Positions 1 to 64,000 of a stretch of 64,000 nt of DNA are shown here, piece by piece. The stretch is from contig NZ_CP135529.1 of the NCBI RefSeq assembly GCF_032401055.1, positions 4,214,501 to 4,278,500 on the forward strand, in the 5' to 3' direction. The DNA comes from Tardiphaga sp. 709. GTDB lineage: Bacteria; Pseudomonadota; Alphaproteobacteria; Rhizobiales; Xanthobacteraceae. Position 1 is the first letter of the stretch; each line of letters begins with the position of its first letter. The position numbers and the translations under genes are program-made. The notes beneath the pieces are model-generated. The model did not search any database and was not told the origin of the DNA. It worked only from the letters and a program-made list of their open reading frames with translations.

Positions 1-2
1 CG

Positions 3-707
3 ATTCTCTGCTCCATCTCGACCACCTATGTGATGAACCGGGTGATGCTGAAGACGCCCGGCTACGACATGGACAAAGACCTGACGCTGGTCAGCGTCAT
101 TCCCGGTGCCGGATTGCCGCTGGTCGCCAGTCCGAAATCCGGCGTCAAGACGCTGGAAGACTTCGTCGCCTTCGCGCGCAAGAACGACAAGGTGAACTTC
201 GGCACCTATAGCGTTGGCTCGGCCCCGCACATGACGATCAACGAACTCAACAAGCAGTACGGTCTAAAGATCGAGCCGATTCATTATCGTGGCGAAGCGC
301 CGATGTGGACGGGATTGGCCGAAGGCTCGATCGATTTTGCGATGGGCAGCTACACCGCTGCGCAGACCGTGCTGCAAGGCGATCGTGGTGTCGTCTTCGC
401 CGTGCATTCGAAGAAGGTCGACGCCATCCCCAACGTGAAGACGCTGCCTGAACAGGGGGCGACGTCGAAGTTCTTCACGGTGAGTGGCTTCACGGGCTGG
501 GCCGTACCCAAGGCGACGCCGCAGCCGATCGTCGATCGGCTATCGCAGCTTTACGTCGCCGCCAACAGCGATCCCAAAGTGAAGGAAGTGCTGAAGACCT
601 TCGTGCTTGAGCCGGCGCTTGGCTTCAAGGAGACCAATGCGCTGTATCAGAAGGAGCTGCCGGTCTGGATCGAGGCAGCACAGGCGCTCGGCCTGCAGCC
701 GGTGTAG
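3..707 (+). CDS. Bug/TctC-family tricarboxylate-type substrate-binding protein (5' partial)
   Basis: Reading frame is open from base 3, so the gene begins outside the window; 234 residues are present. The sequence has the ordinary Bug (tripartite tricarboxylate receptor, TctC) layout: an early stretch on comparing prices of known ligand-binding lobes (VSVIPGAGLPLVASPKSG), a central HYRGEAPMWTGLAEGSIDF segment that matches the family's 'Y.G..P...L..G.ID' signature, and a C-terminal helix ending in WIEAAQALGLQPV. Such proteins are periplasmic receptors for carboxylated compounds and usually feed a TctAB permease; no permease is visible downstream, so this may be one of the many orphan receptors. 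The signal peptide is not in view. Family assignment is confident; the ligand cannot be told. Confidence 0.85.
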   Translation: MLCSISTTYVMNRVMLKTPGYDMDKDLTLVSVIPGAGLPLVASPKSGVKTLEDFVAFARKNDKVNFGTYSVGSAPHMTINELNKQYGLKIEPIHYRGEAPMWTGLAEGSIDFAMGSYTAAQTVLQGDRGVVFAVHSKKVDAIPNVKTLPEQGATSKFFTVSGFTGWAVPKATPQPIVDRLSQLYVAANSDPKVKEVLKTFVLEPALGFKETNALYQKELPVWIEAAQALGLQPV

Positions 708-719
708 TATTCCTGTTCG

Positions 720-740
720 CCTCTCCCCGGTGGGGAGAGG
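720..740. terminator. Perfect inverted repeat between convergent genes
   Basis: A 9-bp perfect stem (CCTCTCCCC at 720-728, GGGGAGAGG at 732-740) with a 3-nt loop sits between the stop of the Bug receptor and the stop of the convergent exonuclease. There is no T-run, so intrinsic termination is uncertain. The same arm sequence recurs at 4889-4938 and 5064-5093, so it is also a copy of a dispersed palindrome. Confidence 0.5.
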
Positions 741-766
741 TGAACATAGCGTCGCTGCGCGCTGTA

Positions 767-1681
767 TTACGCTCGTACCGAAAACCGGCTCAGCGCGTTG
801 AGCGCCTGCACGCGCGGCTCGACATCGCGCATGTAAATTGTCTTGCGCAGGAATTCGATTTCGCTCGCTTCCTTGCTTTCTTCGACATCGATATACCAGG
901 ACTTCGGCCGGCCATCGGAGCCGTCGCTCCAGCGATAGCCGCGCCGCTTCAGCTCGTCCTTGAGATCGAAGGGCGACTGCTCTGCCCAGACCCGCATCGT
1001 TTTCTTCCGGGCGCGTTCCAGAAGAACCGCAAGTGCCGGCGCACCGAGATCGGGCAATTCGAATGCAAGAATCTCGAGCAGCGCATGACAGTCGTCGATC
1101 GCCCGATGGGCCTGGTGAAAGAAGCCTGCGCCGGCGAGCAGATAGCCGAGGCGCGAGCCGTCGAAGCCGTGTTTGCGCCAGTCGACTTCAGTCGCCGAAC
1201 AGCCCCAGGCCTTGTGCTGGAACACCGGCCAATAGCGCTCTGAAAACTTGCGATCGAAACCCGCATTATGCGCAATGACGATGACGGCGTCGTCGGCGAA
1301 AGCGGCGACGGCATCGGGATCGATGCGGTGTCCCGCAACGGTCTCGTCCGTGATGCCAGTCAGCTCGGTGATCTCCGGCGGGATCGGCCGCGACGGCTCG
1401 TTGAACGCGGTGAAGACATCCGCGACGCGCGTGATGTTGCCATCCGGCAGATAGTCGAACTTGACCATCGCAAGCTCGATGACTTCGTCGCGCACCTGAT
1501 CGAGACCGGTGGTCTCGACGTCGAGGAGGATTCCGGATCGGGTCGGCTGGCCATTGGCCGGCGCGAATTCGGTGCGCGGGATCAGCCGGCGGAGGACGCG
1601 ATAGTCGGTGGATCTGGCGAGCGTGTCCGCCATGGCGGCAAGGCCGGGATCGTCCTGCAGGCTAAGATCGTCTTGGAGCAT
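767..1681 (-). CDS. 3'-5' exonuclease, DnaQ-like (DEDDh)
   Basis: A 304-residue protein with a DEDDh exonuclease domain at roughly residues 45-215. The metal-binding set is visible: LLDVETTGL (first D and E), IAHNAGFDRKF (second D), and HRAIDDCHALLEIL (general-base H and last D). It resembles DNA polymerase III epsilon-type or PolC-type proofreading domains, but it is free-standing and has a C-terminal extension (WSDGSDGRPKSWYIDVEE) seen in standalone bacterial exonucleases of this type. It would remove 3' nucleotides from DNA or RNA in the cytoplasm. The ATG at 1681 is the only convincing start. It lies alone, convergent with the Bug receptor. The exact substrate is unknown. Confidence 0.85.
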   Translation of the reverse strand: MLQDDLSLQDDPGLAAMADTLARSTDYRVLRRLIPRTEFAPANGQPTRSGILLDVETTGLDQVRDEVIELAMVKFDYLPDGNITRVADVFTAFNEPSRPIPPEITELTGITDETVAGHRIDPDAVAAFADDAVIVIAHNAGFDRKFSERYWPVFQHKAWGCSATEVDWRKHGFDGSRLGYLLAGAGFFHQAHRAIDDCHALLEILAFELPDLGAPALAVLLERARKKTMRVWAEQSPFDLKDELKRRGYRWSDGSDGRPKSWYIDVEESKEASEIEFLRKTIYMRDVEPRVQALNALSRFSVRA

Positions 1682-1808
1682 CTGATTCCGGGCAGTTCTT
1701 CAGGCGCAGCGTCGTTCAGCCATGACTATGGTGTTCGCTGAATCGGGGCAACCTGCCTGCCGGCGATAGACACAGCTGTGTGGCGCTGGGGCGTTGATTT
1801 TGCGCCGA

Positions 1809-3371
1809 TTATACCTTGCGCTCCAGCGAGGCGAGCGCCTCGTTCAGCACCGAGCGCAGGCGTTCGGTGTCGCCGGGCCGCACGGCCGACGGGTCGAGAT
1901 AGAAATCCAGCCCCGGCATGCGTTCAACGACGATATCGGTTTGCACCGGCTTGTCGTCGATGATGCTGTCCACCGCATAGGGCACGACCTCGCGGCTGAT
2001 GCCCTTCATGGTAATCGGCGGCAGCGGATGCGAGGTGATGATGTCGCTCACCAGCGCGAAGGTCTCATAGCTGATGGCGATGCCGCCGGGTTCCGCGATC
2101 GACTGCAGCCGCGCTGCGAGGTTCGCCTCGGCGCCGATGATCGTATAGTCCATGCGGTCGCTGCTGCCGAAATTGCCGACATTGCAATAGCCGGAATTGA
2201 TGCCGATGCGGGCCTTGAACGGCTCCTCGATGCCTTCGGTGCGCCACTTCGCGTTCAGTTCGGTCAGGCGGCGCTGCATCCGCCACGCCATGCGCAGGCA
2301 GTCCTGCGCATCCTGACGGTCGCCCTTGGTCTCGGGGTCGCCGAAGAAGATCAGCATCGCATCGCCGATGAACTTGTCGATGGTGCCGCCGTGCTCGTGT
2401 GCGATCGCCGACATCTCGGTGAAATATTCGTTGAGCAGATGCGTGATCAGCTCCGGCTGCAGCCGCTCAGTCGTGGCCGTGAAATTCTGGATGTCGGAGA
2501 AGAAGATCGTCAGCTTCTTGCGCTCGGTATGGATGGTGACGTCCTTCTGGCCGCTGAAAATGCTCTTGTAGACCTGTGGCGAGATATAGCGGGAGATCTT
2601 CATGGAGAGCGTGGCGAGGAAATCGTTATTGGCTTCCAGTTCCTGGTTCATCCCAGCGATGCGCCGCGACTGGCGGCGTTGCAGTGTCAGGAACGAGACG
2701 CCGCTGACGGCTGCCAGCGCGAAATAGGCCAGCAGGAACTTGAAGGAAAACAGGTTGGCCGCGATCGGCTGGGTAATGATGACTTCCTGGATGCCGCGGA
2801 CGTCGCCGACCTTCCAGTCCTTCTTTGGGCTTTCCGGATGGCTGTTGTGGCAGCTGACGCAGGCCGGGCCCATCAGCACGGGCGCGACGATACGGACCGT
2901 GTCGCTGAACAGTGACGCCTTGGTGTCGATGATCTTCTGTTCGGAATTGTCGCGCAGGCTGCGCAGCGCGGTCTTTTCGAAATCATCGAGCTGGTGCGGC
3001 GCGCGGTTCTGGAACGGGTAGTCCGACACGAAGCGGTAGTTGATATTCTCCTGCTGCGCGCCGATCACGCGGCCGAGCTCGAGGGAAAGCGTTGCCGGAA
3101 TGGGGATCGCGCCGGGCACGCTTTCATAATTATGCACCACCTGCGTCGTGCCCTGATGGGCCAGCACGCGCCCGACCACATTGGTTGCGTAATAACCACG
3201 CACGCTGGTGATCACGGAGTTCAGGTCGTTGGCCTGCCGGCGCAGCGCGGCGTCAACCAGATTGGTCAGGTCCAGCCACACCGCTACAGGCAGCAGAAGT
3301 AGCAGCGCTGCGACGGCGAGGCCGGGCGCAAATACGCGCGAGCGTCGGCGGGTGACCTGAGGCTGATCCAT
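1809..3371 (-). CDS. Membrane adenylate cyclase (class III) with periplasmic c-type heme sensor domain
   Basis: 520 residues from the ATG at 3371, chosen because it is preceded by AGGAAC and followed directly by a membrane anchor; the frame is open further upstream but has no better start. Order: TM1 (about 14-34), a periplasmic domain of about 170 residues of the Tll0287/DUF3365 type containing C171-V-S-C174-H175, a c-type heme attachment motif, then TM2 (about 211-230) and a cytoplasmic class III cyclase domain (about 280-470). The catalytic set is complete: D293 and D337 (metals), K333 and T410 (the adenine-selecting pair), N417 and R421 (transition state), spaced as in mycobacterial adenylate cyclases. 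Expected role: redox or gas sensing in the periplasm converted into cAMP. Heme attachment would need the cytochrome c maturation system; it is inferred from the motif alone. Confidence 0.85.
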   Translation of the reverse strand: MDQPQVTRRRSRVFAPGLAVAALLLLLPVAVWLDLTNLVDAALRRQANDLNSVITSVRGYYATNVVGRVLAHQGTTQVVHNYESVPGAIPIPATLSLELGRVIGAQQENINYRFVSDYPFQNRAPHQLDDFEKTALRSLRDNSEQKIIDTKASLFSDTVRIVAPVLMGPACVSCHNSHPESPKKDWKVGDVRGIQEVIITQPIAANLFSFKFLLAYFALAAVSGVSFLTLQRRQSRRIAGMNQELEANNDFLATLSMKISRYISPQVYKSIFSGQKDVTIHTERKKLTIFFSDIQNFTATTERLQPELITHLLNEYFTEMSAIAHEHGGTIDKFIGDAMLIFFGDPETKGDRQDAQDCLRMAWRMQRRLTELNAKWRTEGIEEPFKARIGINSGYCNVGNFGSSDRMDYTIIGAEANLAARLQSIAEPGGIAISYETFALVSDIITSHPLPPITMKGISREVVPYAVDSIIDDKPVQTDIVVERMPGLDFYLDPSAVRPGDTERLRSVLNEALASLERKV

Positions 3372-3432
3372 GAAGATTGTTCCTGGATTTCTGGCTGTTG
3401 AGCGCAATGAGCGTGCAGCGGCGCGGCCGCCT

Positions 3433-3461
3433 CTGCCACATAGCACCGGTATGGTTATAAT
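3433..3461 (+). promoter_or_regulatory. Candidate sigma-70 promoter for the thiolase
   Basis: A perfect -10 hexamer TATAAT at 3456-3461 is preceded, with a 17-bp spacer, by CTGCCA at 3433-3438 (three of six conserved positions of the -35). It would give a leader of about 150 nt before the thiolase ATG. The AT-rich block could equally serve the divergent cyclase on the other strand. Confidence 0.35.
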
Positions 3462-3621
3462 ATCGTGCCTGGGTTGTGCCAATTTTCCAGTAGTGGATGA
3501 AATTGCACCGGATGCCCGCCAATTTTGGCAGACGTGCATGCCGCCTGCGCACCTTGACTTCACAGGTGGCTTGGCCAATCTCGCGGCCAGAAAAACACTT
3601 CAAAACTCTTGGGAGAAGATC

Positions 3622-4875
3622 ATGGCCGACGCCTATATTATCGACGCAGTCCGCACGCCCCGTGGCATCGGCAAAGTGGGCAAGGGCAAGCTCGCCGAAC
3701 ATCATCCGCAGCATCTCGCCGCCACCGTGCTCAAGGCGATTGCCGAGCGCAACAAACTCAACACCGCTGACGTCGATGACGTGATCTGGTCGACCTCGAC
3801 CCAGCGCGGCAAGCAGGGCGGCGATCTCGGCCGCATGGCCGCGCTCGATGCCGGCTATGACATCAAGGCGTCCGGCACCACCCTCGATCGCTTCTGCGGC
3901 GGTGGCATCACCGCGGTGAATTTCGCGGCTGCCCAGATCATGTCGGGCATGGAAGACGTCGTCATCGCCGGCGGCACCGAGATGATGTCGCTCACCGGTG
4001 CGATGGCTGCCGAAGACATGGCCGCCGGCAAGCCGCCGCTCGGCATGGGCTCGGGCAACAAGCGGCTCGCCAAGGTGCACCCGCAATCGCATCAGGGCAT
4101 CTGCGGCGATGCCATTGCCTCGATGGAGGGCATCAGCCGCGAGGCGCTTGATGCCCTCGGGCTGGAAAGCCAACGTCGCGCTGCCATCGCGATCAAGGAA
4201 GGCCGTTTCGACAAGAGCATTGTCCCGGTGAAGGATGACGAGGGCAATATCGTGCTCGCCAAGGACGAATATCCACGTCCGGAAACCACTGCCGAAGGTC
4301 TCGCCGGTCTGAAGCCGGCTTTCGCTGCGATGGCCGATCACCCGCTGGATGACAGCGGCATGACCTTCCGCAAGCAGATCAACCAGAAATATCCAGATCT
4401 CAAGATCGAGCATTTCCACCACGCCGGCAATTCATCGGGCGTGGTCGATGGTGCCGCGGCGCTGCTGCTGACCTCGAAGTCCTATGCCGACATGCATGGC
4501 CTGAAGCCGCGCGCACGCATCGTGGCCATGGCCAATATCGGCGACGATCCGACGCTGATGCTGAATGCGCCGGTGCCGGCTGCGAAGAAGGTGCTGGCAA
4601 AGGCCGGCCTCAAGAAGGAAGACATCGATCTGTGGGAGATCAATGAAGCCTTCGCCGTGGTCGCCGAGAAGTTCATCCGCGATCTCGACCTCGATCGCAG
4701 CAAGGTCAACGTCAATGGTGGCTCGATCGCGCTCGGCCATCCGATCGGCGCCACCGGCGCGATCCTGATCGGCACGGTTCTCGACGAACTCGAGCGCCGC
4801 AACCTGAAGCGCGGCCTCGTCACCATGTGCGCCGCCGGCGGCATGGCACCGGCGATCATCATCGAGCGCGTGTAA
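3622..4875 (+). CDS. Thiolase family acetyl-CoA C-acyltransferase
   Basis: 417 residues from the ATG at 3622, which has GGGAGAAG four bases upstream and gives the family N-terminus (MADAYIIDAVRTPRG). Thiolases condense or cleave acyl-CoA units; the nucleophile C92 is in DRFCGGG, the catalytic histidine H373 in GHPIGATGA, and the second cysteine C403 in MCAAGGMAPA, so all active-site elements are intact. Length fits FadA/AtoB-like degradative or biosynthetic thiolases. It is a single gene, with no hydratase/dehydrogenase partner next to it, so whether it acts in beta-oxidation, PHB synthesis or acetoacetate use cannot be told. Soluble, cytoplasmic. The frame upstream to 3370 is open but lacks a start with a ribosome site. 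Confidence 0.92.
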   Translation: MADAYIIDAVRTPRGIGKVGKGKLAEHHPQHLAATVLKAIAERNKLNTADVDDVIWSTSTQRGKQGGDLGRMAALDAGYDIKASGTTLDRFCGGGITAVNFAAAQIMSGMEDVVIAGGTEMMSLTGAMAAEDMAAGKPPLGMGSGNKRLAKVHPQSHQGICGDAIASMEGISREALDALGLESQRRAAIAIKEGRFDKSIVPVKDDEGNIVLAKDEYPRPETTAEGLAGLKPAFAAMADHPLDDSGMTFRKQINQKYPDLKIEHFHHAGNSSGVVDGAAALLLTSKSYADMHGLKPRARIVAMANIGDDPTLMLNAPVPAAKKVLAKAGLKKEDIDLWEINEAFAVVAEKFIRDLDLDRSKVNVNGGSIALGHPIGATGAILIGTVLDELERRNLKRGLVTMCAAGGMAPAIIIERV

Positions 4876-4888
4876 GGGTTTGCTTCTA

Positions 4889-5093
4889 ACCTCTCCCCGC
4901 TTCCGTGCGAAGCGAAGCTTCGCTAGGCGGGGAGAGGTCGCCGCGTCTTCGCGGCGGGTGAGGGGCTTTCACTGCAGCAACCGCATATGCGGACTCTCGG
5001 GTCGGATTTTCCGATCCGAGAGTCCGAGTCTTTTGAGGGCGCTTACCTCGCCCCTCACCCCAACCCTCTCCCCGCAAAAGGGCGGGGAGAGGG
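4889..5093. repeat. Composite intergenic palindrome cluster between convergent genes
   Basis: Several nested inverted repeats fill the gap: ACCTCTCCCCGC/GCGGGGAGAGGT (4889-4900 with 4927-4938), an internal perfect palindrome AGCGAAGCTTCGCT (4911-4924), CGCCGCG-TCTT-CGCGGCG (4939-4956), a 17-bp stem with one G-T pair at 4990-5026, and CCCTCTCCCCGC/GCGGGGAGAGGG (5064-5093). GGGTGAGGGG at 4956-4965 also pairs with CCCCTCACCC at 5051-5060, so the whole block can fold on itself. It is a dispersed Rhizobiales-type repeat by appearance and probably also ends transcription from both sides. Confidence 0.7.
4990..5032 (+). terminator. Probable intrinsic terminator after the thiolase
   Basis: A 17-bp stem (4990-5006 pairing with 5010-5026, one G-T wobble) with a TTT loop is followed within a few bases by CTTTT. 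It is the strongest stem-plus-T-run in the gap downstream of the thiolase. The T-run is short, so efficiency is uncertain. Confidence 0.45.
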
Positions 5094-5139
5094 AGCGGGC
5101 CGGCGCACGTGGTAAAGTCCGAATGCCGCAAGCACCGGC

Positions 5140-6588
5140 TCATTCATTCGATGGCCATGCCATCGGGAACGACAGCGGCGAGATTTCCGTCAGCTTGCGG
5201 CCAGCCCAGTCGAGACCGGGCGTGCGCTCTTCTGCGCGGATCTGCGCTTCATGCACACGCAGCGCCGCGGCCGGATAGTCGAACGTCTGCACCACGCCGT
5301 CCTTCACCACCTGCCGGCCATCGACATAGACGTGACGCACCGCGCGTTCCGCTGCCGCATAGATCATGCTGCGGATCGGATCGCGATGCGGCTGCATCAT
5401 CGGATGGCTGACATCGACCATCACAAAATCAGCCTTGCAGCCAGCCTCGAGCCTGCCGATATCGTTGCGACCGAGCGCCTTGGCGCCGACGGTGGTGGCA
5501 GCCTCGAACAGCATGGTCGAGTTCAGGCCCCGCGGATGCCCGGCCATCAGCCGCGAGGTCATGGTCACGTTGCGCATTTCCTCGATCATGTTGTGCGGAT
5601 AGGTGTCGGTGCCGATCGCCACCGAAATGCCGGCTGCGCGATAGCGGCCGACATCGCGCAGCGCGATGCCGCGCCGCATGAACACAGTGGGACAATGCGC
5701 CACTGTGGTGCCAGTCTCGGCCAGCAGTGCAAGGTCGCGCCTGGTGTGCCACGGCGTCAGCGGGTGGTCGTCGACGAAGATGGAGTGGCCAACCAGCGAG
5801 GTCGGCCCGAGCACGCCGAGTTCGCCGAGCCACTGGATTGGCGTCACGCCATGCCGGCGAACGATTTCGTGAAATTCCGACACCGACTGCGCCGCATGGG
5901 TCTGCCACGGAATGTTGCGGCGCTTCGCTTCAGCGTAGCTGTCTTTCATCAGTTGCGGCGTGCAGGTGTCGATCTGCGCCGGGTACATCATTCCGGAGAG
6001 ACGGCCGGACGGATGGCTCTCGGCGGCATCGATGAGCGCGAAGGCCTGCAGCATGCCGTCTTCGCCGGCCTTCTCGTTCCATTCGTAATCGACGAGCGTG
6101 CCATTCGGCGTGAACCAGCGCGCCGAGCGGAATCCCGGAGCAATATAGACGCGCAGGCCACTTTCCGCTGCGAGATCGAGCCATTGCGGATGAGGCATCG
6201 AAAGATCAACCACCGTGGTGACGCCGGACAGCAGCAATTCCGAATATGCAACGCGCACGCAGTCTGGCACGCCTTCCGGATCGGACCGCAGGATCGGCAT
6301 GTATTCGTAGAGCGAAGAATTATACAGGCCGGGCGAGCCGATCTCGTCGAGAAAGCCCTTGTTGAGCGGCTCGCTGGACGGATGCGAGTGGATATCGACG
6401 AGGCCCGGCATCACCATGAAGCCGCGGCCGTCGATGGTCTCGACCGCTTCGCCCCGATAGTCGCGGCCGGCAAACACGATCTGGCCGCCGTCGAAAGCGA
6501 CATCGCCGCCGGTGACATATGTGTGACTGTTCTTTGCGGCGTCCCAGGCGACGACATAGTCCGCGTTGCGGATGACGGTGATGGCCAT
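5140..6588 (-). CDS. Amidohydrolase family protein (cytosine deaminase/chlorohydrolase-like)
   Basis: 482 residues from the ATG at 6588, which has AGAGGA ten bases upstream and starts the typical MAITVIRNADYVVAWD strand. The protein is a metal-dependent amidohydrolase: the HxH metal pair lies in VDIHSHPSSEP, later ligands in QTHAAQS and VGHSIFVDDH, and the catalytic aspartate in IGTDTYPHN. Enzymes of this subgroup deaminate or dechlorinate heterocycles (N-ethylammeline chlorohydrolase, guanine and cytosine deaminases) or hydrolyse cyclic amides. It is transcribed away from a gamma-glutamyltransferase-like gene, which suggests a joint role in breaking down an amide- or glutamyl-bearing nitrogen compound. 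The substrate is unknown. Tandem direct repeats lie in the shared promoter region. Confidence 0.85.
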   Translation of the reverse strand: MAITVIRNADYVVAWDAAKNSHTYVTGGDVAFDGGQIVFAGRDYRGEAVETIDGRGFMVMPGLVDIHSHPSSEPLNKGFLDEIGSPGLYNSSLYEYMPILRSDPEGVPDCVRVAYSELLLSGVTTVVDLSMPHPQWLDLAAESGLRVYIAPGFRSARWFTPNGTLVDYEWNEKAGEDGMLQAFALIDAAESHPSGRLSGMMYPAQIDTCTPQLMKDSYAEAKRRNIPWQTHAAQSVSEFHEIVRRHGVTPIQWLGELGVLGPTSLVGHSIFVDDHPLTPWHTRRDLALLAETGTTVAHCPTVFMRRGIALRDVGRYRAAGISVAIGTDTYPHNMIEEMRNVTMTSRLMAGHPRGLNSTMLFEAATTVGAKALGRNDIGRLEAGCKADFVMVDVSHPMMQPHRDPIRSMIYAAAERAVRHVYVDGRQVVKDGVVQTFDYPAAALRVHEAQIRAEERTPGLDWAGRKLTEISPLSFPMAWPSNE

Positions 6589-6669
6589 ACTGATCCTCTT
6601 GATGGAAGGCGAGGAACCGTAAGCGCAAGCGACTAGGTGGTGCAAGATCGAGAGGTGAGCAGACCCGCC

Positions 6670-6711
6670 TGTCTATTCGGCACATGCAACTTGTCTATTC
6701 GGCTCGTGCAA
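6670..6711. promoter_or_regulatory. Tandem direct repeats in divergent promoter region
   Basis: Two 20-bp copies (6670-6689 and 6692-6711) share TGTCTATTCGGC and TGCAA and differ at two positions; the 22-bp period is two helical turns, as expected for a dimer or tetramer binding along one face. The repeats lie between the divergent amidohydrolase and gamma-glutamyltransferase-like genes. The core GTCTATTC is close to the GntR/HutC pattern GTNTANAC. The regulator is not identified. Confidence 0.5.
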
Positions 6712-6764
6712 ATGACGATAAGAAGATGCGTTGATCTGCAAAGTCCTGAAGAGAGCCTGAACTG

Positions 6765-8357
6765 ATGCAATACAGACATGATGGCCTTTACGCTTCCCGC
6801 CGCTCGCCGGTCATGGCGCGCAATGTGGTGGCGGCGTCGCAGCCGCTGGCAACGCAGGCCGGGTTGCGCATGCTGGAGCGCGGCGGCAATGCGCTGGATG
6901 CGGCGCTCGCGGCAGCCATCACGCTGACCGTGGTCGAGCCGACCGGCAACGGCATCGGATCGGACGCCTATTGCATCCTCTGGGATGGCAAGGAGCTGCA
7001 TGGCCTCAACGCCTCCGGCCGGTCGCCGGCGGGATGGACGCCTGAACGATTTGCAAATCACAAGACATTCCCGCATCGCGGGTGGGAGAGCGTCACCGTG
7101 CCCGGCGCCGTTTCGGCCTGGGTCGATCTGTCCGAACGCTTCGGCAAGCTGCCATTCGCTGACTTGTTCGAGCCTGCGATCTCCTATGCGGAGAATGGCT
7201 TCCACGTCTCGCCCGTGATCGCCGAACTCTGGCGCCGCGGCGCGGAGGAGTTGAAGAACCAGCCCGGCTTTGCCGAGGCCTTCATGCCGAATGGTCGTGC
7301 GCCTGCGGCGGGTGAACTCTTCAAGGCTCCGGGCCATGCCCATTCGCTCAAGCTGATCGCAGCGACCAAAGGCGAGGCATTCTATCGCGGCGAACTCGCC
7401 GAGCGCATCGCAGCCTTCGCGCGCGAACATGGCGCCGTTCTCACTGCCGCGGATATGGCCGAACATCGCAACGACTGGTGCGGCACCATCCATCAGGATT
7501 TCGGCGACGCTTCGCTGCATGAAATCCCGCCGAACGGGCAGGGCATCGCCGCGCTGATGGCGTTGGGCATCATGCGCGCCTTCGGCACCGACGGTCTTGT
7601 GCTCGACAGTGGCGATGCGTTCCATCTGCAGATCGAAGCCACGAAACTGGCTTTCGCCGATGTCTACGCCTACGCGGCCGATCTCGATTACATGCGCGAG
7701 ATCACCGTCGCGCATCTGCTCAATCCGGCTTATCTCGCCTCGCGCGCCAAGCTCATCGACATGAGCCGCGCGCAGGATTTTGGCGCCGGCGCGCCCAAGA
7801 CCGGCGGCACCGTGTGCCTGTCCACCGGCGATGCCAGTGGCATGATGGTGTCCTATATCCAGTCGAACTATTCGGGCTTTGGCTCCGGCGTCGTCGTACC
7901 GGGCACCGGCATCAGCCTGCAGAATCGCGGCTTCGGTTTCGTCCTGATGGAGGGTCATCCCAATCAGGTCGGTCCGCGCAAGCGGCCGTTCCAGACCATT
8001 ATTCCCGGCTTCGTTATGCAGGGCAAAGAGCCGCTGATGGCCTTCGGCCTGATGGGTGGGCCGATGCAGGCACAGGGCCATCTGCAGATCATGCTGCGCA
8101 TGCAGCTCTGGGGACAGGATCCGCAGACGGCGGCGGACGCGCCGCGCTGGCGCTATGTCGCCGGGTTGAAAGTGGCGATCGAGACGGCTGTGCCGGACAA
8201 TGTCGCGGCCGACCTCGCCAGCCGCGGCCATGTCATCGAGCGCGAGCCGCCGGATTCCGCCTTCGGCTTCGGCGGCGCGCAGCTCGTGCGTAAAATCGAT
8301 GGCGGCTATGTTGCCGGCTCGGACCCGCGCAAGGATGGCCTGGCTGCGGGGTATTGA
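6765..8357 (+). CDS. Gamma-glutamyltransferase family protein (Ntn hydrolase)
   Basis: 530 residues from the ATG at 6765. The fold is that of gamma-glutamyltransferases/cephalosporin acylases, which cleave themselves into two subunits at a threonine; here the likely nucleophile is T349 in KTGGTVCLSTGD. The early segment MLERGGNALDAALAAAITLTV and VEPTGNGIGSDAY match the family's N-terminal blocks. There is no signal peptide, unlike periplasmic Ggt, so this is likely a cytoplasmic acylase of the YwrD type acting on gamma-glutamyl or acyl amides. It is divergent from the amidohydrolase and probably works with it. The ribosome site (GAGAG) is weak. Confidence 0.87.
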   Translation: MQYRHDGLYASRRSPVMARNVVAASQPLATQAGLRMLERGGNALDAALAAAITLTVVEPTGNGIGSDAYCILWDGKELHGLNASGRSPAGWTPERFANHKTFPHRGWESVTVPGAVSAWVDLSERFGKLPFADLFEPAISYAENGFHVSPVIAELWRRGAEELKNQPGFAEAFMPNGRAPAAGELFKAPGHAHSLKLIAATKGEAFYRGELAERIAAFAREHGAVLTAADMAEHRNDWCGTIHQDFGDASLHEIPPNGQGIAALMALGIMRAFGTDGLVLDSGDAFHLQIEATKLAFADVYAYAADLDYMREITVAHLLNPAYLASRAKLIDMSRAQDFGAGAPKTGGTVCLSTGDASGMMVSYIQSNYSGFGSGVVVPGTGISLQNRGFGFVLMEGHPNQVGPRKRPFQTIIPGFVMQGKEPLMAFGLMGGPMQAQGHLQIMLRMQLWGQDPQTAADAPRWRYVAGLKVAIETAVPDNVAADLASRGHVIEREPPDSAFGFGGAQLVRKIDGGYVAGSDPRKDGLAAGY

Positions 8358-8373
8358 GGATTCTCTATTGATC

Positions 8374-8450
8374 CGTCATTGCGAGGAGCGAAGCGACGAA
8401 GCAATCCAGTTCTTGGCTTTCTGGATTGCTTCGCTGCGCTCGCAATGACG
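8374..8450. repeat. Long palindromic intergenic repeat / bidirectional terminator
   Basis: Left arm 8374-8409 and right arm 8421-8450 are inverted copies (CGTCATTGCGAG...GAAGCAATCCAG) with an insertion of about six bases in the left arm and an 11-nt loop. It separates the convergent gamma-glutamyltransferase-like gene and feoB. The sequence is typical of high-copy palindromes in Bradyrhizobium-type genomes, as far as can be recalled. Confidence 0.7.
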
Positions 8451-8463
8451 AGCTTCCTCTGCC

Positions 8464-10350
8464 TCAACCCAGCCCGGCCGCCTTCGCGAAGGTGTAGGTG
8501 ATCAGGCTCGCCACATAGGCCAGTGCGAACATGTAGAGGAACGTCACCACCATCCACTTGGTGCTGCCGGTCTCGCGGCGGATCACGGCCAGCGTCGAGG
8601 CGCATTGTGGGGCGAAGATGAACCAGGCCAGGAACGACAGCGCGGTGGCGAGGCTCCATTTGCTGGCCAGCGCCTGGCCGATCGCATCCGCCGCTTCCTT
8701 GCCGCCTTCGATCGCATAGACGGTGCCGAGCGCGCCGACTGCGACTTCACGCGCCGCCATGCCGGGGATCAGCGCTACCGCGATCTGCCAGTTGAAGCCG
8801 AGCGGCGCGAAGAACGGCTCCAGGAATTTTCCGATCATCGCAGCGAGGCTGTAATTGATCGCCGGCCCTTCGGCGCCGGCCGGTGCCTGCGGGAACGAGG
8901 CCAGGAACCAGATCAGGATCATCATCGACAGGATGGTGGTGCCGGCGCGCTGCAGGAACATTTTGGCGCGGGTATAGACGCCGATGGCGATGCTCTTGAG
9001 GCGCGGCAGCTTGTAGTCCGGCAATTCCAGCATGAACGGTGCCGGCTGGTAGTCGCGCCACATGAAGAACTTGATGACGAAGGATGCGGCGAGTGCGCTG
9101 CCGATGCCGGCGACATAGAGCCCGAACATCACCAGGCCCTGCAGGTTGATCCAGCCCCAGACGTTTTCGGCGGGAATGAAGGCCGAGATGATCAGCGTAT
9201 AGACGGGGATGCGCGCCGAGCAGGTCATCAGCGGCGCGATCAGGATGGTGGTGAGGCGGTCGCGGCGGTTGTCGATCACGCGCGTCGCCATGATGCCGGG
9301 AATGGCGCAGGCGAAGCTCGACAGCAGCGGGATGAAGGCGCGGCCATGCAGACCGGCGCCGCCCATGATGCGGTCCATCAGGAACGCGGCGCGTGCCATG
9401 TAGCCGAAATCTTCCAGCAGCAGGATGAACAGGAAGATGATGATGATCTGCGGCAGGAACACGAGCACGCTGCCGACGCCGGCGATCAACCCGTTCTGCA
9501 GGAAGCTCTGCAAGATGCCTTCAGGCAGCACCTGTGCCACCAGCGTGCCCAGCGCGCCGAATGAATCCGACAGCAGCTCCATCAGCGGCTGCGCCCAGGA
9601 GAACACCGCCTGGAACATCACGAACAGAATGAGCGTGAGGATCGCGAGACCGGCGACCGGATGCAGCACCACGGCATCGACGCGCGTGGTCAGCGTGTCT
9701 GGCTTGGTCGGCATCTTGACGGTGTCGCGGATGATGCGGTCAGCCTCGCGCTGCAGCGCCTTCATCTCGGACAGGCTGAGCGGCGTCCAGCCATCGCCGG
9801 CGGCGACCGCCGGCATGTTGGCGGCGAATTCATCGGTGCGGTGACGCAGTTGCTCGACGCCGGCCTTCTTTACCGCGATGGAAGTGATCACAGGCACGCC
9901 GAGTGCTGCGGACATCGCGTCGACGTCGATGCTGACGCCGCGGCGCTGCGCGATGTCGAACATGTTGAGCACTACCAGCAGCGGGCGACCAGTGCGTTTG
10001 AGTTCCAGGATCAGCCGCAGCGTGAGGCGCAGATTGGTGGCGTCGGCGATGCACAGGACCAGATCGGGCGCAGCTTCGCCGGGGCGCTTGCCGAGCACGA
10101 CGTCGCGGGTGATCTCTTCATCCGGGCTGCGGCCGCGCAGCGAATAGGTGCCGGGCAGGTCGAGCAGCGTCACCTGACGGCCGGCCGGCGTCACGAAGGC
10201 GCCCGCCTTGCGCTCGACGGTGACGCCCGCATAGTTGGCCACCTTCTGGCGGCTGCCGGTGAGTGCGTTGAACAGCGATGTCTTGCCGCTATTGGGGGCT
10301 CCCACCAGCGCGAGATGAAAGCGCTCGGTGGTCACGTCTGTGTCGGTCAT
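8464..10350 (-). CDS. feoB: Ferrous iron transporter B
   Basis: 628 residues. The N-terminal G domain drives or gates Fe2+ uptake across the inner membrane: G1 is GAPNSGKT (17-24), G3 is DLPG (64-67), G4 is NMFD (129-132). It is followed by hydrophobic Gate repeats with many membrane helices up to the C-terminus. At 628 residues it is shorter than E. coli FeoB (about 770) but in the usual range for alphaproteobacteria. Its ATG overlaps the feoA stop codon (ATGA), so the two are translationally coupled. No FeoC is present. The ICE-like box upstream of feoA implies control by cellular iron/heme status through Irr. Confidence 0.97.
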   Translation of the reverse strand: MTDTDVTTERFHLALVGAPNSGKTSLFNALTGSRQKVANYAGVTVERKAGAFVTPAGRQVTLLDLPGTYSLRGRSPDEEITRDVVLGKRPGEAAPDLVLCIADATNLRLTLRLILELKRTGRPLLVVLNMFDIAQRRGVSIDVDAMSAALGVPVITSIAVKKAGVEQLRHRTDEFAANMPAVAAGDGWTPLSLSEMKALQREADRIIRDTVKMPTKPDTLTTRVDAVVLHPVAGLAILTLILFVMFQAVFSWAQPLMELLSDSFGALGTLVAQVLPEGILQSFLQNGLIAGVGSVLVFLPQIIIIFLFILLLEDFGYMARAAFLMDRIMGGAGLHGRAFIPLLSSFACAIPGIMATRVIDNRRDRLTTILIAPLMTCSARIPVYTLIISAFIPAENVWGWINLQGLVMFGLYVAGIGSALAASFVIKFFMWRDYQPAPFMLELPDYKLPRLKSIAIGVYTRAKMFLQRAGTTILSMMILIWFLASFPQAPAGAEGPAINYSLAAMIGKFLEPFFAPLGFNWQIAVALIPGMAAREVAVGALGTVYAIEGGKEAADAIGQALASKWSLATALSFLAWFIFAPQCASTLAVIRRETGSTKWMVVTFLYMFALAYVASLITYTFAKAAGLG

Positions 10351-10634
10351 TTCACAACAACTGCCATGGCTTCGCGCCGGCGGACGGCGATCGTAATATC
10401 GTCGACGCGCACCGCGATCGGATCGCGCTGGATAGCGCCCTGATGCAGGATCTCGACGCGCGCGCCTTCGGTGAAGCCCATTTCCAGCAGATGCCGTTCA
10501 AGCTCGTGGCCGCTCTCGGCAGCGCCTGCGATATCGGGCTGCAACGCCACGATGGTCCCGATGAATCCGCGCGGCGCATTGCCGAGGCGCAATTCGTGTG
10601 TGGATGTTTCGGATGCAGTCTGGTGGACGGTCAT
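10347..10634 (-). CDS. feoA: Ferrous iron transport protein A
   Basis: 95 residues, with the small SH3-like FeoA fold (LEMGFTEGARVEILHQ and the closing strand ITIAVRRREAMAVVV). FeoA is a cytoplasmic partner needed for FeoB function. It overlaps feoB by four bases. The N-terminal 20 residues are polar and variable; the ATG at 10634 is the only suitable start. A palindrome matching the Irr-type iron control element lies 54-70 bases upstream of that start. Confidence 0.93.
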   Translation of the reverse strand: MTVHQTASETSTHELRLGNAPRGFIGTIVALQPDIAGAAESGHELERHLLEMGFTEGARVEILHQGAIQRDPIAVRVDDITIAVRRREAMAVVVK

Positions 10635-10687
10635 GCCGACCTTGTCGAGCAGCGTCCTGACAAGGTCAAGACAAACGCACGTATGTT

Positions 10688-10704
10688 ATTAGAATGATTA
10701 TAAA
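10688..10704 (-). promoter_or_regulatory. Iron control element (Irr box) upstream of feoAB
   Basis: The 17-bp site reads ATTAGAATGATTATAAA on the plus strand. The known Irr/ICE palindrome is TTTAGAA-N3-TTCTAAA; this copy matches 12 of its 14 defined positions. Its place 54 bases before the feoA start on the same strand is right for promoter control. The match is read by eye; binding is inferred. Confidence 0.65.
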
Positions 10705-10722
10705 GAGGCGCTCCGGCACCGC

Positions 10723-12516
10723 TTACGATGCGCCCGCGGACTGCTCGTTCACCACCCGCTGCTGAATCTTCACCAGTTCTGCATAGATGCCGCCTTGCGC
10801 GATCAATTCGTCATTGGAGCCCTGCTCGGCCACGACGCCGTCTTTCAGCACGATGATCTTGTCGGCGTCACGAATGGTTGAAAGCCGATGCGCGATCATG
10901 ATGACGGTGCGGCCTTGCATCAACCGGCGCAGCGCCTCGATCACCAGCGCCTCGGATTCCGGATCGAGCGCCGCGGTCGGCTCGTCCAGGATCATGATCG
11001 GGCTGTTGCGCACCACCGCACGCGCGATGCCGATGCGCTGGCGCTGGCCGCCGGACAGCGTGTCGCCGCGCTCGCCGACCATGGAGTCGTAACCGTGTGG
11101 CATACGGCTGATGAACTCGTCGGCATTGGCGATCTTCGCGGCGGCGACGATCTCGTCATCGGTGGCGCCGGGCCGGCCATAGGCGATGTTCTCGCGGATG
11201 GTGCCGCGGAACAGCACTGTCTCCTGCAGCACAAAGCCGACCTGGGCGCGGAGGGCGGACAGTTTGTAGTCGGCGACATCGACGCCATCGATCAGCACGC
11301 GCCCCGATGTCGCGTCGTAGAAGCGCGGGATCAGGCTGAGCACCGTGGATTTGCCGGAGCCGGTCGGCCCGACCACGCCGACAATCTGTCCGGGTTCGAT
11401 ATGGAGCGAAACATCGCGGAGCACGCTGGACTCCTCGCTATAAGCGAAGGCGACCTTCTCGAAGGTGATGGCGCCCTTGGCGCGGCCTGGATCGACGGCA
11501 CCCGGTTTCTCCATGATCACATCATCGGCGGCCAGGATGTTCTGGATCCGCTCCAGTGCCACGGTGGTTTGCGCGATCGCGCTGGTCATGCTGGCGAGGT
11601 CCTTCACCGGTTTGAAGAACTGCGCGAGATAAGCGAGGTACACGGTGAGCGCGCCTGCGGTCATCGTACCGGCAACGATCAGCGACGTGCCTTTCCACAG
11701 CACGATGGCCGTGCAGAACGCCACCACGATGCTGACCACGGGCGAGAGCAACGACTTCACCTGACGCGCCTTCATGGCGGCCTCGACCGTTGCATGGCTG
11801 GCGGCTTCCAGCCGTGCCAGTTCGAGATCCTGCCTGCCGAACGCCGTGACTGCGCGCACCTGGCCGAGACCCTGCTGGACTACGGCAACGATCTCGCTCT
11901 GCCGTTGCCGTACCGTGCGCGTCACTTCCTTCACGGCGCGCTTGAAATGGAACACGAAGGCGATCAGGAACGGCGTGATGCCGAGCGCGATCAGCGTAAA
12001 ATCCCAGTCGAGCCAGAACATCAGCCCGATCATGAAGACGATGGTGATCAAGTCGAGCAGGATATCCAGCGTCGACGATGAGGCGAAGTTCTGCAGTGTC
12101 GTCACGTCTGTGGTGATCGTGGACATCAGGGCGCCGGTCTTGGCCTTGTCGTAATAGCGCAGCGACAGCCGATGCAGATGCGCATAGATGCGGATGCGCA
12201 GGTCGTTGGCCACCCACTGGCCGACCGATGTCGAATAGTAATTGTCGATGTAAGTGGCGATCGCACCGATCACGGCGATGACCAGCGTGGCGATGCCGGC
12301 GAACACTGCGACGCCGAGCGTGTGGCGGCCGATGCCGTAGTCATGGGCCCAGTCCAGCCAGGCGGGCAGGTGATGGCTGCCCAGCGCGTCATCGAGCACC
12401 AGTTTCAGCGGCCAGGGCGCGGCCAGGCTCATGGCGATCTCGACCAGCATGGCGAGGAAGACGATGATCAGCCAGCCGCGATAGGGCCGGAGCATCTCGA
12501 GTACCAGACGAGTCAT
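10723..12516 (-). CDS. ABC transporter, fused permease/ATPase (MsbA/multidrug exporter type)
   Basis: 597 residues: an exporter-type membrane domain of six helices (about 15-310), then a nucleotide-binding domain with Walker A GPTGSGKST, Q-loop GFVLQETVLF, signature LSGGQRQR, Walker B IMILDEPTAALD and switch histidine in IAHRLST. All are intact, so a homodimer should be an active exporter of lipids or drugs. It is upstream of feoA on the same strand with an 88-bp gap that holds the Irr box, so feoAB probably has its own promoter. The substrate cannot be read from sequence. Confidence 0.9.
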   Translation of the reverse strand: MTRLVLEMLRPYRGWLIIVFLAMLVEIAMSLAAPWPLKLVLDDALGSHHLPAWLDWAHDYGIGRHTLGVAVFAGIATLVIAVIGAIATYIDNYYSTSVGQWVANDLRIRIYAHLHRLSLRYYDKAKTGALMSTITTDVTTLQNFASSSTLDILLDLITIVFMIGLMFWLDWDFTLIALGITPFLIAFVFHFKRAVKEVTRTVRQRQSEIVAVVQQGLGQVRAVTAFGRQDLELARLEAASHATVEAAMKARQVKSLLSPVVSIVVAFCTAIVLWKGTSLIVAGTMTAGALTVYLAYLAQFFKPVKDLASMTSAIAQTTVALERIQNILAADDVIMEKPGAVDPGRAKGAITFEKVAFAYSEESSVLRDVSLHIEPGQIVGVVGPTGSGKSTVLSLIPRFYDATSGRVLIDGVDVADYKLSALRAQVGFVLQETVLFRGTIRENIAYGRPGATDDEIVAAAKIANADEFISRMPHGYDSMVGERGDTLSGGQRQRIGIARAVVRNSPIMILDEPTAALDPESEALVIEALRRLMQGRTVIMIAHRLSTIRDADKIIVLKDGVVAEQGSNDELIAQGGIYAELVKIQQRVVNEQSAGAS

Positions 12517-12706
12517 CGAACATTGTCTCCAGCAACACGGCCAGACCGGGAATCATGAGCGGTCCGGGCGGCCGCAGTATATAGCCGCCGTCGGTTAGCG
12601 GGTCTTAACTGTAGTCGGGTACAGATGGATTTTTGCTGACAGCCCGCGCATTGTGGCATGCGGGCAGGAGCGTCAGTTAATTTGGCAGGGCTGCGCAGGA
12701 CCGAAC

Positions 12707-14050
12707 ATGAACGTGCGATCCGTTGCTTTCCCGTTCTGGGGCAGGGTGCTTCTGCTGGCCGGCATCCTCGGTCTGGTGGTGGGCGGCGGCCTTCTGACCT
12801 GGCGCTATATCGAGCGTCCGACCGTGCTCAAGCTGGCGGTCGGGTCGATCGATGGCGAAGCCGGCAAGACGGCCTCGATCATCGCCAGCCATTTCGCCAC
12901 CAGGAAATCGCCGATTCGGCTGGATTTCGAGACCTTCGGCAACGCGGTCGATGCGGGCAAGGCATTCTCCTCCGGCAAGGTCGATCTCGCTGTGGTCCGG
13001 GCCGATGTCGGCGATCTCTCCGAGGCGCGCGCCGTTGCCGTCATGGCCAAGGCGGTGGTCATGCTGATCGCGCCTCCTGGCTCGAAAATCACCAGTGTGG
13101 AGGGCCTGCGCGGCCGCACCGTCGGTGTGGTGGGCGGTGAGGTCAATCGCAAGCTGGTCGATGCGCTCACCAAGCAATACGACCTGACGAGCGCCAGGGT
13201 CACATTCAAGAATCTTGAGGTCAGCGATACCCGGCGCGCGGTGGAAGCCAAGGAAGTCGGCGCCCTGCTGGTGGTGATCCCGCTGACCGAGAAGTATCTG
13301 TCTCAGGTGCGCGGTCTGTTCAAAACCGGCGCGCCGGTGTTGATCCCGATCGACGCCGCCGGCGCCATTGCCGATGCCAATGGCGCTTATGAAAGCTTCG
13401 ACATTCCGAAAGGGTCGCTCCGCGGCGCGCCGCCCGTCCCGGATGATGACGTGACAACGCTTCGGGTCAGTTACTATCTGGTCGCGAACAAGAAGCTCCA
13501 TTCCAGCCTGATCGCGCGTCTGACCGAAATGGTGATCGCGGCGCGCCGCGATCTGATCGCCGGGCAACCGCAACTGGCCGGTATCGCCGCTGCCGACACC
13601 GATCCCGATGCCTTTATCCCCATCCATCCCGGCGCTGCTGCCTACTACAACGGTACCGAGCAGAGCTTCATGGACAAATACGGCGACGACATCTATCTCG
13701 CCCCCATGCTCCTTGGCGCCCTCGCCTCCGTGCTGGCTGCCGCCTGGAAATTCCTCGGCATCCGGCCGCCCGACCACCGTGAGGCGACACTTAATGCACT
13801 TTATGCATTGCCGCGACGGATCCGGGCGGCGGCGGACGATGCGGAACTGTGCGCGATCGAGCAGGAGGTCGACGATCTTCTCAGCGCGCAATTGGCGAAG
13901 ACCATGCGCAATGACGAAGATGCACTTGAAATGGCGACGCTGGTCTCTTCGGCACAGCGTCTCGACAATCTCATCCATCATCGCCGTTCGGCGCTGGCGC
14001 GGGCCCCATTTTCTGCCGCGCCGCATTCAAGTATAGAGTCGGAGACGTAG
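12707..14050 (+). CDS. TAXI-family solute-binding protein with two membrane anchors
   Basis: 447 residues from the ATG at 12707 (AGGA seven bases upstream); the longer frame adds an unlikely leader. A TM helix at about 13-33 is followed by a TAXI (TRAP-associated extracytoplasmic immunogenic) binding domain (LKLAVGSIDGEAG..., then VDLAVVRADVG and a long lobe to about residue 325), then a second TM at about 330-352 and a 95-residue charged, helical cytoplasmic tail. Classical TAXI receptors are free in the periplasm and serve a DctQM permease; none is encoded here, and the protein is tethered at both ends. A sensing or scaffolding role is possible. The ligand is unknown. Confidence 0.8.
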   Translation: MNVRSVAFPFWGRVLLLAGILGLVVGGGLLTWRYIERPTVLKLAVGSIDGEAGKTASIIASHFATRKSPIRLDFETFGNAVDAGKAFSSGKVDLAVVRADVGDLSEARAVAVMAKAVVMLIAPPGSKITSVEGLRGRTVGVVGGEVNRKLVDALTKQYDLTSARVTFKNLEVSDTRRAVEAKEVGALLVVIPLTEKYLSQVRGLFKTGAPVLIPIDAAGAIADANGAYESFDIPKGSLRGAPPVPDDDVTTLRVSYYLVANKKLHSSLIARLTEMVIAARRDLIAGQPQLAGIAAADTDPDAFIPIHPGAAAYYNGTEQSFMDKYGDDIYLAPMLLGALASVLAAAWKFLGIRPPDHREATLNALYALPRRIRAAADDAELCAIEQEVDDLLSAQLAKTMRNDEDALEMATLVSSAQRLDNLIHHRRSALARAPFSAAPHSSIESET

Positions 14051-14124
14051 TTCCAGGCCATGACGCTGTTTTGCAGAACCACCAGCCGTTTGCGGGCACC
14101 TTTATTTCTCGCGAGAGGTCAATC

Positions 14125-15084
14125 ATGACGCATAACCTGCTCGTGTTTCCGGATGACACCGCGCAGTGCATCATCGATCCGATCAGGGCCGCAAAGCGCA
14201 GCCTGAACATCCGGATGTTCCTGTTCACCGATCCGACGCTGCTGCATGAGGTGATCGCGGCGAAGCGGCGCGGCGTCAAAGTGCGCGTCATGCTCAATCC
14301 GGCCCGGCGCAATGGCGAGAGCGAGAATAGCGAAACCGCCGCGGCGCTGGCTGCGGCCGGAGTCGAGGTCCGTGACAGCAATCCGGCCTTCGCGCTGACC
14401 CATCAGAAGTCGATGGTGATCGATCATGAGTGGGGCTTCGTCGAGTCGCTGAACTGGGAGACCCGCGATCTCACCGAGACGCGCGACTACGCGGTGACCA
14501 CGACCAAGAAGCTTGAGATTTCCGAGATGGTGGATTGCTTCGAGGCCGACTGGGCGAAGCAGGATTTCGTACCGAACCCGGACTCGCAACTGATCTGGTG
14601 TCCGAATAATGGCCGCGAGCGGATCGGTGCTTTCATCGATTCCGCGCGGGGCACGCTCTGGATCCAGAACGAGCGTTATCAGGACACGGACATCATCGAG
14701 CGGCTGGTTCGCGCGGTGCTGCGCGGCGTTCAGGTCCATATCATGGCGCGGCAGCCGCATAAGCTGAAGAAGAACAAGCTGATCGAGGGTATCGGGGGGC
14801 TGCGCATCATGCATGACGTCGGCGCCAAGGTGCACCGGCTCAATGATATGAAGCTGCACGGCAAGATGCTGTTGGCCGACGAGGAACGCGCTATAGTCGG
14901 TTCGATCAATCTCACGCCGGGCAGTTTTGACGATCGCCGCGAACTGGCCATTGAGACCGATGCGCACCATGTTGTGAAGCGTCTAGTCGAGACCTCACAT
15001 CACGACTGGAAACATTCGCGCAAGCTCGACCTCTCCGACGAGGCGGTTCAGGCGGATCTGGAAAAACACGGCATCCGGCAGTAG
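14125..15084 (+). CDS. Phospholipase D-like protein with two HKD motifs
   Basis: 319 residues from the ATG at 14125, which follows GAGAGG at 14113-14118. Two HxKxxxxD motifs are visible: HQKSMVIDHEWG in the first half and HGKMLLADEERA in the second, each followed by the usual S-N pair (ESLNW, GSINL). This is the PLD/cardiolipin-synthase superfamily, whose members transfer or hydrolyse phosphodiester bonds of phospholipids or nucleic acids. There is no signal peptide or TM segment, so it is probably a soluble cytoplasmic enzyme, unlike true Cls. It is 75 bases downstream of the TAXI gene on the same strand and may share its transcript. Confidence 0.82.
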   Translation: MTHNLLVFPDDTAQCIIDPIRAAKRSLNIRMFLFTDPTLLHEVIAAKRRGVKVRVMLNPARRNGESENSETAAALAAAGVEVRDSNPAFALTHQKSMVIDHEWGFVESLNWETRDLTETRDYAVTTTKKLEISEMVDCFEADWAKQDFVPNPDSQLIWCPNNGRERIGAFIDSARGTLWIQNERYQDTDIIERLVRAVLRGVQVHIMARQPHKLKKNKLIEGIGGLRIMHDVGAKVHRLNDMKLHGKMLLADEERAIVGSINLTPGSFDDRRELAIETDAHHVVKRLVETSHHDWKHSRKLDLSDEAVQADLEKHGIRQ

Positions 15085-15095
15085 CGCGTTGTCCC

Positions 15096-15278
15096 TCAGC
15101 GCCGATCCGGCCGCGGCGATTGCCGGGCTCGGGGCTGCACAGGTTTCCTTTCCGCGCGGCGAGCATATTCCGTGGCCAGGTTCAGCAACCGTTCGCGAAC
15201 CACGGGGTCATCAATCTCCCGCGCCAGCTTTTCGCAGCGCTCGGCCTGCTCTCTGAAATATGCGGCTTCGCTAGGCAA
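15096..15278 (-). CDS. Small conserved-type hypothetical protein coupled to LysR gene
   Basis: A 60-residue protein if translation begins at the TTG at 15278, eight bases before the end of the upstream LysR frame. The sequence (YFREQAERCEKLAREI, then DPVVRERLLNLATEYARRAE) is an amphipathic helical hairpin of a kind frequent in small Bradyrhizobium proteins of unknown function. The same frame can be read from an ATG at 15350, giving 84 residues, but that adds a poor, Ser/Cys-rich segment lying wholly within the LysR gene. No function is proposed. Confidence 0.55.
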   Translation of the reverse strand: MPSEAAYFREQAERCEKLAREIDDPVVRERLLNLATEYARRAERKPVQPRARQSPRPDRR

Positions 15279-16152
15279 CTTTGTCGTTTTCCATGGGCAG
15301 TGCGGGGTGCAGGAACATCGCCGAGAGCTGATCCTTGATTTCCAGGACACGCGGCGATGTCATACCCGGGCGAATGCAGAGCAGCGCTTTGATGGTCGGA
15401 AGCTCCGGCAAGTAATAGTCCCTGGCCCAGACCAGTCCCGGCGGAATGATCCGGCTGGGAACAGCCGTCAGTCCAATGCCGGCTTCGACGGCGGCTTTCT
15501 TCGCGCTGTAGTCCTGACTGCTGAAGGCAATCCGATAGGAAAGGCCATGCCGCGTGAGCGTATGAATCATCCAGTCGTCATTGGTCCAGGTGACGATTGG
15601 GATCGGTGCGCCGGGGCTGAGCACGAATGATTTCGAGCGAACCCATGCCAGCCGATCCTCGGATTCATCGACAATGAGCGGAGCCAGATCGGCACTGATT
15701 TCTCCCCGCTGGAAAAAACACCCGACGTCGACATGGCCGTCGATCAACGCTGTCGCAATCTCGGTGGACATTCCGGCATGGATATGGATGTCATTGAGGT
15801 TGCTCAGGCTCTGCTCGGCGACGAAGCGCTGCGCTAGGACAACGCTCAGGCCCAAACGAAGCCGGTCGACATGATTATCGGCTCCGCCGAGCGCAAGCAC
15901 CTGATCGTTGGCCTCGATGATCTTGCGCGCCTGCGCAAGCACCAGCTTGCCGAGATCGGTCGCACAACTTCCGTTCGGCGTCTTGCTGAACAGCGAACCG
16001 CCAACAAGTTGTTCGAGGCGCTTGATCTGCGAACTCACTGCGGGCTGACTCAACCCCAATTGCTCCGCAGCCTTGGTCAAGCTACCCGTTTCTGAAATGG
16101 CAACGACGGTACGAACAATTTCAATCGGAATATTGAGATGCCGCTTGTGCAT
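15271..16152 (-). CDS. LysR-family transcriptional regulator
   Basis: 293 residues. The N-terminal winged helix-turn-helix (about 7-66) is standard: FVAI-like VVAISETGSLTKAAEQLGLS, SQPAVSSQIKRLE. The rest is the two-lobe effector domain. It follows hutD on the same strand after a 150-bp AT-rich gap, and the following small gene overlaps its stop. LysR proteins usually act on a neighbouring divergent target, but none is divergent here, so the target could be hutD-side genes or a remote locus. The gap before it contains a perfect palindrome ATGACGTCAT at 16276-16285 that could be its operator. Confidence 0.9.
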   Translation of the reverse strand: MHKRHLNIPIEIVRTVVAISETGSLTKAAEQLGLSQPAVSSQIKRLEQLVGGSLFSKTPNGSCATDLGKLVLAQARKIIEANDQVLALGGADNHVDRLRLGLSVVLAQRFVAEQSLSNLNDIHIHAGMSTEIATALIDGHVDVGCFFQRGEISADLAPLIVDESEDRLAWVRSKSFVLSPGAPIPIVTWTNDDWMIHTLTRHGLSYRIAFSSQDYSAKKAAVEAGIGLTAVPSRIIPPGLVWARDYYLPELPTIKALLCIRPGMTSPRVLEIKDQLSAMFLHPALPMENDKVA

Positions 16153-16275
16153 TTGAATATCCAGCCTCGCAATTGCGCCATGAGTCGGACCAAGTGGTGT
16201 CGCGATTCTCTCCCAATCATATAGGCGTAATCACTCTTGGTTATATATTTGATTTGGATGGCATTTCGGGAACTT

Positions 16276-16285
16276 ATGACGTCAT
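16276..16285. promoter_or_regulatory. Perfect 10-bp palindrome upstream of LysR gene
   Basis: ATGACGTCAT lies in an AT-rich tract (about 16220-16290) between hutD and the LysR gene, about 125 bases before the LysR start. It is a plausible operator for autoregulation, but a 10-bp palindrome can arise by chance. Confidence 0.25.
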
Positions 16286-16302
16286 CAAAATCGTTGGTGC
16301 GG

Positions 16303-16887
16303 TCAGGACTGCCTGCCGAATTCGATGATGACCACACGCGCCGTCGCATCGGACTCAATTGCGACAGGTGCTGATCCTTGTTCCACAAGCAGCGCATCAT
16401 GCGCCGACAGGCTGTCGACGGTCGATGCCGACCGTACGGTCGCAGTGCCATGCTCAACGAACAGAAACGCTTGTGCAGAAACTATAAAATCCTGACGTTT
16501 CATGACGTTGATGCGTCTCACATGCTGTGAGACGATCCCGCGCCGGCTCATCACATTCAAATCTGTAATGGGGCCGTCGATCAGTGTCGCCGCGGTTTGC
16601 TGATCGCCCGGGAAGGAATGGATCGTGTTGCGATCAATGCGCACAGATACACGGCCGTGGACATTGAGGTCGATGCCGGCGCCATCGATGACCAGAAGTG
16701 TACGATCAATCCCGGGAAATGACGAGAACGGTCCGTCGCTCGTCACCTGCGCCATACTGACGCGCCAGTCGAAATCGTCCAGCTTTGCATTCGCCGGGAA
16801 GATCGCGATCTCCGTGGTTGATCCCAGCCCGTTCTTCCAGGGCATTACTTTGTAGTTCGCGGCGCGCAGGATCTGCATGCGCTGCAC
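16303..16887 (-). CDS. hutD: HutD family protein
   Basis: 194 residues from a GTG that directly follows the hutU stop (TGA-GTG); an in-frame ATG at 16878 would give 191 residues. The sequence has the HutD cupin hallmarks near the N-terminus: MPWKNGLGSTTEIAIFP, and FDWRVSMAQVTSDGPFSSFPG. HutD is a bicupin of unproven biochemical activity found in hut operons and proposed in Pseudomonas to set an upper limit on hut expression. The zero-gap junction with hutU indicates co-translation as the last gene of hutI-hutU-hutD. Confidence 0.9.
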   Translation of the reverse strand: MQRMQILRAANYKVMPWKNGLGSTTEIAIFPANAKLDDFDWRVSMAQVTSDGPFSSFPGIDRTLLVIDGAGIDLNVHGRVSVRIDRNTIHSFPGDQQTAATLIDGPITDLNVMSRRGIVSQHVRRINVMKRQDFIVSAQAFLFVEHGTATVRSASTVDSLSAHDALLVEQGSAPVAIESDATARVVIIEFGRQS

Positions 16888-18561
16888 TCAGCCCCTGGCG
16901 TGCAGCGATGGCAGATTGAGGTGATGTTCCTCGGCGCAGTCGATGGCTTCCTCATAGCCCGCATCGGCGTGGCGCATCACACCGGTCGCCGGATCGTTCC
17001 ACAACACGCGTTCGAGGCGCTTGGCCGCTTCCGGCGTGCCGTCGGCGACGATGACCATGCCGGAATGCTGCGAGAAGCCCATGCCGACGCCGCCGCCATG
17101 ATGCAGCGATACCCAGGTTGCGCCAGATGCGCAGTTGAGCAGCGCATTGAGCAGCGGCCAGTCGGAGACGGCGTCGGAGCCGTCCTTCATCGCTTCGGTC
17201 TCGCGGTTCGGGCTTGCCACGGAGCCGGAATCGAGATGATCGCGGCCAATGACGATCGGTGCCTTTAACTCGCCCGATGCGACCATTTCGTTGAAGGCGA
17301 GGCCGAGGCGATGGCGATCGCCGAGGCCGACCCAGCAGATCCGCGCCGGCAGGCCCTGAAACTGGATGCGCTCGCGCGCCATGTCGAGCCAGTTCACCAG
17401 CGCCTTGTTGTGTCCGAGGATCTCCTTCACCTTGGCGTCGGTCTTGTAGATATCCTCGGGATCGCCTGAGAGAGCAGCCCAACGGAACGGGCCAATGCCG
17501 CGGCAGAACAGCGGGCGGATATAGGCTGGCACGAAGCCCGGGAAGTCGAATGCGTTGTCGACGCCTTCTTCCTTGGCCATCTGGCGGATGTTGTTGCCGT
17601 AGTCGACGGTGGGCACGCCCATCTTGTGGAAGTCGAGCATCGCGCGCACGTGCTCGCTCATCGATTTCCGCGAGGCCTTCTCGACGGCTTGCGGATCGGT
17701 GGCGCGCTTGGCTTCCCACTCGGACAGTGTCCAGCCCTTCGGCAGGTAGCCGTTGACCGGGTCATGCGCCGAGGTCTGGTCGGTGACGATGTCCGGCCTG
17801 ACGCCGCGGCGGACCAGTTCCGGGAAAATGTCGGCGGCATTGCCAAGCACGCCGACGGAGATCGGCTTCTTCTCCTTGTTGGCCTTCTCGATGATCGCGA
17901 GGGCGTCGTCGAGGTTCTTCGCCTGCACATCGAGGTAACGGCTCTTCAAGCGCATCTCGATGCGGCTCGGCTGGCATTCGACCGCGAGGCACGAAGCGCC
18001 AGCCATGGTGGCAGCCAGCGTCTGCGCGCCGCCCATGCCGCCGAGACCTGCGGTGAGGATCCAGCGGCCGGACAGGTCGCCATTATAGTGCTGCCGTCCG
18101 GCCTCCACGAAGGTCTCGTAGGTGCCCTGCACGATGCCCTGCGAGCCGATATAGATCCACGAGCCGGCCGTCATCTGGCCGTACATCATCAGCCCCTTGC
18201 GATCGAGCTCGTTGAAGTGCTCCCAGGTGGCCCAGCGCGGCACCAGATTGGAATTGGCGATCAGCACGCGCGGCGCGTCAGTGTGCGTCTTGAACACGCC
18301 GACCGGCTTGCCGGACTGCACCAGCAGCGTCTCGTCGGTGTTGAGCTCACGGAGCGACTTGGCGATCTGGTCGAAGGCTTCCCAATTGCGTGCCGCGCGG
18401 CCGATGCCGCCATAGACCACGAGCTCGTTGGGATTCTCGGCCACTTCCGGATCGAGATTGTTCATCAGCATGCGCAGCGGCGCTTCGGTGAGCCAGTCCT
18501 TGGCGGAGAGTTCGGTGCCGCGCGGGCTGCGGACGATGCGGCTGTTCTTGCTGCGATCCAT
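16888..18561 (-). CDS. hutU: Urocanate hydratase
   Basis: 557 residues from the ATG at 18561 (AAGGA nine bases upstream), the normal family length; the longer frame to 18771 runs into hutI. The enzyme adds water to urocanate to form 4-imidazolone-5-propionate using tightly bound NAD+ as an electrophile. Recognisable blocks include [17 protein letters not shown], the NAD-binding GLGGMGGAQ, the cysteine-containing [20 protein letters not shown], and [18 protein letters not shown] near the C-terminus. It is the second gene of the hutI-hutU-hutD operon, starting 11 bases after hutI ends. Urocanate would normally come from HutH, which is not in the window. Confidence 0.98.
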
Positions 18562-18572
18562 GATGTCGATCC

Positions 18573-19802
18573 TTACTTGGAAACGGTCGCGTGCGTTCGG
18601 CCGTGCCAGACGCGCGCGTGGAGCGGATTGAAGCCGACGCGGTAGACCAGCTCGGCGGGGTGTTCGATGTCCCAGATGGCGAGATCGCAGGCCTTGCCGG
18701 CCTCCAGCGTGCCGACTTCGCTCAGCTTGCCCAGCGCCCGCGCACCTTCGCGCGTGACGCCGAGCAGGCATTCGCCCACGGTCATGCGAAACAGTGTCGC
18801 GCCCATATTCATGGTGAGCAGCAGCGAGGTCAGCGGCGAGGTGCCGGGATTGCTGTCGGTGGCCAGCGCCAGATGCGTGCCATGCTTGCGGAACAGCGCG
18901 ATCGGCGGAGCCTGGGTTTCGCGCAGGGTGTAGTAAGCACCCGGCAATACTACGGCGACGGTGCCGGCCTTGGTCAGCGCGATGACGCCGTCCTCGTCCG
19001 TATGTTCGAGATGATCCGCAGAGAGCGCGCCGTGGTCGGCGGCAAGTTTAGCACCGTGCAGGTTGGACAGCTGGTCCGCATGCAGCTTGACCGGCAGGCC
19101 GTGGGCCTTGGCGGCGGCGAAGACCCGTGCCGTCTGCTCCGGCGAAAATGCGATGCCTTCGCAGAACGCGTCGACGGCGTCGGCGAGCTTTAGTTCGGCA
19201 ATCGCCGGCAGCATTTCGGCGATGACCGTGTCGATATAGGCGCCCTTGTCGCCATTCGCTTCCGGCGGCATCGCATGCGCGCCGAGAAACGATGTCACGA
19301 CGGAGACATCGCGCGCGCGGCCGAGCTGGCGCGCAGCTGTGAGGCAGCGGATTTCAGTATCCCTGTCGAGGCCGTAACCCGATTTGATCTCGATGGTGGT
19401 GACGCCTTCGGCGAGCAGATGGTCGAGCCGCTTCAAGCCGCTGGCGACGAGCTGCGCCTCGCTGGCCGCACGCGTGGCCTTCATGCTCGATGCGATGCCG
19501 CCGCCGGCGCGCGAAATATCCTCATAGCTCGCGCCCTCGAGCCGCATCGCGAATTCACTCGCGCGGTTGCCGCCATAGATCAGATGGGTGTGGCAATCGA
19601 CCAGCCCCGGCGTGATCCAGCGGCCGTCGCAATCGATCCGTGTCTTGGCGTCGGCATCCGGCGGCAGGTCTGACGCAGGACCAGCGTAAGCAATCCGGCC
19701 GTCCTTTGCTGCGATGCACCCGTCCTCCACGATGCCGAGGCCGGGCGTGTCGGTCGCCATGGTCGCAAGGCGTGCATTGGTCCAGATGGTATCGAAGGTC
19801 AT
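18573..19802 (-). CDS. hutI: Imidazolonepropionase
   Basis: 409 residues. The enzyme opens imidazolone propionate to N-formimino-L-glutamate. The amidohydrolase metal site is visible in [16 protein letters not shown], later histidines in KLHADQLSN and [11 protein letters not shown], and the catalytic aspartate in [10 protein letters not shown]. It is the first gene of the leftward hut operon and its start is about 30 bases from a HutC-type operator, so urocanate-bound HutC probably controls it. The ribosome site is poor. Confidence 0.97.
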
Positions 19803-19830
19803 GACGGACTGCCGTAAATTCGGGACGTCG

Positions 19831-19844
19831 TATGTCTATACATA
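19831..19844. promoter_or_regulatory. HutC-type operator between hutI and hutF
   Basis: TATGTCTATACATA: arms TATGT/ACATA around a 4-bp centre, matching the GTNTANAC pattern known for the HutC subfamily of GntR regulators. It sits midway in the 95-bp divergent region between hutI and hutF, where one dimer could repress both operons. hutC itself is in the rightward operon. Confidence 0.65.
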
Positions 19845-19897
19845 ATCAGCGGCCTCGCTTATTGTCGAGCGTCTTTTGAATGCAACAGGCAATCGCT

Positions 19898-21277
19898 ATG
19901 GGCACGCAACGTGCTGCAAAAAGGCTATTCTTCGCGCACGCGCTGCTGCCGTCAGGCTGGGCGCGCGACGTCGTTGTCGCAATCGAGAATGGCGTCATCA
20001 CGGCCATTGCTGCGAATTCGAGCAGCGCTGACGCTGAAATCATCAGCGGCGTGGCGCTGCCCGGATTGCCCAATCTGCACAGCCATGCGTTCCAGCGCGG
20101 CATGGCCGGCCTCACCGAAATTCGCGGCGCGACCCAAGATAGTTTCTGGACATGGCGGCAGTTGATGTATCGCTTCATCGATACATTGACGCCGGATGAC
20201 GTCGAGGCCATCGCGGGCTTCGCCTATGCCGACATGCTGGAAGCTGGCTTCACCTCGGTCGCCGAGTTTCACTATCTGCATCACGACGAGAGCGGCGCGC
20301 CCTATGGCGATCTCGCGGAGATGGCTACGCGCATCGCGGCAGCGGCCGGCGAGACCGGCATCGGTCTGACGCTATTGCCGTCCTTCTACAATTTCAGCGG
20401 CTTTGGTGGTGCCGCGTCGATCCACGGCCAGCGTCGTTTCGCCAATGATCCCGCGCGCTTTCTGGCGCTGCTGGAGAAGTCGCGCGAAGCGATCAAGTCG
20501 GTCGATGACGCCGCCATCGGCATTGCGCCGCATTCGTTGCGCGCGATCACGCCAGACACACTAAATGACGTCCTCAAGGCAGTGCCTCATGGCCCGATTC
20601 ATATCCACGTGGCGGAGCAGACCAAAGAAGTCGAGGACTGCATCGCCTGGTCCGGCCAGCGCCCGGTGGCGTGGCTGCTGGATCATATGCCGGTCGACAG
20701 GCGCTGGGTGCTGATCCACGCGACCCATATGACGCCCGAAGAAACCGCCGGTGTCGCGAAGACAGGCGCCGTCGTCGGCCTCTGTCCGCTCACCGAAGCC
20801 AGTCTCGGCGACGGCATTTTCGAAGGCCCGCGCTTCATCGATGCCGGCGGCGTCTTCGGCGTCGGCAGCGATTCCAACATCGAGATTACGGCGCCCGGCG
20901 AACTCAAGCAGCTCGAATACAGCCAGCGTCTGGCCTATCGCGTCCGCAATGCCGTGGCGCGCCATGAGGGCGAGTCCACCGGCCGTGCGCTCTATGAACA
21001 TGCGCTGGTCGGCGGCACGCAGGCCTCGGGCCGCAATATCGGCGCGCTGGCGGTCGGCAAGCGCGCTGATATCGTCGTGCTGGACACCGCACATCCCGAT
21101 CTCTGTGCCGTCACCGGCGACCGCTGGCTCGATGCCGCAACCTTCATCGCCGGAAAATCGGCGATCTCCGACGTCTTCGTTGGCGGCAAGCAGGTCGTCG
21201 ACAGTGGTCGCCACATCAAGCGCGCATCCATCACCGAACGCTATCGGCGCGTCGTGCAGCGGCTGGCGACACTCTGA
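19898..21277 (+). CDS. hutF: Formimidoylglutamate deiminase
   Basis: 459 residues from the ATG at 19898, which has AGGC eight bases upstream; an ATG at 19880 has no ribosome site. The enzyme deaminates N-formimino-L-glutamate to N-formyl-L-glutamate, the Pseudomonas-type branch of histidine breakdown. Amidohydrolase residues are in NLHSHAFQRGMAGL, HIHVAEQTKEVEDC, IHATHMTPEE and GVGSDSNIEI. The stop overlaps the hutC start (TGATG). The next step needs HutG (formylglutamate amidohydrolase), which is not in the window. Confidence 0.95.
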   Translation: MGTQRAAKRLFFAHALLPSGWARDVVVAIENGVITAIAANSSSADAEIISGVALPGLPNLHSHAFQRGMAGLTEIRGATQDSFWTWRQLMYRFIDTLTPDDVEAIAGFAYADMLEAGFTSVAEFHYLHHDESGAPYGDLAEMATRIAAAAGETGIGLTLLPSFYNFSGFGGAASIHGQRRFANDPARFLALLEKSREAIKSVDDAAIGIAPHSLRAITPDTLNDVLKAVPHGPIHIHVAEQTKEVEDCIAWSGQRPVAWLLDHMPVDRRWVLIHATHMTPEETAGVAKTGAVVGLCPLTEASLGDGIFEGPRFIDAGGVFGVGSDSNIEITAPGELKQLEYSQRLAYRVRNAVARHEGESTGRALYEHALVGGTQASGRNIGALAVGKRADIVVLDTAHPDLCAVTGDRWLDAATFIAGKSAISDVFVGGKQVVDSGRHIKRASITERYRRVVQRLATL

Positions 21278-22041
21278 TGGCGACAGCGCGCGTATCAAAA
21301 CTGGCAAATGGAAAAGCGCACGCCGCGCCGCAGGCGCTGTATCAGCGCATCCGTGCCGATCTCGAAGAGAAGATCCTCTCCGGCCGCTGGCCGCCTGGCT
21401 ATCGCATTCCGTTCGAGCATGAACTGGTCGAGAGCTATAATTGCTCGCGGATGACTGTGAACAAGGTGCTGTCAGGTCTCGCAGCGGCCGGCGTCATCGA
21501 GCGCAAGCGCCGCGTCGGAAGCTTCGTCGCCAAGCCGCTGGTGCAGTCTGCGGTGCTGCATATTCCGGATATCCAGGCCGAGATTGCCAAGCGCGGCGAG
21601 GCTTATGCTTACGAACTACTGTCGCGCAAACGGCGCAAGGCAACCAAGGACGATCTCGAACGTCTCGGTATCGACAAGATCTGCGATGTGCTGGTGTTGA
21701 GCTGTCGGCACATCGCCAAGGGCAAGCCTTTCGCGCTGGAAGAGCGTCTGATCAATCTCGACGTGGTGCCACCTGCATGCGAGGTCGACTTCACGCGCGT
21801 GCCACCAGGTACCTGGCTGCTCGGTCACGTACCGTGGAATGAGGCGGAGCATCGGATTACGGCATCTCTCGCCGACGATGTCGCCTTGAAAGCATTGACG
21901 CTGAAGAAACCAGCCGCCTGCCTCGTGGTCGAGCGCCGCACCTGGCGCAAGAAAAAGATCATCACATCGGTGCGCGTCACCTATCCGAACGATCTGTATC
22001 AGCTCACTGCACGCTTCACGCCGACGGGGCTGCGATCATGA
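21277..22041 (+). CDS. hutC: Histidine utilisation repressor, GntR/HutC family
   Basis: 254 residues. The N-terminal winged helix (about 15-85: LYQRIRADLEEKILSGRWPPGYRIP, then NCSRMTVNKVLSGLAAAGVIERKRRVGSFV) is followed by a UTRA-type effector domain (about 100-245). HutC binds urocanate and releases its operator. Coupled to hutF by a one-base TGATG overlap. It lies upstream of an ABC importer on the same strand, after a 105-bp gap with its own TTGACT-containing region, so the importer may be separately expressed but under the same regulator. Confidence 0.93.
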   Translation: MATARVSKLANGKAHAAPQALYQRIRADLEEKILSGRWPPGYRIPFEHELVESYNCSRMTVNKVLSGLAAAGVIERKRRVGSFVAKPLVQSAVLHIPDIQAEIAKRGEAYAYELLSRKRRKATKDDLERLGIDKICDVLVLSCRHIAKGKPFALEERLINLDVVPPACEVDFTRVPPGTWLLGHVPWNEAEHRITASLADDVALKALTLKKPAACLVVERRTWRKKKIITSVRVTYPNDLYQLTARFTPTGLRS

Positions 22042-22146
22042 GGACGACATGAATCATCTGCCGCAGGGCGTCTGCGGAAATTGACTCTGGCAATCCGCCA
22101 TGTTGCCATGCAGTATCATTCTAAATCTGGCTGAGGAGAGTGCGTT

Positions 22147-23091
22147 ATGAAGTTGATTGGAGTTTCCGTCGCCGCCATGCTCGCGGCTCTCGTTGCGACC
22201 CCGGCTGCGGCGCAGACCAAGGTGACCATCGCCATTTCCGGCTGGACGGGTTTTGCGCCGCTGACGCTGGCGAAGGAAGCCGGCATCTTCGCCAAAAATG
22301 GACTCGACGTCACCATCAAGAAGGTGCCGCAGGCCAGCCGCCATCTCGCCATCGCATCGGGCGACGTGCAGTGCGCCGCCACCACGGTTGAGACCTGGGT
22401 GGTGTGGAATGCCAATGGCGTCGCCACCACGCAGCTGTTCCAGCTCGACAAGTCCTATGGCGCCGACGGCATGGCCGTGCGCGCCGGCACCGCATCGATC
22501 AAGGATCTGAAGGGCAAGACCGTTGCGGCTTCCGCTCCGGGCACCGCGCCCTATTTCACGCTCGCCTGGTTCCTGAAGAAGAACGGCCTCTCGGTGAAGG
22601 ACGTCTCCGTCGTCAACATGGAGCCGGGTCCCGCAGCGCAGGCGTTCATTGCCGGCCAGAACGATGCGGCCATGACCTATGAGCCTTATCTCTCGGCCGT
22701 GCGCGAGAAGCCGGAAGCCGGCAAGATCATTGCTACCACGCTCGACTATCCGATGATCATGGACACGTTCGGCTGCACGCCGAAGTTCATCGCGGATAAC
22801 GAAGGTGCCGTGAAGGCGCTGGCCAAGAGCTATTTCGAGGCCGTTGCGATGATCGGTGCCGAGAAGGACAAGTCCTATGAGATCATGGGCGCCGACGTGA
22901 AGCAGACCGGCGAGAAGTTCGGCGCCTCCGCGCAGTATCTGCGTTGGCAGGATCAGGAAGCGAACAAGAAGTTCTTCGCCGGCGAGCACCAGGCGTTCTC
23001 GAAGGAAGCTGCAGAGCTGCTGCTCGAAATCGGCGTGATCAAGGAAATCCCGGATCTGACGAAGCTCGCCGATCCGCGTTTCATTCAGTAA
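22147..23091 (+). CDS. ABC transporter substrate-binding protein, SsuA/NMT1 type
   Basis: 314 residues with a signal peptide (MKLIGVSVAAMLAALVATPAAAQ, cut after AQ or AAA) and a strong ribosome site (GAGGAGAG). The mature domain opens with KVTIAISGWTGFAPLTLAKEAGIFAKNGLDV, typical of NrtA/SsuA/TauA/ThiY-like receptors for small anionic or heterocyclic ligands. Placed right after hutC, and followed by a permease and an ATPase. The location suggests the ligand is histidine or urocanate; known histidine importers of hut loci use a different receptor type, which makes urocanate the more interesting guess. That is inference from context only. Confidence 0.88.
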   Translation: MKLIGVSVAAMLAALVATPAAAQTKVTIAISGWTGFAPLTLAKEAGIFAKNGLDVTIKKVPQASRHLAIASGDVQCAATTVETWVVWNANGVATTQLFQLDKSYGADGMAVRAGTASIKDLKGKTVAASAPGTAPYFTLAWFLKKNGLSVKDVSVVNMEPGPAAQAFIAGQNDAAMTYEPYLSAVREKPEAGKIIATTLDYPMIMDTFGCTPKFIADNEGAVKALAKSYFEAVAMIGAEKDKSYEIMGADVKQTGEKFGASAQYLRWQDQEANKKFFAGEHQAFSKEAAELLLEIGVIKEIPDLTKLADPRFIQ

Positions 23092-23124
23092 ACCCGAGAT
23101 ACTCGTGCACGACTCCATCAACGA

Positions 23125-23206
23125 CGTCATGGCCGGGCCTGTCCCGGCCATCCACGTCTGCTCTTGCGGCCAAGACGTGGATACCCGGCATTCGCCGGGC
23201 ATGACG
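23125..23206. repeat. Palindromic element inside ABC transporter operon
   Basis: Arms CGTCATGGCCGGG... and ...CCGGGCATGACG, with an inner pair CACGTCT/AGACGTG, form a long imperfect hairpin between the binding-protein and permease genes. It fits a dispersed intergenic palindrome of this genome type and could stabilise the receptor mRNA or lower downstream expression. Confidence 0.6.
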
Positions 23207-23238
23207 ACTGAGTTGGTCAGTGCTTCTTCAGGCTCATT

Positions 23239-24012
23239 ATGAAACCACTCGCCCCCATTTCATCCACCGCGCGCGTCGTGCTCGGCATCTCCTTCTTCGT
23301 GCTGTTCGTTGCCGCGTGGTCCTATGCGACCTTTGGCGGCTTCGTCTCCAAGACCTTTCTCGCCAATCCGTGGACCATGCTGCAGGACGGCTGGTTTCTG
23401 CTGGTGAAGCAGGGCTTCCTGCACGACATCGGCATGACCATCTGGCGCGTGATCGGCGGCTTTGTGCTGGCCGCATTGTTCGCGGTGCCGATCGGCATCC
23501 TGATGGGCGCCTACAAACCGATCGAAGCCTTTCTCGAGCCCTTCGTCTCCTTCGCGCGCTATCTGCCGGCCTCGGCCTTTATCCCCTTGCTGATCCTGTG
23601 GGCCGGTATCGGCGAATTGCAGAAGCTGCTGGTGATCTTCATCGGCTCGGTGTTCCAGCTCATTTTGATGGTCGCTGTCTCCGTCGGCAGCGTGCGCCGC
23701 GATCTCGTTGAGGCGTCGCTGACGCTCGGCGCGCGCGACGCCGGTGTGCTCAAGCGCGTTCTCATCCCGTCCGCTGCGCCTGAGATCGCGGAAATCCTGC
23801 GCCTCGTGCTCGGCTGGGCCTGGACCTATGTCATCGTCGCCGAACTGATCGGCTCGTCCTCGGGCATCGGCCACATGATCATCGACAGCCAGGCGCTGCT
23901 CGCCACCGGCCAGATCATCTTCGGCATTATCGTCATCGGCATCATCGGTTTGATTTCGGACTATGCGTTCAAGGCTGCGAACCGGCGCTTGTTTCCGTGG
24001 AGCATCATTTGA
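23239..24012 (+). CDS. ABC transporter permease (SsuC/NrtB type)
   Basis: 257 residues with about six membrane helices and the importer EAA loop (VEASLTLGARDAGVLKRVLIPSAAPEI). It forms the channel of the importer with the preceding receptor and following ATPase. The gene ends inside the ATPase start region (overlap of 16 bases), so translation is coupled. Ribosome site weak; the ATG at 23239 is followed immediately by a hydrophobic segment. Confidence 0.92.
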   Translation: MKPLAPISSTARVVLGISFFVLFVAAWSYATFGGFVSKTFLANPWTMLQDGWFLLVKQGFLHDIGMTIWRVIGGFVLAALFAVPIGILMGAYKPIEAFLEPFVSFARYLPASAFIPLLILWAGIGELQKLLVIFIGSVFQLILMVAVSVGSVRRDLVEASLTLGARDAGVLKRVLIPSAAPEIAEILRLVLGWAWTYVIVAELIGSSSGIGHMIIDSQALLATGQIIFGIIVIGIIGLISDYAFKAANRRLFPWSII

Positions 24013-24794
24013 GCAAGCTCGTCATCGACAACGTCTCGCGGATTTTCCCTGCCGTGCGCGGCGGCACGCCGACGCGTGCGCTGGAGCCGACCAATCTTTC
24101 CGTCGCGGACAACGACTTCGTCACCATCCTCGGACCAAGCGGTTGCGGCAAGTCCACGCTGCTGCGCATGGTCGCCGGGCTGGATACGCCGACCACCGGC
24201 CGCATCCTGCTCGATGGCAAGGCGATCACCGGTCCCGGCGCGGATCGCGGCATGGTGTTCCAGTCCTACACGCTGTTTCCCTGGCTCACGGTGTCGGAGA
24301 ATATTTCCTTCGGTCTGCGCGAGCGCGGCGTCTCGCAACGTGAACGCAACGACATCGCCAAACAGTGGCTGGAGAAGGTGGGCCTCACCAGCTTCGCCAA
24401 TCATTTTCCGAAGCAGCTCTCCGGCGGCATGCAGCAGCGCACCGCGATTGCTCGTGCGCTTGCCAACGATCCGAAGATCCTGCTGCTCGACGAGCCGTTC
24501 GGCGCGCTCGACAACCAGACCCGCGCCCTGATGCAGGAATTGCTGCTCGGCATCTGGGAGCGCGAGCGCAAGACGGTGATCTTCGTCACCCACGATATCG
24601 AGGAAGCGGTGTTCCTGGCGTCGCGCACCGTGGTGATGTCGGCGCGTCCCGGTCGCATCAAGGCCGATATCCCGGTCGATCTGCCACATCCGCGGCACTA
24701 CACCATCAAGACCAGCCCGGCTTTTTCCGACCTCAAAGCGCGGCTCACGGAAGAAATCCGTGTCGAGGCCGTGCTCGCGGCTGAAGCCCACTAG
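23997..24794 (+). CDS. ABC transporter ATP-binding protein (SsuB/NrtD type)
   Basis: 265 residues from a GTG at 23997. Walker A GPSGCGKST, Q-loop MVFQSYTLFPW, signature LSGGMQQR, Walker B ILLLDEPFGALD and switch H in VTHDIEEA are all intact. It powers the importer encoded by the two preceding genes; a TTG at 24009 is an alternative start. The closest relatives by motif are nitrate/sulfonate/taurine-type ATPases. Confidence 0.93.
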   Translation: MEHHLSKLVIDNVSRIFPAVRGGTPTRALEPTNLSVADNDFVTILGPSGCGKSTLLRMVAGLDTPTTGRILLDGKAITGPGADRGMVFQSYTLFPWLTVSENISFGLRERGVSQRERNDIAKQWLEKVGLTSFANHFPKQLSGGMQQRTAIARALANDPKILLLDEPFGALDNQTRALMQELLLGIWERERKTVIFVTHDIEEAVFLASRTVVMSARPGRIKADIPVDLPHPRHYTIKTSPAFSDLKARLTEEIRVEAVLAAEAH

Positions 24795-25063
24795 GATTCT
24801 CGCGTAGCATCAGCGGCGTCAGGATACCGCTTTAGCGACGCGCCAACTATCGAAGGTTGCGTCGTTGCTTGCGTGCCCTGCTCTGGCTGCGTGGTTTTAT
24901 CCGGACCTTAAGTACGTTCGCGGCCGCCGGGAACTCGGGCGCCGCGCAAAACAGTTTGGCGACATCTCGCACATACGATTGCACCACCTCGGCTGAAAGC
25001 CGGTGATCGGGTCATTTCAACGACGGTCCGATGGTTTGAGCAAAGTAATTGCGAGTTGCGTTT

Positions 25064-27697
25064 ATGACGTTGGTGCATGTCGACCAGAGTGATGCCGCGA
25101 GGACGCTCCTCGCCGGGCTGGAGCAGGCCATCGATGCTGTCGTGATGATCGACAGCAAGAATAGCGTGACCCATTTCAACGCCGCCGCCGAACGGCTGTG
25201 GGGCTATGAGCGCGATGAAGTGCTCGGGCGAAATATCAGCTTTTTGGTGCCGATGGCGATCAGGTCGCAGCATGACGGATACATCGCCGCGAACCGCGCG
25301 ACCGGCGTCAATCGCATCGTCGGGCACAGCCGTGAGGTGAAAATCGAACGCAAGGACGGCAGCGAGATCTGGGGATCGTTGTCGATGTCGCGGGTCGAGG
25401 TGAATGGCGAGATCACCTATATGGGCTTCGTCCGCGATGTGACGGAGGAGGTGAAGCGCAGGGAAGAAGTTATCCCGCTGGCTCTCGTGGTCGGCAAGAC
25501 GAAACGCGCTATCTACATTGCGGGTCGCGATGCACGGATCAGCTATGTCAACGGCGCCTTCACCGGCATGTTCGGCTACTCGCTGGATGAGGCGAGGGGA
25601 CTGATCCCGGAGGAATTCCTCGTCGGCGCATATACCAGCCAGGCGACGCTCGCCTATCTGGACCAGCAGATCAGAACGGAAGGTTCTGCTGAAGACGAAA
25701 TTCTCCTTTACGACAAAGCGGGCAACGAGGTCTGGGTCTCGGTTGCCTTGAACGCGATTCACGACGCGGATGGAAAACTCCAGCACCTCGTCGCATTGAT
25801 GACCGATATCACCGAGAGCAAGCAGCTTCAGTCGCTGCAGCATCACATTCTCGAAGCGCTGGCCGGTGAGCAGCCGCTGCTCGACGTGATGGACAATCTT
25901 TGCCGGAAGGTGGAGCAGATCGCGCCCGATGTCGTCTGTTCGGTGCTACATGTCGATTCCGTGGGATTGCTGCATCCTTTGGGAGGACCAAGCCTTCCGG
26001 CAGGTTATGCGCAGGCGCTGGACGGCATTGCCATCGGACCGGATGTAGGCTCCTGCGGGACCGCGGCCTTTCGCGGTGAGCCTGTTCTGGTCACCGATAT
26101 CGAAAACGATCCTCTATGGCTGCCATACAACAGCGCGCCGCTGGCTTCCGGTCTGAAGGCCTGTTGGTCGATGCCGATCAAGACCAAGGATGGGCGCGTC
26201 ATCGGCACGTTCGCATTCTACTTCAGGGAATGTCGCAGACCCAGCCGCTTGCATCACGGTATCGTCGATGCCTGTGTTCATCTCGCCGCGGTCGCCATCG
26301 AGCGTGAGGAAGCGCGTAACGAAATCTCGCGGCTTGCTTATTTCGATGCGCTCACCGGTCTGCCGAACCGGACCCATATGCGCCAGTTGATGGAGCGCGC
26401 CGTCGCGGAATGCACCGCAGATGCGCAGATGGCGCTGATATTTCTTGACCTGGATCACTTCAAGGACGTCAACGATACGCTGGGGCATGCTGTCGGCGAT
26501 GACTTGCTGGTCGCCGTCACACAGCGGCTTCATCAGCATATCCGACCCGGCGATATCCTGAGTCGTCAGGGCGGCGATGAATTCATCATCCTGATGCCGA
26601 ACTGCGTCGCGGCAGATGCATCCCGCATCGCCGGCCGGCTCACCGAGGCACTGTCGGTTCCGCTGCAGCTAGGCAACAATCAGGTGCCGATTTCCGCCAG
26701 CGCCGGCATTAGCATGTTTCCGGACAATGCCCGCGATCTCGATAGTCTGCTGAAATATGCCGATGCGGCAATGTACAAGGCCAAGCAGGCCGGCCGCTCC
26801 ACGCATCGGTTTTTCAGCAATGACATGGACCGCGTGAACGAGGAGCGCCTTCGTCTCAGCACCGCTTTGCGCCACGCGCTTGCACAAGGCGGTCTGCGGT
26901 TGCACTACCAGCCGCAGATTCGCGCGAGCAACGGGGATCTCTACGGCGTCGAAGCATTGGCGCGCTGGCATGATCCCGTATTGGGCGATGTGTCACCGGC
27001 GAAGTTCATTCCGCTCGCGGAGGAATGCGGGCTCATCGAGCAGATCGGTGTCTGGTCGCTGCGCGAGGCGTGCAGGCAGATTGCGGCGTGGCAAAAGGCA
27101 GGGCTCGATGTGCCTTGCGTCTCGGTCAACCTGTCGCCGATCAATTTTCTGAATCCGGGATTGCCGGCGTTGATTTCCGACATCATCGCGGAAAACGGGC
27201 TGGCGCCGAACAGGCTGATGCTCGAAGTCACCGAGGGCGCGGTGATGAGCGAACATACGACCGCGATCGAGATCATGAAGCAGATCCGCGCGGCCGGCAT
27301 CGGCTTGTCGATGGATGATTTCGGCACGGGTTATTCGAGCTTGAGCCGTCTGGCGCATTTGCCGGTGCGCGAGCTGAAGATCGATCGCAGCTTCATGCGC
27401 GGTATCGAGACCGAGGTCTGTGCTCTGGCGATCACCACCGCCATCGTGTGCGTCGGGCAGAGTCTCAACATGACGGTCGTGGCCGAAGGCGTCGAGACCG
27501 AAGAGCAGCGCAGGATTCTCGCCGGGCTGGGCTGTGACGTCATTCAGGGTTTCCTGTATTCGCCCGCATTGTCCGCATTCGATTTCGAAGCCTGGCTGGT
27601 GGCCCGCCATGCCGAACGCTGGGCGGCGCTGGTCGACGAGCGCCGGGCCGATGCTTCGCAAGAGGACATACGGCCGGGTGCGCTTGCGGTCATGTAA
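25064..27697 (+). CDS. PAS-PAS-GAF-GGDEF-EAL protein, copy 1 (c-di-GMP turnover)
   Basis: 877 residues from the ATG at 25064; a TTG at 25049 is a less likely start. Order: PAS (about 12-130), PAS (about 145-255), GAF (about 275-420), GGDEF (about 425-590), EAL (about 610-870). The cyclase motif is intact (GGDEF at 503-507; metal aspartates in FLDLDHFKDVND) and so is the phosphodiesterase (EAL at 630-632, DDFGTGYSSL, LKIDRSFM, AEGVETEEQ). It could therefore both make and degrade c-di-GMP, with the three sensory domains choosing. No TM helix: cytoplasmic. The following gene is a full-length paralogue. A 9-bp inverted repeat separates them. Confidence 0.93.
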   Translation: MTLVHVDQSDAARTLLAGLEQAIDAVVMIDSKNSVTHFNAAAERLWGYERDEVLGRNISFLVPMAIRSQHDGYIAANRATGVNRIVGHSREVKIERKDGSEIWGSLSMSRVEVNGEITYMGFVRDVTEEVKRREEVIPLALVVGKTKRAIYIAGRDARISYVNGAFTGMFGYSLDEARGLIPEEFLVGAYTSQATLAYLDQQIRTEGSAEDEILLYDKAGNEVWVSVALNAIHDADGKLQHLVALMTDITESKQLQSLQHHILEALAGEQPLLDVMDNLCRKVEQIAPDVVCSVLHVDSVGLLHPLGGPSLPAGYAQALDGIAIGPDVGSCGTAAFRGEPVLVTDIENDPLWLPYNSAPLASGLKACWSMPIKTKDGRVIGTFAFYFRECRRPSRLHHGIVDACVHLAAVAIEREEARNEISRLAYFDALTGLPNRTHMRQLMERAVAECTADAQMALIFLDLDHFKDVNDTLGHAVGDDLLVAVTQRLHQHIRPGDILSRQGGDEFIILMPNCVAADASRIAGRLTEALSVPLQLGNNQVPISASAGISMFPDNARDLDSLLKYADAAMYKAKQAGRSTHRFFSNDMDRVNEERLRLSTALRHALAQGGLRLHYQPQIRASNGDLYGVEALARWHDPVLGDVSPAKFIPLAEECGLIEQIGVWSLREACRQIAAWQKAGLDVPCVSVNLSPINFLNPGLPALISDIIAENGLAPNRLMLEVTEGAVMSEHTTAIEIMKQIRAAGIGLSMDDFGTGYSSLSRLAHLPVRELKIDRSFMRGIETEVCALAITTAIVCVGQSLNMTVVAEGVETEEQRRILAGLGCDVIQGFLYSPALSAFDFEAWLVARHAERWAALVDERRADASQEDIRPGALAVM

Positions 27698-27716
27698 TCT
27701 CGATAAGTTGACGACC

Positions 27717-27739
27717 GTCGTTAACGCGTTGTTAACGAC
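27717..27739. promoter_or_regulatory. Perfect inverted repeat between the two GGDEF-EAL genes
   Basis: GTCGTTAAC at 27717-27725 and GTTAACGAC at 27731-27739 with a 5-nt spacer; each arm contains the half-site GTTAAC. There is no T-run, so an operator for the second paralogue is as likely as a terminator of the first. It is 149 bases before the second gene's ATG. Confidence 0.45.
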
Positions 27740-27887
27740 ATCCGGTTTTCCGGCCCCTCGAGATGAGGTCGAACGAACTTCTTAGCTACTGGAGTTCAAA
27801 TACAGTCGTACCTGCGAATGACATTGCCGTTGTAACGAAGACAGCCGCCATCGTGCTCACGCGGCTCCCGTGATCGAAGGTTGTTTC

Positions 27888-30521
27888 ATGCCTACAAGCC
27901 CTGTCGGCCAGCCCAGTGAAGCTGCAAAGGCGCTGTTCTCGGCGTTCGAACAGGCAGTCGATCCTGTCGTTATCACGGGCGTCGACAATCAGATCCGGCA
28001 CTTCAATGCCGCGGCCGAGCGCATGTGGGGATATCACCGCGACGAAGTGGTCGGCCGGCAGATCAGCGTCCTCGTGCCGCCCGACGTGCGCGAACATCTC
28101 GATGGAGCGATCGCGGCAAAGTCTGCCATGGATCCCCGGACTGCGGTCAAGGGCCGCCGCGAGTTCAGGCTCAGCCGCAAGGACGGGAGCGAGGCCTGGG
28201 GCGCGTTCTCGATCTCCCGCGTCGATTATGCCGGCAAGACGCTCTACATCAACTTCATCCGCGACGTGACGGACGATGTCCGCGACCGCGAGCAAAATAC
28301 GCTGATGGCACTCGTTGCCGAAAAGACCGACCGTGTCGTGATGGTCTCCAAGCGCGACATGACCATCGTCTATGTCAACGACGCTTTTACGGAGCTGTTC
28401 GGATACACCCTCGCGGAAGCGATGGGCAAACACCCCCGGGATCTGCTGACCGGAGAATATACCGACAACGAAACGCTGGAGCGGTTTCACGCGCAGATCG
28501 ATGCCGAAGGACACGGGCAAGAGGATATCCTTGTCTACGACAAGGACGGTCACGAGATCTGGATCTCAAGCACGGTCAACGCAGGCCGCAATGAAGCCGG
28601 TGAGGTCGAGCACCTCGTCGCGGTGCTCGCCGACATCACCGAGAGCAAACAGATCAATTCGCTGCAGCATCATGTGCTGGAGAATCTCGCCAATGACATG
28701 CCGGTCGTGGATGTGATCGGCGATCTCTGCCACCGCGTCGAAGCCATCGCGCCTGATATCGTCTCGTCGGTGCTGCATGTGGACGCGGACGGTCGGCTCC
28801 ATCCACTCGGCGGCCCCAGTCTTCCGCCGGCCTTCGCGCCCATTATTGACGGTATTGCCATCGGTCCCGATGTCGGGTCCTGCGGCGCTGCGGCCTTTCT
28901 CGGCCACGCGGTGCTGGCCACCGATATCGCCACCGATCCGCGGTGGCTGCCCTATAATACGCTGCCACTGGAAGCCGGCTTGCGCGCCTGCTGGTCGACG
29001 CCGATCAAGGCGCGGGATGGTCGCGTCATCGGTGCCTTTGCCTTCTATTTCCATGAAATGCGCGGCCCGACGCGCTGGCACCAGACTATCGTCGACGCCT
29101 GTGTGCATCTGTGCGCACTGGCCATTGAACGGCACGAGGCCCGCAGCGAAATCGCGCGTCTGGCCTATTTCGATGCGCTGACCGGCCTGCCGAACCGCGC
29201 GCAACTGCGCCAGATCCTGACGGGGCTGATCGACAAGAGCAAACCACGGGACCGCATTGCCGTGATGTTCCTCGATATCGATCACTTCAAGGACGTCAAC
29301 GACACGCTCGGTCATTCCATCGGCGATGAGTTGCTGGTCACGGTCACGCAACGACTGTGCAGGCAGATCCGGCCGGCCGATACGCTGAGCCGGCAGGGCG
29401 GCGACGAATTCGTTATTGTGCTGCCGAATTGCGATGTTGAAGGCGCCGCCTTGATCGCTAGCCGCCTGCTCGAGACGCTGCTGCCGCCCATGCAACTCGG
29501 CGCCAAGCTGGTGCCGGTATCCGCCAGTATCGGCGTCAGCATCTATCCCGACAATGCCGGCGATATCGACGGTCTGCTCAAACATGCCGATGCGGCGATG
29601 TATCAGGCCAAGCAGGCCGGTCGCTCGACCTATCGCTTCTTCAGTGCGGAGATGAACCGCCTCAGCGAGGAGCGACTCGCCTTCAGTACGGCGCTGCGCA
29701 ATGCCATCGTGCAGGATGCGCTGCGGCTTCACTATCAGCCGCAGGTGCGCGCTGACGGTCGCCTTTACGGTGTCGAGGCGCTGGCCCGCTGGTCCGATCC
29801 GGTGCTCGGCGAAGTGCCGCCGTCGAAATTCATCCCGCTCGCGGAAGAATACGGGCTGATCGAGCTGATCGGCACCTGGTCGCTGCGCGAAGCATGCCGG
29901 CAGGTCGCGGCCTGGCGCAAAAATGGCGTCGATGTACCCAGCGTCTCGGTCAATCTGTCGCCGATCAACTTCCAGAATGGCGATCTCGCCACGCTGGTCG
30001 GCGAGGTGATCGCCGAAAATGGCCTGTCGCCGGACATGCTGATGCTGGAGGTCACCGAAGGCGTGGTGATGAGCGAGCATTCGACCGCCGTCGAGACCAT
30101 GGAGAAAATTCGCAAGTCCGGCGTGCAGCTATCGATGGATGATTTCGGTACCGGCTATTCCAGCCTCAGCCGTCTCGCGCATCTGCCGATTCGTGAGTTG
30201 AAGATCGATCGCAGCTTTATGCGTGGCCTTGAAAGCGAGGCGAGCGCGCTGGCGATTACGCGCGCCATCATCCGCGTCGGCCAGAGCCTCGACATGATCG
30301 TGGTCGCCGAGGGCGTGGAGACCGATGGGCAGCGTCGGATTCTCACCGAGCTCGGCTGTGACGTTATCCAGGGCTTCGTCTATTCGCCTGCGCTGCCGGT
30401 GCCGGATTTCGAGCTCTGGCTCGCGAGTCACGAAGCGTCGCGTGCCGCCACGACCCTGAGCGATATGCGGCGTCAGGCGGAGCGGACGCGCGGCGCCTTG
30501 CCCGTCAGGCGAATCCCTTAA
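27888..30521 (+). CDS. PAS-PAS-GAF-GGDEF-EAL protein, copy 2 (c-di-GMP turnover)
   Basis: 877 residues from the ATG at 27888 (AAGG upstream), the same length as copy 1 and colinear with it throughout. GGDEF at residues 504-508 and EAL at 630-632 are intact, as are FLDIDHFKDVND, DDFGTGYSSL and AEGVETDGQ. The two copies differ mostly in the first PAS domain and C-terminal tail, which suggests a tandem duplication followed by sensory change. Its stop is three bases from the stop of the convergent ethylene-receptor-like kinase. Cytoplasmic, bifunctional by motif. Confidence 0.93.
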   Translation: MPTSPVGQPSEAAKALFSAFEQAVDPVVITGVDNQIRHFNAAAERMWGYHRDEVVGRQISVLVPPDVREHLDGAIAAKSAMDPRTAVKGRREFRLSRKDGSEAWGAFSISRVDYAGKTLYINFIRDVTDDVRDREQNTLMALVAEKTDRVVMVSKRDMTIVYVNDAFTELFGYTLAEAMGKHPRDLLTGEYTDNETLERFHAQIDAEGHGQEDILVYDKDGHEIWISSTVNAGRNEAGEVEHLVAVLADITESKQINSLQHHVLENLANDMPVVDVIGDLCHRVEAIAPDIVSSVLHVDADGRLHPLGGPSLPPAFAPIIDGIAIGPDVGSCGAAAFLGHAVLATDIATDPRWLPYNTLPLEAGLRACWSTPIKARDGRVIGAFAFYFHEMRGPTRWHQTIVDACVHLCALAIERHEARSEIARLAYFDALTGLPNRAQLRQILTGLIDKSKPRDRIAVMFLDIDHFKDVNDTLGHSIGDELLVTVTQRLCRQIRPADTLSRQGGDEFVIVLPNCDVEGAALIASRLLETLLPPMQLGAKLVPVSASIGVSIYPDNAGDIDGLLKHADAAMYQAKQAGRSTYRFFSAEMNRLSEERLAFSTALRNAIVQDALRLHYQPQVRADGRLYGVEALARWSDPVLGEVPPSKFIPLAEEYGLIELIGTWSLREACRQVAAWRKNGVDVPSVSVNLSPINFQNGDLATLVGEVIAENGLSPDMLMLEVTEGVVMSEHSTAVETMEKIRKSGVQLSMDDFGTGYSSLSRLAHLPIRELKIDRSFMRGLESEASALAITRAIIRVGQSLDMIVVAEGVETDGQRRILTELGCDVIQGFVYSPALPVPDFELWLASHEASRAATTLSDMRRQAERTRGALPVRRIP

Positions 30522-30524
30522 TCC

Positions 30525-32123
30525 TCACCGCTTGTCGAGCATCTCGCGCACCTTGCCGCCGAGCGCTGCTTGCGTGATCGGCTTTTGCAGCAGCGACACG
30601 CCGGGATCGAGCCGGCCCTGATGCACGATGGCGTTGCGCGAATAGCCTGTCATGAACAACACTTTCAGTTTCGGCTGCCGCTTCTGCATCTCGTCGGCCA
30701 GCAGTCGCCCGTTCATGCCGGGCATCACGATATCGGTCAGCAGCAGGTCGAACGGTTCGGGGTCAGCGGCAAAATCCGCCAGCGCTGCGTCGGCATTGCC
30801 GGCCTCGCGGACCTGATAGTTGAGACCTTCCAGCGTCTCGACCAGGTAGGACCGCACATCCGGATCGTCCTCCACGATCATCACAGTCTCGTTGCCGTTG
30901 CTGCCGACGATGCGCCTCTCGATCTCGGTCGATTGCTCCGTATGCTGTCTGCTGCGCGGCAGATAGACCTTGATGGTCGTGCCTTCGCCGACCTCGCTAT
31001 AGATCTTCACATGGCCGCCGGATTGCTTGACGAAACCGTAGACCTGACTCAGGCCGAGACCGGTGCCCTGTCCGGGCTCCTTGGTGGTGAAGAACGGATC
31101 GAAGGCGCGCTCCTGCACGTCCTTTGGCATGCCCGGGCCGGTATCCGTCACCGAGATCAGGACATACTGCCCGATGACGACATCGGAATTCTGCAGGGCG
31201 TAGATCTCGTCGATAAAAGCGTTGCTGGTTTCGATCGTCAATTTGCCCGAGCCGGCCATAGCGTCGCGTGCATTGACCACGAGATTGAGGATGGCGGCTT
31301 CCATCTGGCTCGGATCGACCTCGACCTGCCACAGCCCGGCGCCGCCGACGATTTCGAGATCGATGTTCTCGCTCAATGTGCGCTGGAAGAAGTCCGACAT
31401 GCCGTGGAGCGATCCATTGACATTGATGGTCTTCGGGTCGAGCGGCTGCTTGCGTGCGAAGGCGAGCAGGCGCTGCGTCAGCACCACGGCGCGCTGCGCG
31501 CCGCCGGCCGCGCTGGCAATGACGCGCCTGAGGCGATCGCGCGACGATTCCGTCCAGGTCGAGATGCTGTGCTCGGCGATTTCGAGATTGCCGATGATGA
31601 TGGTCAGCAGATTGTTGAAGTCATGAGCGACACCGCCGGTGAGGTGGCCGATCGCTTCCATCTTGTGCGTATGGCGCAGCATGTCCTCGGCTTCGCGCCG
31701 GTGCCGGCCTTCCTCGATCAGCGCCAGTTCGGTTTCGCGCAATTGCGCAGGCGAGGGGATCGCCAGTAGTCGTGGCAGCAGTGGCCAGAGAATCGCTGCG
31801 GTGACGACCGAGGCGATGGCGGTGATCGCCTTGAGGATTCCTTCGGCGCCATAGGCCGGAACCCACAGCGTGTAGATCGACATCACATGAGTCAGGCCGC
31901 AGGCCATGATGAAGAGCGCGAAGGCCCAGAAGATCCAGCCGAACTCCACATCGCGGCGCTTCCAGACGAAGATTGTGAGGACGATGGGGATCGAGAAATA
32001 GGCCGCGGCGATCAGTGCGTCCGAGCCGACGTGAAGCCAGATCAGGCCGGGATCCCACAGCAGGCAAATGCCGTGCGGGGCAAACATGGAACTATCGAGA
32101 AAGTTCTTGAGTGATGCCCACAT
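30525..32123 (-). CDS. Ethylene-receptor-like hybrid histidine kinase
   Basis: 532 residues. Three N-terminal TM helices (about 30-120) match the ethylene-binding domain of plant ETR1: D35, Y42, I45, P46, I72, C75 and H79 correspond to ETR1 D25, Y32, I35, P36, I62, C65 and H69 with the same spacing at every position; C75 and H79 would bind the copper cofactor. After a helical linker come the histidine kinase (H167 in [10 protein letters not shown]-box [12 protein letters not shown]-boxes DTGPGM and [11 protein letters not shown]) and a C-terminal receiver domain with phospho-acceptor D464 in [12 protein letters not shown]. It lacks the GAF domain of plant receptors. The upstream gene on the same strand is a lone receiver protein. 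Ligand is inferred from residue conservation; cyanobacterial homologues bind ethylene. Confidence 0.88.
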
Positions 32124-32212
32124 CGCCTGCCCCTGCCGATAGCTGGTATCGTGGAACCAGCGTGACTGGGCGGTGTGGAGGCGTCAAGCGTGAGCGCAAT
32201 TGCGAACGGGGC

Positions 32213-32626
32213 TTATCTCCCGCCGAATGCGCTGCGGGGATTTGCGAGTTCGGTGAGGGCGCCGATGATCTGGTGCTGGCGATAGGGTTTGGCAATGAAG
32301 CGGCCGCCATCCGGCAGGTCGCGTTCGCCTATCCTGAAGTGGCCTGATGTCGCGATGATGCGAATGGGCGGCCAGCGATTGGCGACCGCATGGGCGAGCT
32401 TGAGCCCGTTCATCGAGCCGGGCATGTCGATATCGGTAAAGATGATGCGGATATCGTTGCGCGCTTCGAGCACGCGGATCGCGGCGTCAGCGTCCGGCGC
32501 CTCGATCACCCGGAAACCGGCGTCCTCGATCATCTCGACCGCAAACATGCGCAGCAGCACGTCGTCCTCGACGACCAGGACGGTGGCGGGGAGGGTGGCG
32601 TTGTTTACGGCAGCGTCTTGGGCCAT
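32213..32626 (-). CDS. Single-domain response regulator (CheY-like)
   Basis: 137 residues from the ATG at 32626 (AAGG upstream), consisting of one receiver domain: acidic pair in VLVVEDDVLLRMF, phospho-acceptor D in IIFTDIDMPGSMNG, and lysine in RFIAKPYR. No output domain. It lies 89 bases upstream of the ethylene-receptor-like kinase on the same strand and is a likely phosphotransfer partner of it. The longer open frame to 32713 adds a low-complexity leader without a ribosome site. Confidence 0.88.
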   Translation of the reverse strand: MAQDAAVNNATLPATVLVVEDDVLLRMFAVEMIEDAGFRVIEAPDADAAIRVLEARNDIRIIFTDIDMPGSMNGLKLAHAVANRWPPIRIIATSGHFRIGERDLPDGGRFIAKPYRQHQIIGALTELANPRSAFGGR

Positions 32627-32846
32627 GGGATTTGAACCTTGATCGCCGGTTCCATGGGCCGCAGGGCCGGGATGGTTCGGGTCGAAAGCGTCGGTCAGTC
32701 TAAACGTGATCAATCCAATACGAATATAGGTCGCGTAAAAACTGTTTTGGTTCGCATGTCTTTGCTAAGCGAGCTGCTCGTGCTTTCGTTCCGCCGCCTG
32801 CGAAAAAAAATCGTGAAGATGACGGAAATCCGCGGCGGCCGCCGGG

Positions 32847-33305
32847 TCAGTCGTTCTTGCGCCCGGCATCGGTGCGGTCGCGGACTGTCTTGAACACACC
32901 ATGCGCCGTGGCGACCACGTGATCGTTCACACTGACCTCGGTGCTCATGAAGATCAGGCTCTTGGTGGCGCGCACGACCTTCGGCCGGGAGATCATCAGG
33001 TCGCCGATCCGCGCGGCATCGACGAAATAAGTATCCATCTGGACCGTGGCGAGCGCCTCGACCCCTGCAGCCTCGCGCGCCGCCATGCCGCAGCTCCGGT
33101 CGGCCAGCGTCATCACCGCCCCGCCCTGAACCACGCCGCGGCGGTTGCGGTGCTTGTCCTGGCCGAGAATGGCGAATTCATTGATGCCATCGACGATCCG
33201 GTGCCACATCGGGCCGACGAAATGGATGAACCCGTCATCGTCCATGATGCGCCAGCCGGCGGCTTCGAGGTCAGCATAGGCCGCGTCAGTCGCCGCATCA
33301 GTCAT
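32847..33305 (-). CDS. PaaI-type hotdog thioesterase family protein
   Basis: 152 residues with the single hotdog fold of the PaaI/4HBT thioesterases: GGAVMTLADRSCGMAA forms the central helix, TVQMDTYFVDAARIGD the following strand. Such enzymes hydrolyse aromatic or acyl-CoA thioesters in the cytoplasm as a tetramer. It stands alone, with the gene-free repeat region upstream. Substrate unknown. Confidence 0.85.
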   Translation of the reverse strand: MTDAATDAAYADLEAAGWRIMDDDGFIHFVGPMWHRIVDGINEFAILGQDKHRNRRGVVQGGAVMTLADRSCGMAAREAAGVEALATVQMDTYFVDAARIGDLMISRPKVVRATKSLIFMSTEVSVNDHVVATAHGVFKTVRDRTDAGRKND

Positions 33306-33452
33306 GGATTTTCCTTCTTGCGAGATATCGATGGGCTGGAGGGAGTGATGCTAGGTCATACAAAAGCGCGGGACGGGTGGATAGGACGTCGCGGCGAGGG
33401 GGCGCGTCGCAATCTGCATGGCTCGTCGTCGGCGAAGCTGGCAGAGCGTGAA

Positions 33453-33480
33453 CCCCGCCACTCCATTTGGAGTGGCGGGG
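33453..33480. repeat. 12-bp perfect hairpin
   Basis: CCCCGCCACTCC and GGAGTGGCGGGG around ATTT; a very stable stem without a T-run, upstream of the thioesterase gene. Could be an RNA structure or remnant of a palindromic element. Confidence 0.6.
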
Positions 33481-33496
33481 AAGCCCGATTTACACA

Positions 33497-33642
33497 CGTC
33501 ATTCCGGGGCAGGACGGACCGCACAGCGGGCCGGACTGAACCCGGAATCCCCGAGTGTTTTGCGCTGTCTGGAGATTCCCATGCTGAGATTCCGGGGTCG
33601 CGATACGCCGCCTTCGGCGCCTCCTCGCGCCCCGGAATGACG
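33497..33642. repeat. Long palindromic repeat, copy 1
   Basis: Begins CGTCATTCCGGGGCAGGACGG and ends CGCCCCGGAATGACG, with internal ...CCCGGAAT / ...GAGATTCCGGGG inverted segments. It is about 70-80% alike by eye to copy 2 at 34283-34427. A dispersed element typical of this type of genome. Confidence 0.7.
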
Positions 33643-34282
33643 GGTATGGAACGGCAGGACAGTGCTTAAACATTTTTTCCTATCTCCCGTTGACAGCATC
33701 TCCATCAGGTTTATATTCCCCTTTGTCCTGCCCCACCGAGAGGGGCGATCGCGATCGTCACGTTCGCGGGGCTGGATGCGGTGGACGCCGGAGATGCGGC
33801 GTTACGCGGTTCACGGGTGACGTCTGTCTTCGGGCAGGACGGATCTGCGCCAGCACTGCCACTGGCAAGGAGACGGCCGGCCTTCGGATGGAAAGACCCT
33901 CTGGACAGTGTGACGGACGACCAAATCGAAACGCGTCCGGCTTACTCGCTTGAGGCTCCCTGTCCCTCCGCCGTGGGACCATCATTTTGGTGATCGGACC
34001 GTTCGCCAAGGCAAAGTGCAAGCAGGCTGAAAAAACACCGCAGGCGGAACGTCGGGCACTTGCTCGGCGCCTCCGAAAGTCCTGATGCACTCTCAATTGC
34101 GGAAGACCGCATTCGCATCAGGCCCAAGGGTGCAACGGGCACCCGGCGTTCCGCACGCCCTCTCACAGGAGGGTGGGAATGCAAGCGACGACGGCGCCCC
34201 CGCGCCGCAAACAATGGGGGCGATGACGCATGTCTGAAGAGCAGTGGCTGTTTGAAATTTGAAAAGAGAAAGCGTCCCCGCT

Positions 34283-34427
34283 CGTCATTCCGGGGCAGGC
34301 CGGGCCGCGAAGCGGGCCGGAATGAGCCCGGAATCTTGAGGTGGCTTGGCGTTGTCGAGACACTCCCATGTCGAGATTCCGGGCTCGGCCTCGGCGCCTG
34401 CGGCGTCGATCCCGCCCCGGAATGACG
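34283..34427. repeat. Long palindromic repeat, copy 2
   Basis: Same design as copy 1: CGTCATTCCGGGGCAGGCCGG... at the left, ...CGCCCCGGAATGACG at the right, and CCCGGAATCTTGAG / CGAGATTCCGGG in the interior. Lies just past the stop of the CurA-like reductase and may end its transcript. Confidence 0.7.
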
Positions 34428-34435
34428 AATACTCC

Positions 34436-35437
34436 CTACACCTTCACCATCCGCTTGCCGCGGTTCTCACCGGCCAGCAAACCGATCAGTGCCTGCGGCG
34501 TGTTCTCCAGCCCATCGATGACGTCTTCCTGCACCTTGAGCTTGCCCGCGGCGACCCAGGACTGCAGATCCGTCAGGGCCTTTTCGCGCTGGTTCATATA
34601 GTCCATCACGATGAAGCCCTGCATGATCAGGCGTTTCACCACGATGAGACCGGGCACGCCGCGCGGGCCGGTCGCAGAGGGCGCGCCGTCATATTGCGAG
34701 ATGGCGCCGCAGCAGGCGATGCGGCCGTTGAGATTCATTTGTGCGAGACACGCCTCGAGAATGTCGCCGCCGACATTGTCGAAATAGACGTCGATGCCAC
34801 TGGGAGCAGCCGCCTTCAGCGCCTTGAACACCGCGCCGTCCTTGTAGTCCACCGCAGCATCGAAGCCGAGTTCTTTGGTCAGCCAGTCGCACTTGTCCTT
34901 GCCGCCGGCGATGCCGATCACACGGCAGCCCTTGATCTTGGCGATCTGGCCGACGATGGAGCCGACCGAGCCTGCCGCCGCCGAGACGACGACGGTCTCG
35001 CCTGCCTTGGGCTTGCCGACATCGAGCAGCCCGAAATAGGCGGTGAGGCCGGCAATGCCATAGACGCTGAGCAGATGCGTCATCGGCTCCATCTTCGGCA
35101 TTTTGTTGAGATGCTTGGCTGGCACCGCCGCGTAATTCTGCCAGCCGGTGTCGCCGAACACGATGTCACCCGGCTTCAGCGCAGGCGACTTCGAGGACAC
35201 GACTTCGGCAATGCCGCCGCCCGCCATCACCGTATTGGCCTCGACAGCCGCGCGATAGGTCGCGCCATGCATCCATGCGCGATTGGCGGCATCGAGCGAG
35301 ATGTAACGCACGCGCAGCAGCGCTTCGCCATCCTTCGGCTCGGGAATCGGGCCCTTTGATAGTTTGAAATGCTCGGGCCCCAATTTTCCTGTGGGCTTTT
35401 CGACGAGCAGCACCTGATGATTGACGGTGTCGGTCAT
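34436..35437 (-). CDS. NADP-dependent oxidoreductase, MDR family (CurA-like)
   Basis: 333 residues from the ATG at 35437, preceded by GGGAGA. It is a zinc-free medium-chain reductase: N-terminal GroES-like half (residues 1-150) and Rossmann half with SAAAGSVGSIVGQIAK as the nucleotide loop and GIAGGKDKCDWL as the NADP phosphate-binding turn. Related enzymes (CurA, leukotriene B4 dehydrogenase type) reduce alpha,beta-unsaturated carbonyls. It diverges from the DAACS transporter with a 234-bp shared upstream region. Substrate unknown. Confidence 0.9.
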   Translation of the reverse strand: MTDTVNHQVLLVEKPTGKLGPEHFKLSKGPIPEPKDGEALLRVRYISLDAANRAWMHGATYRAAVEANTVMAGGGIAEVVSSKSPALKPGDIVFGDTGWQNYAAVPAKHLNKMPKMEPMTHLLSVYGIAGLTAYFGLLDVGKPKAGETVVVSAAAGSVGSIVGQIAKIKGCRVIGIAGGKDKCDWLTKELGFDAAVDYKDGAVFKALKAAAPSGIDVYFDNVGGDILEACLAQMNLNGRIACCGAISQYDGAPSATGPRGVPGLIVVKRLIMQGFIVMDYMNQREKALTDLQSWVAAGKLKVQEDVIDGLENTPQALIGLLAGENRGKRMVKV

Positions 35438-35671
35438 GGCCGTTGTCTCCCTGTTTCTTCCTTTGTCGAAACTTGTTGCAGTCGCCGCGTACAAAACAAT
35501 CAGGCTGCACAGTTTTTGTAGTTGGCGATGACGCTATGCGGCAGCGCGGCAATCCACAACGGCTATTTACCGCCTGATGATACCGAAACGGTACGCGGCT
35601 GACGAAGCTGGTTGCGTGCCCTGATCAATATGACAGACTGTCGCAGTTGGGAATGTGTAACGGGGGTCGGT

Positions 35672-36967
35672 ATGTCGAACAGGTTTACGCAATACATTCT
35701 GATCGCGATGGCGCTGGGCATCGTGATGGGCTCGTTGGTTTTCAACTATTTGCCCGATAGCCGTGTCGAGATCGCGGCCGACGTCAATCTGATCGCCATG
35801 TTGTTTCTGCGCCTGATCAAGATGATCATCGCGCCCCTGGTCTTCGCCACGCTGGTCGGCGGCATCGCTCATATGGGCTCGGGCTCCAAGCTCGGCCGCA
35901 TCTTCGCCAAGACCATGGGCTGGTTCGTCAGCGCCTCCTTCATCTCGCTGCTGCTCGGCCTCGTGATGGTCAACCTGTTGCAGCCCGGCGCGAATTTCCC
36001 GGGAACGCTGCCGGCTGCGGGGCAATCGACGGGCCTGCCGGTGTCGGCTTTCTCCATCGAGAAATTCCTGACCCATCTGATCCCGACCTCTATCGCGGAT
36101 GCGATGGCGCAGAACGAGATCCTGCAGATCGTCATCTTCGCCATCTTCTTCGCCGTTGCCATGGGCGCGATGCCGGAACGCTCCAAGCCGATGTTGGCGC
36201 TGATCGATGACCTCGGTCACATCATGCTGAAAGTGACAGGCTATGTGATGCTGTTCGCGCCGCTGGCGGTGTGGGCGGCGATCATGGCGACCGTATCGAA
36301 GAACGGTCTCGGCGTACTCTGGAAGCTGATCGTCTTCATGGGCGGCTTCTATCTGTCGCTGGCGATCCTGTGGGCGATCCTCATCGTCGTCGGCTTTGTC
36401 GTCATCGGCCCGCGCTACAGCCATCTGCTGCGGCTGATCCGCGAGCCGCTGATGATCGCCTTCTCCACGGCAAGTTCGGAAGCCGCCTATCCGAAGACGC
36501 TGGAAGGCCTCAACCGCTTTGGCGCCTCGTCGCGCATCTCAAGTTTCGTGCTGCCGCTGGGCTATTCGTTCAATCTCGACGGCACGATGATGTACTGCAC
36601 CTTCGCGAGCATCTTCATCGCGCAGACCTATCACATCGAGATGTCGCTCGGCACGCAGCTCGCGATGCTGGCGACGCTGATGATCACCTCGAAGGGCGTG
36701 GCCGGTGTGCCGCGTGCGTCCCTGGTGGTGATCGCGTCGACGCTCAGCCAGTTCAACATTCCGGAAGCCGGATTGTTGATGATCATGGGCATCGACACCT
36801 TCCTCGATATGGGCCGCAGCGCCACCAATGTGATCGGCAATTCGCTGGCCACGGCCGTGGTCGCGAAATGGGAGGGCGAACTCGCGCCCGAACATGAGCT
36901 GGGTCCCGACGATGTGGTGCCTGGCGACATGATTCCCGGAGAAATCCCCGCCCTCGGACATGGTTGA
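35672..36967 (+). CDS. Dicarboxylate/amino acid:cation symporter (DAACS family)
   Basis: 431 residues from the ATG at 35672, which follows GGGGG; the longer frame to 35612 has no ribosome site. It has eight or so hydrophobic segments and the DAACS signatures: serine-rich FSTASSEAAYPKTLEGL, SYSFNLDGTMMYCTFASIFIAQ-type block (here GYSFNLDGTMMYC), the SKGVAGVPRA loop, and GIDTFLDMGRSATNVIGNS for substrate and cation binding. It moves glutamate, aspartate or C4-dicarboxylates with H+ or Na+. A GltI-like binding protein starts nine bases after its stop, an unusual pairing since DAACS carriers need no receptor. Confidence 0.92.
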   Translation: MSNRFTQYILIAMALGIVMGSLVFNYLPDSRVEIAADVNLIAMLFLRLIKMIIAPLVFATLVGGIAHMGSGSKLGRIFAKTMGWFVSASFISLLLGLVMVNLLQPGANFPGTLPAAGQSTGLPVSAFSIEKFLTHLIPTSIADAMAQNEILQIVIFAIFFAVAMGAMPERSKPMLALIDDLGHIMLKVTGYVMLFAPLAVWAAIMATVSKNGLGVLWKLIVFMGGFYLSLAILWAILIVVGFVVIGPRYSHLLRLIREPLMIAFSTASSEAAYPKTLEGLNRFGASSRISSFVLPLGYSFNLDGTMMYCTFASIFIAQTYHIEMSLGTQLAMLATLMITSKGVAGVPRASLVVIASTLSQFNIPEAGLLMIMGIDTFLDMGRSATNVIGNSLATAVVAKWEGELAPEHELGPDDVVPGDMIPGEIPALGHG

Positions 36968-36975
36968 GGTGCGTG

Positions 36976-37893
36976 ATGCGCTACTATCTGACCGGTTCGA
37001 TCACCGGGCTGCTGGCAACTCTGCTGCTGGCGACGGCTGCGCAGGCGCAAGCGCCTGCGGAAGGGCTTAGCCCGACGCTGGCGGCGATCAAGAAGGCACA
37101 TGTGGTCAAACTCGGCTACCGCGAGAGCTCGCCGCCATTCTCGTTCCTCGACCAGGCGGGCCGGCCGATCGGCTACAGTCTCGAACTCTGCGAGGCCATC
37201 GTTGAGGATATCGGCATCGAGGTCGACGATCCCCAGCTCAAGATCGAATATGTAAAAGTGACGTCGGACGATCGCATTCCCGCGGTGGTCGACGGCAAGA
37301 TCGATCTCGAATGCGGCTCGACCACGGCCAATGCCGAACGGCGCAGGCAGGTCGCGTTCTCGCCGCTGATGTTCGTCGCCGGCACCAAGCTGATGGTGCC
37401 GAAAACCACGACGGGCACCGCGCCGACCGACTTCAAGGGCAAGACCATCGTCGTCACCAAAGGCACCACCAACGAACAGGCGATGCATGCGGTCGACAAG
37501 AAGTTCAATCTCGGCCTCAACATCGTGGTCTCGCCCGACCACGAACAGAGCTACCAGATGCTGGTCGACGGCAAGGCCGATGCGTTTGCGACGGACGATA
37601 TCCTGCTGTCGGGCCTGATCGCGCGGCACAAGTCACAGGATAAGTATCGTGTTGTCGGCGATTACCTGTCCTACGATCCCTACGGCATCATGTTCCGCAA
37701 GGGCGAGAAGCAATTGAGTGACGTCGTCGAGCGTACCTTTCGGCGGCTCGGCTCCAACCGCGATCTGATCCCGCTCTACAACAAATGGTTCGTCGCCCGC
37801 CTGCCGACCGGCGAGCGCATGGGCGTCTCGATCTCGCCGCAGCTGGAAGAGAGCTTCAAGGTCCTGGACGACTCAGCGGGCGGGACGAATTGA
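36976..37893 (+). CDS. Amino acid ABC-type substrate-binding protein (GltI/SBP_bac_3 type)
   Basis: 305 residues from the ATG at 36976 (GAGG upstream); a GTG/ATG a few codons earlier overlaps the symporter stop. A signal peptide (MRYYLTGSITGLLATLLLATAAQAQA) precedes a family-3 binding domain: VVKLGYRESSPPFSFLD, GYSLELCEAIVE, and LECGSTTANAERR, typical of glutamate/aspartate receptors. No permease or ATPase follows; a palindrome and the convergent Mur-ligase gene close the transcript. It may hand a ligand to a remote ABC complex, or act with the adjacent symporter as a sensor or scavenger. Confidence 0.88.
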   Translation: MRYYLTGSITGLLATLLLATAAQAQAPAEGLSPTLAAIKKAHVVKLGYRESSPPFSFLDQAGRPIGYSLELCEAIVEDIGIEVDDPQLKIEYVKVTSDDRIPAVVDGKIDLECGSTTANAERRRQVAFSPLMFVAGTKLMVPKTTTGTAPTDFKGKTIVVTKGTTNEQAMHAVDKKFNLGLNIVVSPDHEQSYQMLVDGKADAFATDDILLSGLIARHKSQDKYRVVGDYLSYDPYGIMFRKGEKQLSDVVERTFRRLGSNRDLIPLYNKWFVARLPTGERMGVSISPQLEESFKVLDDSAGGTN

Positions 37894-37932
37894 GGCTTAG
37901 CGTTCTGCATTAGGTCCGCGGTACTATCAAAT

Positions 37933-38049
37933 GTCGTCCCCGCGAAGGCGGGGACCCATAACCTCCGAGCCTGAGGTTAGAAACTGCCGTAGCCACGGTG
38001 CTAAATCTTTTAATCGGCGTGTATGGGTCCCCGCCTTCGCGGGGACGAC
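37933..38049. repeat. 28-bp perfect inverted repeat between convergent genes
   Basis: Arms at 37933-37960 and 38022-38049 are exact inverted copies (GTCGTCCCCGCGAAGGCGGG... ), each arm itself a hairpin (CCCCGC-GAAG-GCGGGG), enclosing 61 bp. A dispersed palindrome that also probably terminates both flanking transcripts. Confidence 0.75.
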
Positions 38050-38071
38050 AGCCGAGAGGCCGCTTAATCTC

Positions 38072-39391
38072 TCAAAAAAACACCAGATCCTGCGCCTTGC
38101 CGCCGCGCAGCACCGTCGCATATTCGATCGCCGCGAACAGTCCACCCGCCACATAGATCTTGCGCGGCACGGCGCGCGCCAGTTGCTGGCTGAGGCGCAC
38201 CGCGTCTTCCATGGCATTGGCCACATGAATGCGCGCCGCCGGATGAGCCTTGCGCGCGGCAGCGCCGACCACGCGCGCGTCTGCGCCCTTGTGATAGGCG
38301 CGGGTACAGACGATCGTATCGAAGACGGGCGCGAGATGCTTGGCGATATCATCGACATTCTTGTCGCCGGAGACACCGAGCACGAGCAACCAGTTGTCGT
38401 CGCCATGGATGGCGCGAAGGCTCTTCAGGGCTTGTGCGACGCCATCAGGCGTATGGCCGACATCGATGACGGTCAGGGGATCGCGCTGAACGATCTCGAG
38501 CCGTCCCGGCCATCTGGTATCGCGCAGCCCGGTCCGAACCGCGAGATCGATGGCGCTGGTGGTCGCATCCGGATGCATGCGCTGCATCCAGAGAATGAAC
38601 AGCGCAGCCGCGATGGCGGCGTTGTTGAGTTGGAACTCGCCGGCCAGCATGAGTTCGAGCGCGCGCAGATCGAATGCGCCCAGCCGGCAGTTGAAGGCCT
38701 GGGCCTTGGCTGACGCAAAGACGTTGCTGATCGTGATCTCGTCGCCGATATGCAGGCCGGTGACGTTGCGGTTGCGGTTGTACTCGGCGAGATTGCCGCG
38801 CATGGGCAGGCAGTTCTCGCCATAGACGACGGTGCCGCCCGAGATACACGCATCGCTCTTGTCGCAGGCGATCAGCTCCAGCGAGTTGCCGAGCAGGTTG
38901 ACGTGTTCGAGATCGACCGAGGTGACGCAGGTGATGTCGGCGCCGACCAGCCGAACCGGATCGTAGCGTCCGCCAATGCCCGCCTCGAACACGGCGAATT
39001 CGCATTCGGTCTCCTGGAAATACAGGCAGGCCAGCGCGAACTGAGCCTCGAAGGCGCCGAAGGTCTCATGCAGCGTGTGCTGCTTGAGATCGGCGATGGC
39101 GGTGGCGACACGCAGTACGAGGGCTTCCAGCAATTCGTCATCGACAGGCACGCCGTCAATCTGGAAGCGCTCGTTGAAGCGATAGAGATGCGGTGACGTG
39201 AACAGGCCCGTTCGCAGGCCGAAAGCACGTCCGATGCTGGCGCAGAATGCCGCGGTCGAGCCCTTGCCGTTGGAGCCGGTGACGACCACGGAATGTCTGC
39301 GCAGCCTGATGCGGTCGATGGACAGCGCATCGAGCAGCATCGCCAGCCGGGCGAGGCAGAGGCCGTCGCCATATTTGGGCAGGTTAAACAT
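38072..39391 (-). CDS. Mur ligase / FolC-like amide ligase, partner of the ATP-grasp gene
   Basis: 439 residues with the FolC-type Mur ligase architecture: N-terminal helix (FNLPKYGDGLCLARL), P-loop VTGSNGKGST, FEAGIGGRYDP, the Mg-binding histidine region TSVDLEHVNLLG, LNNAAIAAALF and the C-terminal domain starting VIDVGHTPDGVAQALKSL. Such enzymes join an amino acid to a carboxylate through an acyl phosphate; FolC adds glutamates to folate. Here the start codon lies within the end of an ATP-grasp gene (8-bp overlap). ATP-grasp and Mur-ligase modules together are the layout of cyanophycin synthetase, in one chain there and two here. It may be an amide ligase for a peptide-like product rather than the housekeeping FolC. 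Product unknown. Confidence 0.8.
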   Translation of the reverse strand: MFNLPKYGDGLCLARLAMLLDALSIDRIRLRRHSVVVTGSNGKGSTAAFCASIGRAFGLRTGLFTSPHLYRFNERFQIDGVPVDDELLEALVLRVATAIADLKQHTLHETFGAFEAQFALACLYFQETECEFAVFEAGIGGRYDPVRLVGADITCVTSVDLEHVNLLGNSLELIACDKSDACISGGTVVYGENCLPMRGNLAEYNRNRNVTGLHIGDEITISNVFASAKAQAFNCRLGAFDLRALELMLAGEFQLNNAAIAAALFILWMQRMHPDATTSAIDLAVRTGLRDTRWPGRLEIVQRDPLTVIDVGHTPDGVAQALKSLRAIHGDDNWLLVLGVSGDKNVDDIAKHLAPVFDTIVCTRAYHKGADARVVGAAARKAHPAARIHVANAMEDAVRLSQQLARAVPRKIYVAGGLFAAIEYATVLRGGKAQDLVFF

Positions 39392-40391
39392 CGAGCAGGC
39401 CGATCGCCGTGAATGTATGCCGCCAGATGCGCAGGATCAGATCCTCGCGGCCGCTGTCTTCGAGAAAGCGGATCGACGGATTGGCATTGACCTCGATCAC
39501 GCGCAAGGCCGCAGCATCTCCGTCGATATCCGTAAACAGGTCGACCGCGCCAGCGCGCAGGCCGAGCGCCTTGGCGGCCTGCAGCGCCATCGCAAAGGCA
39601 ACAGTTTCGTTGCCCGGCGCCGTAAAGCTCATGCTGCCGCCTGCGCTGCGATTCATCCGGCCGGGAATCGCGCGCCGCTCGCCATATGGCAGCACGCGAT
39701 CGAGGGAGGCGTCATCGAGACCTGACGTGACCGACGAAATGCCGTGGCGGTCCAGCGCGGACGTTTCCGCGGCGATCAATTGCCTGAGCGTCGCCTTGCC
39801 GTCGCCCGTCACGAAGGGCGACGTCTTCTGCGCGCAATACACGACCTCGTCGTCGAGGATGAACACGCGATATTCCTGGCCGGTATAGATGCGCTGCATC
39901 AGGATCGCGTCATAATACTGTGCAACCTGCCTGAGATAGGCCATCAGCGCATCGCCGCCCACGACAATCTCCGCAAAGTCGCCGCGCGATCCCATCAGCG
40001 GTTTGATGAAGGCCCGGTCACCGAGTTCGGCGAAATGCCAGACGGCGTCGGCGTGTTCGTGGCCGGGCGGGCGATGGGCGCGATAACGCTCATGCAGGAA
40101 GAAGTATTTCCCGCCCAAAGTCGGGACGCCGGCGCGCTCCATCAGCACATTGGCGAAATACTTGTCATTCGCCAGCGTCGCAGCCGTGGCGTTGTTCTGC
40201 GGAAAGAACGAGCCGCGTCCGGCACCGAAGGAAGCGCTCCTGCCGTCGCGGCCGACAGTAAAGATCAGGCCCGTTCCGCCATCGACGTCGGCGAAATCCA
40301 GCCCGAACTGGCGGCAAGCGTATTCGGCATAGATCGACTGGTCGGGATAGAATGTGGCCTTTCCGGCCCGGATGTCGCGAAGGGATGTCAT
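39384..40391 (-). CDS. ATP-grasp ligase, partner of the Mur-ligase gene
   Basis: 335 residues from the ATG at 40391; the preceding TTG and any ribosome site are unconvincing. The ATP-grasp fold is visible: LANDKYFANVLMERAGVPT before the small lobe, AFIKPLMGSRGDFAEIV for nucleotide contact, VFILDDEVVYCAQKTSP, and the Mg-binding end VIEVNANPSIRFLE. This resembles the N-terminal half of cyanophycin synthetases and RimK/glutathione-synthetase-type peptide ligases. It overlaps the Mur-ligase gene by eight bases, implying a complex. An inverted repeat about 92 bases upstream may control the pair. The substrate is unknown. Confidence 0.82.
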   Translation of the reverse strand: MTSLRDIRAGKATFYPDQSIYAEYACRQFGLDFADVDGGTGLIFTVGRDGRSASFGAGRGSFFPQNNATAATLANDKYFANVLMERAGVPTLGGKYFFLHERYRAHRPPGHEHADAVWHFAELGDRAFIKPLMGSRGDFAEIVVGGDALMAYLRQVAQYYDAILMQRIYTGQEYRVFILDDEVVYCAQKTSPFVTGDGKATLRQLIAAETSALDRHGISSVTSGLDDASLDRVLPYGERRAIPGRMNRSAGGSMSFTAPGNETVAFAMALQAAKALGLRAGAVDLFTDIDGDAAALRVIEVNANPSIRFLEDSGREDLILRIWRHTFTAIGLLDV

Positions 40392-40765
40392 CAAGGACCA
40401 GGCCGACGATTGAACGAAAAGCCGCCTGCGACGACTTTAACGAGGTGACCGGAAACTACCGGATCGGGATCGGGCGATCCAGCCGGATACCATTAACGGT
40501 GTCCGGCAAGAAATTGAACGAAACCTCCCATATCGGGTAATTTAATGTCGCGGCCAGATGGGCTGCTGCTGCATGGGTAACCTGCTTTGGAAATTAATCG
40601 ACCGCCTCCCTCAGTCCGCAATTGCACTTCATGGCTACTTTGACTAATTGTCATTCGCAGCTGCGAGAACCAAAATTAGCCAATAGCCGCAATGGTTTCT
40701 CGGCATCGTGACGCGGCAAACAATGGACTTGTTCTAAAAAAGCCCGCACTGGAAAATCAAATCTC
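40392..40765. other. 374-bp divergent intergenic region
   Basis: No gene seen. It carries a 9-bp inverted repeat (40483-40506, described separately), a -35-like TTGACT at 40640-40645 facing the ferredoxin-NADP reductase gene without a good -10, and AT-rich tracts near 40530-40620 and 40700-40760. It must hold promoters for both the ATP-grasp pair and the reductase. Confidence 0.5.
40483..40506 (-). promoter_or_regulatory. Inverted repeat upstream of the ATP-grasp/Mur-ligase pair
   Basis: CCGGATACC (40483-40491) and GGTGTCCGG (40498-40506) with a six-base spacer ATTAAC; one G-T position. It lies 92 bases before the ATP-grasp ATG on the coding strand, a place suited to an operator. No cognate regulator is next to it. 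Confidence 0.35.
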
Positions 40766-41539
40766 ATGAGCGCCTTTCACAGAGAGAAAGTTCTTTCTGT
40801 CCAGCATTGGACCGATACACTTTTCAGCTTCAAAGCCACCCGCGATACCTCGTTCCGCTTCCAGAACGGCCAGTTCGCCATGATCGGCCTCGAAGTCGAT
40901 GGCAAGCCGCTGCTGCGCGCCTATTCGATGGCCAGCGCGAACCACGAGGAAGAGCTGGAATTCTTCAGCATCAAGGTGCCGGATGGCCCGCTGACCTCGC
41001 GCCTGCAGAAGATCAAGGAAGGCGACACCATCCTGGTCGCGCGTAAGGCGGTGGGCACGCTGGTCACCGACAGTCTGCTGCCGGGCAAACGCCTTCTCAT
41101 GCTGTCGACCGGCACCGGTCTCGCGCCCTTTGCCAGCCTGATCAAGGATCCCGAAGTCTATGAGCAGTACGAGCAGGTCGTGCTGGTGCATGGCTGCCGG
41201 CAGGTCTCGGAGCTGGCCTATGGCGAGCGTCTGGTCGAACGACTCCAGAAGGACGAGCTGTTCGGGGAGCTGATGAAGGACAAGTTCACCTATTATCCAA
41301 CGGTCACCCGCGAGCCCTTCCGCAATCGCGGCCGCATCACCGACCTGATCGAGTCCGGCCAGATCTTCAAGGATATCGGCCAGGGCCTGCTCGACATCGC
41401 CACCGACCGCGTCATGCTGTGCGGCAGTCCGGCGATGCTCGAAGACCTGAAGGTCATGTTTGAGAAGCGCGATTTCACCGAAGGCAGCGGCAACAGGCCC
41501 GGTCATTTCGTGATCGAGAAGGCTTTCGTCGAGCGCTAA
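40766..41539 (+). CDS. fpr: Ferredoxin--NADP+ reductase
   Basis: 257 residues, the bacterial plant-type FNR/Fpr family. FAD contact is in RAYSMASAN, the flavin-phosphate segment follows in the SIKVPDGPLTSRLQ block, and the NADP loop in STGTGLAPFASLI with CGSPAMLEDL near the end. It passes electrons between NADPH and ferredoxin or flavodoxin in the cytoplasm, often in oxidative stress or in support of iron-sulfur enzymes. It is a single-gene unit with an ideal terminator after it. Confidence 0.93.
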   Translation: MSAFHREKVLSVQHWTDTLFSFKATRDTSFRFQNGQFAMIGLEVDGKPLLRAYSMASANHEEELEFFSIKVPDGPLTSRLQKIKEGDTILVARKAVGTLVTDSLLPGKRLLMLSTGTGLAPFASLIKDPEVYEQYEQVVLVHGCRQVSELAYGERLVERLQKDELFGELMKDKFTYYPTVTREPFRNRGRITDLIESGQIFKDIGQGLLDIATDRVMLCGSPAMLEDLKVMFEKRDFTEGSGNRPGHFVIEKAFVER

Positions 41540-41573
41540 GGCAGCCCGACACCATCGAAATGCACTGCACTGC

Positions 41574-41599
41574 AAAACCCGCGCTTCGGCGCGGGTTTT
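41574..41599 (+). terminator. Intrinsic terminator after fpr
   Basis: An 11-bp perfect stem AAAACCCGCGC / GCGCGGGTTTT around a TTCG tetraloop, with the T-run in the right arm and more T's just beyond. It starts 35 bases after the fpr stop and works in either direction. Confidence 0.9.
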
Positions 41600-41750
41600 G
41601 TCGTTTCAGGCTCTCGCTTTTGGCAACAATTCATTGAGCGTGGCGCGCTAGATTGGGCGCTCGGGTGCGATGCTCTGCGGCAACGCGCTTGTGATGTTTG
41701 CGTCATCGGGTCTGTGTAACGCTAGCGCCATTCATGTCAGGCAGGATTTT

Positions 41751-43391
41751 ATGGAAACGTTGATGCTTCCCCTCTCGCCGCGCTTCATCGTTTTGACGAT
41801 CTGCGGCGTCGCCACCTTGCTGCTGGTCGGCATTGGCATTCACGACCCCAAGGTCATCCCTCTCGTTGTCATTCCGGTCATCGTCTTCGGCGGCCTGACC
41901 ATGCTCGGCATTCACGACGTGCTGCAGAAGGACCATGCGGTTCTGCGCAACTATCCGATCTCGGCGCATATCCGCTTCCTGCTCGAAGAAATCCGTCCGG
42001 AGATGCGGCAGTATTTCTTCGAGAGCGAAAAGGATGGCATGCCGTTCAGCCGCGACACGCGCGCGGTGGTCTATCAGCGCGCCAAGATGGTGCTCGACAA
42101 GCGTCCCTTCGGCACCCAGAAGAACGTCTACGAAGAGGGCTATGAGTGGATGCACCATTCGGTCGCGCCGCGGCCGCATGCGACTGAGCAATTTCGCATC
42201 ACCATCGGCGGTCCGGATTGCCTCAAGCCCTATTCGGCCTCGGTACTGAACGTCTCGGCTATGAGCTTTGGTGCACTCAGCCCAAATGCGATCCGGGCGC
42301 TGAATGCCGGCGCCAAGCGTGGCAACTTCGCCCATGACACAGGCGAAGGTGGCGTCAGCCCGTATCACCAGGAAATGGGCGGTGACCTGATCTGGGAGAT
42401 CGGCTCCGGCTATTTTGGTTGCCGCACGCGTGATGGCAACTTCGACCCCGACGCCTTCGCGAAGCTTGCCGTCAACGAGCAGATCAAGATGGTCGAGCTC
42501 AAGATCAGCCAGGGCGCAAAGCCCGGCCATGGCGGCGTATTGCCGGCGGCGAAGGTATCGGAAGAGATATCGCGCATCCGCGGCGTCGCCATGGGCGAGG
42601 ATTGTATCTCGCCAGCCTATCACAAGGCGTTTTCAACGCCGATCGAGATGATGGAGTTCATCGACAAGATGCGCCGGCTGTCCGGCGGCAAGCCGGCCGG
42701 CTTCAAGCTGTGCATCGGCCATCCCTGGGAGTTCCTCGCGATCTGCAAGGCGATGCTGCAGACCGGCATCTATCCGGATTTCATTGTGGTTGATGGCAAT
42801 GAAGGCGGCACGGGCGCGGCGCCGCTGGAATTTATGGACCATCTGGGCATGCCGATGCGCGAGGGCGTCAACTTCGTGCACAATGCGCTGATCGGCATCG
42901 GCGCGCGTGACCGCATCAAGATCGGCGCCTCCGGCAAGATCGCGACGGCTTTCGATATCGCCCGCGCGATGGCGCTTGGCGCCGACTGGTGCAATTCGGC
43001 GCGCGGCTTCATGTTCGCACTGGGCTGCATCCAGTCACTGAGCTGCCACACCGATCGTTGCCCGACCGGCGTCACGACGCAGGACCCGACGCGCAATCGC
43101 GCCCTGGCCGTGCCGCAGAAGACCGATCGCGTTTACAACTATCACGAGGCGACGTTGCATGCGCTGGCCGAGCTGATTGCGGCAGCCGGGCTCGATCATC
43201 CGCAGGATATTCGCCCGATCCATTTCTCGCACCGCGCCTCCGGCACCGACGTCCTGTCCTTCACGCGGATGTATCCGGCATTGCGCCACAACGAACTGGT
43301 CGATGGCACCGGTGATAAGCGCTTTCGCGATGCATGGGAGATGGCGCAAGCGGGCTCGTTCCTGCCAGCAGCTCTGGAACGTTCGGCCTAG
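41751..43391 (+). CDS. FMN-binding glutamate synthase family protein
   Basis: 546 residues from the ATG at 41751 (AGGA four bases upstream); a longer frame upstream lacks a start with a ribosome site. Two hydrophobic N-terminal segments (about 9-25 and 30-50) anchor a domain matching the large glutamate synthase FMN barrel: FAHDTGEGGVSPYHQEMGG, KISQGAKPGHGG, VDGNEGGTGAAPLEF. Three cysteines, C426, C432 and C437 (C-x5-C-x4-C in GCIQSLSCHTDRCPTG), would ligate a [3Fe-4S] cluster. The glutaminase domain is absent, so it cannot itself be a full GOGAT; its electron-transfer role and partner are unproven. Confidence 0.9.
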   Translation: METLMLPLSPRFIVLTICGVATLLLVGIGIHDPKVIPLVVIPVIVFGGLTMLGIHDVLQKDHAVLRNYPISAHIRFLLEEIRPEMRQYFFESEKDGMPFSRDTRAVVYQRAKMVLDKRPFGTQKNVYEEGYEWMHHSVAPRPHATEQFRITIGGPDCLKPYSASVLNVSAMSFGALSPNAIRALNAGAKRGNFAHDTGEGGVSPYHQEMGGDLIWEIGSGYFGCRTRDGNFDPDAFAKLAVNEQIKMVELKISQGAKPGHGGVLPAAKVSEEISRIRGVAMGEDCISPAYHKAFSTPIEMMEFIDKMRRLSGGKPAGFKLCIGHPWEFLAICKAMLQTGIYPDFIVVDGNEGGTGAAPLEFMDHLGMPMREGVNFVHNALIGIGARDRIKIGASGKIATAFDIARAMALGADWCNSARGFMFALGCIQSLSCHTDRCPTGVTTQDPTRNRALAVPQKTDRVYNYHEATLHALAELIAAAGLDHPQDIRPIHFSHRASGTDVLSFTRMYPALRHNELVDGTGDKRFRDAWEMAQAGSFLPAALERSA

Positions 43392-43397
43392 ATTATT

Positions 43398-43431
43398 GTA
43401 GCCCGGATATCGCTGCGCTCATCCGGGCTAC
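43398..43431. terminator. Palindromic repeat between convergent genes
   Basis: GTAGCCCGGAT at 43398-43408 and ATCCGGGCTAC at 43421-43431 are exact inverted copies with a 12-nt loop, between the glutamate-synthase-like gene and the porin. No T-run; a dispersed repeat likely acting as a two-way transcription block. Confidence 0.6.
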
Positions 43432-43449
43432 AAACGGCGCAGGATGTTG

Positions 43450-45435
43450 TCAGAACTCGCCGTGCAATCGGCCCGAGAAGATCGAGACCGGCCCGCGATC
43501 CTTATTGTAGGCAGGGTTCGCAATCAGCTGGTAGTCGGCCGTGAGGGTGAAGTTCTTGTCGATGGCATAGGCATAATAGGTTTCGAGAATGCGCTCGGTG
43601 CCGTAATTCAGCCGTCCGTCGCCGATCAGCAGTCCGTTGCCGCCGGCGGCGAGGAAGTCGCGATGCGCAGCGGACAGGCCGTTGATCGCGCCGCCAAGGC
43701 CGATCGTGTCATTGGTGCGGCCCCAATGGCTACCCTTGATCGAGACGCCGGCAGAGACGCTGCGGTCGATATCGGTGAAGGACAGAATCTCGTTCTGGCC
43801 ATCGTTCCAGCTGACGCGCCCGAAGATGCCGACGTCAGTGGCAACCTGCTGCTCGCCATTCACGTAGAAACCGTATTTGTCGCTGGCGCGGCGGATCGAG
43901 GACATCACGTCGTTGATATCCAGCGTGGGATCATTGGCCTCGATCGCCAGTGCGCCGCGATAGCTGCCGGTATTGCCGCGATTGATGAAGGCACCGACGC
44001 GCAGCTTGCCGGGCTGGTCGAATATCTGATGACGCTCCTCGAATTCGACGACCGCGCCGCCGGTCTTGAACGTCAGGACGTCATTGTTAGGCTGCGCCGG
44101 CACCTGAAACAGGCCGGCTCGGATCGCCCAGTCCTTGCGATTCAGTTCAACGATGGCGCCGCGGGTGAAGCCCGGCAGGTCGGCTGGAAAGTCGTAAGCG
44201 GCCGATGACCACATCGCCCAGTTCATGAAGTCGGCGCGCGGATCCTTGGCGTAGGAATTGCCATCGAAGAAATCACCCACGGCGAACCGCCCGACCGTGA
44301 GCGTGATGCGGTCGATGTCGCGCTTGCCTGCCAATTGATTGGCGGCGTCGGGGACGTCTTCCTGTTCGCCGCCGAGGCCAAGCGTCTGGCGGAAGTAATA
44401 GCGCTGCATGCGAAAGCGCGGAAACGGCGCGCCGCCCTTTTGTGCCTCGCCATTGGGGAAGCCGGCGAGGCCGAGCGTGGAGTTGAGGCCGAAGCCCTGC
44501 GCCAGCTCGGGATTGAGATAGAGCTCACCGCCCTGCCACAGTCGCCAGCCGAGGAACGCCGTCGTCGTAAAGGTCTCGCGCCCCTGGCCGCCGCCGGGAA
44601 GGCTGTTGGTGCCTTCATAGGGCGAGCGAATTCGCGGATAGGCGGACGCGATGAAGGTGGTCTGGGCGTGAATGTTCCAGTCTGTCGATTCCGGCAGCAC
44701 AGTCTTGCCGGCGATGGGGGCCGACGGCAACCATGGCGGCGTGTCCCACAGCCGATAGTTCAAGCCGACTTTGACGGTGTGAATATTCGGATCAACGCTC
44801 ACATTCGGCAGCCCGGCATTGCCGAGGTCATAGGTCTGCCGCATCAAATCGAGATAGGCGTATTCGGCCTTCGCAGTCCAGTTGCCGCCAACGGCAAATT
44901 CGACGCCCGCGCCTGCGGTCCAGCCGAAATGGGTGCGGGTCGCCGATGATATGAGGTCGCCGTCGGCATCATTGAGATTGAGCTTGGTACGCCCCCACGC
45001 CGCGCCACCGGTGACATAAGGCATCAACGCGCCGAAGGCGTAGCCGATGCGGCCACGTGCGGTCGCAAAATAGTCGAAGGTCGTATGGAAAGGCGCTGGC
45101 ATCAACCGCGCTGCGTCCTGCGGACTGCTGAACGTGGCGTCGGCCTCGAAGCCCAGCACGACGTTGTTGCTGAGCTGCCTGTTGTAGCCGATCTGGTAGC
45201 CGCCGATCAGGCCGGTCGGCGAAGGCGGCAGGAGAACGCCCTGCGCGGGCAGCGCATTGCTGCCGGGACCAAAGCTGCCGCCGCCATAGCCGATGTGACC
45301 GCCGAGATAAAACCCGGTCCAGTCGTAAACCAGGCGGGGCGCTTTCAGCGCCATGTCGGGCGAAATATCGGCCGCGATCGCAGAGCCATCGAATGCCAGT
45401 GCACCCAGCGCAAAACCGGCCAGAACGCGCTTCAC
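43450..45435 (-). CDS. Porin: OmpA-type barrel fused to OprB-type carbohydrate porin
   Basis: 661 residues with a signal peptide (MKRVLAGFALGALAFDGSAIAAD). Residues about 25-235 form an Omp25/Omp31-like eight-strand barrel (WTGFYLGGHIGYGGGSF, TAGAGVEFAVGGNWTAKAEYAYLDL, KVGLNYRL). After a short linker, residues about 250-661 match OprB/carbohydrate-selective porins (GLNSTLGLAGFPNGEAQKGG, VGRFAVGDFFDGNSYAKDP, FRQTLGLGG) and end in phenylalanine as outer-membrane proteins do. The long upstream region (45436-45846) has a possible promoter TTGCTA-N17-TTATAG on the minus strand near 45615-45645. Two outer-membrane domains in one chain is unusual but recurs in this family of bacteria. Confidence 0.88.
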   Translation of the reverse strand: MKRVLAGFALGALAFDGSAIAADISPDMALKAPRLVYDWTGFYLGGHIGYGGGSFGPGSNALPAQGVLLPPSPTGLIGGYQIGYNRQLSNNVVLGFEADATFSSPQDAARLMPAPFHTTFDYFATARGRIGYAFGALMPYVTGGAAWGRTKLNLNDADGDLISSATRTHFGWTAGAGVEFAVGGNWTAKAEYAYLDLMRQTYDLGNAGLPNVSVDPNIHTVKVGLNYRLWDTPPWLPSAPIAGKTVLPESTDWNIHAQTTFIASAYPRIRSPYEGTNSLPGGGQGRETFTTTAFLGWRLWQGGELYLNPELAQGFGLNSTLGLAGFPNGEAQKGGAPFPRFRMQRYYFRQTLGLGGEQEDVPDAANQLAGKRDIDRITLTVGRFAVGDFFDGNSYAKDPRADFMNWAMWSSAAYDFPADLPGFTRGAIVELNRKDWAIRAGLFQVPAQPNNDVLTFKTGGAVVEFEERHQIFDQPGKLRVGAFINRGNTGSYRGALAIEANDPTLDINDVMSSIRRASDKYGFYVNGEQQVATDVGIFGRVSWNDGQNEILSFTDIDRSVSAGVSIKGSHWGRTNDTIGLGGAINGLSAAHRDFLAAGGNGLLIGDGRLNYGTERILETYYAYAIDKNFTLTADYQLIANPAYNKDRGPVSIFSGRLHGEF

Positions 45436-45846
45436 GACAATGCTCGTGATCGATCGGGGTACTTCATGCGGCCGTTGTTTCTCGCTTTAGGTCGCCACCG
45501 ATCATGCGACGAACCGTTTGATATTCCACAAAAATAGTCGATTCGCCCATAACCTTGGGGGTATCGAAGGTCGTCATGAGACAAAACGAAACAAAATGAG
45601 CAACCCGTCGATTCCCTCACTATAATTGCAACTAATTCGCAATAGCAAGAAGCAACTGGAGAAGCATGTTTCAGTGGCAGCGGATCATGACGGTTGGATA
45701 ACGGTAGCCGTCCGGCAGGCCTCGAAAGGCATTCGACGAGCGCAAAAAAATGACCCGCTCGGGGGGACAACCGAGCGGGTCTGGTGCGACACGGGGTGGA
45801 TGAGGCGCCCGTGTCGGACGCAAATCCACGTCAGTCGATCAAGAGA
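45436..45846. other. 411-bp intergenic region upstream of the porin
   Basis: No gene. It holds an inverted repeat ATTGC-N9-GCAAT at 45625-45643, inside a minus-strand promoter-like pair TTGCTA / TTATAG with 17-bp spacing for the porin, and the terminator of the small secreted protein gene at its far end (45744-45781). Otherwise AT-rich leader sequence of some 150 bases before the porin start. Confidence 0.45.
45744..45781 (-). terminator. Intrinsic terminator of the small secreted protein gene
   Basis: On the minus strand an 11-bp stem (GACCCGCTCGG at 45781-45771 with CCGAGCGGGTC at 45762-45752) is followed by ATTTTTTT at about 45751-45744. A textbook stem plus T-run, about 65 bases after the stop of the 86-residue secreted protein. 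Confidence 0.9.
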
Positions 45847-46107
45847 TTAGTAGTTGCAGGTCCGGACGCGGCCGACATAGTTGCCGTAGCCGTCATACTG
45901 GCGGACCCAGCCGCAGCGATATCCGTAACCGTAGTAGCCGTTGTTGGCGGCGATGGCGCTGCCGACGACTGCGGCGCCGACTACACCGGCAGCGATGCCG
46001 AAGCCGATGCCCGGGCCCTTGGCCTGAGCCTGCTGGGACGATGCCATGGTGCCGGCAGCGGTGAGAGCAACGAGAGCGAAAGCAGCAATCTTGGACTTGA
46101 TCGACAT
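45847..46107 (-). CDS. Small secreted glycine-rich protein
   Basis: 86 residues from the ATG at 46107, which has GGAG seven bases upstream. A signal peptide (MSIKSKIAAFALVALTAAGTMASSQQAQA) precedes a glycine/alanine hydrophobic stretch (GIGFGIAAGVVGAAVVGSAIAA) and a tyrosine-rich C-terminus with two cysteines (YRCGWVRQYDGYGNYVGRVRTCNY) able to form a disulfide. Proteins of this shape are common in Bradyrhizobium-type genomes; their job is unknown. It is a monocistronic gene with its own strong terminator. Confidence 0.8.
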   Translation of the reverse strand: MSIKSKIAAFALVALTAAGTMASSQQAQAKGPGIGFGIAAGVVGAAVVGSAIAANNGYYGYGYRCGWVRQYDGYGNYVGRVRTCNY

Positions 46108-46278
46108 GGGATAACTCCATCCTGTTGAAGTGCAGCCATCGTGGCCTGCATGCCAATCAGTCGGAGCCCAAACGGATCGGGTTCGAGGCCCGGTCGAACT
46201 ATTTGGTTTCAGGATTGTGTCGTCATCCGCGCAGAATATGTCGTCGCGTGAATCGCGCAATCCGCGGTTAACCACATC

Positions 46279-47100
46279 TCACACGCCGGCATCCGGTTCG
46301 CGATCAAACGCTGTCACGTCGAAGCGATGCATGTCCGCGAGCAATTCGCAGAACGCGTTTGCGCCGTGTGCCAGCAGTTTCTCGCCCTTGTCGGCTGATG
46401 CCTGCGTGGCGTCGCCAATCGCGCCGCTGGGATTGAGGTCTTCGGCCTGCCACGCGAATGGCGCGGGCCGGCTTGCGGAGAGCCAGCGATAGTTTTTCTC
46501 CATCGTAATCGCTGACGATGCGAAATTTGCGATCTTGTCGTTGCGCACGTGACGCGGATAGCGCGCCAGCATGATCGATGTTTCCACGGCGCCGCCATGA
46601 ATCCCGTGACGCAATTCTTCGTCGGTGAACAGGCCATCCGGCGCGCCAAACCGATTCCATCCGGTGGTGGCGACCAGCATGCCGTATTCGGCGCGCAGGT
46701 CCTGCGCCGCGAGCGTCATTGCTGCACTGTTGCCGCCGTGGCTAGTGACGATCACGAGTTTCTGAACGCCGGCGCGCGCGACGCTTTCGCCGATCGCGGT
46801 CCAGGTCTGCAATGCGATCTCGGTCGGCAGGGTCAGCGTACCGGGAAAGGCGAGGTGCTCGGTTGAAATGCCCACAGGTTGAAGCGGCAGAAACGTCGCC
46901 GGAATATCGGCAGGCAGCAGGTGCTGGACCTCTGCAAGATAGGCCTCCGCGATCATGACGTCAGTGCCGAGAGGCAGGTGCGGCCCGTGCTGCTCGGTCG
47001 CGGCGAGCGGCAGCACTGCAATCCAGGAGGCCGGATCGCTCTGGGCGATGTCGGGCCAGTGAATGTCAGTCCAGTCGCGGGGCGGCATGTTGGCAGTCAT
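46279..47100 (-). CDS. Creatininase family protein
   Basis: 273 residues from the ATG at 47100 (an ATG at 47088 is also possible; neither has a good ribosome site). It shows the metal site of creatininase-like amidohydrolases: AATEQHGPHLPLGTDVMIAE near residue 40, SHGGNSAAM, and HGIHGGAVETSIMLA. Family members open cyclic amides (creatinine), or act in cofactor peptide maturation (MftE) and pyrimidine-type formamide hydrolysis. It is divergent from an NMT1-type ABC importer, whose ligand could be its substrate. Confidence 0.87.
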   Translation of the reverse strand: MTANMPPRDWTDIHWPDIAQSDPASWIAVLPLAATEQHGPHLPLGTDVMIAEAYLAEVQHLLPADIPATFLPLQPVGISTEHLAFPGTLTLPTEIALQTWTAIGESVARAGVQKLVIVTSHGGNSAAMTLAAQDLRAEYGMLVATTGWNRFGAPDGLFTDEELRHGIHGGAVETSIMLARYPRHVRNDKIANFASSAITMEKNYRWLSASRPAPFAWQAEDLNPSGAIGDATQASADKGEKLLAHGANAFCELLADMHRFDVTAFDREPDAGV

Positions 47101-47189
47101 CGCGGATGCGTTTCTTTGGTCAATTTTGCAGGGTAGTCTGGCAGCAGATTGCTTCCTATCATGGGCCATAACGGTCGACGGAGTCCAAT

Positions 47190-48212
47190 ATGAGCCCGAT
47201 ATCCCTGCTGCGCGCGTTAACCATTGGCGCACTGGCCGTGATGGCTGCGTGGTCGCCCGCTACAGCGGAAACCAGGCTCGACAAGGTCAGTTTCGGAACC
47301 AATTGGGTGGCCGAGGCTGAACATGGCGGCTTCTTCCAGGCGGTCGCGGACGGCACCTACAAGAATTACGGGCTCGACGTCACCATCGTGCCGGGTGGGC
47401 CGAACGTGAACAATCGCATCCTGTTGATCTCGGGCAAGCTCGACTTCTTCATGAGCGCAAACACGCTGCAATCCTTCGATGCCGTCGCCAATAATGTGCC
47501 GGTGGTCGCTGTCGCCGCGATCTTCCAGAAGGACCCGCAGGTCTTTCTGGCGCATCCCAATCCCAAGGTGACCAAGCTCGAAGACCTCAAGCCGATGACG
47601 CTGCTGATCTCGAAGGAGGGCGTCGCCGGCTATTTCCAATGGATGCGATCCGAGCTTGGCTTCAGCGCGTCCAAGGTCAAGCCTTACACCTATAATGCTC
47701 AGCCTTTCATCGTCGACAAGAACAGCGCGATGCAGGGCTATGTCACGTCCGAGCCGTTCGTGGTCGAGAAGCAGGCCAATTTCAAGCCAACCGTGATGCT
47801 GCTCGCGGATTACGGTTTCGATGGCTATTCGACCTTGATCGAAACGCGCCGCGAATGGGTCGACAAGAAGCCGGACCTTGTCCAGCGTTTCGTCGATGCC
47901 TCGATGATTGGCTGGTACAACTATCTCTATGGCGACAACAAAGCCGCCAATGAGGTTATCAAGAAGCTCAACCCCGAAATGACCGATGACCTGCTGGCCT
48001 ATTCCATCGCCAAGATGAAGGAATACGGCATCGTCGACTCAGGTGACACGCTGAAAGACGGTATCGGCGCCATGAGTGAGGCGCGTGTCGCCAGCTTCTT
48101 CGACAAGATGTCACGCGCAGGTGTGGTCAAGCGCGACATCGACTATCGCAAGGCCTATACGCTGCAGTTCATCAACAAGGGTGTCGGTCTCGATCTCCGG
48201 CCGAAGAAGTAG
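47190..48212 (+). CDS. ABC transporter substrate-binding protein, NMT1/THI5-like
   Basis: 340 residues with a signal peptide (MSPISLLRALTIGALAVMAAWSPATAE). The mature part (VSFGTNWVAEAEHGGFFQAVADG, LDVTIVPGGPNVNNRILLISGKLDF) is of the NMT1/THI5 class that includes formylaminopyrimidine (ThiY), riboflavin and other heterocycle receptors. It heads a four- or five-gene operon: receptor, ATPase, permease, 2-hydroxyacid dehydrogenase and perhaps the inhibitor gene. No TPP or FMN riboswitch was recognised upstream. The divergent creatininase suggests a cyclic nitrogen compound as ligand. Confidence 0.87.
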   Translation: MSPISLLRALTIGALAVMAAWSPATAETRLDKVSFGTNWVAEAEHGGFFQAVADGTYKNYGLDVTIVPGGPNVNNRILLISGKLDFFMSANTLQSFDAVANNVPVVAVAAIFQKDPQVFLAHPNPKVTKLEDLKPMTLLISKEGVAGYFQWMRSELGFSASKVKPYTYNAQPFIVDKNSAMQGYVTSEPFVVEKQANFKPTVMLLADYGFDGYSTLIETRREWVDKKPDLVQRFVDASMIGWYNYLYGDNKAANEVIKKLNPEMTDDLLAYSIAKMKEYGIVDSGDTLKDGIGAMSEARVASFFDKMSRAGVVKRDIDYRKAYTLQFINKGVGLDLRPKK

Positions 48213-48220
48213 CCCGGCAG

Positions 48221-49027
48221 ATGGTCGAACCTGCGTTGTCGTCGAGCGATCCCCCCACCGCCGTGCGTCTGCGCGGTGTCACGAAGGTCTATGACAACGG
48301 CACCGTGGCGCTAGGGCCGCTTGATCTCGATATCCGCAAGGGCGAGTTCGTCTCGCTGTTGGGCTCGTCCGGCTGCGGCAAATCTACTGCATTACGTCTG
48401 ATCGCCGGCCTGATCGCGCCGTCAGCGGGCACTTTAGATGTCGCTGCGCAGAGCCGCGGTCACGCCATCGGTTTCGTGTTCCAGGAGCCGACGCTGATGC
48501 CGTGGAGCACAATCCGGGAGAATGTACGGCTGCCCTTGAAGCTGGCGCATATGCCGGATGCTCAATCGAGTGTGCGCGTGAACGAGGTGCTCGCACAGGT
48601 CGGTCTCGCGGACTTCGCCGGAGCCTATCCACGCGAATTGTCGGGCGGCATGAAGATGCGCGCGTCGCTGGCCCGCGCGCTGGTGACTGAGCCGGATATC
48701 CTGCTGATGGACGAGCCCTTTGCAGCGCTCGACGAGATCACGCGCTTCCGGCTCAACAACGACTTGCTGATGTTGTGGCGCGAACTCGGCAAGACGGTCA
48801 TCTTCGTCACCCATTCGGTGTTCGAGTCGGTTTATCTGTCGCAGCGCGTTGTGGTGATGACCTCACGGCCTGGTCGTGTCAGCGCCGAATGCCGTATCGA
48901 ATCCGCCGAACCGCGCGACGACGCGTTTCGCACCTCGATGGCCTATGCCGGCTATTGCCGCGATGTTTCGCAAGCACTGATGGCGGCCAGTGACCCGGCA
49001 TTCAATGAGACAAAGGCGCGGGCATGA
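48221..49027 (+). CDS. ABC transporter ATP-binding protein
   Basis: 268 residues, starting eight bases after the receptor gene stop. Walker A GSSGCGKST, Q-loop FVFQEPTLMPW, signature LSGGMKMR, Walker B ILLMDEPFAALD and switch histidine in VTHSVFES are intact. It is the energy-coupling part of the importer; its stop overlaps the permease start (ATGA). Confidence 0.93.
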   Translation: MVEPALSSSDPPTAVRLRGVTKVYDNGTVALGPLDLDIRKGEFVSLLGSSGCGKSTALRLIAGLIAPSAGTLDVAAQSRGHAIGFVFQEPTLMPWSTIRENVRLPLKLAHMPDAQSSVRVNEVLAQVGLADFAGAYPRELSGGMKMRASLARALVTEPDILLMDEPFAALDEITRFRLNNDLLMLWRELGKTVIFVTHSVFESVYLSQRVVVMTSRPGRVSAECRIESAEPRDDAFRTSMAYAGYCRDVSQALMAASDPAFNETKARA

Positions 49028-49860
49028 AAGGACTGGAGCCATTGCCCGCAGTCGATCGCGGTTCGGTCGCGCCGGGCAGCGATATGCAATGGCAGCGCAT
49101 CGTCTGGCCGGTGGTCGTGTTCGTCGCCGGAATCGTGTTGTGGGATCTCGTCGTCCGGATCGGCGACATCCCGCCCTATCTGCTGCCCGGCCCCTTGCTT
49201 GTCTTTCAGACACTGATCGCCGACTGGTCGATCCTGTCTGAATCGCTCGGCGTGACATTGCTGACAGCGCTGGAGGGCTTCATCGCCGCGGCCGTCGGCG
49301 GTATCGCGCTGGCGCTAATGTTCAACCAGTCCAAATGGCTGGAATATTCCCTGCTGCCTTATGCCATCGTGCTGCAGGTGACACCCGTCATCGCCATCGC
49401 GCCGTTGATGCTGATCTATCTGCCGCAGCAGACGGCCGTCGTTGTCTGCGCCTGGATCGTGGCGTTCTTCCCGGTGCTGGCCAATACGACGCTGGGCCTC
49501 AATTCGGTGGATCGCAATCTGGCGGGGCTGTTTCAGCTCTATCGCGCATCACGTTGGCAGGTGCTGTGCTATCTGAAGCTTCCGGCGGCGCTGCCATTCA
49601 TACTTGGCGGATTGCGCATTGCCGGCGGATTGTCGCTGATCGGCGCGGTGGCGGCGGAAATCGCGGCGGGGGCGGCCGGCGCGGGTTCGGGCCTCGCCTA
49701 TCGCATTTCGGAATCCAGCTATCGCCTCAATATTCCCCGAATGTTCGCCGCGTTATTGTTGCTGTCCGTTGCGGGGATTGTGATTTATATGCTGCTCGCG
49801 CTGGTATCCCACGTTGTGTTGAGGCGCTGGCATGAGAGTGCACTGCGAAAGGAAAAATAA
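49024..49860 (+). CDS. ABC transporter permease
   Basis: 278 residues with about six hydrophobic helices (GRVL-like VWPVVVFVAGIVLWDLVV, later segments to about residue 265) and the importer EAA loop (LFQLYRASRWQVLCYLKLPAALPFILGGLRI). It overlaps the ATPase gene by four bases and the dehydrogenase gene by one (TAATG). Forms the channel of the NMT1-type importer. Confidence 0.92.
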   Translation: MKGLEPLPAVDRGSVAPGSDMQWQRIVWPVVVFVAGIVLWDLVVRIGDIPPYLLPGPLLVFQTLIADWSILSESLGVTLLTALEGFIAAAVGGIALALMFNQSKWLEYSLLPYAIVLQVTPVIAIAPLMLIYLPQQTAVVVCAWIVAFFPVLANTTLGLNSVDRNLAGLFQLYRASRWQVLCYLKLPAALPFILGGLRIAGGLSLIGAVAAEIAAGAAGAGSGLAYRISESSYRLNIPRMFAALLLLSVAGIVIYMLLALVSHVVLRRWHESALRKEK

Positions 49861-50843
49861 TGGGGACGGGAATCTCTTCGGACAAAATCGACCTGCTGAT
49901 CTACGGGCCAACGAAGCCGCTGATCAATAACGGTTTCTCGGATCAGTTCGTATTGCATAAATATGAAACCCAGCACGATCTCGAACGGCTGCCGGCGGGC
50001 GTTGCCGAGAAAATCCGCGGTATCGCCGTGACTGGCCTGGTGCCGACCAACAGCGCCGTGCTGGCGAAATATCCCAAGGTCGAGATCATCTCCTCGTTCG
50101 GCGTCGGCTATGATCACATCGACGCCAAATATGCCGCCGAGAACAATATCCTCGTCACCAACACGCCGGATGTGCTGACCGAGGAAGTCGCCGATACGGC
50201 GCTCGGCCTGTTCATCGCCACTGCCCGCGAATTCATCAAGGCGGATAAATATGTCCGTTCGGGCCTGTGGCTGACACAGCCTTATCCGCTCACGGTCGGC
50301 TCGCTGCGCGACCGCAAGGTCGGCATGGTGGGCATGGGCCGCATCGGTCAGGCCATCGCGCGCCGTCTCGACGCCTCGCTGGTGCCGGTGGTCTATCACT
50401 CGCGGAACCCCGCGGCTGGCGTCTCGCACAAGCACTATCCGAACCTGATCGAGATGGCGAAGGCGGTGGATACACTGATCGTCATTACGCCGGGCGGGCC
50501 GTCGACGGCTAATCTCGTCAATGCGGAAGTCATGCAGGCGCTCGGTCCGCGCGGCATCATCATCAATATCGCGCGCGGTTCGGTGATCGATGAACCTGCA
50601 CTGATTGCGGCGCTCAAATCGGGCACCATTCTGGCTGCTGGCCTCGACGTGTTCGCGCAGGAACCGAAAGTGCCGGACGAGCTGAAGTCGATGCAGAACG
50701 TCGTGCTGCTGCCGCATGTCGGCTCGGCGTCGGTGGTGACGCGCAACGCGATGGATCAGCTGGTGGTCGACAACCTCAAGCTCTGGTTTGCCGGCAAGGC
50801 GCCGACGACGCCGATTGCGGAAACACCGATAAAGGGACGCTGA
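49860..50843 (+). CDS. D-2-hydroxyacid dehydrogenase (glyoxylate/hydroxypyruvate reductase-like)
   Basis: 327 residues. The NAD(P)-binding Rossmann fold is marked by VGMVGMGRIGQAIARRL; the active-site arginine is in NIARGSVIDEPAL, glutamate in DVFAQEPKVPDEL and histidine in LLPHVGSAS, as in GyaR/SerA-type dehydrogenases. It is translationally coupled to the permease gene, so it likely acts on a product of the imported compound. Cytoplasmic. Confidence 0.93.
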   Translation: MGTGISSDKIDLLIYGPTKPLINNGFSDQFVLHKYETQHDLERLPAGVAEKIRGIAVTGLVPTNSAVLAKYPKVEIISSFGVGYDHIDAKYAAENNILVTNTPDVLTEEVADTALGLFIATAREFIKADKYVRSGLWLTQPYPLTVGSLRDRKVGMVGMGRIGQAIARRLDASLVPVVYHSRNPAAGVSHKHYPNLIEMAKAVDTLIVITPGGPSTANLVNAEVMQALGPRGIIINIARGSVIDEPALIAALKSGTILAAGLDVFAQEPKVPDELKSMQNVVLLPHVGSASVVTRNAMDQLVVDNLKLWFAGKAPTTPIAETPIKGR

Positions 50844-50845
50844 TC

Positions 50846-51550
50846 GTGGGACACGCGTCGGTGCTCTGTCGATATTTTGCGCTGGCAGTTGCCGGCGTGA
50901 TGCTCGTCGGCGCACCGGCACGAGCTCAGGATGCTGCCACCCTTCGAAAAAACATGATCGGGCAGTGGGAGCTCTCCACCACCGAACGCAGCAAGACCTG
51001 CGTGGTGACGCTGAAGAACGACACGTCGCCGCAGGGGCTGAAGCTCGAACTCGAACCGGATTGCGCGAAGGCGCTGCCTTTCACCAAGGATATCGCGGCC
51101 TGGAACATCAAGGGGCTCGATATCGTCCGGCTGCAGAATCCGACGGGCGAAGCGGTGATCGATTTCACCGAGGTGGAGAGCGGCATCTTCGAGGGCATTC
51201 GCACTGGCGAGGGCGTCTATATCCTGCAGAACTTGGCGGCCGCCCGCTCGCTGACCAAGTCGATGGACCAGATGATTGGCGACTGGTCGATGGTGCGCGG
51301 CAGCGGCCGCGTGGTCTGCGGTCTGACGCTGACCAATACCGAGACGACCCAGGATAATTTCGCCGTGTTCCTGAAGCCGCGCTGCGACCCCTTGGTGGCG
51401 AATTTCAATCCCAAGCAGTGGCGTCTCGAACGCGGCGAATTGCTGATGATGTCGGCATCAGGCGAGACTTGGCATTTCGAGGCCGATGATAATGCGCAGT
51501 GGCGCCGTGTGCCCGATAGTGCCGATCCGCTGATCCTGCTGCGGCAGTAG
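50846..51550 (+). CDS. AprI/Inh-type protease inhibitor-like protein, two domains
   Basis: 234 residues from a GTG at 50846, two bases after the dehydrogenase stop, with AAAGGGA upstream. A signal peptide (ALAVAGVMLVGAPARAQ) is followed by two similar beta-rich domains: one from about residue 30 (IGQWELSTTERSKTCVVTL, ...CAKALPF) and one from about 140 (IGDWSMVRGSGRVVCGLTLTN, ...RCDPLVANF), each with a paired cysteine as in Inh/AprI inhibitors of serralysin-type metalloproteases. No protease is encoded nearby. The placement at the end of an importer operon is odd and may be coincidental. Confidence 0.75.
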   Translation: MGHASVLCRYFALAVAGVMLVGAPARAQDAATLRKNMIGQWELSTTERSKTCVVTLKNDTSPQGLKLELEPDCAKALPFTKDIAAWNIKGLDIVRLQNPTGEAVIDFTEVESGIFEGIRTGEGVYILQNLAAARSLTKSMDQMIGDWSMVRGSGRVVCGLTLTNTETTQDNFAVFLKPRCDPLVANFNPKQWRLERGELLMMSASGETWHFEADDNAQWRRVPDSADPLILLRQ

Positions 51551-51705
51551 GAGCTGGCTCGCACTCGCTTTGGTCGCCCCTGCGAAGACGGGGTGCCCGG
51601 ATTGCGCCCTACGCATCAATCCGTCCGGTTCAAACCAGCTTCTTCGAACCTATTTCCGCTGCACGTGACCAAGATGAAATGGTTCAAACCCGATTGGAGG
51701 GTGAG

Positions 51706-52401
51706 ATGAAATTTTTCGCCTTGGCTTTTTCGTGCCTTTTATTTTTCTCAATGCCTGCCAACGCAAACGACGCAGACACCTTTAGTGCAATGGTCGCATT
51801 GGCGAACAAGGGAGATGCAGAGGCGCAATATCATGTGGGCATGATGTACAATAATGGCATCGGCACACAACAGGATCGTAGGCAGGCCTTTGAGTGGTTT
51901 CAAAAATCAGCCGCGTCCAACGACCCGCTGGGCGCCTATAAGCTTGGGTGTTATTATGACGGGCAAGGCGCGGGCGTCGTAGAATCCAACGCCGATCAAG
52001 CTTTGAAGTACAAACTTGTTGCGGCCGAAGCCGGCTATTCGCTTGCCCAGCACGATGTCGGCAATCTGTATGACAAGCGAGGAAATTCGGAAGAAGCGCT
52101 AAAGTGGTGGAAGAGGGCGGGCGATCAAGGATATCCCGGTGCCCTCTTTGGTTTATCCCGTTTGTATTCTGCCGGAAAAGGAACGCCAAAGGATCTGTCT
52201 TTGTCGTATGCGTATTTCAAACTCTCGAAGCTGGCGCCCGCGAAAAATGTGAATGAGATGGCTGCCTTGTTGTCCGAACAAGAACTCAAGAACGCAGAAA
52301 AACTGGTGTCCGAATGGAAGCCGCGGACAACTGCTTTAACACTCAAGGCAAAGAGCGGTATTCGAGCTGCAGAAGAATACGTCAAAACCATCAGGAACTG
52401 A
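51706..52401 (+). CDS. Sel1-repeat secreted protein
   Basis: 231 residues from the ATG at 51706, with a near-perfect GGAGG site. A signal peptide (MKFFALAFSCLLFFSMPANA) precedes Sel1-like helical repeats (DAEAQYHVGMMYNNGIGTQQD, DPLGAYKLGCYYDGQGAG, SLAQHDVGNLYDKRG, PGALFGLSRLYSAGKGTPKD). These mediate protein contacts in the periplasm or at the cell surface. Codon use is visibly more AT-rich than its neighbours, which hints at recent acquisition. Confidence 0.88.
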   Translation: MKFFALAFSCLLFFSMPANANDADTFSAMVALANKGDAEAQYHVGMMYNNGIGTQQDRRQAFEWFQKSAASNDPLGAYKLGCYYDGQGAGVVESNADQALKYKLVAAEAGYSLAQHDVGNLYDKRGNSEEALKWWKRAGDQGYPGALFGLSRLYSAGKGTPKDLSLSYAYFKLSKLAPAKNVNEMAALLSEQELKNAEKLVSEWKPRTTALTLKAKSGIRAAEEYVKTIRN

Positions 52402-52416
52402 GTGTTCTGATTGACC

Positions 52417-53133
52417 TTAGATCAGCTTCAGCCCCTTAAGGCTGGCATGGCCGTGTTTGCCGACGATGATGTGATCATGTACCGCGATGCCGAGCGGCGC
52501 GGCGATATCGATCACCGCCTTGGTCATCTGCACATCGGCCTGCGAGGGTGTGGGATCTCCGGATGGATGGTTGTGGACCATGATGATGGCCGTCGCGGAC
52601 AGTTCGAGGGCACGCTTCACCACCTCGCGCGGATAGACCGGTGTGTGGTCGACGGTGCCGACCTGCTGCACCTCGTCCGAGATCAATTGGTTGCGTTTGT
52701 CGAGGAACAGGATGCGGAACTGCTCCTTGTCGGCGAAGGCCATGGCCGTGCGGCAATAGTCGATCACCGTGGCCCATGACGACAATGCGGTGCGCTGTTT
52801 CAATTGCCCCTTGGCGACGCGGCTGGTGGCAGCGGCGATCAGTTTGATCTCGGTGATGGCGGCTTCACCGAGCCCGCCGATTTCGCGGAGCCGCGTGTCC
52901 GGGGCATGCACCGTCTCAGCGAAGGAGCCGAATTTCGTGATCAGCGATTTCGCCAGCGGCTTCACGTCACGGCGCGGCAGCGCGCGAAACAGCACCATTT
53001 CCAGCAGTTCGTAGTCGCTCAGCGCATCGGCGCCGACACTGCGAAAGCGCTCCCGCAGTCGCTCCCGATGGCCATGATAATGCGGCGCTTCGGCAAGACC
53101 CGGCGCAGTCGGATCGATGGGGCTGACGGGCAT
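52417..53133 (-). CDS. radC: RadC family JAB-domain protein
   Basis: 238 residues: an N-terminal helix-hairpin-helix region ([42 protein letters not shown]) and a C-terminal JAMM metalloprotease-like domain with [16 protein letters not shown], the zinc-binding signature. It is called RadC by family although a direct DNA repair role is doubtful. Convergent with the Sel1 gene. Confidence 0.93.
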
Positions 53134-53230
53134 GTGGCGCCAACGCTCGCATGGACATTATCCGCGAGCATGCCGTGCCCGGCTACATTTGCAACCAGAA
53201 AGTGTCTGTAACGCTGCGGCGATTTGAAGT

Positions 53231-54058
53231 TTAGGGGACGGGCGTCGGCGGCTGTTCGTTATGCCGCTTGGACAGCGTGAAAATCTCGACGCCGGTCGCC
53301 GTCACGCCGACGGTGTGCTCGAATTGCGCCGACAGCGACCGGTCGCGGGTCACGGCGGTCCAGCCGTCGGACAGAACCTTCACATGCGGCTTGCCGAGAT
53401 TGATCATCGGCTCGATCGTGAAGAACATGCCCGGGCGCAAAGTCACGCCCTCGCCGGGGCGGCCGACATGGATGATATTCGGTTCGTCATGGAACATGCG
53501 GCCGAGGCCATGGCCGCAGAAGTCGCGCACCACGCTCATCTGCTGCGGTTCGACGAAGCTCTGGATCGCATGGCCGATGTCGCCGGTGGTATTGCCGGGC
53601 TTGACCACTGCGATGCCACGCATCAGCGATTCATAGGTGACCTCGACCAGACGCTCCGCCTTACGGGCGAGTTCGCCGACGCCATACATGCGGCTGGAAT
53701 CGCCATACCAGCCCTCGACGATGAAGGTGACGTCGACATTGACGATGTCGCCTTCCTTCAGCGCGCGGTCGCCGGGCATGCCGTGGCAGACCACGTGATT
53801 GATCGACGTGCAGGTCGAATAGCGATAGCCGCGATACATTAGCGTGGCCGGAAAGGCGCCATGGCTGAAGGCGAATTCGCGGACGAAGTCGTCGATCGCC
53901 GAGGTCAGCACGCCCGGCTTCACCAGATCGGTCAGCTCGTCGAGACACTGCGACACCAGCGCGCCGGCCTTGCGCATGCCAGCAAAAGCGGCGGGACCAT
54001 GCAGCTTGATCTGACCGGTTTTGCGCTGGGAGGTTTCGGAGGCTTCGACGTAGCTCAT
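53231..54058 (-). CDS. map: Methionine aminopeptidase, type I
   Basis: 275 residues. The dinuclear metal ligands are visible: D in IVNVDVTFIVEGWYGDSSRM (two aspartates), H in GHGLGRMFHDEP, E in FTIEPMIN and the late EHTVGV. It removes N-terminal Met from new proteins in the cytoplasm. A leftward gene, 97 bases upstream of radC and preceded by sfsA 131 bases further up, all on the minus strand. Confidence 0.96.
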   Translation of the reverse strand: MSYVEASETSQRKTGQIKLHGPAAFAGMRKAGALVSQCLDELTDLVKPGVLTSAIDDFVREFAFSHGAFPATLMYRGYRYSTCTSINHVVCHGMPGDRALKEGDIVNVDVTFIVEGWYGDSSRMYGVGELARKAERLVEVTYESLMRGIAVVKPGNTTGDIGHAIQSFVEPQQMSVVRDFCGHGLGRMFHDEPNIIHVGRPGEGVTLRPGMFFTIEPMINLGKPHVKVLSDGWTAVTRDRSLSAQFEHTVGVTATGVEIFTLSKRHNEQPPTPVP

Positions 54059-54189
54059 CAGGTGATCTTGCCAGGCAGGATGCGACGGGAATGCGTGATT
54101 TGAGGGCCCAATTTAATGGCTGGGGCGGTCAGCGCAAGCCAAAGCAGCCCCTCCAGGACCTCATTGCTCGGTCCCCACGCCAACCATAT

Positions 54190-54903
54190 TCATGGCTGAA
54201 TCGGCACTCGGCCGGCCAGAACGATGCTGCCGTGGTCGATCCGGCAGGTATAGGCGATGGCTTCGACGCCTGCGGCGCGGGCCTTGTCGAAGGCGCGGCC
54301 ATAGGCCGGGTCGATATCGCGCGCCAGTGCAAGAGCCGTGGACGAGCCGATCTGGACCACGAACAGCATTACGGCCCGGGCGCCTGTGGCGACCATGGCA
54401 GCCAATTCGTCGAGATGGCGGGCGCCGCGTGCGGTGACGGAATCCGGGAATTCGGCCAAACTTGGCTGGCGCATCATGTGGACGTTCTTGACCTCGACAT
54501 AGCAGGGCGGCCGTGACGGGTGTTCCAGCAGGAAATCCACCCGCGATGCCGCGCCATATTTCACCTCACGGCGGATGATGTCGTAGCCGGTAAGTTCGGG
54601 GATCGCATTGGCGGCCAGCGCCTCGGCGACAATGGCATTGGGGTGCATCGTATTGACGCCGACCAGCTCGGGCCCGTTGCCGAAATCGGCTTCGATCAGC
54701 TCCCACGAAAAGGGCAACTTGCGGGTCTTGCTCGGCGACTTCGACAGCCAGACCAGCGCGCCCGGCGCCTGCAGGCCGAGCATCGCGCCGGGATTGGCGA
54801 CATGGGCGGTGATCACGCTGCCATCGGCGAGCTCGACATCGGCAAGGAAGCGCTTGTAGCGCCGCAGCAGCGTCGCCGGAACCAGATCGGCCTGTAGCTT
54901 CAT
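54190..54903 (-). CDS. sfsA: SfsA family DNA-binding/nuclease-like protein
   Basis: 237 residues of the SfsA family: [28 protein letters not shown]-type N-terminal part, then [16 protein letters not shown] and [35 protein letters not shown] in the C-terminal nuclease-like fold. First described as a sugar-fermentation stimulation protein in E. coli; it has a PD-(D/E)XK-type fold. It starts five bases after the MscS stop on the same strand, so the two are probably cotranscribed. Confidence 0.95.
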
Positions 54904-54908
54904 CGGAA

Positions 54909-56231
54909 CTATTCCGGACCGGATGCGACTTCGACAATGGTTTCGACCGGCAGTGCACCGCCACGGATCTTCAGCTCGCGGACCGGATAGGGCACGCGGA
55001 TGCCCTCACGCTTGAAGGCATCCCACAGTCCCAGCATCACCTCGCTCTTCACGGCATCCATGCCGTCGGGCGAATCGATCCAGAAGGTCAGCGAGAATTT
55101 CATACCGGCTTCGGCGAATTCGGTGAGGATGCAGTTTGGCGTCTTGGCCGTATTGGCCCGTGGCGATGCCGTTGCGACGTCGATAGCCAGCTTGCAGACG
55201 ACGCGCGGATCCGCATCGTAATTGGCGCTGAAATTGACCTTCACCAGCGTGTCCTTGTCCGTATAGGTCCAGTTCACCACCTTCTGGGTGATGAGGTCCT
55301 CGTTGGGGATCAGGAACTCGCGGCCGTCGCCCGCGGCGACCGAGATGTAGCGCGTATTCATCGCACTGATACGGCCGGAACTGTCGCCAATGGTGACGAG
55401 GTCGCCGGGCTTCACCGATTTGTCCGCGAGCAGGATCACGCCGCTGATGAAATTGGCGACGATCTTCTGCAGGCCGAAACCGATACCGACACCGACCGCG
55501 CCGGAGAATACGGCGAGGGCCGAGAGGTTGATGCCGACCGCACCCATGACGAGAGCGACGGCGAACACCATCAAGAGCAGGCGCACCAGCTTGATCAGCA
55601 GGACCTGGATCGAGGGCGTGAGGTCATGGGACTGCCTGATCCGGCCTTCCAGAAAATTGCTGGCAATGTTCGAGAGCCACAGCGCCACTGCGAGCAAGAC
55701 GCCGAGCTTGATCAAGAGTAGCGGGGTCAGCCGGAGGCCGCCGAGATCGATCCCGTTCGCGTCCAGCATGGTGATGGTCGGCTGCAACTGGCCGACAATG
55801 CTAAGGGCCGCCACGAACCAGGCCGAGATCGACACCAGCCGAACCAGGAATTCGTTACGGATCACGCTGGTGACAAGCCGGATCACGAGCCACGCGAGTG
55901 CAAGCTTTGCGGCCACCGACAGCAAATAGCTGCGGCTCGGCCATGTCACGCTCAGCATGATCACGCGGTCAAGGGTCATCAGGATCGCAAAGGCCGCGGT
56001 GGCCGCGCTGCCGACGAGAATACGCATGAACATGCGTAGCGGCGCCGGCCAGCCCATCGCCAGCGAGGTCATATCGACCCGCGAGCGGATTGCGGCCCCG
56101 ATGGCGAAGGCAATGCCACCGCCGGCCATCATCAGTCCGAGCTGCAGGTAGAACCACGGCGAGGTCACCTCGGCGCCGAACGATCGTGCGGTTGCCAGCA
56201 CGAATTCGTGGGTGTCGGTCAGGTCAAGCAT
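54909..56231 (-). CDS. Mechanosensitive ion channel, MscS family
   Basis: 440 residues. Several N-terminal hydrophobic helices are followed by the conserved pore and beta domain ([59 protein letters not shown]) and a C-terminal alpha/beta part. It opens under membrane tension to release solutes. Larger than E. coli MscS (286), close to YbdG/MscM-like sizes. Followed closely by sfsA. Confidence 0.92.
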
Positions 56232-56376
56232 CGCGCAGCTCTCGTTGTCGTGAACGTATCGTGTGGTGTGGAATCATTGCTGGACGGCGTATTTGATTCG
56301 GACGGGCAGAGATTCACACAAGCACCACGTCGGCGCCATCGAGCGGAGCTTCTGCTTTGAGCAATTCCCGAGAAAT

Positions 56377-56394
56377 ATACCTGTAAATAGGTAT
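56377..56394. promoter_or_regulatory. Inverted repeat upstream of K+/H+ antiporter
   Basis: ATACCT-GTAAAT-AGGTAT, perfect 6-bp arms, 77 bases before the antiporter start in an AT-rich stretch. Plausible operator or promoter structure; not tested. Confidence 0.35.
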
Positions 56395-56470
56395 CACGCA
56401 GAAAACGTTTGGCGTCTCGGGATGACGACGATAAGCATGGATTTACAAGTATTTCCGGCCTCGGAGCCTC

Positions 56471-58267
56471 ATGGCGTCACTTGATTCCGTCAGCATTGCC
56501 ATCCTTCTCGGCGCAGTTCTGGTCATGGCCGGGATCCTGTCCAGCTTGCTTGCGCTTCGCTTCGGCGCGCCCTTGCTGCTGTTCTTCCTGTTTATCGGCA
56601 TGGTGGCCGGCGAAGCGGGCCCCGGTGGACTGCGGTTTGACGACGTCCATACGACCTATGTGGTCGGCTCGGTTGCACTCGCGCTGATCCTCTTCGACGG
56701 TGGGTTGAAGACACGATTTCAGGCCATTCGTGCGGTGCTGGCCCCGTCGATGGTGCTGGCCACGACTGGCGTGTTGTTGACGGCGTTGATCACTGCGCCG
56801 GTCGCCAAATATGCCCTCGACCTGAATTGGACCCAGGCGCTGCTGACCGGCGCAGTGGTGGCTTCCACCGACGCGGCGGCTGTCTTTCTGCTGGTCCACG
56901 CGCAAGGCCTGCGCCTTAGGCCAAGGGTTGGCGCGACGCTCGAAGTTGAGTCCGGAACGAACGATCCGTTCGCCGTCTTTTTGACCCTGACACTGGTCAA
57001 GCTTCTGTCGGTGGGGGACGCCTCTGCCGGTCATGTGGCAATGGAGTTTGTTCAGGAAGCCGTGCTGGGCACCCTGATCGGCGTCGTCGGCGGGCGGCTG
57101 GTCGTCCTGGCGATGAATCGCGTGGCGCTGCCCCAAGGGTTGCATGCGCCTTTCGTTTGCACAGCGGCTTTGGTGATCTTCGGGCTGGCCCAGATCGCTC
57201 ACGCCTCGGGCTTTCTGGCGGTCTATCTTGCCGGCATTATCATCGGCAACCGTCCGACACGGGCGCACAATTCGGTGGTGACGTTCCTCGACGCAGCAAC
57301 GTGGCTGGCGCAGATCGTGATGTTTGTCATGCTCGGTCTTCTGGTGTCGCCGGAGCGGCTGGTGGGGAGCATCATTCCGGCGGTTGGCGTTGCATTGGCT
57401 CTGATGTTTGTGGCGCGTCCGGTTGCCGTATTCCTGTGTTTGCAGCCCTTCCGCTTTAACTGGCGCGAAAAGGTATTCGTGTCATGGGTCGGCCTGCGCG
57501 GTGCCGTCGCAATCTTCCTCGCCTCGATCCCGATGCTGGTTGGTCTGCCCAAGGCGTCGCTGTATTTCGACGTCGCTTTCGTGGTCGTGATCATCTCGCT
57601 GCTGTTCCAGGGATGGACGCTGGCTTTTGCCGCCCGGAAGCTGCATGTCGCTCTGCCGCGCACCGACAGGGGGCCGCGCCGTATCGAACTCGATTTGCCA
57701 GGTCAGCTCGAACAGCAACTGGTCGGCTATGCCGTGCGCCCGAAGAGCCTTTACCTGAAGCGCAACCTCATTCCGTCGTGGTCGAAGCCAACGCTGGTCA
57801 TTCGCGATGAGCGCATCCTGACTCCGGCGGAGGCTGAGCCTGTTACGGCCGGCGATTACATCTATCTGCTGGCGCCGCCGGAAAAGGCCGAGGCGCTGGA
57901 TCGCTTCTTTGTCGACATGCCGCCGAGTACAGCGCCGGACCCGCATCTGCTTGGTGATTTCATGGTGTCTGGCGAAATCACTCTTGGCGATCTTGCGGCG
58001 ATCTATGGCATCGCCGTCGATCCAGCCCAGGCATCGCTGACGCTGGCCGATTATTTCGATATCCATCTCGATCATGCGCCGACCGTTGGCGCCGCCTTGC
58101 CGATCGACAGTATTGATCTTGTAGCGCGCAGTCTTGGTGGCGGACGCGTCAATGTGGTTGGCCTGCGTCTGCCCGAAGATGAAGATCCCGCGCCGCCCAA
58201 GCTGACACGCAGGCAAGCCCTCAAGGCGAAACTGAAGCGAGGCTGGACCACGCTGTCCGGCGCCTGA
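56471..58267 (+). CDS. K+/H+ antiporter, CPA1 (NhaP2/CvrA-like)
   Basis: 598 residues: a twelve-helix CPA domain (about 10-390: GMVAGEAGPGGLRFDD, ASTDAAAVFLLVHAQGL, ESGTNDPFAVFLT, WVGLRGAVAIFLA) and a cytoplasmic tail with TrkA_C-like (ELDLPGQLEQQLVGYAV) and a further domain reminiscent of the CorC/HlyC transporter-associated domain (LLGDFMVSGEITLGDLAAIYG). It exchanges potassium or other monovalent cations for protons. Single gene, convergent with the mod operon. Confidence 0.9.
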   Translation: MASLDSVSIAILLGAVLVMAGILSSLLALRFGAPLLLFFLFIGMVAGEAGPGGLRFDDVHTTYVVGSVALALILFDGGLKTRFQAIRAVLAPSMVLATTGVLLTALITAPVAKYALDLNWTQALLTGAVVASTDAAAVFLLVHAQGLRLRPRVGATLEVESGTNDPFAVFLTLTLVKLLSVGDASAGHVAMEFVQEAVLGTLIGVVGGRLVVLAMNRVALPQGLHAPFVCTAALVIFGLAQIAHASGFLAVYLAGIIIGNRPTRAHNSVVTFLDAATWLAQIVMFVMLGLLVSPERLVGSIIPAVGVALALMFVARPVAVFLCLQPFRFNWREKVFVSWVGLRGAVAIFLASIPMLVGLPKASLYFDVAFVVVIISLLFQGWTLAFAARKLHVALPRTDRGPRRIELDLPGQLEQQLVGYAVRPKSLYLKRNLIPSWSKPTLVIRDERILTPAEAEPVTAGDYIYLLAPPEKAEALDRFFVDMPPSTAPDPHLLGDFMVSGEITLGDLAAIYGIAVDPAQASLTLADYFDIHLDHAPTVGAALPIDSIDLVARSLGGGRVNVVGLRLPEDEDPAPPKLTRRQALKAKLKRGWTTLSGA

Positions 58268-58272
58268 TTGGC

Positions 58273-58953
58273 TCAGGCTGCCGGGATGATACGCGGCAGG
58301 ATCTCGGTGCCACCGAAGGCCGCGACACGGCCACGCTTCAGCATCACTACCTGCGTCGCCAGTTGCCGCATCTCGTCGGCATCGTGACTGACGAAGATCA
58401 TCGGCACATCGCCTGCATCGCGCAGCCGCTTGAGATAGGGCAGGATCTCCGCCTTCCGCTCATCGTCGAGCGCACCCATCGGTTCGTCGAGCAGTAGCAG
58501 CCGCGGTTGCGATAGCAGCGCACGTCCCAGTGCCACGCGCTGGCGTTCACCGCCCGAGAGGCCGCCAGGACGACGATCGAGCAGATGTCCGATATCAAGC
58601 ATCTCCGTAATGCGTGTTTCCTCAGCGGGATCGCGTGTCAGACGGTTCATCCGGCGACCGTAATCGAGATTCTGCGCGACGCTCAGATGCGGAAACAGTC
58701 GCGCATCCTGAAACACATAGCCGATGCGGCGCCGATGCGGCGGGACGTGGACGCGCGCGCTGCTGTCATAGAGCACGTCGCTATCCACGGCGATGATGCC
58801 GCGATCCGGCTGCACGAGGCCGGCAATCATGCTGACCAGCGAGGTCTTGCCCGCACCCGAGGAGCCGAACAGGCCCGTCACACGGCCTTCGCTGGTGAAG
58901 GCGACGTCGACTGAAAATTCGCCGAGTTGTTTGAACACATCAACGCGCAGCAC
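58273..58953 (-). CDS. modC: Molybdate ABC transporter ATPase, short form without Mop/TOBE domain
   Basis: 226 residues from the GTG at 58953, two bases after the modB stop; a longer frame to 58998 overlaps modB by 43 bases. Walker A GSSGAGKTS, Q-loop VFQDARLFPHL, signature LSGGERQR, Walker B LLLLDEPMGALD and switch histidine VSHDADEM are intact. Full ModC of E. coli (352 residues) carries a C-terminal molybdate-binding TOBE repeat; this one stops after the ATPase. A free-standing Mop protein in the same operon (61155-61364) could replace it. Confidence 0.92.
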   Translation of the reverse strand: MLRVDVFKQLGEFSVDVAFTSEGRVTGLFGSSGAGKTSLVSMIAGLVQPDRGIIAVDSDVLYDSSARVHVPPHRRRIGYVFQDARLFPHLSVAQNLDYGRRMNRLTRDPAEETRITEMLDIGHLLDRRPGGLSGGERQRVALGRALLSQPRLLLLDEPMGALDDERKAEILPYLKRLRDAGDVPMIFVSHDADEMRQLATQVVMLKRGRVAAFGGTEILPRIIPAA

Positions 58954-58955
58954 GA

Positions 58956-59651
58956 TCAGTTTCCGTGCAGTCGTTGCGTCGCGCGGCGCGCGAACCATTC
59001 CGAAGCGATAAGCGCCAGTACGGCGATGCCGATGGAGATCATCACCAGACGTGAGGCTGCCGCGTCACCGTCGGGCGTCTGGATCAACGAGTAGATCGCG
59101 GAGGAAATCGTCTGGGTCTCGCCGGGAATGTTTGAGACGAAAGTAATGGTGGCGCCGAATTCGCCGATGGCCTTGGCGAAGCCGAGCACCATGCCGGCCA
59201 GGACGCCGGGCAGCGCCAGCGGCAAGGTCACCGTTGCAAATACTTTCCACGGCGATGCGCCAAGCGTGCTCGACGCCTGCTCGAGCCGCCGGTCAACCGC
59301 TTCTATCGAGAGCCGGATCGGCCGCACAAGCAGAGGAAATGACATCACGCCGCATGCGAGCGCGGCACCCGTCCAGCGAAAGGCGAAGACGATGCCGAGA
59401 TGTTCGGCGAGCCACGCGCCGAGAATGCCGCGTTTACCGAGCAGCAACAGCAGCAGATAGCCGGTGACGACGGGCGGCAGCACCAGCGGCAGATAGATTA
59501 TGGCGTCGATGATCTGCTTGCCCCAGAAGTCACGCCGCGCGAGTAGCCAGGCGACGCCGATTCCAATCGGCGTCGAGATCAATGTCGCGATCACGGCGAC
59601 CCTGACTGAAAGCAGGATCGCCGTCCATTCTTCAGGGGAGATGTCGGACAC
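58956..59651 (-). CDS. modB: Molybdate ABC transporter permease
   Basis: 231 residues with five or six membrane helices and the ModB importer motif (RLEQASSTLGASPWKVFATVTLPLALPGVLAG). It starts three bases after modA stops and ends two bases before modC begins. Forms the molybdate channel in the inner membrane. Confidence 0.95.
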   Translation of the reverse strand: MSDISPEEWTAILLSVRVAVIATLISTPIGIGVAWLLARRDFWGKQIIDAIIYLPLVLPPVVTGYLLLLLLGKRGILGAWLAEHLGIVFAFRWTGAALACGVMSFPLLVRPIRLSIEAVDRRLEQASSTLGASPWKVFATVTLPLALPGVLAGMVLGFAKAIGEFGATITFVSNIPGETQTISSAIYSLIQTPDGDAAASRLVMISIGIAVLALIASEWFARRATQRLHGN

Positions 59652-59654
59652 GTG

Positions 59655-60440
59655 TCAGGACGTCGGCTTGACCAGGAACGTGAAGCCGTACTTCTCAAGA
59701 ACCGTCTTTGCGGCCGATGACCTCAGGAAGGCCAGATAGTTGGCAGCTTCGGTCTTCGCGGTGGTGGTCGCCGCGACCGGATAAATGATCGCCGGATGCG
59801 AGTCCGACGGGAAGGTGCCGATGATCTTCACACCCGGATCGATCTTGGCATCTGTCGCATAGACGATGCCGAGCGGGGCTTCGCCGCGTGAGACCAGCGT
59901 CAGCGCAGCGCGTACGCTCTCGGCCATGGCGAATTTGGACTCGGCCGCGCTCCAGCTGCCAAGCTTCTCCAGCGCCGCCTTGGCATATTTGCCGACGGGC
60001 ACGGACTTCACATCGCCGGTAGCGATCTTACCGTCGCCGGCGAGCTTGGCGAGATCGAAGCCTTGACCGATGGTCACGTTGTCGAGCTTGGCGTCCTTTG
60101 CGGCGATCAGCACGATGCTGTTGCCGAGCAGGTCGGTGCGCGTGGCGACGTTGATGTTCTTCTTGCCGATGGCGTAGTCCATCCAGTCGGTGTCGGCGGA
60201 CACGAAGACATCGGCCGGTGCGCCCTGTTCGATCTGCTTAGCGAGCGCCGAGCTAGCCGCATAGCTGGCGGTGATCTTCACGCCGGTCTTGGCGGTGTAG
60301 GCGGCATCGAGCTCGTCGAGGGCGTTCTTCATCGACGCTGCGGCGAACACGGTCAGGGCTTTGTCCTGCGCATGGGCAGGCGTGAAGGTCGATCCGAGCA
60401 GGATCGAGAACGCAGCGAAAAGTCCGGTAAAATGGTTCAT
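59655..60440 (-). CDS. modA: Molybdate-binding protein
   Basis: 261 residues from the ATG at 60440 (GGAG upstream), with a signal peptide (MNHFTGLFAAFSILLGSTFTPAHA). The ModA oxyanion-binding residues are in VFAAASMKNALDEL, SYAASSALAKQI, APADVFVSADTDWMDY and later GEAPLGIVYATDAK. The periplasmic receptor for molybdate or tungstate. A gap of 214 bases separates it from the preceding unknown gene; it carries a 9-bp stem with one G-T pair (60535-60557) and an inverted repeat (60558-60579), so modABC may have its own promoter. Confidence 0.95.
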   Translation of the reverse strand: MNHFTGLFAAFSILLGSTFTPAHAQDKALTVFAAASMKNALDELDAAYTAKTGVKITASYAASSALAKQIEQGAPADVFVSADTDWMDYAIGKKNINVATRTDLLGNSIVLIAAKDAKLDNVTIGQGFDLAKLAGDGKIATGDVKSVPVGKYAKAALEKLGSWSAAESKFAMAESVRAALTLVSRGEAPLGIVYATDAKIDPGVKIIGTFPSDSHPAIIYPVAATTTAKTEAANYLAFLRSSAAKTVLEKYGFTFLVKPTS

Positions 60441-60534
60441 GTGGCGCTCCATGCGTGAGCGCATCGCAAAGTGCGCGCAACTCAGGCGTTGGTTGGGTGG
60501 GACATGCGACAGGCGGAAGCGCCGTTCCGGCAAT

Positions 60535-60579
60535 CCCGCGGACTTACGGTCCGCAGGGATATCGCTGGGGAATAATATC
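60535..60579 (-). promoter_or_regulatory. Hairpin and inverted repeat upstream of modA
   Basis: On the minus strand a stem of CCTGCGGAC with GTCCGCGGG (60557-60535) is preceded by GATAT-N12-ATATC (60558-60579). Either could be an operator (ModE-type sites are palindromic and A/T-rich) or an attenuator within the mop-to-modA transcript. No match to the known ModE consensus is claimed. Confidence 0.3.
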
Positions 60580-60654
60580 AGGCTGGCCAAGAGGGTAAAG
60601 GCCCCTCGACACGAAGACCTCCAAGGGCTCAGGTCGCGAAAAGCAGAACCATCG

Positions 60655-61152
60655 TCACTCGGACGGCAGCACGGCCAGACTGATGCTGTTCTCGGTCACG
60701 CCGCTGACCTGGATCACGAACGAACCTGCCGCGAGATCGTACTTGATGGTCTTCCGGATGCCGGCGCAGTCGGTTGCGCCGCTGAATTCCATCGGCTTCA
60801 GGATCTCGCCATCCTGGACCACGTCGACCCACGCCGCCGACGACAGGCTGACGGTGTATGTGCCGGCCTTCGGCGCCTTCTGAAAGCGCGCAAAGCCTGC
60901 AAATGTGCCGTCTTTCGGCTTTCGCTCCGGTGACGACGGCAGCTTCGCCTCGGCGGGTGTCTTCAGATCGAGTGTCGCTGCAGCGGGAATTGCGAGTTCG
61001 GCACCTGAGACAATCTTGGGGCGATCCTGTGCCGTCAGTGCAGCGCGCTCCTTGTCGATCGGCCACTTGAATTTGTCACAGCCGCTTGGCTCGGCAGCCC
61101 ATGCGGGCGCCGAACCCAGCAGGGTGAGCGCGACAATCAGACGCGCACGCAT
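60655..61152 (-). CDS. Periplasmic protein of unknown function in the mod operon
   Basis: 165 residues from the ATG at 61152, two bases after the mop stop; the frame upstream to 61203 lies within mop. A signal peptide (MRARLIVALTLLGSAPAWAA) precedes a short cysteine-containing segment (PSGCDKFKWPIDKERAAL) and a beta-rich domain (TVSLSSAAWVDVVQDGEILKP, GSFVIQVSGVTENSISLAVLP), with another cysteine in GATDCAGIRK. Family not recognised. Its place between mop and modA suggests a function connected with molybdate or other oxyanions in the periplasm. Confidence 0.7.
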   Translation of the reverse strand: MRARLIVALTLLGSAPAWAAEPSGCDKFKWPIDKERAALTAQDRPKIVSGAELAIPAAATLDLKTPAEAKLPSSPERKPKDGTFAGFARFQKAPKAGTYTVSLSSAAWVDVVQDGEILKPMEFSGATDCAGIRKTIKYDLAAGSFVIQVSGVTENSISLAVLPSE

Positions 61153-61154
61153 GA

Positions 61155-61364
61155 TCAATCCACCGCGATCATGACGTCGGAGGCTTTCACCACGACGATG
61201 CATTTGCCGCCGGCCTTGAGCGCCAGATCGTCAACGGCTTCGTTGGTGATCGACGAGGTCACGACCTGGCCGCCGCCAATGTCGACGCGGACATGGGATG
61301 TGGTCGCGCCCTTGGTGACTTCGAGGACAGTACCTTTGATCTGGTTGCGTGCACTGATGCGCAT
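61155..61364 (-). CDS. mop: Molybdenum-pterin/molybdate-binding Mop protein (TOBE domain)
   Basis: 69 residues from the ATG at 61364: MRISARNQIKGTVLEVTKGATTSH, VTSSITNEAVDDLALKAGGK and VVVKASDVMIAVD, the single-TOBE molbindin fold, which binds molybdate as a hexamer in the cytoplasm. First gene of the mop-unknown-modA-modB-modC cluster; the following unknown gene begins two bases after its stop. It probably stores molybdate and may substitute for the missing ModC TOBE domain. A palindrome with ATCGT/ACGAT ends lies about 80-105 bases upstream (61445-61468). Confidence 0.92.
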   Translation of the reverse strand: MRISARNQIKGTVLEVTKGATTSHVRVDIGGGQVVTSSITNEAVDDLALKAGGKCIVVVKASDVMIAVD

Positions 61365-61444
61365 GTTGGATCTCGCAGGATTGTGCCGGGCAGCTACAGC
61401 CACGGCTGATACGACAGGGAGTTCGGGAGGGGCGCCCATTGTTG

Positions 61445-61468
61445 ATCGTCGGCTTACGGCACAACGAT
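61445..61468 (-). promoter_or_regulatory. Possible operator upstream of mop
   Basis: ATCGT at 61445-61449 and ACGAT at 61464-61468, with a 14-bp middle, match the outer ends of the known ModE palindrome (ATCG...CGAT) but not its TATATA core. Located 81 bases before the mop ATG. Weak evidence. Confidence 0.25.
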
Positions 61469-61516
61469 GGCGTGTTCTAACCCGGTTTCACGACAATGCG
61501 ATAGCCAGTCGGCCGA

Positions 61517-62452
61517 TCACGGTGCCGTCAGAACCTGTCGGCACGCGGCCGGCATTTCTGCCAGCGTCATGGGCGGCTTCGGCTTGGGCGGAACCGGCGG
61601 CGGTTTGGGGTGCAGCACGGCATCGCTGAACCAGTAAGCGAGGTCACCGGCGCTGCAGCCTTCGCTTTCGTTTGGCGGTGGCTGGGCTTCGCATTCGGTA
61701 CTGCCCACCGGGCATTTGATGCGGACATGGAAATGATAATCGTGGCCGTACATCGGCCGCACCTTCGACAGCCAGCTGCGGTCGCCCTTGGCTTCACGGC
61801 ACAGCGCCTTCTTGATGGCGGCGTTGACGAAGATGCGCTCCACGCTGGGCTCCATCGCCGCGGCGCGGATCACCGGCAGATGGGTCGGTGTCCAGGTGGT
61901 CGGATCGATGTCGAGCCGGTCGTGCCGCACCATCATCACCGCCGACATCTCCTCGCGCTCGTTACGTGAGAGTTGGCGGTTCGGCATCGGCGTCAGCCAG
62001 ATATCGGCATCAAGCCCGACCTGATGACTGGCATGACCTGTGATCATCGGCCCGCCGCGGGGCTGAGACATGTCGCCGACGAGGATGCCTGGCCAGCCAG
62101 CATTCTTGTTGGCCTTAGCCGACAGCCGCTCCAGCAGCTCGACCAGTTGGGGATGCGCCCAGTTGCGATTGCGCGACAGCCGCATCACCTGCCAGGTCGG
62201 TCCGTTGATCGGCAGGGCTTCGGCGCCTGCGATGCAGCCCTTGGCGTAGAAGCCGACCACGCGCACCGGCGATTTCGTTGGCAGTACCTTGCGGCCAAAC
62301 AATTCCTTGGCGCCGATGGTCGGGTCGTTCGGATTGGTTAGCGGCGGCAGCGGTTTTGGATCGACGCTGCCTATGGTTTGCGCCAACGCCAGCGACGTTG
62401 AAGCAATGACGGCCGGCAGGGATATGAGGCTGAGAATCAGACGAAGGCTCAT
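61517..62452 (-). CDS. mepA: Penicillin-insensitive murein endopeptidase
   Basis: 311 residues from the ATG at 62452, giving a signal peptide (MSLRLILSLISLPAVIASTSLALA); the open frame extends to 62527. MepA cuts the D-Ala-mDAP cross-links of peptidoglycan in the periplasm. The LAS-type metal ligands are visible in ITGHASHQVGLDADIW and YGHDYHFHVRIKCP. The proline-rich C-terminus (PKPPPVPPKPKPPM) is longer than in E. coli. Divergent from the PAS-GGDEF gene at the window end. Confidence 0.93.
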   Translation of the reverse strand: MSLRLILSLISLPAVIASTSLALAQTIGSVDPKPLPPLTNPNDPTIGAKELFGRKVLPTKSPVRVVGFYAKGCIAGAEALPINGPTWQVMRLSRNRNWAHPQLVELLERLSAKANKNAGWPGILVGDMSQPRGGPMITGHASHQVGLDADIWLTPMPNRQLSRNEREEMSAVMMVRHDRLDIDPTTWTPTHLPVIRAAAMEPSVERIFVNAAIKKALCREAKGDRSWLSKVRPMYGHDYHFHVRIKCPVGSTECEAQPPPNESEGCSAGDLAYWFSDAVLHPKPPPVPPKPKPPMTLAEMPAACRQVLTAP

Positions 62453-62830
62453 CTTGCGACTATAGCTGAAGCTGTCGATGAGGTGAGTGACCTGCGGGAC
62501 GCGTGATTTTAACGCGCGGATAACCATGTCTGACGCTGGCGCTTTTTTTTGCGTCTGGGTTTGCCAGTCCTACTGTTGCCACCAGTTCAGTCGTTTTATC
62601 AGCATTTCGAGCCGCTTGCGGCTCTCACTTGGCGGGGATGATCGCGCGTGACCCGCTGCTGTCCAGACATGAGTAACCATAGGTCCACGGCTTTTGCCTG
62701 TTGTGAAGGCACGGGATGTGTACAGGCGCGCAATTCTGACGGTAATCGGTTGCTATGAACGGGCATTGATACCGTTTTTTCAGACACTTCTTGCACAGAT
62801 TGTCACACGCGCGTTGCGAGTGGATCATTG
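62453..62830. other. 378-bp divergent intergenic region
   Basis: No gene. It contains an 8-T run at 62543-62550, a perfect 7-bp stem GAGCCGC-TT-GCGGCTC at 62609-62624 without a T-run, and otherwise unremarkable sequence. Promoters of mepA and of the PAS-GGDEF gene must lie here. Confidence 0.5.
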
Positions 62831-64000
62831 ATGCCGAAGTTCCGGCCCGAAGCGAAAAAGAAAGCGAAAGCCGGACTGGCGTCTCGGATCACCCGGCCGA
62901 GCCGGGCGATGGCGGCTGAGCCGAAATTGGCGCCCAAAAAGGGTCTTGTCAGCGGTCCCATCCGCGAGATCGTGCGCCAGCGTGCCCAGGCCGAGGCGGC
63001 GATCGCGGAAGCCCGCAAATCTCATGAGCGTCTGCGCGAGGCGATCGACATCCTGCCGCAAGGCATCGTGTTTCTCGATTCCGATGGGCGCTACATCCTC
63101 TGGAACAAGAAGTACGCGGAAATCTACAACCGCAGCTCGGATCAGTTCGTGCCCGGCGCGCGTTTGCAGGACACGATCCGCGTCGGTGTCGAGCGCGGCG
63201 ACTATCCTGAAGCCATCGGTCGCGAGGACGAATGGATCGCGGAACGCGTCGCCAAACTGTTCCATCCAGGTGAACGTCACGAACAGGTTCTGGCCGACGG
63301 CCGCGTCGTTCTGATCGAAGAGCGGCTCACCGAAGACGGCGGTGTCGTTGGTCTGCGCGTCGACATCACCGAGCTGAAACAGCGCGAGGCGTCGTTCCGC
63401 CTGCTGTTCGAGAGCAATCCGGTGCCGATGATCGTGTGCGCACTCGATGACGAACGCATCCTCAGCGTCAACGACGCCGCGATCGAGCATTACGGTTACA
63501 CGCGTCCGGAGTTCGAGAAGCTCACCATCCGCCAGTTGCAGGCCTTCGAGGCCGCCCCGCCATGGGTCGGCGATCATGCCAATGACGAGCAGGCCGCGCG
63601 GACCTGGAAACACGTCAAGGCCGACGGCTCGCTGATTGATCTGGCGATCTATTCGCGGCACCTCGTCTACAACGAGGAGCCAGCCGTGATGCTGGCGCTG
63701 ATGGATATCACGGAGCGCAAGCGTGCCGAGATGCGGCTGGCTTTCATGTCGCATCATGATGGCCTCACCGGCCTGCCAAATCGCAACCTGCTGCGTCAGC
63801 GTCTCGACGAGGTCCTCGCACATACGCGGCGCACCGGCGAGAAGGTCGCGGTGCTGTTTCTCGGCCTCGACAACTTCAAGGGCGTCAACGACACGCTCGG
63901 CCATGGTATCGGCGACAAGCTGTTGCGCGGCGTGGCGCGGCGGCTGCGGTCGTCGTTGCGTGAGGAAGATGCGCTGGCGCGGCTGAACTCCGACGAATTC
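62831..64000 (+). CDS. PAS-PAS-GGDEF protein with degenerate cyclase site (3' partial)
   Basis: Open from the ATG at 62831 to the window edge, 390 residues in view. A basic N-terminal segment is followed by a coiled-coil (REIVRQRAQAEAAIAEARKSHERL), two PAS domains (about 70-180, AIDILPQGIVFLDSDGRYILWN; about 190-300, LLFESNPVPMIVC), and a GGDEF domain (HHDGLTGLPNRN onward). The metal aspartate position is glycine (G345 in FLGLDNF) and the signature is NSDEF instead of GGDEF (386-390), so cyclase activity is doubtful. An EAL domain may follow beyond the window, the usual partner of such degenerate domains. No TM segment seen. Confidence 0.85.
   Translation, partial: MPKFRPEAKKKAKAGLASRITRPSRAMAAEPKLAPKKGLVSGPIREIVRQRAQAEAAIAEARKSHERLREAIDILPQGIVFLDSDGRYILWNKKYAEIYNRSSDQFVPGARLQDTIRVGVERGDYPEAIGREDEWIAERVAKLFHPGERHEQVLADGRVVLIEERLTEDGGVVGLRVDITELKQREASFRLLFESNPVPMIVCALDDERILSVNDAAIEHYGYTRPEFEKLTIRQLQAFEAAPPWVGDHANDEQAARTWKHVKADGSLIDLAIYSRHLVYNEEPAVMLALMDITERKRAEMRLAFMSHHDGLTGLPNRNLLRQRLDEVLAHTRRTGEKVAVLFLGLDNFKGVNDTLGHGIGDKLLRGVARRLRSSLREEDALARLNSDEF

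Follow-up and report, generated by a model that had tools for sequence, protein, structure and literature searches.

AzoEtr1 of Azospirillum brasilense is a protein of 525 amino acids with a sensor-PAS-kinase architecture, and the gene of a 135-amino-acid regulator lies downstream and overlaps its end (PMC11819568). AzoEtr1 binds ethylene, as shown in yeast and in A. brasilense; it influences biofilm and the colonisation of roots, and disrupting it mimics the action of ethylene (PMC11819568). An inverse-agonist model has been proposed for AzoEtr1 and SynEtr1. In the plant receptor ETR1, Asp25, Cys65 and His69 form the copper site (PMC12643061), and seven residues are required for ethylene binding (PMC11819568). 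Putative ethylene receptors occur in many plant-associated proteobacteria (PMC11819568). Here we analysed a receptor-like gene of Tardiphaga sp. 709 against these systems; "the window" refers to the whole stretch of DNA analysed, 64,000 nucleotides long.

The receptor gene and its copper site

An ethylene-receptor-like hybrid histidine kinase of 532 amino acids with an ATG start (P0001) is encoded at 30525..32123 on the minus strand. The open reading frame fills this span exactly, as the first-pass annotation had it, but the strand needed correcting to minus; the plus-strand frame is broken by stops. The ethylene-binding domain (PF25487, ETR1_N) covers residues 27-122 (31758..32045, minus strand, as for all parts of this gene), where Pfam, the structural model and the seven residues coincide. 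Its E-value was 2.6e-38 (130.6 bits vs. a cut-off of 27), a match far beyond chance, and the profile check that had been proposed against the ethylene-binding domain family thus gave a significant match. A predicted signalling helix (residues 125-161, 31641..31751; model and Pfam) links the membrane domain to the kinase, and the ETR1_N and HisKA matches are 37 residues apart. Further on are the HisKA dimerisation/phosphoacceptor domain (residues 160-226, 31446..31646), with the phospho-His H167 in the motif HDFNN, the HATPase_c domain (residues 270-391, 30951..31316), with the N, G1, F and G2 box motifs all there, and a fused receiver (Response_reg, residues 414-522, 30558..30884), whose motifs were also found (18 letters of protein sequence, and LLQKP). 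HisKA, HATPase_c and Response_reg each exceeded the Pfam cut-off. The Pfam scan gave no GAF or PAS domain at E ≤ 1 in the 532-amino-acid protein, and the description of a sensor joined directly to an HDFNN-type kinase and a receiver, without GAF, was therefore accurate. The GC content of the gene (0.615; GC3 0.81) resembles that of the window (0.617) and of the neighbouring genes (GC3 0.77-0.83). Two other NCBIfam assignments were rejected: the CckA cell-cycle kinase (NF046020 and NF046026), at 336.7 and 273.1 bits vs. a cut-off of 1000 and confined to residues 141-143 to 530, and the PRK13557 histidine kinase subfamily (NF010076), at 410.2 bits vs. a cut-off of 631 and covering residues 141-530 only.

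The sensor domain contains D35, Y42, I45, P46, I72, C75 and H79, that is, all of the seven residues at ETR1 spacing that had been recognised in the first-pass annotation. The ETR1 counterparts of Y42, I45, P46 and I72 are Y32, I35, P36 and I62. For the other three residues, the offset of 10 between the window receptor and ETR1 fits the published Asp25, Cys65 and His69 (PMC12643061). The model of residues 1-165, built from 43 sequences, had a mean pLDDT of 84.7 and contained long helices at 25-55, 62-87 and 91-120, in line with the three transmembrane helices expected from the letters, plus a further helix at 125-161. Relatives of the sensor domain in the PDB were found neither by sequence (one search, E ≤ 10) nor by fold (E ≤ 0.001). 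Three oxidase subunits that appeared in a second sequence search (E 0.36-0.51) are at chance level and are not sensor relatives. Because no solved structure of the domain was found, compact bacterial or phage versions are attractive structure targets.

The copper site was scored in 129 family ORFs, duplicates included: all seven residues were present in 114, the Cys in 124 and the His in 125. Seven bacterial ETR1_N ORFs from the family or order of the window gene (L014, L016-L021) lack the Cys and/or the His metal ligand, and membership of PF25487 alone is consequently not equivalent to ethylene sensing. Such ORFs would be the precedent for reading the window protein as a decayed receptor that senses nothing and has a constitutive kinase. 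This is very improbable, as the window copy keeps every residue, has a strong family match and is 96-97% identical over its full length to three same-genus orthologues (L022, L123, L127).

The I..CG..H motif defined a set of 149 distinct sensor domains in which to compare the link between sensor and kinase, and 98 of these have a recognisable downstream H-box. Where sensor and kinase are directly linked, the copper Cys and the phospho-His are 92 residues apart in 23 domains (including the window receptor, other Nitrobacteraceae and Novosphingobium), 106 in 19 and 120 in one. Ten domains, nine from Bradyrhizobium and one from Hyphomicrobiales, showed a distance of 105, and seven domains, one of them HDFNN-type, showed 72, 75, 97, 101, 111 or 136. 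Considering the 53 HDFNN-type receptors with a distance of up to 136, 42 were at 92, 106 or 120, which are two-heptad steps, while ten at 105 and one at 72 were off the 14-residue steps. The 42 of 53 fit a continuous coiled-coil signalling helix that would connect the kinase with the third membrane helix, with the distances being shared by descent and therefore not independent counts. Elsewhere in the alphaproteobacteria, a fused receiver is often lacking from the kinase and a regulator gene follows close behind; a downstream regulator was present beside 20 of the 129 ORFs. At Bradyrhizobium loci, the receiver is mostly fused to the kinase.

Gene neighbourhood and occurrence of the receptor

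A stand-alone receiver protein, 166 amino acids as called (32213..32713, minus strand), is encoded 89 bp upstream of the receptor on the same strand, and a thioesterase gene lies upstream of it in turn. It matches Response_reg (5.9e-15) with no second domain, and it probably starts at codon 30, giving 137 amino acids. This receiver might be the dedicated output of the receptor in an obligate two-gene system like AzoEtr1/AzoRR, and its gene does precede the receptor gene in the same order and strand, with a gap of 41-89 bp, in 11 of the 11 receptor-bearing genomes of the genus. We consider an obligate pair doubtful, because the receiver orthologue is also found beside the same thioesterase gene in five of the seven receptor-less genomes (G002, G006, G007, G014 and G016), and because in three empty receptor sites (L236, L237 and L239), which retain the regulator and the flanking genes, 63-157 bp of receptor-free DNA is all that precedes the next conserved gene. 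Concerning the other two receptor-less genomes, the orthologue was not found in G003, and G004 breaks off at a contig edge. Being kept in the five genomes, the upstream regulator need not be the output of the receptor; it is a candidate partner, not a dedicated one. The search upstream of the regulator for a sigma-54 site like that reported for Azoetr1 gave a lone minimal GG-N10-GC match, which is unconvincing.

Two tandem paralogous genes on the opposite strand converge on the receptor gene. In the domain scan, both encode PAS-GAF-GGDEF-EAL proteins with two PAS stretches (protein A, 25049..27697, and protein B, 27870..30521, both on the plus strand), and the protein B gene and the receptor gene end 3 bp from each other. 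Nine receptor loci, counting that of the window, had enough flank to be judged: both genes are present at five, a single one at one and neither at three; the three empty receptor sites lack both. In A. brasilense, c-di-GMP fell in response to ethylene (PMC11819568), which leaves a link between these GGDEF-EAL neighbours and the receptor possible, though conjectural.

The receptor gene is single copy in the source genome. Within the genus, 11 of 18 genomes contain it; among relatives the count was 21 of 101, in a sample of the class 32 of 387 and in a sample of the phylum 33 of 397, and in each survey none of the 14 control genomes gave a receptor match. At least 582 related stretches were confirmed in one collection scan, and the best 80 of these include Bradyrhizobium, Methylobacterium, Sphingomonadales, Azospirillum and cyanobacteria. 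The empty sites indicate that the receptor is present or absent as a single gene. On the tree of the flanking genes, five receptor changes are needed, at least three of them forced by well-supported branches; shuffled labels were equally low in 177 of 500 trials, so that receptor presence is not clustered on the tree. The receptor is dispensable within the genus. In the sensor-domain tree, which has few columns and many open forks, eight genus copies group together (SH-aLRT 90). With a single site common to the genus copies and these eight forming a group, repeated loss would be the simpler account.

ACC deaminase was considered as a companion trait and rejected: counted at the family cut-off, which leaves out a sub-cut-off match in G017, it was present in 6 of 11 genomes with the receptor vs. 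4 of 7 without, showing no association. A special link with plant life is not supported by these data: the receptor is absent from 7 of the 18 genus genomes and does not track ACC deaminase.

Other arrangements of the sensor domain were observed elsewhere. Two Novosphingobium plasmids typed as conjugative (L026 and L031) carry an ETR1_N kinase with an overlapping regulator, and a Cas9 gene lies less than 1 kb away on L031. Some small alphaproteobacterial genomes contain stand-alone ETR1_N genes (L138:1423-1839, L141:1426-1851 and L144:1429-1851). The next ORF overlaps each of these genes by 1-8 bp and by eye resembles a membrane sensor, and the pairs are possibly split receptors.

Stand-alone sensor proteins in phages

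Eleven viral contigs (IMG/VR) matched the sensor domain. One of them (L112) encodes a 371-amino-acid protein in which a kinase was seen by eye. The other ten (L113-L122, nine distinct proteins) encode a stand-alone sensor of 127-269 amino acids with no kinase; PF25487 was above the cut-off in nine of the nine that were scanned. Cys and His are kept in all ten; three of them also retain the copper-site Asp, which is replaced by H in four others, by N in two and by G in one. The L121 model (pLDDT 85.8) combined three long helices with another long one at the C-terminus. When this protein was used in a fold search of a viral library, one of the 245 matches listed was at E ≤ 0.001, an unnamed protein of 289 amino acids, the length of the Maribacter phage protein described below. 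A second viral-contig scan, with the phage alignment, found nothing beyond the ten contigs, and PHROGs gave no match for eight of the stand-alone proteins or for the window sensor.

Eight records of the tailed Maribacter phages Molly and Colly, from six isolates, contain a 289-amino-acid ETR1_N version, and the two proteins examined match PF25487 at 3e-16 and 1.5e-16. Searching phage records, L121 and L113 matched Maribacter phages, while L116, L120 and the sensor of the window itself gave no match as queries. The phage gene is annotated as hypothetical and lies between tail genes and an endolysin (L131:5890-6759 in Colly_1, L132:2890-3759 in Molly_1), with the tail genes before it and the annotated endolysin gene 3 bp downstream. 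The Colly_1 endolysin matches Amidase_3 (2.8e-13). Among the lysis genes listed for Molly in the phage paper there is an amidase only, with no holin, and the main text of that paper does not contain the word ethylene (PMC8776804).

In the metagenomic contigs, the sensor gene of L116 is directly after a phage tail module and that of L113 is downstream of a tail protein. For L113 and L116, the phage families among the contig neighbours were tail families; those near L114, L117 and L120 were weaker or general. The few neighbours scanned for L119, L121 and L122 contained no phage family, and the viral nature of these three thus depends on the collection's own call. No lysis family was detected among the tested neighbours of L113, L116, L119 and L120, and a neighbour of L121 gave a lysozyme match below the cut-off (E 0.005); this sub-threshold match being all that the metagenomic copies offer, the lysis link derives mainly from the Maribacter phages. 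Among the literature matches listed, a small part of the hits, there was no paper that connects ethylene receptors to phages or to holins, or lysis to the Molly phages. One could speculate, at rather long odds, that the ETR1 sensor is a portable module and not just an input to kinases, that the phage form serves as a holin or as a sensor that times lysis, with copper, ethylene or some other small ligand as the gate, and that the window receptor represents a single application of a broader membrane fold for gas/copper sensing. The phage stand-alone proteins deserve their own study.

Proposed signalling and comparison with known receptors

The window protein is probably a copper-dependent Etr1-type bacterial ethylene receptor kinase. 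This reading, made at the level of sequence, is favoured by the PF25487 match, the kinase and receiver matches with their motifs, the seven residues, the 52% identity to the A. brasilense homologue L028, the helices of the model and the two-heptad linker steps, together with the effects of AzoEtr1 disruption and of ethylene on c-di-GMP. That this bacterium may sense ethylene, as first suggested, stands as a possibility. The receptor dimer would hold Cu(I) through D35, C75 and H79, and ethylene would bind that copper. The change would travel from the third membrane helix through helix 125-161 to the kinase core, and ethylene would lower H167 autophosphorylation, as in the inverse-agonist model. 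Phosphate would pass to the fused receiver, and perhaps via a phosphotransfer protein to the upstream stand-alone receiver or to another regulator. Our best guess for the output is attachment or biofilm, possibly through c-di-GMP.

The copper-site residues alone do not fix the ligand, and the protein might keep the site for another physiological signal: CO, O2, another alkene, redox, Cu(I), or ethylene plus a second input. SynEtr1 has a light input, which comes from another part of the protein. It receives both ethylene and light (PMC11819568), and a different signal would also suit a receptor whose presence varies inside a single genus and shows no association with ACC deaminase. Even so, we regard a signal other than ethylene alone as unlikely, since all of the seven ETR1 ethylene-binding residues are kept and AzoEtr1, the closest tested bacterial homologue known to us, binds ethylene (PMC11819568).

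If the window receptor does sense ethylene, a relative of the symbionts of soybean and other legumes could read a plant hormone; close homologues are found in Bradyrhizobium strains (among the best 80 of at least 582 stretches). Ethylene limits nodulation. The short direct sensor-kinase link would also offer a simple protein in which to study kinase switching by ethylene. Ethylene sensing as such had already been foreseen for this bacterial group.

Compared with AzoEtr1, the window receptor shares the ETR1_N domain, all seven residues and an adjoining stand-alone receiver gene. The likeness was measured through L028, which stands in for the Sp7 sequence and comes from a plasmid in a different strain of A. 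brasilense; L028 is 52% identical to the window sensor over 123 amino acids, its product has 525 amino acids and a 135-amino-acid regulator overlaps its end, the lengths published for AzoEtr1. AzoEtr1 is a sensor-PAS-kinase, whereas the window protein is a sensor-kinase-receiver without PAS. The AzoEtr1 regulator gene is downstream and overlapping, whereas that of the window is upstream, 89 bp away, and also occurs without the receptor.

The Etr1-like kinases of Bradyrhizobium and other Nitrobacteraceae (L034-L068, among the best 80 of at least 582) have sensors 68-76% identical to that of the window. Six of them (L034, L040, L048, L050, L052 and L066) share its direct sensor-kinase-receiver plan and the distance of 92, but in many Nitrobacteraceae proteins extra sequence is inserted after the sensor and ahead of the kinase (19 distinct domains show a distance of 220). 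A search of 400 bp on the same strand at the L034-L068 loci gave no separate receiver gene. The cyanobacterial ETR1_N domains L097, L100, L104, L107, L110 and L111 are 56-59% identical to that of the window (among the best 80 of at least 582), in proteins that are longer (658-1147 amino acids); the comparison with SynEtr1 of Synechocystis and other cyanobacterial receptors was made through these six domains. The first-pass annotation mentioned cyanobacterial homologues; alphaproteobacterial receptors are in print too, and one of them, AzoEtr1, is an ethylene binder (PMC11819568).

Plant ETR1, whose sequences entered the analysis through the Pfam profile only, resembles the window receptor in the sensor domain, the seven residues and the kinase. 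Plant ETR1 also carries a receiver. It has a GAF domain (PMC12643061), which is absent from the window receptor, and signalling by plant receptors is largely independent of the kinase (PMC11819568). Given the likeness to AzoEtr1 and L028 and the putative receptors of many plant-associated proteobacteria, the window receptor is another member of a receptor type already known from bacteria, not a new kind of system.
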